A stretch of 20,335 bases of DNA, from IMG/VR virus record IMGVR_UViG_3300030104_002882, positions 1 to 20,335 of that record. The stretch is one strand, 5' to 3'. The position numbers and the translations under genes are program-made. The stretch is from a virus. The notes below the pieces were generated by a model. That model worked only from the letters and a program-made list of their open reading frames with translations, was not told the origin of the DNA and ran no database searches. Of this stretch, positions 1 through 20,335 are shown piece by piece (positions within the stretch are counted from its first letter, which is position 1; each line of letters opens with the position of its first letter).

Positions 1-114
1 AATAAAAAACCGCTTGTGGTGTTTACAAAGAACTTTGAAAAAGATTATGTTGCATTGAGGTTAGAAGATTTTACACAATTATTATTAGAATTAGAACAAT
101 TACGCAATGAATGA
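1..114 (+). CDS. C-terminal end of an unrecognised protein (partial)
   Basis: An open frame enters from the left edge and stops with TGA after 37 codons. The visible tail contains KPLVVFTKNFEKDYVALRLE followed by an acidic, leucine-rich end. It overlaps the next start by 8 bases, the tight coupling seen throughout this operon. From memory this kind of tail, a basic and hydrophobic strand followed by a Leu-rich acidic helix, occurs at the end of small phage nuclease-like proteins. Too little is visible to assign a function. Confidence 0.6.
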   Translation, partial: NKKPLVVFTKNFEKDYVALRLEDFTQLLLELEQLRNE

Positions 115-454
115 AGTATTAAATAAAATAGCTGAGATTATAGAAGATTATAACAATACTACTATTAGTGATGGAGTAAAGCTAAACGAACAGCTAAAAA
201 ACTTAACAAGCTACCTGTATTACATTGAAGGTATTAAATCTAAGTATCATCAAGACTATGAAGAAATAGTTTACAACAAAGTAAACAATGAAAAGCTTAG
301 TGTTGCAAGAGCAGTTAACATAGCTAATGTAGAAGTGCCTGAAGTGTATAAGCTAAGAAAATTAACAAGTGCTGGTTATAGGGTTTGTGATGCTATTAGA
401 AGTAATATAAGTTTTTTAAAATTAGATTATAATAATGTAACTAAAAACTACTAA
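107..454 (+). CDS. Hypothetical phage protein, helical, 115 aa
   Basis: The product is mostly helical and charged, with a tyrosine-rich stretch (residues about 36-56) and no signal peptide, membrane segment or recognisable catalytic motif. The ATG overlaps the end of the upstream gene by 8 bases, which supports this start. It is followed by a short gap and the sigma-like gene. Position just upstream of the terminase genes is typical of small accessory or packaging-linked proteins, but function is unknown. Confidence 0.8.
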   Translation: MNEVLNKIAEIIEDYNNTTISDGVKLNEQLKNLTSYLYYIEGIKSKYHQDYEEIVYNKVNNEKLSVARAVNIANVEVPEVYKLRKLTSAGYRVCDAIRSNISFLKLDYNNVTKNY

Positions 455-459
455 CTTTG
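452..459 (+). promoter_or_regulatory. Possible Bacteroidetes -7 element before the sigma-like gene
   Basis: TAACTTTG fits the Bacteroidetes -7 consensus TAnnTTTG. It overlaps the stop codon of the preceding gene and lies 20 bases before the TTG start of the sigma-like gene. No TTTG or TTG is seen about 19-21 bases upstream, so the -33 half is missing. Treat it as a weak candidate for an internal promoter. Confidence 0.3.
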
Positions 460-479
460 TATAAACAACAAAAACTATT

Positions 480-986
480 TTGTCTAATAATGAGGTTCTA
501 CAAATCTTAGCACAGTATCAACAGAAATGGGAGGCAATGGCAACTAAGCTCTTATATGCCAATTCTGAATTAAAAGCTATTGATATTGTACAAGATATGT
601 ATGTTAAAGTATTTGATGAATTAACAAACAATGAACTGCAAATAGACAACTTAATAGTTAACAAGAAGCCACACTTTGGAATAGTTAAAACAATTATTAA
701 AAGGCTTATACAAGTAAAGAGTAAAAACAAAAACAATAAAATAAGGCTTAACAACTTACACAAAGAAATAGCTGATGAACTACAAGAGCAAGAAAAAGAT
801 ATTGATAAAAAGATAGATGAAGTACTGCAAGAAATGTATTGGTTTGATAGAAAGCTATTTAACTTATATAGAAAAGAATTTCATAGTATAAGAAAGCTAA
901 GTAAAGCAACAAAGATAAGCCACGCAACAGTACACAAAACAATAGCAAAATGCAAACAGGAACTAAAAAACAAAATAAAACTGTAA
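480..986 (+). CDS. Sigma-70/ECF-like transcription factor, phage-encoded
   Basis: The 168-aa product has the two-part layout of a small sigma factor. Residues about 17-50 include AIDIVQDMYVKVFDE, which matches the region 2 pattern (core RNA polymerase and -10 binding). Residues about 137-165 include RKLSKATKISHATVHKTI, a region 4-like helix-turn-helix that would read a -35 element. The middle (about 75-115) is a charged linker. The start is taken as TTG at 480 because the frame has no ATG there and is closed by TAA at 462; ATT at 477 is the only near alternative. The likely role is to redirect host polymerase to phage late promoters (inference). A small DNA-binding packaging or regulatory protein with a similar HTH cannot be excluded. 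Confidence 0.7.
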   Translation: MSNNEVLQILAQYQQKWEAMATKLLYANSELKAIDIVQDMYVKVFDELTNNELQIDNLIVNKKPHFGIVKTIIKRLIQVKSKNKNNKIRLNNLHKEIADELQEQEKDIDKKIDEVLQEMYWFDRKLFNLYRKEFHSIRKLSKATKISHATVHKTIAKCKQELKNKIKL

Positions 987-1363
987 AGAAAAAAACAACT
1001 AAAAAGAAAGTAGTTAAGTCTAAAGGTTTAGGAGATACTATTGCTAAAGTAACTAAAGCAACAGGAATAGACAAAGTAGTGAAGTTTGTAGCTGGTGAAG
1101 ATTGTGGTTGTGAGCAAAGAAAAGAAGCTCTTAACAAGTTGTTTCCATACAATAAGCCTAAATGTTTACAAGAGCAAGAATATAACTTCTTAAAAGAATT
1201 TTATAAAACCCACAAAAATAGATTAACTGAAGATGAACAAAAAAAACTAATAGAGATAAGCAATAGAGTATTACACACTAAAAGAAAGATTAGTAACTGT
1301 TCTAGTTGTGTAAAAGAATTAATAGCAGATTGTAAAAGATTATTTGAAAACTATGATGCATAA
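950..1363 (+). CDS. Conserved phage protein with Lys-rich N-terminus and cysteine pairs
   Basis: The first 25 residues of this 137-aa protein are almost entirely Lys, Thr and Gln, a likely disordered nucleic-acid-binding tail. The core carries GLGDTIAKVTKATGIDKVVK, then DCGC (residues about 51-54), KCL, and CSSC near the C-terminus. The cysteine pairs could bind zinc or a cluster, but no known fold is recognised. The gene overlaps the sigma-like gene by 37 bases and is followed by overlapping microprotein genes. From memory similar proteins are common upstream of terminases in flavobacterial phages; their function is unknown. Confidence 0.82.
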   Translation: MQTGTKKQNKTVKKKTTKKKVVKSKGLGDTIAKVTKATGIDKVVKFVAGEDCGCEQRKEALNKLFPYNKPKCLQEQEYNFLKEFYKTHKNRLTEDEQKKLIEISNRVLHTKRKISNCSSCVKELIADCKRLFENYDA

Positions 1364-1517
1364 AGATACCCAAGCAAAAGAAAAGAAACTATTAACATAT
1401 TTAAGTAAAGAAAAAAAAACAGAGTTTGACAAACTACTAGAAGAATTAGAAAAGAAACCAGTACCAACAAGACAATGCAGTATAGATGATAATACTTGTG
1501 AAAGTTGTAGTGGATAA
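1353..1517 (+). CDS. Microprotein, 54 aa, charged with C-terminal CxxC
   Basis: This short open frame starts at ATG ATG (1353 or 1356) inside the end of the upstream gene and ends with TAA. The product is Lys/Glu-rich and helical, ending in QCSIDDNTCESCSG with three cysteines, including a CxxC pair. It continues the same-strand, tightly packed arrangement, and the cysteine pattern echoes the CSSC of the preceding protein. Function is unknown. Confidence 0.6.
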   Translation: MMHKDTQAKEKKLLTYLSKEKKTEFDKLLEELEKKPVPTRQCSIDDNTCESCSG

Positions 1518-1528
1518 AACAAAAGACA

Positions 1529-1672
1529 ATGCCAAAGCCAAAAGTAAATGAAAGCAGAAAAGACTTTATGATTAGGTGTATACCTATTGTAATAAAGGAA
1601 GGTAAAAGCAAAGAACAAGCTGTTGCACAATGTTCATCAATATATAGCAACAAAGCAAAGTATGAAAGATGA
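1529..1672 (+). CDS. Conserved phage microprotein, 47 aa
   Basis: The product begins MPKPKVNESRKDFMIRCIPI and continues with EGKSKEQAVAQC. The pattern (charged start, DFMxRCIP, EGKxxEQAVAxC) is one I associate with a small module found in many phages either as a free peptide or fused to capsid protease or portal proteins; this is recall only. The two cysteines sit about 18 residues apart in a predicted helical pair. It overlaps the next gene by 11 bases. Function is unknown. Confidence 0.65.
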   Translation: MPKPKVNESRKDFMIRCIPIVIKEGKSKEQAVAQCSSIYSNKAKYER

Positions 1673-1754
1673 TAATGATAAAATATTAACTCTAGCAATA
1701 CTGTTTACATTGTTGTTAATTATTATAATCATATCAAGTATATTTATAAGATGA
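1662..1754 (+). CDS. Single-pass membrane microprotein, 30 aa
   Basis: The peptide has an acidic N-terminus (MKDDNDK) followed by about 20 hydrophobic residues rich in Leu and Ile and a terminal Arg. This is a single membrane segment, probably N-out by the positive-inside rule. It overlaps its upstream neighbour by 11 bases and the next frame by 4 (ATGA). A role in lysis timing or membrane modification is possible, but there is no direct evidence. Its small size leaves room for a chance frame, although the overlaps on both sides argue for a gene. Confidence 0.5.
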   Translation: MKDDNDKILTLAILFTLLLIIIIISSIFIR

Positions 1755-1846
1755 GAGGGTATTTAATTGCATTAGTTTTTTTAATTGTTGAGGTTTATAA
1801 ATACAGAACAGATACAGAACAAAAGAAATGTCAAAAGAAGATTTAA
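1751..1846 (+). CDS. Second membrane microprotein, 31 aa
   Basis: The peptide starts MRGYLIALVFLIVEVYKY, a hydrophobic segment of about 13 residues, and then becomes polar and basic with one cysteine. It starts in the ATGA overlap with the preceding membrane microprotein and runs 19 bases into the small terminase gene. Topology is likely N-anchored with a soluble C-terminal tail. Its function is unknown, and it could be a non-functional frame between two genes. Confidence 0.42.
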   Translation: MRGYLIALVFLIVEVYKYRTDTEQKKCQKKI

Positions 1847-2166
1847 TACCATTTAAAAAAGGACAGTCAGGAAATCCTAATGGCAGACCTAAAGGAAGTA
1901 GAAATAGAAGCACTATTGTAAAAGAAGTTTTACAGATGCTAAGCAAAGAAGATAACCCACTTACAGGCAAAGAAGAATGGCTAACCAATGAGCAAAGAAT
2001 GACAATAAGCATATTGTTAAAAGCTCTTAAAGGTGATGTTAATGCTTATAAGGCTTTAATGGATTCTGCTTACGGTACTGCAAAAGATACAGTTGATATT
2101 AACAGCAATGAAAAAAGAAGCATAGACTTTAAACATCTAATTAGTGGAATTAAAGCTAAGCAATAA
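1828..2166 (+). CDS. terS: Terminase small subunit (putative)
   Basis: The 112-aa product begins with FKKGQSGNPNGRPKGSRNRS (residues 9-28). This GNPxGRP basic motif marks a family of small phage DNA-binding proteins (DUF5681-like N-terminus) that often sit directly before the large terminase. The remainder is helical and suited to oligomerisation. The expected role is to recognise the phage genome and recruit the large subunit for packaging into the prohead. It overlaps the large terminase by 23 bases, so translation is coupled. The assignment rests on the motif plus position. Confidence 0.78.
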   Translation: MSKEDLIPFKKGQSGNPNGRPKGSRNRSTIVKEVLQMLSKEDNPLTGKEEWLTNEQRMTISILLKALKGDVNAYKALMDSAYGTAKDTVDINSNEKRSIDFKHLISGIKAKQ

Positions 2167-3349
2167 ATATCTAGTATTAGAAAATGATACTAGGTACTTC
2201 ATTGTAACTGGTGGTAGAGGTTCAGGCAAATCATTTGCAATAAACACATTATTAACGCTTCTAACGTACGAACAAGGTCACAAGATACTATTTACTCGTT
2301 ACACATTAAGAGCTGCCAGTATATCAATTATTCCTGAGTTTATAGAAAAGCTAGAACTACAAAAGATAGAGCAAGATTTTCACATTACTAAAGATGAAAT
2401 CATTAACAAGCAAACAGGAAGCAAGATTTTATTTAGAGGTATTAAAACAAGTTCAGGTGACCAAACAGCAAACCTTAAATCATTACAAGGTGTTACCACT
2501 TGGGTGTTAGATGAAGCAGAAGAACTAACTGATGAAACTATATTTGATAAGATAGATTTAAGCATCAGACAAAAGGATAAAGACAATAGAGTTATATTAA
2601 TACTTAACCCTACAACAAAAGAAAACTTTATCTATCAAAGATTCTTTGAAGCTAGAGGTGTTGAAGCTGGTAGCAACACAATCAAAGCTGATACTACTTA
2701 CATACACACAACTTACTTAGACAATATAGAAAACCTTTCAGAAAGCTATATTAAACAAATAGAGCAAATGAAAGAGAGAAGACCAAACAGATACAAGCAT
2801 ACAATACTTGGTAGTTGGTTAGATAAAGCTGAAGGTGTTATATATAGCAATTGGAGTATTGGAGAATTTAAGCAAGTTGGTAAAATAGTATTTGGGCAAG
2901 ATTATGGTTTCAGTAACGACCCTAGCACCTTAATTAAAACAAGCATAGACAAAGACAATAAGATTATTTATGTACAACAATGCTTTTACCAAACAAAGCT
3001 TACTACAAGTGAAATAGCAGTATTAAATAAAAAGTATGCTGGTGATAATTTAATAGTAGGTGATAGTGCAGAACCAAGATTAATAAATGAGCTAAGCAGA
3101 CATAACAAAGTTGTACCAGCAATCAAAGGTCAAGGCTCAATAACTTATGGCATTAGCTTACTACAAGATTATGATTTAGTAATTAGTGAAGATTCTGTTG
3201 AGTTAGTTAAAGAACTTAATAACTATTGTTGGTTAGAAAAAAAGAGCCAAACACCTTGTGATAATTGGAATCATTGTCTTGATGCATTAAGGTATGCAGT
3301 AAGCTATCAATTACAAAACCCTAATTCAGGCGAATATTTTTTATATTAA
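2144..3349 (+). CDS. terL: Terminase large subunit
   Basis: This 401-aa protein is the ATP-driven packaging motor and nuclease. Visible motifs are Walker A GGRGSGKS (residues 23-30), Walker B WVLDEAEE (about 120-127) and a C-terminal RNase H-like nuclease with candidate metal ligands D253 (GQDYGFSNDPS), D307 (VGDSAEP) and D380 (CLDALRYA). The motif set resembles the Terminase_3 group typified by SPP1 gp2, which suggests headful packaging (inference). The chosen start is GTG at 2144, because the frame has no ATG before the Walker A motif that would keep the N-terminal strand. The gene ends this operon; the next 48 bases are A/T-rich and lead to a new promoter. Confidence 0.95.
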   Translation: MELKLSNKYLVLENDTRYFIVTGGRGSGKSFAINTLLTLLTYEQGHKILFTRYTLRAASISIIPEFIEKLELQKIEQDFHITKDEIINKQTGSKILFRGIKTSSGDQTANLKSLQGVTTWVLDEAEELTDETIFDKIDLSIRQKDKDNRVILILNPTTKENFIYQRFFEARGVEAGSNTIKADTTYIHTTYLDNIENLSESYIKQIEQMKERRPNRYKHTILGSWLDKAEGVIYSNWSIGEFKQVGKIVFGQDYGFSNDPSTLIKTSIDKDNKIIYVQQCFYQTKLTTSEIAVLNKKYAGDNLIVGDSAEPRLINELSRHNKVVPAIKGQGSITYGISLLQDYDLVISEDSVELVKELNNYCWLEKKSQTPCDNWNHCLDALRYAVSYQLQNPNSGEYFLY

Positions 3350-3396
3350 TTTACAGAGGTAGAGTAAAAAAAAATAAAAATAATTTAATAAAGCTA

Positions 3397-3426
3397 TTGT
3401 ATTATAAATATATTTATATATATTTG
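3397..3426 (+). promoter_or_regulatory. Promoter P1 with 16-bp palindrome in the spacer
   Basis: TTG (3397-3399), a 19-bp spacer and TATATTTG (3419-3426) match the Bacteroidetes promoter consensus (TTTG, about 19 bp, TAnnTTTG). The spacer contains the perfect palindrome TATAAATATATTTATA (3403-3418), which directly abuts the -7 element. The same 16-mer recurs in the promoters at about 3940 and 13325. The start codon follows 21 bases after the -7 element. A palindrome in this position could be an operator for a dimeric repressor, or just an easily melted spacer. Confidence 0.78.
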
Positions 3427-3447
3427 TTATAACAAAACATTAAAACT

Positions 3448-3657
3448 ATGAATTATTATATTAATCAATACGGACAAAAGACTTCAAAAAAATTAGAAAA
3501 AATTATTGCTGAAGCGTGTGATTATGTTGATAATACTAGAGGGAGTTGGGAGTTTAAAAACAATACCAAAAAAATGCAAAAACTAAGAGATAGATTTAAT
3601 ATAGAGGTGGAGAGAATAGGTGGTGTTGATTATAATTTTGGAGATTGCATAGCATAA
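3448..3657 (+). CDS. Hypothetical small cassette protein, 69 aa
   Basis: The protein is a charged helical chain that I do not recognise. It begins MNYYINQYGQKTSKKLEK and carries RGSWEFKNNTKKMQKLRDRF in the middle, with a glycine-rich end. It has no membrane segment. It has its own promoter directly upstream, and its stop overlaps the next start (TAATG), so it forms a two-gene unit closed by a terminator. This isolated promoter-gene-terminator layout between the packaging and tail modules is that of a moron-type accessory gene. Confidence 0.78.
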   Translation: MNYYINQYGQKTSKKLEKIIAEACDYVDNTRGSWEFKNNTKKMQKLRDRFNIEVERIGGVDYNFGDCIA

Positions 3658-3749
3658 TGAGTTGGAGAGATAAAATAATACAGGTATATAAAAAATGTAA
3701 AAAGAACTGCAAATGTTTCTTTTGCAAACTAGAAGATGAGCTACTGTAA
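3657..3749 (+). CDS. Cysteine-rich microprotein, 30 aa
   Basis: The peptide is strongly basic with four cysteines spaced C-x3-C-x-C-x2-C (residues 14-23), then an acidic Leu-rich end. The spacing would allow a small zinc-binding knuckle. It starts in the TAATG overlap with the preceding gene, and its stop codon lies inside the terminator hairpin loop, which supports a real coding unit ending just where transcription should end. Function is unknown. Confidence 0.5.
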   Translation: MSWRDKIIQVYKKCKKNCKCFFCKLEDELL

Positions 3750-3766
3750 AAAGTAGCTTTTTTTTT
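3739..3766 (+). terminator. Intrinsic terminator of the first cassette
   Basis: AGCTAC (3739-3744) pairs with GTAGCT (3753-3758) across the 8-base loop TGTAAAAA and is followed by a run of nine T (3758-3766). The stop codon of the cysteine-rich microprotein lies in the loop. Confidence 0.85.
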
Positions 3767-3827
3767 GAAATAAAAATTTTTTGCTTTTTTACTAAAATGT
3801 AAACTAAACAGCTTCCAACAGATAGAG

Positions 3828-3871
3828 CAATGCTCAAGCAAAGCTATAGCAATGCTTAACCAATGCTCAAG
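3828..3871. repeat. Four tandem 11-bp repeats (iteron-like)
   Basis: Consecutive 11-base units read CAATGCTCAAG (3828), CAAAGCTATAG (3839), CAATGCTTAAC (3850) and CAATGCTCAAG (3861). Units 1 and 4 are identical, unit 3 differs at two bases and unit 2 at three. The period is close to one helical turn, so bound proteins would lie on one face of the DNA. The array could be replication iterons, a packaging-initiation site or a regulator array; nothing in the sequence decides which. Confidence 0.65.
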
Positions 3872-3875
3872 CATT

Positions 3876-3905
3876 AAGATAAGATAAAATAAGATAAGAT
3901 AAGAT
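3876..3905. repeat. Six tandem AAGAT pentamers
   Basis: Six consecutive 5-base units read AAGAT, except the third, which is AAAAT. The array begins four bases after the 11-bp repeats and is followed by an A-rich stretch. It is low in stability and could act as an unwinding element next to the 11-bp array, or simply be a slippage product. Confidence 0.75.
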
Positions 3906-3939
3906 GTAAAAAAAAATATAAAAAAAGTTGTAAAATGTT

Positions 3940-3969
3940 TTGTAGTTTATAAATATATTTATATATTAG
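3940..3969 (+). promoter_or_regulatory. Promoter P2 with the same 16-bp palindrome
   Basis: TTG (3940-3942, within TTTTG), 19 bp and TATATTAG (3962-3969) form a near-consensus Bacteroidetes promoter; the -7 element differs from TAnnTTTG by one base. The palindrome TATAAATATATTTATA occupies 3948-3963, overlapping the first two bases of the -7 element. The leader to the gene at 4052 is about 75-80 bases and includes a 14-codon open frame at 3972-4016 with two in-frame ATGs; its significance is unclear. Confidence 0.65.
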
Positions 3970-4020
3970 CAATGTATTTAAAAACAAACAAAATGAAAAC
4001 TTTAAATATTACATAATATA

Positions 4021-4043
4021 AACTAAACACTAAACAACTAAAC
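4021..4043. repeat. Direct repeat, upstream copy, flanking the gene at 4052
   Basis: The sequence AACTAAACACTAA-A-CAACTAAA (with a final C) occurs here, just before the start codon at 4052. It recurs with a one-base deletion at 4277-4298, so the gene body is bracketed by near-identical direct repeats. Confidence 0.7.
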
Positions 4044-4051
4044 TTACAACT

Positions 4052-4282
4052 ATGGATAACTTTATGAAAAGAAAAATAAGAGAATACGAAAGTAATACTC
4101 GACAAAAAGCAATTGAAATAATAACTAAAGATTATTACCAAATTTTACAAGACGCTATTGATTCTTACGACCTCAGAGATTTAGAAGACGCAAGGTGGAA
4201 AAGGCTAGGCGGTCAAACGTTAGAAGATTTTATTAAGCAACAGTATGAGCTTAGAAAAATTAAATTAGGATTAAATAACTAA
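4052..4282 (+). CDS. Hypothetical small cassette protein, 76 aa
   Basis: The protein is helical and highly charged; its residues include RKIREYESNTRQKAIEII and a central SYDLRDLEDARWKRLGG. No membrane segment or recognised domain is visible. It uses some codons (CGA for Arg, GAC, ACG) that are uncommon in the structural genes, a slight sign of separate origin. It has its own promoter upstream and a hairpin terminator just after the stop, and the coding region lies between two direct repeats. The arrangement is that of a self-contained accessory cassette. Function is unknown. Confidence 0.8.
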   Translation: MDNFMKRKIREYESNTRQKAIEIITKDYYQILQDAIDSYDLRDLEDARWKRLGGQTLEDFIKQQYELRKIKLGLNN

Positions 4283-4298
4283 ACACTAACAACTAAAT
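4277..4298. repeat. Direct repeat, downstream copy, flanking the gene at 4052
   Basis: AACTAAACACTAACAACTAAA matches the copy at 4021 apart from one missing A. It overlaps the TAA stop codon of the gene and ends five bases before the terminator stem. Confidence 0.7.
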
Positions 4299-4302
4299 TA
4301 AG

Positions 4303-4330
4303 AGCTACTTTAACAGGTAGCTTTTTTTTT
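4303..4330 (+). terminator. Intrinsic terminator of the second cassette
   Basis: AGCTAC (4303-4308) pairs with GTAGCT (4317-4322) across an 8-base loop, followed by nine T. The stem is identical to that of the terminator at 3739, with a different loop (TTTAACAG). Confidence 0.88.
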
Positions 4331-4343
4331 GTTTAAAGTTTTT

Positions 4344-4382
4344 TAAATTTGTATATAACACTTAACTAAAAAAATTACATTA
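4344..4382 (+). promoter_or_regulatory. Leader of the tail module with bipartite motif shared with the head module
   Basis: Two signals overlap here. TAAATTTG (4344-4351) fits the host -7 consensus but has no proper -33 partner at 19 bp. ATTT (4347-4350), TATAACACTT (4354-4363) and TTACATTA (4375-4382) recur with the same internal spacing at 13407-13442, before the scaffold and capsid genes. These two sites head the two morphogenesis blocks, so the motif is a candidate late promoter or activator site. The start codon lies six bases after the last block. Confidence 0.55.
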
Positions 4383-4387
4383 TATAT

Positions 4388-5017
4388 ATGAAGATTAAAT
4401 TAAATGTGCCTGAGAATTTAAGTGAGATAACACTAGCACAGTATCAAAGGTGGGTTAAGATAATTGATAAAGAAGAAGAAGTAGGTACTTTCTACCAGCA
4501 AAAGATGATTGAAATATTTTGCAATGCAGAATTACAACACATTATGCAAATGAGAGTAAAAGACATAGAGGAAATAACTACTCACCTAAATACTTTATTT
4601 AATGAAAAGCCTGAGTTTAAGCCTTTGTTTAGATTAGAAGATGAAGAGTTTGGTTTTATACCTAAGCTTGATGAAATGACTTTTGGAGAGTATATTGACT
4701 TAGACAACTATTTAACAGACTGGCAACAAATGGATTCAGCAATGGCTGTATTATTTAGACCTGTAACTTTTAAAAGAAAAGGTAAGTATTTAATTGAAGA
4801 TTATGTAGGTAGTGAAAAGTATGATTTAGCTGAAATGCCTTTAGATGTTGTTTTAGGTTCTTTAGTTTTTTTTTGCGATTTAAAGAACGAATTACTGAAA
4901 CATATACTGAGCTATTTGAAAACTCAGGACATAGTGGACATTCCACAAAACTTGAAGGCTTTGCTAGAAAGTGGGGTTGGTATCAATCCATATATGGACT
5001 TACAAAAGGAGAGCTAG
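4388..5017 (+). CDS. Tail assembly chaperone, short form (gpG-like)
   Basis: The 209-aa product is helical and acidic, starting MKIKLNVPENLSEITLAQYQ. It resembles in character and position the chaperones that coat the tape measure protein during tail assembly in siphoviruses such as lambda (gpG/gpGT). A run of nine T lies at codons 160-163 (VFFC), and the -1 frame opens into a conserved-looking 85-codon extension. After the slip site the zero frame continues for 47 residues to TAA. Ribosomes that do not slip make this form. It starts the tail operon after the terminator at 4303. The chaperone call rests on the frameshift layout and genome position, since sequence similarity in this class is low. 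Confidence 0.75.
   Translation: MKIKLNVPENLSEITLAQYQRWVKIIDKEEEVGTFYQQKMIEIFCNAELQHIMQMRVKDIEEITTHLNTLFNEKPEFKPLFRLEDEEFGFIPKLDEMTFGEYIDLDNYLTDWQQMDSAMAVLFRPVTFKRKGKYLIEDYVGSEKYDLAEMPLDVVLGSLVFFCDLKNELLKHILSYLKTQDIVDIPQNLKALLESGVGINPYMDLQKES
4866..4874 (+). other. Programmed -1 ribosomal frameshift site (T9)
   Basis: Nine T in a row give the canonical X XXY YYZ slippery heptamer T TTT TTT at 4867-4873 in the zero frame (GTT TTT TTT TGC). After slipping back one base, ribosomes read TTG at 4873 and continue to the stop at 5130. The downstream region could form a stimulatory structure, but none is obvious by eye. Confidence 0.75.
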
Positions 5018-5130
5018 GAAAGTTTGAAGAAGTAACAAAGTCAAAGCTACATACTTGCTTAACTATGTTAGCATTTGAAAAAGATAAAATGGAAGTTGAA
5101 CAGCAATTAATGAAGAATGCAAAGAGATGA
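4873..5130 (+). CDS. Tail assembly chaperone frameshift extension (T domain)
   Basis: This frame has no usable start of its own near its N-terminus (only TTG inside the T tract) and begins exactly at the slip site. Read as an extension of the 4388 gene it gives a fusion of 247 aa (162 + 85). It contains FARKWGWYQSIYGLTKGELG, a Trp/Gly-rich segment I associate with the C-terminal part of chaperone pairs in flavobacterial phages, then a helical end with LAFEKDKMEVEQQL. In lambda the equivalent T domain recruits the tail tube protein to the tape measure. It overlaps the next gene by 14 bases. Confidence 0.75.
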   Translation: MRFKERITETYTELFENSGHSGHSTKLEGFARKWGWYQSIYGLTKGELGKFEEVTKSKLHTCLTMLAFEKDKMEVEQQLMKNAKR

Positions 5131-5386
5131 GATAATAGACCAGCTACTAACTAGGAAGCTATTTGGTGAGTCTGAAACATTAGTGCTTACTGATGGTTTA
5201 GAAGAAGCATTTATGGGAGTTACTGCTACAACACCAACAAAAGCAATATATGACTATTGGAAGTGTTTAGACATTATTATCAAATCAGATGAAACAATGA
5301 ACTTTAATGAAGCATTAGATTATTTAGAAAAGCTAAGTAAAGAAGATGTTGGTGAGCATTCACCTATATATATAAAATTAATATGA
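5117..5386 (+). CDS. Hypothetical tail-module protein, 89 aa
   Basis: This small acidic helical protein has no recognised motif; an internal segment reads ATTPTKAIYDYWKCLDIIIK. It starts inside the end of the chaperone extension and overlaps the next start by 4 bases (ATGA), so translation is coupled. Its place between the chaperone pair and the tail-completion genes suggests an assembly role, but function is unknown. Confidence 0.8.
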   Translation: MQRDEIIDQLLTRKLFGESETLVLTDGLEEAFMGVTATTPTKAIYDYWKCLDIIIKSDETMNFNEALDYLEKLSKEDVGEHSPIYIKLI

Positions 5387-5838
5387 GAAGTTTTTATAGA
5401 GTAATAGACAAAATAAAACAGGCTGTTAGTTCAGAGCCTTTTAACAACCAAGTAACTTTTGGAGATATAGCAGATGTTGATTTAAGAAAACAGTCAATGT
5501 TTCCATTATCACACATTACAGTTAATAGTGCAACAATAACTACAAATTTAGTACAACACAATATGACTGTATTTTTTATGGATTTAGTAGATGTAAATAA
5601 TGCTGAAGATGAAAGTTACTTTTTAGGTAATGACAACACACAAGACATCTTAAACACTCAACTAGCTTTAGCTACTAGAGTAATACAGTTACTAAGAAAA
5701 GGAGAGCTATATAGAGATGAGTTTGAAATAGAAGGTGATGCAACTTGTGAACCATTTACAGAAAGGTTTGAAAATAGGTTAGCTGGTTGGGCAGTTACTT
5801 TTACTATTAACACTAAAACAGAAATGACTATTTGCTAA
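5383..5838 (+). CDS. Conserved tail protein, probable tail terminator or completion protein
   Basis: The 151-aa product starts MRSFYRVIDKIKQAV and contains NNQVTFGDIADVDLRKQSMF, a Pro-Leu-Ser-His-Ile strand (PLSHI), and CEPFTERFENRLAGW near the C-terminus. The alternating strands and helices and the length suit tail-terminator or neck proteins of siphoviruses. From memory very similar proteins occur next to gp10-like genes in marine flavobacterial phages. The exact place in the virion is inferred from order: it directly precedes the gp10-like gene. Confidence 0.65.
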   Translation: MRSFYRVIDKIKQAVSSEPFNNQVTFGDIADVDLRKQSMFPLSHITVNSATITTNLVQHNMTVFFMDLVDVNNAEDESYFLGNDNTQDILNTQLALATRVIQLLRKGELYRDEFEIEGDATCEPFTERFENRLAGWAVTFTINTKTEMTIC

Positions 5839-6320
5839 TGGGAAAGTTTGAACAGGCATTAGAAAAATACGCTAAGTATGTAATACAACAAGCTAGAAGT
5901 AACTTAACTAAGAGCAAACAAAACTCTAGCAAAGAATTATATAATAGTTTAAGCTATAAGGTACAGAAAAAAAGTGTGTTGTTTGATATGCTTGATTATG
6001 GAGCTTTTCAAGATGAAGGTGTTAGAGGTAAAAAATCAACATATTCTGAAAGTTCATCTTCACCATACAAGTATAAAAGCAAGATGCCACCTAGCTCAGT
6101 ATTTGATAAGTGGAGCATAAGAAAAGGAATAGCACCAAGAGATAAGCAAGGTAGATTTATAAGCAGAAAGAGTTTAAACTACTTACTTGCTAGAAGCATA
6201 TACAACAAAGGAATTAGGGCAACAATGTTTTTTACAAAACCTTTTGAAGCTGGTTTAGATAAGTATAGTGATGATATAGTATTTGGTTTTATAGACGATA
6301 ATTTAAAATTAGAAGAATGA
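5838..6320 (+). CDS. HK97 gp10-like neck/tail-completion protein
   Basis: The start is taken as ATG 5838, which overlaps the previous stop as TAATG, rather than the in-frame TTG at 5832. The product is 160 aa. Useful motifs are DYGAFQDEGVRGKKSTYS (about residues 52-69), KMPPSSVFDKWSIRKGI, RDKQGRFISRKS and FFTKPFEAGLDKY. The YGxFxDEGvrG and kGi..tmFFtkPf patterns are typical of gp10-like head-tail joining proteins, which sit at the neck between connector and tail. It ends in an ATGA overlap with the next gene. Confidence 0.72.
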   Translation: MGKFEQALEKYAKYVIQQARSNLTKSKQNSSKELYNSLSYKVQKKSVLFDMLDYGAFQDEGVRGKKSTYSESSSSPYKYKSKMPPSSVFDKWSIRKGIAPRDKQGRFISRKSLNYLLARSIYNKGIRATMFFTKPFEAGLDKYSDDIVFGFIDDNLKLEE

Positions 6321-7390
6321 GTACATTAACATTAACAAGAAGTCCAAGATATATACGAACATCAAGTTTAGCAAATGCTACATACTTTAAACTAGAGCTT
6401 TATATATTTACAGGCTTAACAAGCGACAAACCAACAGATGCTACATATATACTTGAAAAAGATGTTATCAATAGTGAAACACAAGTAACTTTTGAGATTA
6501 ACCAACTAATAAGAGATTACTATGAGCATATTGCACCAACAACAGGCAACAGCACAGGCTATGTATTATGGGCAATAGCAGATGTAACAGGATTCACAAG
6601 CAGTACTGTAGGAGCAACAGTAAGCACTACATTTTTAGCTTTTGATGGTTATAATTATTTTCAAGAAGCAGCTTCAAATGGTGGTTCAATAAATGCTACT
6701 TACACATTACCAACATTATTAACATCTAGTAAAATACAGGTTCTAGAAAGTGAAGCAGCACAAATACCTGTTAATGCTGAGATTGCTGAAACAGTAAACT
6801 TTAAATTAGCTGGTGTAACTGTAAGCACACACTCAATAACTGATAATGGCAACACCAACCAAAAGATTCAATACATAACAACTACTGCTGCAAATGTAGA
6901 TGCTGTTGATGTTGTTTATAATAGTGGTGGTAGTACTCAATCATTTACTATTGAAGAAGTATCAGAGTGTAAACATACAGTTAGTAAAATTGTTTTTATT
7001 AATAAATATGGAGCTTTGCAGAACTTATACTTTTTTAAGAAGTCAGTAGAAAACTTACAAATAAATAAAGATAGCTTTAACAGAAATATACTAGATGAAA
7101 CAATTCCTTATATTGCTGGATTTCAATTTAAAGAACATCAAGACAAAAAGTTTAATATAATTGCTAATGAAGCTATTACTTTAAATTCAGGTTTTGTTAG
7201 TGAAAGTATGAATGATAGCTTTAAAGAATTACTATTAAGTCAATATGTTTGGATGGTTAGAGATGGTGATACTTTGCCTATGAATGTAGAAGAATCAAGC
7301 TTTACTTACAAAACAGGATTGAATGATAAGTTAATTAACTACACTATTAACTTAAAATATGCTTTTGATACTATTAACAATGTACATTAA
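6317..7390 (+). CDS. Structural tail protein, probable distal tail/baseplate component
   Basis: The 357-aa protein is rich in Thr, Ser, Asn and beta strands. The N-terminal half has a receptor or fibre-like composition; a segment near the middle reads VSECKHTVSKIVFINKYGAL. The second half is rich in short polar beta-like segments. It overlaps both neighbours and lies before the largest tail-module protein and the tape measure, so a virion role is likely. A distal-tail or baseplate assignment is inference from order; no specific family is certain. Confidence 0.62.
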   Translation: MSTLTLTRSPRYIRTSSLANATYFKLELYIFTGLTSDKPTDATYILEKDVINSETQVTFEINQLIRDYYEHIAPTTGNSTGYVLWAIADVTGFTSSTVGATVSTTFLAFDGYNYFQEAASNGGSINATYTLPTLLTSSKIQVLESEAAQIPVNAEIAETVNFKLAGVTVSTHSITDNGNTNQKIQYITTTAANVDAVDVVYNSGGSTQSFTIEEVSECKHTVSKIVFINKYGALQNLYFFKKSVENLQINKDSFNRNILDETIPYIAGFQFKEHQDKKFNIIANEAITLNSGFVSESMNDSFKELLLSQYVWMVRDGDTLPMNVEESSFTYKTGLNDKLINYTINLKYAFDTINNVH

Positions 7391-9612
7391 TGCAAGAATT
7401 AATACTATATATAAAACCACAGCAAAGAGATAAAACAGCTCAGAACTATGTAAAGGTAGATTTGTTTACTGATGAGAATGTAAGCTTAACACAAGTAATA
7501 CAAGATGTTAGGGATATAGACAAAGTGTTTACTGATTACAGTAGAACATTTAATTTACCAGCTAGTGAAAAGAATAACAAACTATTCAAGCATTGGTATA
7601 ATCCTGATGTAAAAGGTTTTGATGCAAACATACAAAGTGATGCAAAGATAGAGTTAAACTACCAACCATTTAGAGAGGGTAAAATAAGACTGCAAGAGGT
7701 TAAGATGAAAGACAATAGACCTCATACTTACAAGATTACTTTCTTTGGTAAAACAGTAAGTTTAAATAATTTGTTTGGTGAAGATAAGCTTAACAACTTA
7801 GTGTGGATGGATAATTTTAAGCTACCAGCATTAACTGCAAATGTTCTTACAGGATTGCAAACAGGACATAATATTACAGTTGATAGTGTTACTTATAATA
7901 GTGCTATTATATACCCTTTGTTAACACACACACAAAGATACATTTATGATGCAACTGCTAATTTATCTAATCCCGGCAATCTATCAATTACAACTAGCCA
8001 AAATCAAAAAAGAGGTGTTTTGCCTGAAGATTTAAAACCAGCAATAAAAGCTAGTTTAGTTATAAAAGCAATAGAGGAAAAATATGATATAACATTTAAA
8101 ACAGGTGAATTTTTTGATAGTACAGAGTTTAGTAATTTATACTTATGGTTGCATAGAGATAAAGGTAAAATAGATACTGAAAACAGCATTAGTATAGAAG
8201 GGCAATCTTTTACTTGTGTAACTTCAGGTAATAGTTTAAGATATGACCCTGTACAAACACTTTGTAATGTTTATACAAACCCTAAAACAGAGTTTTCAAA
8301 TGGTGTTTATACTGTTACAAAAGAAGAATATATTTTTCCACCAACAGGACAACCCCAACCATTTAACTATTTTAGTTATACAGTAGAGGTAACACCTGAT
8401 ACAGGTTATGCTTCAACACCTTATACTATATTAATTTTTGATATATTAACTGGTGAAGAATTAGCTAAACAAACAACAACAGGAACTACAACTTTAGGTA
8501 CTGGTACTTTTGATGCTGCTTCTAACCCAATGGCAACAGGTGGAACAAAAAAAGTAACTTGTAAAATAATATCTTCTAATGCCTTTCAATTTGGAATTAA
8601 TGTAACAGTAGGTCAAGGCTTTTTAAACTATGCATTAACTGAGGAATTTTGCACATTTAATTCTACTGCTACAAATATTGCTACAACTGTTGATAATGTT
8701 GCACCTACAGCACAGGTACCTGATATTAAAGTATTAGACTTTTTAAAAGGTTTATTTAAGATGTTTAATTTAACAGCTTTCTTAGATAGTAGTGATAGAG
8801 TAGTAGTTAAAACATTAAATGATTTTTATGATGATAGCACAACTACACACGATATAACAAAATATATAGTAAAAGATGAACATACAGTTAGTGAAGCATT
8901 ACCTTTTAGTAATATTAAGTTTGAATATCCTGAACCAAAAACAAAACTAGCACAAGCTTTTTACAATATTAATAATGTAGAGTATGGAAGTTTAAATTTT
9001 ATAGCTGATGCAAGTCAAGGTAGCAAGTATGAAGTGTTGCCACCTTTTGAGCATATGTTATTTGAAAGGTTATCAGATTTAACAAGTGCTGCTAATACAG
9101 ATGTTCAATATGGTTTAGCTGTAGATGATGATGATAACCCAGCAATTACTGCTCCTTTGTTGTTTTATGGTATTTACAATACAAGTATTAGCACACCAAT
9201 AAATTATGTAGATACTACACGACCTGAAGATGGTGGTCTTGCTTCAACAGGAAGTAGAACAACAGTTAACAACTATTGGATGCCACACAATGCAAATGAA
9301 TTAGGAAGCACTTCAACAGCACCAGCATTTAATCTTAACTTTGGTAGTGAAATAAACAGCTACACATTAACAGATTATGGTGGAAGTAATAACAGTTTGT
9401 TTCAAAAGTTTTATCAAACCTATATACAAAGGGTGTTTAATACTAAAACAAGAATCTTTAAATATAAAGCAGTTTTGCCTTTGAAGTTTTTATTAACTTA
9501 TAGTTTAGCAGATAAAGTATTTATTTCAGGTAGAGCATTTACTATTAATAAGATTACAACAGATTTACAAACAGGTAGAAGTACATTAGAATTATTAAAT
9601 GAACCAAGCTAA
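7390..9612 (+). CDS. Large tail-tip/baseplate protein (putative)
   Basis: This is the largest protein in the window at 740 aa. The N-terminus contains VRDIDKVFTDYSRTFNLPAS, then KIRLQEVKMKDNRPHTYKIT and FFGKTVSLNNLFGEDKL, a pattern I recall from tail proteins of flavobacterial phages. The middle is Thr-rich beta sequence. The C-terminus (LADKVFISGRAFTINKITTD) ends in repeated short strands like hub proteins. It could be the tail-tip or baseplate hub that contacts the cell, but no catalytic motif for wall degradation is visible. The start overlaps the previous stop (TAATG). Confidence 0.62.
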   Translation: MQELILYIKPQQRDKTAQNYVKVDLFTDENVSLTQVIQDVRDIDKVFTDYSRTFNLPASEKNNKLFKHWYNPDVKGFDANIQSDAKIELNYQPFREGKIRLQEVKMKDNRPHTYKITFFGKTVSLNNLFGEDKLNNLVWMDNFKLPALTANVLTGLQTGHNITVDSVTYNSAIIYPLLTHTQRYIYDATANLSNPGNLSITTSQNQKRGVLPEDLKPAIKASLVIKAIEEKYDITFKTGEFFDSTEFSNLYLWLHRDKGKIDTENSISIEGQSFTCVTSGNSLRYDPVQTLCNVYTNPKTEFSNGVYTVTKEEYIFPPTGQPQPFNYFSYTVEVTPDTGYASTPYTILIFDILTGEELAKQTTTGTTTLGTGTFDAASNPMATGGTKKVTCKIISSNAFQFGINVTVGQGFLNYALTEEFCTFNSTATNIATTVDNVAPTAQVPDIKVLDFLKGLFKMFNLTAFLDSSDRVVVKTLNDFYDDSTTTHDITKYIVKDEHTVSEALPFSNIKFEYPEPKTKLAQAFYNINNVEYGSLNFIADASQGSKYEVLPPFEHMLFERLSDLTSAANTDVQYGLAVDDDDNPAITAPLLFYGIYNTSISTPINYVDTTRPEDGGLASTGSRTTVNNYWMPHNANELGSTSTAPAFNLNFGSEINSYTLTDYGGSNNSLFQKFYQTYIQRVFNTKTRIFKYKAVLPLKFLLTYSLADKVFISGRAFTINKITTDLQTGRSTLELLNEPS

Positions 9613-9765
9613 ATGAAAACAATAATTGATGCATTAGAATTTATTAAAGAAATTAAAGCTTATGATAAAAACATTATTATAGCTTTGGGTGTTAACAAGG
9701 TAGCATTAACAATTAAAGAAGGATTTTATATAAAAAAATTAGAAGATGAAGCAAGTAAATTATAA
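9613..9765 (+). CDS. Microprotein before the tape measure gene, 50 aa
   Basis: The open frame starts directly after the stop of the preceding gene and runs 20 bases into the tape measure gene. The product (MKTIIDALEFIKEIKAYDKN..., ending KLEDEASKL) is helical and amphipathic with no signal or membrane segment. Coupled overlaps on both sides support translation. Function is unknown. Confidence 0.68.
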   Translation: MKTIIDALEFIKEIKAYDKNIIIALGVNKVALTIKEGFYIKKLEDEASKL

Positions 9766-11623
9766 AATAAATGTAGATACTAAAAATGCTCAAAAAAGTG
9801 TTAAAAACTTAAATAAAGAGGTTGATAAAACCAATAAAGAAGTAAAAGAAACACAAGGCAATCTTGGTGGAGTATCAGCAGCAGCAGATAAAGCTACTGG
9901 TGGTATGTTGTCAAGTTTTAGAGCTGTTACTACTTCACTCTCAGGTGTTACTAAAGGATTTAAAACAATGCGTCTAGCAATTATATCTACTGGTATTGGT
10001 GCTTTAGTTGTTTTAATAGGTTCTTTAATTGCAGCGTTTAGCTCTTCTGAAGCTGGTCAGAATAAATTTATTAGACTAGCTAAACAAATGGGTGTTGTTA
10101 TAGACAACTTAATTGATTTATTAGCAGATTTAGGGGAAGGTCTTATTGAAGCATTTGAAGAGCCGTTACCAGCAATGAAAAGCTTCGGTGATGCTATTAT
10201 GGAAAACCTAACAAATAGATTAGAAGCCACAATTGATACTGTTAAATTTTTAGGTGATGCTTTTAAAAAGGTTTTTAAAGGAGATTTTAGTGGTGCGTTA
10301 GATGATGCTAAAAAAGCTGGTAGTGCTTACATAGATACATATACAGGTGTTAGAAATACAATTGATAAAGTAACTGAAGCAGCAAAAGAATACGTTGAAG
10401 AGCAACAGCGAGAAATGAAAATTGCTGGAGAAATAGCTGATGCTAGAGCTAAAGCAGATAAAATAGAACGTCAACTTGTTATTGATAGAGCTAAAGCTAA
10501 TAGGGATATTGCAGAATTAAGAGATATTGCAGCACAAAAAGATAAGTTTTCGCTTGAAGAAAGGAAACAAGCCCTTCTAGATGCTAATGAAATAAATGAA
10601 AGAATTACAAATGCTGAAATACAAGCTGCTAGAATTAGAAGAGATGCAATAATAAAAGAAAATAAACTATCTAAATCAAATAAAGAAGCATTAGATAAAG
10701 CTGCTGAAGCAAGAGCTAAAGTAATACAACTAGAAACAGCTAAATTAAATTTACAAAAAAGATTAAATACTGAACTTGCAACTATAAACACACAAGCAGC
10801 AAATGAAGAAACTGCTGCTGCTAAAAAAAGAGAAGAAGATTTAATTAAACAACAAAAGCTAGAAGAAGATGCTTTAAAAAAGCAAATTAAAAGGGAAGAT
10901 GAACAGTATAAACTTTTGCAACAAATACAAGGCACAGCAGAAGAGCAAGAAATAAGTAAACTTGTAGAGCAGTATGATAAAAAGTTTGAATTAGCTCAAG
11001 GAAATGCAGAACTTGAAAAAGCTTTAACAGAACAACAAAATGAAGATTTAGCTGCTATTAATAAAAAGTACAGAGAGCAAGAACTTAAAAGAGATAAACA
11101 AAATCAAGACTTTAAATTTAAAATGATTTCACAGTCTTTAGGTGCTATTGGTTCACTTGCCGATACATTTGCTAAAGATACAGAAGAAGGGCAAAAAAGA
11201 GCATTTAAAATTAATAAAGCTGTTGGTATAGCACAAGCTTTAATACAAACATTTCAAGCAGCACAAGGTGCTTATTTAAGTCAGTTATCAATACCAACTC
11301 CTGATGCACCTATTAGAGCTGGTATTGCTGCTGGTGTTGCTACTGCTGTAGGTATTGCAAATGTAGCATCTATTGCAGCACAAAAGTTTGAAGGTGGTGG
11401 TACTTCTACTGGTGGCACAATTCCTTCGCCTTCTATTTCATCAAATACAGGTATAGGACAACAAGCACCAGCATTTAATGTAGTTGGGCAAAGTGGTTTT
11501 AACCAAGTAGCACAAGCATTAGGGCAACAAAACAGCACACCAATAAAAGCATTTGTAGTTAGTGGTGATGTTACAACAGCACAAGCATTAGAAAACAATA
11601 TAATAGATACAGCAACTTTTTAA
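9746..11623 (+). CDS. Tail tape measure protein
   Basis: The 625-aa product has the classic composition: a lysine- and glutamate-rich N-terminus with predicted coiled coil, a hydrophobic glycine-containing segment at residues about 77-98 (LAIISTGIGALVVLIGSLIA), a long charged coiled coil from roughly 205 to 475, then an Ala/Gly-rich hydrophobic segment near 520-550. The C-terminus is Gly/Ser/Gln-rich with the segment KFEGGGTSTGG. Tape measure proteins set tail length and carry membrane-active helices for DNA entry. At the usual 1.5 angstrom per residue this would imply a tail on the order of 90 nm, which fits a siphovirus. No lysozyme or peptidase domain is visible. Confidence 0.88.
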   Translation: MKQVNYKINVDTKNAQKSVKNLNKEVDKTNKEVKETQGNLGGVSAAADKATGGMLSSFRAVTTSLSGVTKGFKTMRLAIISTGIGALVVLIGSLIAAFSSSEAGQNKFIRLAKQMGVVIDNLIDLLADLGEGLIEAFEEPLPAMKSFGDAIMENLTNRLEATIDTVKFLGDAFKKVFKGDFSGALDDAKKAGSAYIDTYTGVRNTIDKVTEAAKEYVEEQQREMKIAGEIADARAKADKIERQLVIDRAKANRDIAELRDIAAQKDKFSLEERKQALLDANEINERITNAEIQAARIRRDAIIKENKLSKSNKEALDKAAEARAKVIQLETAKLNLQKRLNTELATINTQAANEETAAAKKREEDLIKQQKLEEDALKKQIKREDEQYKLLQQIQGTAEEQEISKLVEQYDKKFELAQGNAELEKALTEQQNEDLAAINKKYREQELKRDKQNQDFKFKMISQSLGAIGSLADTFAKDTEEGQKRAFKINKAVGIAQALIQTFQAAQGAYLSQLSIPTPDAPIRAGIAAGVATAVGIANVASIAAQKFEGGGTSTGGTIPSPSISSNTGIGQQAPAFNVVGQSGFNQVAQALGQQNSTPIKAFVVSGDVTTAQALENNIIDTATF

Positions 11624-11633
11624 ATAAAAGAAA

Positions 11634-12737
11634 ATGAAAAATAAAATGGAAATAATAGAACTTCTACTAGACGAAGAAAATGATGTTACTGGAATAGAAG
11701 CCGTTAGTATCGTTGAAGCACCAGCAATTGAGAGTGATTTTATAACTCTTAAAAGTCAAGAAATACAACTTGCTAAAGTAGATGATGAAAAGAAAATATT
11801 AATGGGAGCAGCTTTAATACCTAACAAACCTATATACAGAAAGCAAGGTGAAAAAGAGTATTATGTTTATTTCAGCAATGAAACAGTTAGAAAAGCTAGT
11901 GAACTATTTTTTAAGAATGGCAATCAAAACAATGCAACACTAGAACATAAACTAGCAATTAATGATTTAACAGTAGTTGAAAGTTGGATAGTAGAAAACA
12001 AAGAAAAAGATAAAACTGCTTTATATGGTTTAGATGTGCCTGAAGGTACTTGGATGATTTCAATGAAAGTTAACAATGATGAGATTTGGAATGATTTTGT
12101 AAAAACAGGCAAAGTTAAAGGTTTTAGTATTGAAGGATATTTTGCAGACAAAGCAAAACTAGATGCTAGTGCTGTTAAAGTAGATGATGATGAAGAAAAA
12201 GCAATACAGAAAATAGAAGAAATTAAAAACCTATTTACTCAAAAAAAAAAAGTTAAACTAGAAAGCTATTCTGATTATCCTAAAGCAGTAAGCAACAATG
12301 CTAAAAGAGGTAGAGAATTAAATGAGAAAGTAGGTAACAAATGTGCTACTGATGTAGGGAAAGTAAGAAGTGCTGATTTAGCTGCTGGTAGAGCAGTAAG
12401 TGTAGATACTATAAAAAGAATGTATAGTTATTTATCAAGAGCTGGAGAATACTATGATGAAGGTAATACAGAAGCTTGTGGTACAATTAGCTATTTATTG
12501 TGGGGTGGTAAAGCAGCTTTAAGGTGGAGTAAAAGCAAACTAAAAGAACTAGGAGAAATAGAACTTGCTTCAATGGTTATTGATGATGAGTTTGCAATCA
12601 TTGATGATAGGTTAGCTTATAGCACACAAGAGAAAGCTGAGGAAACAGCTAGAAACATAGGTTGCAAAGGATTCCACACACACGAATTTGAAGAAAAAAC
12701 TTGGTATATGCCTTGTGAAAAACATATAAAAGAATAA
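11634..12737 (+). CDS. XkdF-like capsid maturation protease with two extra C-terminal domains
   Basis: This 367-aa protein appears to have three parts. Residues about 50-170 match the XkdF/prohead protease pattern: LMGAALIPNKPIYRK, ATLEHK with candidate catalytic H105, VVESWIVE, and VKGFSIEGYF with candidate nucleophile S165. Residues about 208-306 form a second domain (YPKAVSNNAKRGRELNEKVG and GTISYLLWGGKAALRWSKSK). Residues about 323-363 form a third small domain (DDRLAYSTQEKAEE and HTHEFEEKTWYMPCEKH). Its role would be cleavage of scaffold and capsid during head maturation. The domains are separated by an acidic linker at about 180-200. The extra domains recur in phages from memory; their function is not known to me. 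Confidence 0.8.
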   Translation: MKNKMEIIELLLDEENDVTGIEAVSIVEAPAIESDFITLKSQEIQLAKVDDEKKILMGAALIPNKPIYRKQGEKEYYVYFSNETVRKASELFFKNGNQNNATLEHKLAINDLTVVESWIVENKEKDKTALYGLDVPEGTWMISMKVNNDEIWNDFVKTGKVKGFSIEGYFADKAKLDASAVKVDDDEEKAIQKIEEIKNLFTQKKKVKLESYSDYPKAVSNNAKRGRELNEKVGNKCATDVGKVRSADLAAGRAVSVDTIKRMYSYLSRAGEYYDEGNTEACGTISYLLWGGKAALRWSKSKLKELGEIELASMVIDDEFAIIDDRLAYSTQEKAEETARNIGCKGFHTHEFEEKTWYMPCEKHIKE

Positions 12738-12739
12738 TT

Positions 12740-12895
12740 ATGAAAAGTAAAAGAAATACAAAAACACACATACCAAGTAGAACATCACCTAAAGGTGGTA
12801 GAAGAGGTTGCTTGTGTAAAGATGGTAAAAGCTACAGTCAAAAGTGTTGTGATGGTAGCATTGGAGCACAAGGAATAGGTAAAACTAGAGCATAA
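12740..12895 (+). CDS. Conserved basic, cysteine-rich phage microprotein, 51 aa
   Basis: The product contains IPSRTSPKGGRRGCLCKDG, then KCCDGSIGAQGIGKTRA. The motif GGRRGCLCxDGxxYSxKCCxGS is one I recognise from many marine flavobacterial phages as a short conserved protein; its function is unknown. Four cysteines (CLC and CC) and abundant Arg/Lys suggest a zinc-stabilised or disulphide-linked basic peptide, perhaps DNA- or capsid-binding. It starts two bases after the protease gene and its stop lies at the foot of the hairpin at 12900. Confidence 0.78.
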   Translation: MKSKRNTKTHIPSRTSPKGGRRGCLCKDGKSYSQKCCDGSIGAQGIGKTRA

Positions 12896-12919
12896 AAAAA
12901 GCCACTGTAAAAAGTGGCT
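12894..12919 (-). terminator. Bidirectional hairpin terminator between converging operons
   Basis: AGCCAC (12900-12905) pairs with GTGGCT (12914-12919) across TGTAAAAA. Seven A on the left side become a T run for leftward transcription, closing the cassette at 12926-13300. Rightward, the stem is followed by CTTTAG, a weaker tail also seen after the hairpin at 15073. It separates converging transcripts. Confidence 0.8.
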
Positions 12920-12925
12920 CTTTAG

Positions 12926-13111
12926 TTAGTCTAAAAGATTATCTAAACTAGAATCATATTTGTTTCCATTGCCTAATAATTGGTCAAAACCATATTTTCC
13001 GTAAGCAGAAAAATGACTACTATTATTTGTATCATTAGCAACTTCATCAGCTAACTGCAAAGCTTCAATAATTAATTGTTTAGCTTCTTCTATTTTTTCT
13101 AAGTTACTCAT
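12926..13111 (-). CDS. Hypothetical small cassette protein, leftward, 61 aa
   Basis: The product begins with an acidic amphipathic helix (MSNLEKIEEAKQLIIEALQL) and ends with SAYGKYGFDQLLGNGN and an acidic tail. The KYGFDQLLGNGNxYD pattern recalls a small conserved family in flavobacterial phages, without known function. It is the second gene of a leftward pair, nine bases after the first, and its stop is six bases from the terminator stem. It lies opposite in orientation to every structural gene. Confidence 0.78.
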   Translation of the reverse strand: MSNLEKIEEAKQLIIEALQLADEVANDTNNSSHFSAYGKYGFDQLLGNGNKYDSSLDNLLD

Positions 13112-13120
13112 AGTTATATT

Positions 13121-13300
13121 TTATTTAATTAATTTTAAATTTAATTCTCTTGCTACATAATTAATATGTTTTTGCGTTGTCATTGACCACCAGCCTAATT
13201 GATGTAGTTCGTTTCCTTTAATTGTAGCAACGTGTGTTACATAGCTTATTACTTTATTGCCTTCAATTTTTAAATTTTGTTTGTATTTTGATAAATTCAT
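13121..13300 (-). CDS. Small leftward protein, DUF8033-like, 59 aa
   Basis: The frame could be opened as far as an ATG at 13354, but that lies in the promoter and its translation is a low-complexity Tyr/Ile/Lys stretch; the ATG at 13300 is the credible start. The product reads MNLSKYKQNLKIEGNKVISY, then THVATIKGNELHQLGWWSMT, TTQKHINYVARELN. The pattern VISYxTHVA...LGxxSxTTxKHINYVA resembles, from memory, a small phage family annotated DUF8033, whose function is unknown. It is the first gene of a leftward two-gene cassette. Confidence 0.8.
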   Translation of the reverse strand: MNLSKYKQNLKIEGNKVISYVTHVATIKGNELHQLGWWSMTTQKHINYVARELNLKLIK

Positions 13301-13324
13301 AGCGTTTTTGTTTGTTTGTTTATA

Positions 13325-13355
13325 CAAATATATATAAATATATTTATACTGCAAA
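13325..13355 (-). promoter_or_regulatory. Leftward promoter P3 with the same 16-bp palindrome
   Basis: On the minus strand TTTG (13355-13352), exactly 19 bp, then TATATTTG (13332-13325) form a perfect Bacteroidetes promoter. The palindrome TATAAATATATTTATA occupies 13333-13348 and directly abuts the -7 element, as in P1. The leader to ATG 13300 is about 20-25 bases. This is the best promoter match in the window. Confidence 0.82.
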
Positions 13356-13406
13356 TGTTTTTATACTTTTTTTTTAATTTTTTTTTGTTTTTACCTATAA
13401 ATAAGC

Positions 13407-13442
13407 ATTTAGCTATAACACTTTGCACTTTTTTTTACATTA
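13407..13442 (+). promoter_or_regulatory. Leader of the head module with the bipartite motif
   Basis: ATTT (13407-13410), TATAACACTT (13414-13423) and TTACATTA (13435-13442) occur with the same offsets as at 4347-4382. The gap between the last two blocks is 11 bases in both; its sequence differs (TGCACTTTTTT here, AACTAAAAAAA there). It lies 25 bases before the scaffold-like gene and diverges from P3. No good host-type -7 element is present here, which favours a phage-specific signal. Confidence 0.55.
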
Positions 13443-13467
13443 GTAGTATAAGATTATATTTAATAAT

Positions 13468-14112
13468 ATGAAAGCAACAGAAATTTTAAACAAAATAAAA
13501 GGCATAGTTGGGGTAGAATTAGCAGAAGAATCTGTTAAACTAGCTGAACTAAAGCTTGAAAATGGTACTGTATTAGTAGCAGAAGAATTTAAAGAAGGTG
13601 AAGCAATCTTCATTAAATCAGAAGATGAACAAATAGCACTTCCTGTAGGTGAATATGCTCTTGAAGATGGTAGAGTATTAATAGCTAAAGAAGAAGGTTT
13701 AATTGCTGAAATTAGAGAAGCTGCTGAAGAAGCTAAAGATGAAGAAACTGAAGAAGTAGAAGCTGCTGAAGAAAAAGAAGAAATGCAGTATGTTACTAAA
13801 GAAGAATTTGCAAATGCAGTAGGTGAAATCAAAGCAATGCTTGAAGAATTAGGCTACAAGAAAAAAGATGAAATGGCTGAAGAAACTACTGAAGAAATTA
13901 AAGAAGAAAACACTGAACTATCTACTGAAGAAGTAAAAGAAGATAAGGTAGTTGAAGAAGTTACTGAATTATCTGCTACTAAAGAAGAAGCAGTAGAGCC
14001 AATTAAACACAATCCTGAATCAGAAGAAAAGAAACTGAACAAGATTTTATTTGGTCAAAAAAGAACTGAAACAACTAGAGATAGAGTGTTTAGTAAAATA
14101 GCTAATAATTAA
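13468..14112 (+). CDS. Acidic capsid scaffold-like protein
   Basis: This 214-aa protein directly precedes the major capsid gene. The N-terminus (residues about 1-90) forms a strand-rich domain with LAELKLENGTVLVAEEFKEG and LPVGEYALEDGRVLIAKEEG. From about 90 to 180 it is almost entirely Glu, Ala, Lys and Thr, predicted helical and coiled coil. The C-terminus is basic (KKLNKILFGQKRTETTRDRVF). Acidic coiled-coil bodies with basic C-termini are usual in scaffolding proteins, where the basic end docks on the capsid shell. The protease upstream would be expected to degrade it. No family is certain; position and composition support the call. Confidence 0.68.
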   Translation: MKATEILNKIKGIVGVELAEESVKLAELKLENGTVLVAEEFKEGEAIFIKSEDEQIALPVGEYALEDGRVLIAKEEGLIAEIREAAEEAKDEETEEVEAAEEKEEMQYVTKEEFANAVGEIKAMLEELGYKKKDEMAEETTEEIKEENTELSTEEVKEDKVVEEVTELSATKEEAVEPIKHNPESEEKKLNKILFGQKRTETTRDRVFSKIANN

Positions 14113-14128
14113 TTAAAAAAAGAAAAAA

Positions 14129-15061
14129 ATGGCAACAACAACATCAATCACTTCAACGTATGCTGGTCAATTTGCTGGAAAGTATATTAGTGCAGCATTG
14201 TTAAGTGGTTCAACAATTGAAAACGGTTTAATAACTGTAAAACCTAATGTAAAATATAAAGAGGTTTTGAAAAAGGCAGCAACAGATGCCAATGTAATTA
14301 AAGATGCTACTTGTGATTTTACTCCTACAGGTACATTAACATTAACTGAAAGAATCCTTCAGCCTGAAGAATTCCAAGTAAATATGGAGCTTTGTAAGAA
14401 AGATTTCAGAAGCGATTGGGAAGCGATTCAAATGGGTTATTCTGCTTATGATAACTTACCACCTAATTTCTCTGATTTCATTATCGGACACGCTGCAGGA
14501 TTGGTAGCAGAAAAGACTGAGCAGAACATTTGGGCTGGTCAAACAGGTAATGCTGGAGAGTTTGATGGTTTTTACTATTTAGCTACTGCTGGTGGTTCAG
14601 GATGCGTTGCAGTATCAGGTTCACCACTTACTGCTGCTAATATCATTGATGAAATGGGGAAAGTAGTAGATGCAATTCCTTCAGGAGTTTATGGTAAAGA
14701 AGATTTACATATTTATGTTTCTAGAAAAGCTGCAAAACTTTATGTTAGAGCTTTAGGTGGATTTGGTGCTAATGGCTTAGGAGCTAATGGTGTTAATGCA
14801 CAAGGAACTCAATGGTGGAATAATGGAGCATTGTCTTATGATGGTGTTAAAGTTGTTATTGCTTCAGGATTGCCTGACGATTCAATGATGGCTGCACAAA
14901 AATCTAACCTTTTCTTTGGTACAGGATTACTTTCTGACCTTAACGAAGTGAAATTGTTAGATATGGGTGATTTAGATGGTTCTCAAAACTGTAGATTAGT
15001 AATGAGATTTACAGCTGGTGTACAAATTGGAATTACTTCTGATGTAGTTATCTATGCTTAA
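14129..15061 (+). CDS. Major capsid protein
   Basis: The 310-aa product begins MATTTSITSTYAGQFAGKYI and includes LTLTERILQPEEFQVNMELC, NLPPNFSDFIIGHAAG, and the C-terminal VMRFTAGVQIGITSDVVIYA. The pattern of an N-terminal arm, a long helix and beta-rich domains suits an HK97-fold capsid, though no structural comparison could be made. The codon choice is visibly richer in C-ending codons (TTC, ATC, GAC) than in neighbouring genes, as expected for the most highly expressed gene. An A-rich tract before the start and a hairpin after the stop also fit strong, separately tuned expression. Confidence 0.85.
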   Translation: MATTTSITSTYAGQFAGKYISAALLSGSTIENGLITVKPNVKYKEVLKKAATDANVIKDATCDFTPTGTLTLTERILQPEEFQVNMELCKKDFRSDWEAIQMGYSAYDNLPPNFSDFIIGHAAGLVAEKTEQNIWAGQTGNAGEFDGFYYLATAGGSGCVAVSGSPLTAANIIDEMGKVVDAIPSGVYGKEDLHIYVSRKAAKLYVRALGGFGANGLGANGVNAQGTQWWNNGALSYDGVKVVIASGLPDDSMMAAQKSNLFFGTGLLSDLNEVKLLDMGDLDGSQNCRLVMRFTAGVQIGITSDVVIYA

Positions 15062-15072
15062 TATAATTAACT

Positions 15073-15096
15073 AGGAGAGTGTAAAAGCTCTCCTTT
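15073..15096 (+). terminator. Hairpin after the capsid gene, probably partial terminator
   Basis: AGGAGAG (15073-15079) pairs with CTCTCCT (15088-15094) across TGTAAAAG. Only three T follow (CCTTTAG), so termination is likely incomplete, or the hairpin protects the capsid mRNA 3' end. The loop resembles those at 3745 and 12906. Confidence 0.65.
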
Positions 15097-15122
15097 AGTA
15101 TTAACTTTTAAAAAAAACAAAG

Positions 15123-15671
15123 ATGGCTTGTGATTTAACGATAGGGCGTAAAGTACCTTGTAAAGATGTAGTTGGTGGCATCACTAAAGTATATTTTGTT
15201 AATTTTGGTGAGTTAGGAACTGTTACTTTAAATGCTGGGGATGAAATCTCTAATATGACAGGAACAGCTTCAGCTTTTCAATATGATGTAAAAGGAAGTA
15301 GCTCTCTTGAACAGGCTATTACTAGCTCTAGAGAAAATGGAACTACCTTTTTTGAACAAACTATTACTTTGTCTTTACCAAAATTAAGCAAAGAAGATAA
15401 TAAAGAACTAAAATTGATGTCCTACGGTAGACCGCACGTAGTCGTTGAAGACTATAACGGGAATGCAATGATGTGTGGAGTTGATTTTGGTTGTGAAGTA
15501 ACAGGTGGAACAATAGCGACTGGAGCTGCTATGGGAGATATGTCGGGTTATAGTCTAACCCTTGTAGCTACTGAAAAGCTACCGGCAAACTTTATAGAGA
15601 GTGCTGTAGCTGGTGACCCATTTGCTGGAATGGCTGGAACCTTCACAATAGTACAAGGCACAAATTCATAG
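15123..15671 (+). CDS. Major tail tube protein (putative)
   Basis: The 182-aa product begins MACDLTIGRKVPCKDVVGGI, has FEQTITLSLPKLSKED in the middle, then YGRPHVVVEDYNGNAMM and GGTIATGAAMGDMSGYSLTL. Beta-rich strands with a long loop and the MGDMSGYxLTL end match tail tube proteins I recall from flavobacterial siphoviruses. Codon use includes GTC, TAC and CGG-free but C-ending choices like the capsid gene, fitting high expression. It is flanked by two hairpins, giving its message its own boundaries. It is separated from the rest of the tail genes by the head module. Confidence 0.75.
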   Translation: MACDLTIGRKVPCKDVVGGITKVYFVNFGELGTVTLNAGDEISNMTGTASAFQYDVKGSSSLEQAITSSRENGTTFFEQTITLSLPKLSKEDNKELKLMSYGRPHVVVEDYNGNAMMCGVDFGCEVTGGTIATGAAMGDMSGYSLTLVATEKLPANFIESAVAGDPFAGMAGTFTIVQGTNS

Positions 15672-15710
15672 TTTAGTGTGATTCAATATATATAATGTTT
15701 AGTTTAGAAG

Positions 15711-15742
15711 GGGAAGGTTGGAAAAATAGCCTTCCCTTTTTT
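15711..15742 (+). terminator. Intrinsic terminator after the tail tube gene
   Basis: GGGAAGGTT (15711-15719) pairs with AGCCTTCCC (15728-15736), including one G-T pair, across an 8-base loop, and is followed by six T. This is the strongest terminator in the head module. The next gene starts 15 bases downstream with no clear promoter between, so read-through must feed the portal gene or an unseen promoter lies upstream. Confidence 0.85.
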
Positions 15743-15756
15743 ATTTTAAAAAAAAG

Positions 15757-16107
15757 ATGCAAGTAATTACAACAACAGGGACTAGAATTATTAACTTTGT
15801 ACCAAGAGAGGAAATTTCAGGTAGTAAAACATACTCACTAGTGATAAAATCAGAGGAACAAAATAAAGTTATTTTTACTGATTCTAACGCAACTTTTTCA
15901 GAAGTTGACTATTATTACACTTATAGTACTACTCAAGCTCTTACAGAAGCTAATTTTTACACCTATGAAGTAAGAAATACTACTGATAACACTTTAGTAT
16001 TTAGAGATAAGATATTTGCAACAGACCAAACAGTTAGTACATTTAGTATAAGTAACAATGTTTATACTGAAAGCTCAACAGGTGATAATGAATATATTTT
16101 TGCATAA
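15757..16107 (+). CDS. Hypothetical beta-rich virion-associated protein, 116 aa
   Basis: The product starts MQVITTTGTRIINFVPREEI and is made of alternating polar beta strands with Thr and Tyr, including EVDYYYTYSTTQALTEANFY and YEVRNTTDNTLVFRDKIFA. It has no signal peptide or membrane segment. It lies between tail tube and portal and overlaps the portal start as TAATG. It may be a minor tail or head decoration protein; there is no family I can name with confidence. Confidence 0.7.
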   Translation: MQVITTTGTRIINFVPREEISGSKTYSLVIKSEEQNKVIFTDSNATFSEVDYYYTYSTTQALTEANFYTYEVRNTTDNTLVFRDKIFATDQTVSTFSISNNVYTESSTGDNEYIFA

Positions 16108-17891
16108 TGGATAACATACATTTAATACAACTTAACAGCTATGAAAGACCTACTATAACTGAGGAAAAAAATCAACAGTGGGTTGGAATAGGTGATAATA
16201 ATGATTACTATCAGAATCTTATAGATGCTTTTATGGATAGCACTACTAATAATGCTGTTATTAATGGTGTTGTTAATCAAATCTATGGCAAAGGTATAGA
16301 TGCTACAGATAGTAGTAGAAAGCCTGAGCAATATGCTCAAATGAGAAGCTTATTAAAGCCTAAAGAACTAAGAAGGGTGTGCCAAGATTTAAAGCTACTA
16401 GGTGAAGGTGCATTTCAAGTAACTTACAAAGGCAACCAGATAGCTAGTATTACACACTTTCCAAGAGAAACATTAAGAGCAGAAAAATGTGGTGAAGATG
16501 GTAAAATAAAAAACTATTTATACAGTGCTGATTGGAGTAAAGTAACAAAGCAAACAGTATTAAAAAAGTTTCCTGTTTTTGGTAGTGGTGCAAAGAATGA
16601 AATATTTATTGTAAGAAGATACGTTAGTGGATATTTCTACTACTCACCAGCAGACTATCAAACAAGCTATGCAGTATTAGAGCGTGAGATTGCAGACTAT
16701 TTAATAAATGATGCTCAATGTAGCTTTAGTGGTACTAAAATTGTGAACTTTAACAATGGAGTCCCTGATAGGGAGAAACAAGAACAAATAAAAAGCCAAG
16801 TACTTTCAAAGCTCACAGGCAGCTATGGTGAAAAAGTTATAATTGCTTTTAACAATAACCAAGAAAGTAAAACTACTATTGATGATGTACCTTTAAATGA
16901 TGCTCCAGCTCATTATGAGTATTTAAGTAGTGAGTGTCAAAAAAAGATAATGTTAACACACAGAGTAACTAGTCCTTTATTACTAGGTTTAAGAGATGGC
17001 AACGGTGGTCTTGGTTCTAACGCTGATGAAATTAAAAATGCTAGTTTGCTTTTTAACAACGTTGTTATAAAGCCTTATCAAGATTTAATAATAGATGCTT
17101 TAGATGAACTATTTGCAGTAAATAACATTAGTTTAAACTTGTATTTTAAGACTATTGAACCTTTAGAGTTTATGGATTTAGATGACGATTTAGATGCTGA
17201 AACAGTAGAAGAAGAAACTGGTATTAAACAAGAAAATGAAGAAGCAGATTTGTTAGAAGCTACTAGACACTGCTTCCATAACATAGATGACAAAGTACTA
17301 AACAGCATTGCTGATGAATTAATAGCTTTAGGTGAAGATGAAGATTTAGAAAACTATGATATAGTAGATGAAAGAGAGGTTGATTATGATACTGAAGAAA
17401 GCTTAGATAAAATGCTCAATCTAGCTAGTACAGGAGTTGCAAGACCTAAAGCAAAAAGTGAGCAAGATGGTACTTCAAAGCAAGAAAGTCAAAAGGGTGT
17501 TTTATTTAAAGTAAGATACACATATGCACCTAAAAGAGTAAGTGGTAATTCTAGGGAGTTTTGTAAGAAAATGATAGCAGCAGATAAAGTATATAGAAAA
17601 GAGGATATTATAATGATGGACAAGAAACCTGTTAACGCTGGTTTTGGTGAAGGTGGAGCTTCTACTTACAGTATATGGCTTTATAAAGGTGGGGCTAGAT
17701 GCCATCATAAATGGTTTAGAAAAACTTATATGCTTAAAGATGGTAAACAAACAGAAATAACTTCTACTAAGGCTAGAAGTAAAGGTTTTGTTGCACCAGT
17801 TAACGACCAAAAAGTACCTGTTGCTCCTAATGATATGCCCTTAAAAGGTTTTAGCCCTAATAACCCTAACCTACCAAAAGACGCAAGATAA
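16107..17891 (+). CDS. Portal protein with C-terminal extra domain
   Basis: The portal forms the dodecameric DNA gate at one capsid vertex. Residues 1-355 carry the portal body, with features such as QWVGIGDNNDYYQNLIDAF (about 24-42), a VCQDLKLLGEGAFQV helix-strand (91-105) and LTHRVTSPLLLGL (283-295) followed by GLGSNADEIKNASLLFNNVV (301-320). Residues about 358-450 are acidic and low in structure. Residues about 464-541 form a separate conserved domain with SREFCKKMIAADKVYRKEDI and ARCHHKWFRKTYML. The C, H and CHH residues could bind metal. At 594 aa it is longer than typical portals because of this tail. It overlaps both neighbours as TAATG. Confidence 0.85.
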   Translation: MDNIHLIQLNSYERPTITEEKNQQWVGIGDNNDYYQNLIDAFMDSTTNNAVINGVVNQIYGKGIDATDSSRKPEQYAQMRSLLKPKELRRVCQDLKLLGEGAFQVTYKGNQIASITHFPRETLRAEKCGEDGKIKNYLYSADWSKVTKQTVLKKFPVFGSGAKNEIFIVRRYVSGYFYYSPADYQTSYAVLEREIADYLINDAQCSFSGTKIVNFNNGVPDREKQEQIKSQVLSKLTGSYGEKVIIAFNNNQESKTTIDDVPLNDAPAHYEYLSSECQKKIMLTHRVTSPLLLGLRDGNGGLGSNADEIKNASLLFNNVVIKPYQDLIIDALDELFAVNNISLNLYFKTIEPLEFMDLDDDLDAETVEEETGIKQENEEADLLEATRHCFHNIDDKVLNSIADELIALGEDEDLENYDIVDEREVDYDTEESLDKMLNLASTGVARPKAKSEQDGTSKQESQKGVLFKVRYTYAPKRVSGNSREFCKKMIAADKVYRKEDIIMMDKKPVNAGFGEGGASTYSIWLYKGGARCHHKWFRKTYMLKDGKQTEITSTKARSKGFVAPVNDQKVPVAPNDMPLKGFSPNNPNLPKDAR

Positions 17892-18403
17892 TGGCAAAAG
17901 CACTATTTATAACAAGACAAGATTTAGTAACTTTCACTTCTGCAAATGGGAACTTAGATGTAGATAAGTTTCTACCCTACATACGTATTGCTCAGGATAT
18001 ACATATGCAGAACTATTTAGGAACTGATTTATACAAAAAAATTGAAGCTCTAATTACTGCTGGAACACTTACTTTAGTAGATAACCCTAATTACTTTAAT
18101 TTAGTAAAAGACTATTGTAAAGATATGCTTATATATTGGGCAATGGTAGAGTATTTACCCTATGCTGGTATTAACATTACTAATAGTGGTATATTTTCTA
18201 CACAACCTGAGAATAGCACAGTATTAGACAAGGAAAGAGTAGATAGTTTAATTGAAAAAGCTAGAGATACAGCTCAGCACTACACACGTAGGTTTATTGA
18301 TTATATGTCGTTCAATCAAACAACTTTTCCTGAATACACAAGTAATAGTAATGATGATGTAAGCCCTGACTATACAGCAGATTTTGGTGGTTGGGTAATT
18401 TAA
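17891..18403 (+). CDS. Head-tail connector protein (DUF6712-like)
   Basis: The 170-aa helical protein begins ALFITRQDLVTFTSANGNLD and includes IAQDIHMQNYLGTDLYKKIE, the four-helix signature of gp6-like adaptor proteins that bind the portal. The middle has DMLIYWAMVEYLPYAGINIT and the C-terminal region reads RRFIDYMSFNQTTFPEY, ending in DFGGWVI. I recognise this pattern as the DUF6712-type connectors of Bacteroidetes phages. Its start overlaps the portal stop (TAATG), which agrees with a portal partner. Confidence 0.82.
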   Translation: MAKALFITRQDLVTFTSANGNLDVDKFLPYIRIAQDIHMQNYLGTDLYKKIEALITAGTLTLVDNPNYFNLVKDYCKDMLIYWAMVEYLPYAGINITNSGIFSTQPENSTVLDKERVDSLIEKARDTAQHYTRRFIDYMSFNQTTFPEYTSNSNDDVSPDYTADFGGWVI

Positions 18404-18415
18404 AAATTAGAAGCA

Positions 18416-20128
18416 ATGGCAGTAACAAATGGATGGGGACAAGGAGTAATTAACAACACTAATGGATGGGGTAAATTAGCTACTAACAGTATTAATGCTG
18501 GTTCTATTTATCAAGATAGTGCAAGTGGTGATACTGCACTAATTGGTACAAGTGCTGCATTTAGTTATTCAGCAAGTACATTTACACAAGCAGATGCAGA
18601 CCCAACACCAACAATAACAGGAACTGCTGGTGGAACATTTAGTGGTACAAGTGGATTGGTATTTGTTTCAACTTCAACAGGTGAGATTGATTTAAGTGCT
18701 TCAACAATTGCAGCTCACGTTGTTACATATACTGTTGGTGGTGTTAGCTCTAATTTTAATTTATCAGTGACAGCCGTACCATATAGCAATGTATATTCAC
18801 TAGATTTTGATGGGGTTGACGATTTTATTAATTGTGGCACAGGTTTATCTTTATTAGGTTCTGCGTGTACTTTTTCTGCTTGGGTTAATATGGACACAGC
18901 TTTAAGTTTTAGAGTTTTACACAAAGGAATAGGAGCAGATAGAGAATATGCTTTTGGTTGTGGTACTTCAAGCACTTTATTTTTATTACTTTACAATGGA
19001 ACAAGTAATGGAATAGGGCAAATCAGTACTGCTAATTTAACACCTCAAGTTGGTAGTTGGACACATATAGCAGCTACTTATGATGGTAGCGGTTCAAATA
19101 CTGGTGTAGTTCTTTATGTTAATGGTTCTGTTGTTTCTTCTAGTGCTTTTAGTACTGGCTCTTATACTGCTCCTAGTTCAAATGCTGGGGGGGATGTTTT
19201 AATAGGTGCTTACAGTACAGAAAGAGCAAATGGAAACATTGACGAGGTTTCAGTTTTTAATAGTGTTCAAAATATTGCTACTCTCTACAATTCAGGAGTT
19301 CCAGGAGATTTATCTTCTTTAAATCCTACTGCTTGGTATCGTATGGGAGAAAATGGTTCTTGGAAATCTACTCAGTGGCTACTGCCAGAGAATAGTAATA
19401 AGGATAAGGTAAGTAATTATAGTTTTGAATTTGATGGAGTAGGGGATAATATAAACTTAGGAACAAGTATTTTAGATGGTTTAGGTGCTTTAAGTATTTC
19501 TTTCTGGTTTAATACTAGTTATGATGGGTGGCAGTTTTTTCTTGGTGATAACAGTTTTAGAATTAATATGAATCAAGCTAATGACGATGTTAGATTAAGA
19601 TTTAATAATAACTTAGATTATAGGGCTGACCCTTTACCTGTAACTTTAAATACTTGGAACAATATTGTAGTTGTTTTTGATGGTTCTTTAACTCAAGCAA
19701 ACAGATTAAAATTATATTTAAATGGCTCTTTAGCAACTAATATTCTTAGCGGAACAGCAGATACTACTTTTGTAGCAAGTAATAATTTTAGGCTTGGTCG
19801 AGTAGGTTCGTTTAGTGGTAATCAGTTTGTAGGAATGATGGACGATGTTGCATTTTTTAATACAGCTTTAACTTCTGGAAATGTAACTTCAATCTATAAC
19901 TCAGGTACTCCTACAACATTGCCAGCTGGTGCAGTAGCACATTATAAAATGGGCGAAGATGCTACATTTAGCACGAATTGGACAGTATCTGATGCAGTAG
20001 GTAGTAATGATGGAACTTCTGCAAATATGACAATAGAAGATAGAGTGGGTGACGCACCTAACAGTAGTAATAATTCACTATCTTACAATATGGATGAAGT
20101 GGATAGAGAAACAGATGTACCAAGTTAA
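18416..20128 (+). CDS. Double LamG-domain fibre/receptor-binding protein
   Basis: The 570-aa product has an N-terminal anchor (VTNGWGQGVINNTNGWGKLA, residues 3-22) rich in Asn and Gly, an Ig-like strand region at about 41-122, then two LamG/concanavalin-type domains. The first starts at YSLDFDGVDDFINCG (about 127) and ends near ATLYNSGVPGDL (about 288-299); the second starts at YSFEFDGVGDNINLG (about 335) and ends near TSIYNSGTPTTL (about 491-502). Both contain W(T/N)xI followed by YDGS or FDGS and LYxNGS strands. Such domains bind glycans, so it probably binds the host surface. It ends SLSYNMDEVDRETDVPS, a tail that recurs in related phage proteins from memory. It has no signal peptide. Confidence 0.8.
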   Translation: MAVTNGWGQGVINNTNGWGKLATNSINAGSIYQDSASGDTALIGTSAAFSYSASTFTQADADPTPTITGTAGGTFSGTSGLVFVSTSTGEIDLSASTIAAHVVTYTVGGVSSNFNLSVTAVPYSNVYSLDFDGVDDFINCGTGLSLLGSACTFSAWVNMDTALSFRVLHKGIGADREYAFGCGTSSTLFLLLYNGTSNGIGQISTANLTPQVGSWTHIAATYDGSGSNTGVVLYVNGSVVSSSAFSTGSYTAPSSNAGGDVLIGAYSTERANGNIDEVSVFNSVQNIATLYNSGVPGDLSSLNPTAWYRMGENGSWKSTQWLLPENSNKDKVSNYSFEFDGVGDNINLGTSILDGLGALSISFWFNTSYDGWQFFLGDNSFRINMNQANDDVRLRFNNNLDYRADPLPVTLNTWNNIVVVFDGSLTQANRLKLYLNGSLATNILSGTADTTFVASNNFRLGRVGSFSGNQFVGMMDDVAFFNTALTSGNVTSIYNSGTPTTLPAGAVAHYKMGEDATFSTNWTVSDAVGSNDGTSANMTIEDRVGDAPNSSNNSLSYNMDEVDRETDVPS

Positions 20129-20139
20129 AATATAAAAAA

Positions 20140-20335
20140 ATGGAAAATAACAAAACTTACGCAATTTGCAACATAGCAACAGATTTACAAAACATTGACT
20201 TTAGCCAAGTTGGGCAAAGTTCAGCTTCAACAGTTAGAAGGTCGCTAGACGATACTCTATTTGTAATTAAATACAATGCAGAACCAACTTTTATTAAAGA
20301 TGGTAGTGTAACACCTTCACAAGTTTTAACACACT
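20140..20335 (+). CDS. N-terminus of a conserved phage protein (partial)
   Basis: The frame starts at ATG 20140, 11 bases after the fibre gene and after an A-rich tract, and runs off the window at about codon 65. The visible part starts MENNKTYAICNIATDLQNID and continues with FSQVGQSSASTVRRSLDDT. From memory, similar small proteins (FSQVxETSxxTxRxSxDxT) follow structural genes in marine flavobacterial phages; their function is unknown. Confidence 0.75.
   Translation, partial: MENNKTYAICNIATDLQNIDFSQVGQSSASTVRRSLDDTLFVIKYNAEPTFIKDGSVTPSQVLTH

Follow-up and report, generated by a model that had tools for sequence, protein, structure and literature searches.

An 11-bp repeat array beside the terminase gene of marine phages: a likely iteron-type origin element with a counterpart in a putative initiator gene

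Iteron plasmids such as R6K, P1 and F carry helically phased direct repeats, with units of about 20 bp, beside an AT-rich tract. The origin of phage lambda comprises four 18-bp iterons and 38 bp of AT-rich sequence within gene O, as set out in the part of the source available to us (PMC3349717). In SPP1, the accessible sections of two sources (PMC6316719, PMC3485210) place direct repeats and an AT-rich melting tract inside the initiator gene (oriL), with a second set, oriR, in the late region, where it occupies a non-coding segment that carries moron genes as well and has transcription signals on either side. According to the same sections, gp38 binds both origins and, when bound to oriR, has been proposed to stall replication forks and trigger the concatemer switch (PMC6316719, PMC3485210).

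The window studied here is the whole 20,335-base stretch of a virus record, encoding terminase, tail and head proteins. From comparison of its sequence with those of relatives, we consider it likely that a repeat array in the window represents a replication-origin element of the iteron type, two copies of which occur in this phage group. The replication start site would have its first copy (copy B) inside a putative initiator gene, and the array in the window (copy A) is most likely the other, non-coding one. No description of such arrays in these phages appeared among the papers listed by searches of an open-access library.

Copy A begins with four head-to-tail 11-bp units (3828-3871, plus strand), identified by repeat analysis and proposed to be initiator-binding iterons, which read CAATGCTCAAG, CAAAGCTATAG, CAATGCTTAAC and again CAATGCTCAAG. 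Each unit is composed of an 8-bp dyad core, GCTNNAGC (GCTTAACC in the third unit), and a 3-bp spacer; a degenerate fifth unit, matching at four of five core positions, precedes them (3817-3827, plus strand). A CATT junction (3872-3875, plus strand) leads to six AAGAT-type pentamers, the proposed DNA unwinding element (3876-3905, plus strand), which read AAGAT AAGAT AAAAT AAGAT AAGAT AAGAT, with AAAAT as the third, and are followed by GTAAAAAAAAATATAAAAAAAG. By stability calculation, an A-rich tract (3906-3935, plus strand) extends the unstable stretch, and 50-bp stretches within 3875-3935 rank in the least stable 0.26% of the window. Four tandem units, four bases, six pentamers and an A-rich tract are exactly what a preliminary description of this DNA had reported. 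The self-match peaks at lag 11 (25, over 33 positions) and lag 5 (23, over 25 positions) are reached nowhere else in the window, and none of 300 order-1 Markov windows attained the lag-11 value, the lag-5 value or both. The accompanying statement that nothing else has this structure holds within the window, but not at the level of the genome, as close relatives carry a second array 4.3-6.5 kb upstream, beyond the end of the 20.3-kb fragment. Iteron-type phage origins are recognised by tandem direct repeats adjoining an AT-rich tract that melts easily, a pattern found in both the window and its relatives.

The usual left neighbour of copy A is the gene for the terminase large subunit (TerL; 2144-3349, plus strand). 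The distance from its stop codon to the array is 523 nt in the window, owing to an intervening cassette, against a median of 22 nt in 30 relatives. This cassette comprises an ORF of 69 aa (3448-3657, plus strand) with its own leader and a terminator-like hairpin with a T tract (3738-3759, plus strand); a second, on the other side of the array and before the next late gene, comprises an ORF of 76 aa (4052-4282, plus strand) and another such hairpin at its end (4300-4325, plus strand). Neither ORF has an assigned function, nor does the late gene of 209 aa that constantly borders the array/cassette slot on its right (4388-5017, plus strand; phrog_32199). A leader common to the small cassette ORFs occurs at three places (3364-3421 and 3908-4027, plus strand; 13275-13385, minus strand); it contains the palindrome-like TATAAATATATTTATATAT, is also found 3' of the array in many relatives, and is probably a promoter. 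Both small ORFs are missing from L006 and L138, in which TerL is 100% identical and the array stands alone between TerL and the 209-aa gene; the small ORFs therefore represent cassettes, and what stays constant is the array.

Movement of cassette genes from one slot to another is suggested by a 77-aa ORF on the minus strand of the window (13121-13354), to which an ORF occupying the cassette slot after TerL in L201 (15124-15312) is related at 86% identity. In L161, a 306-aa ORF (6236-7156) separates TerL from the array; the post-TerL sequence of L191 starts in the same way as that of L161 and stops before the position of the array.

The placing of copy A between the hairpin at 3738-3759 and the leader of the next ORF would suit an operator or terminator, controlling transcription of a cassette ORF or the late genes through a repressor or RNA structure. 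This explanation appears very unlikely, because the predicted RNA folding at the array is unremarkable (z -1.08), no Rfam family matches it, the array is retained in relatives free of any cassette (L006/L138, L162 and L149), and an operator would leave the copy within the initiator gene unexplained. A scan for sigma-70 promoters around the array found 10, against 7.3 expected.

A search of viral contigs for TerL gave 66 loci; in several of these, alignment of the window region, and also of whole contigs, revealed a further array on the upstream side of TerL. In relatives with 98-100% identical TerL, the array occurs both after TerL and inside an ORF of 136-144 aa, the stop codon of which overlaps the start of a DnaB-like helicase ORF. 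In L072, for instance, it lies within a 143-aa ORF (4012-4443) overlapping at its end a 283-aa ORF (4440-5291) that resembles the primase/helicase family phrog_18375 (E 9e-27), with genes for SSB and a RusA-like resolvase nearby. The preliminary description had recommended a search for a phage replication initiator, and this small ORF, directly upstream of the helicase gene and carrying the second array, is a plausible candidate in the relatives. Copy B would accordingly occupy the position typical of an iteron-type, lambda-like phage origin, within or beside the initiator gene.

The putative initiator has a conserved N-terminal part of approximately 95 residues, then a variable linker encoded by the array, then a short tail. 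Its PHROGs family, phrog_29280, has no assigned function, and Pfam gave no match for the protein of the window's clade (L072). Scores to DUF1376 (PF07120) of 19.5, 13.8 and 13.0 bits were obtained for three of nine proteins, all under the gathering cut-off of 30.1, with none for the L072 protein (4012-4440). The N-domain of an AlphaFold model (pLDDT 67) aligns best to winged helices, namely those of ORC2 (Z 6.1, 74 residues, rmsd 3.7), the DnaD N-domain (Z 4.5) and the plasmid initiator 4pt7 (Z 4.1), all with Z below 8, a level that may reflect only a common arrangement. Foldseek returned no match below E 0.001, and an hmmsearch of solved structures nothing relevant. Searching bacterial genome contigs for the protein yielded one locus only. 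From its gene place, the weak likeness to DUF1376 and the middling fold match, we infer that this small protein upstream of the helicase is the initiator. In L092 (4012-4443) and L093 (1469-1906), the same N-terminal part and array are joined to two unrelated tails (..YLSTKGLNEYLSTKK or ..YANDNVLKVSDDVKKLLSK), as if the breakpoints of exchange in initiator genes fell at the array.

As 11 is not a multiple of three, the repeats pass through all reading frames of the initiator gene. Across 33 clusters derived from 85 distinct complete initiator genes, the mean self-match at lag 11 was 14.88, compared with 12.24 in synonymous-codon shuffles (sd of the mean 0.21), and at lag 5 it was 17.79, compared with 14.55. 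Lag 12, a codon multiple, showed a small gain (12.76 against 12.22), and in 32 of the 33 clusters the pentamer tract lies on the downstream side of the lag-11 peak. That this periodicity exceeds what synonymous codons provide implies that the array is kept at the DNA level.

A scanner blind to the letters themselves, which looks on both strands for lag-11 periodicity and then for an A-rich lag-5 tract downstream, was applied to 213 non-redundant loci (2,158,357 bases). It returned 172 matches, comprising 150 in the initiator gene, 21 just after TerL and one elsewhere, and none in shuffled sequence (one Markov shuffle per locus). The array was thereby detected in 150 of 206 complete initiator genes; at the strict setting the remaining 56 were missed, along with several post-TerL arrays that were found by means of the signature AGCAT[TA][TAC]AGA[TA]AAGA, which spans the junction between unit and pentamers and is common to both copies in relatives. 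In 131 loci of the nearer clade (1,206,339 bases), this motif occurs 118 times in the gene, 35 times after TerL and nowhere else; since the thresholds and the motif were chosen after examples had been seen, and the loci are related, these counts and those of the scanner measure specificity and are not independent trials. The lone outside match, at L320:16363, is itself another array, about 3.9 kb beyond TerL; its TGCGNNCGCA units and AATGCCA junction also occur in the initiator gene of the same locus.

Within the nearer clade, the array follows TerL on the same strand in 35 of 39 assessable loci, defined as those that encode the initiator and, downstream of it, TerL followed by 150 bases or more. 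It is absent after TerL from L166, which has 5,351 bases there and keeps the in-gene copy, from L199 and L191, with only 1,149 and 950 bases after TerL, and from L154, in which TerL is broken or partial. For the 30 loci in which both copies are found by motif, the junction of copy A lies 20-973 nt past the TerL stop (median 22) and the two copies are 4,300-6,531 nt apart (median 5,490). In none of these 30 does copy A fall within a plus-strand ATG ORF of at least 60 aa, and it overlaps minus-strand ORFs of 63-95 aa in four.

Among the 66 TerL loci, counting those with at least 150 bases after TerL, the array is present after TerL in all 18 with TerL identity of at least 92%, in none of 15 at 77-82%, in none of 23 at 53-59% and in neither of two others. 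In the group of 15, the initiator is of the L129 type, as seen in five of eight with enough upstream sequence, and loci with an L119-type initiator at the same TerL identity of 77-82% do have the array after TerL. Hence copy A follows the type of initiator and not the similarity of the terminase. No initiator was found in the 53-59% group, in any of 11 loci with at least 4.9 kb upstream. The preliminary description had counted relatives lacking the array with no other change as evidence against its reading; this applies only in part, to L166, with its in-gene copy intact, and to the clade with another type of initiator (L129), which lacks it too. Copy A is therefore not essential in all of these phages.

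The type of unit changes jointly in the two copies in L320 and in L127/L205, the latter having TTCGCTA units in each. In L207/L130, by inspection, the units agree poorly between the copies and look partly inverted (post-TerL array at about L130:14045), and G012 has no junction motif at all. For comparison of layouts, 23 loci were hand-picked from those with second self-BLAST matches, after the matches in L104, L105, L143, L144, L194 and L124 (of 41 loci) had been dropped as non-arrays on inspection.

That copy A is neutral debris, either a passively inherited duplicate of initiator-gene sequence or the landing site of mobile cassettes, would account for its absence from some relatives and for the insertion of cassettes on both its flanks. 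It seems highly improbable, given that copy A is retained in 35 of 39 loci while the non-coding sequence around it diverges, and that changes in its units are coupled to those of the in-gene copy. The iteron-origin reading proposed in the preliminary description is strongly supported by comparison, as the same architecture is found in a putative initiator gene beside a helicase gene, is conserved at the DNA level and has a fixed place after TerL.

A packaging site had also been named as something that could be expected at this position, and the fixed place right past the TerL stop would be in keeping with a pac or cos recognition site, or with an element coupling the initiator to packaging. 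However, the same architecture is found within the initiator gene in every group seen, even those without any array near TerL, and the contigs of relatives, which cannot show physical ends, terminate at differing distances from TerL, so that no fixed end is indicated at the array. This alternative found no support, and we regard a packaging signal as distinctly unlikely. A GC-skew profile, which had been suggested as a check for an origin, showed no switch at either copy in seven genomes (G001, G002, G004, G006, G007, G009 and G011); the skew is positive along the whole genome, and nearly all genes are on one strand.

If the array is an origin element, the initiator, a small protein with a predicted winged-helix-like N-terminal domain, would bind the 11-bp units, which, at one unit per helical turn, all lie on one face of the DNA. 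The bound complex might then open the adjacent AAGAW tract and load the DnaB-like helicase. Copy B lies within the part of the putative initiator gene that encodes the linker joining the conserved domain to the short C-terminal tail. The least certain step concerns copy A, for which our first choice is a late origin and/or a barrier to forks that depends on the initiator, the role proposed for SPP1 oriR; copy A would then help to supply concatemers to the terminase of the adjacent gene.

Incompatibility iterons located outside plasmid origins limit initiation, and copy A could likewise bind the initiator without starting replication, restraining initiation through titration or through handcuffing with copy B. 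The unit types of the two copies agree within the same genomes, and the part of the source available considers both mechanisms for lambda O and its iterons (PMC3349717). Pure titration needs no melting tract, yet that of copy A is as regular as that of copy B (mean lag-5 self-match 19.1 and 18.8, respectively, in the 30 loci with both). Such a purely regulatory role is therefore unlikely, if not negligibly so, and the two-copy origin reading is preferred.

A comparable layout, with other unit sequences, occurs in cultured phages. In Arctus_1, morran9-1, phi19:1 and Nekkels_1, it lies in the homologous gene upstream of a helicase or primase-helicase gene, and the scanner detects it in three of the four at the strict setting and in all four when relaxed. 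Arctus_1 has 4.5 copies of AATGCAAAAGC followed by 7.8 of AAGAG, phi19:1 has 4.3 of AAACCGAAACA followed by a ATAAAAGAAG tract, and Nekkels_1 has 2.8 of TTCAACAGAAA followed by 8.8 of AAGAA; in morran9-1 the 11-bp array was found by the scanner, but not by TRF. The homologues are hypothetical proteins encoded immediately upstream of a helicase, replication or primase-helicase gene, one with a DUF1376 note; in phi19:1, one HNH gene lies between the homologue and the helicase-type gene. In the complete genomes of these four, no second copy was found by self-BLAST or by the scanner, and P12024S, which has the same terminase region and a VirE-type primase module, has no array at either scanner threshold.

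Should the origin reading be right, it offers a route from sequence alone to the origins of a large group of uncultured marine phages, with 171 of 172 scanner matches at two functionally sensible places. More tentatively, and with rather less confidence than that reading itself, these arrays may represent an undescribed and widespread class of origin, readable from raw sequence, in which the linker codons of the initiator gene accommodate 11-bp dyad units, all facing the same side of the helix, together with an AAGAW pentamer tract, while a second, non-coding copy beside the terminase gene couples origin firing or fork blocking to concatemers and packaging. This would be an SPP1-like programme in unrelated uncultured marine phages, either separately evolved or anciently shared.

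The putative initiator is like the DUF1376 phage proteins in its gene place before a primase-helicase, and its homologue morran9-1 gp44 has been annotated by similarity to PF07120 (19.5 bits); unlike them, it scores under Pfam's cut-off of 30.1 bits, and the protein of the window's clade is unmatched. The arrays differ from those of the iteron plasmids R6K, P1 and F in their 11-bp units and in being partly inside coding sequence. As in lambda ori, so far as the available part of its description extends, repeats are joined to an AT-rich tract within the (putative) initiator gene, but the units are of 11 bp and head-to-tail instead of 18 bp and spaced, the pentamers are regular, and a second, non-coding copy is present elsewhere.

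The closest parallel is SPP1, with which the comparison extends as far as the accessible sections of its description. Its origins are about 13 kb apart, in contrast to the 4.3-6.5 kb between copies here; copy A abuts TerL, with 11-bp tandem units and pentamers; and SPP1 is a Bacillus phage, whereas these are marine phages, apparently of Flavobacteriia. As in SPP1, an array of the same type occurs in the initiator gene and in the late region, and copy A of the window stands among two small ORFs with terminators and leaders, a bracketing absent from cassette-free relatives. By analogy of function, and apart from any claim of membership or of homology to gp38, oriR may be what copy A works like. 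If so, the two-origin layout known from one well-studied phage would appear to recur in another phage group, and the proposed role of oriR in the concatemer switch would become testable by comparison. Retention of both copies in many uncultured marine phages hints at a programme of replication from two origins, as in SPP1.
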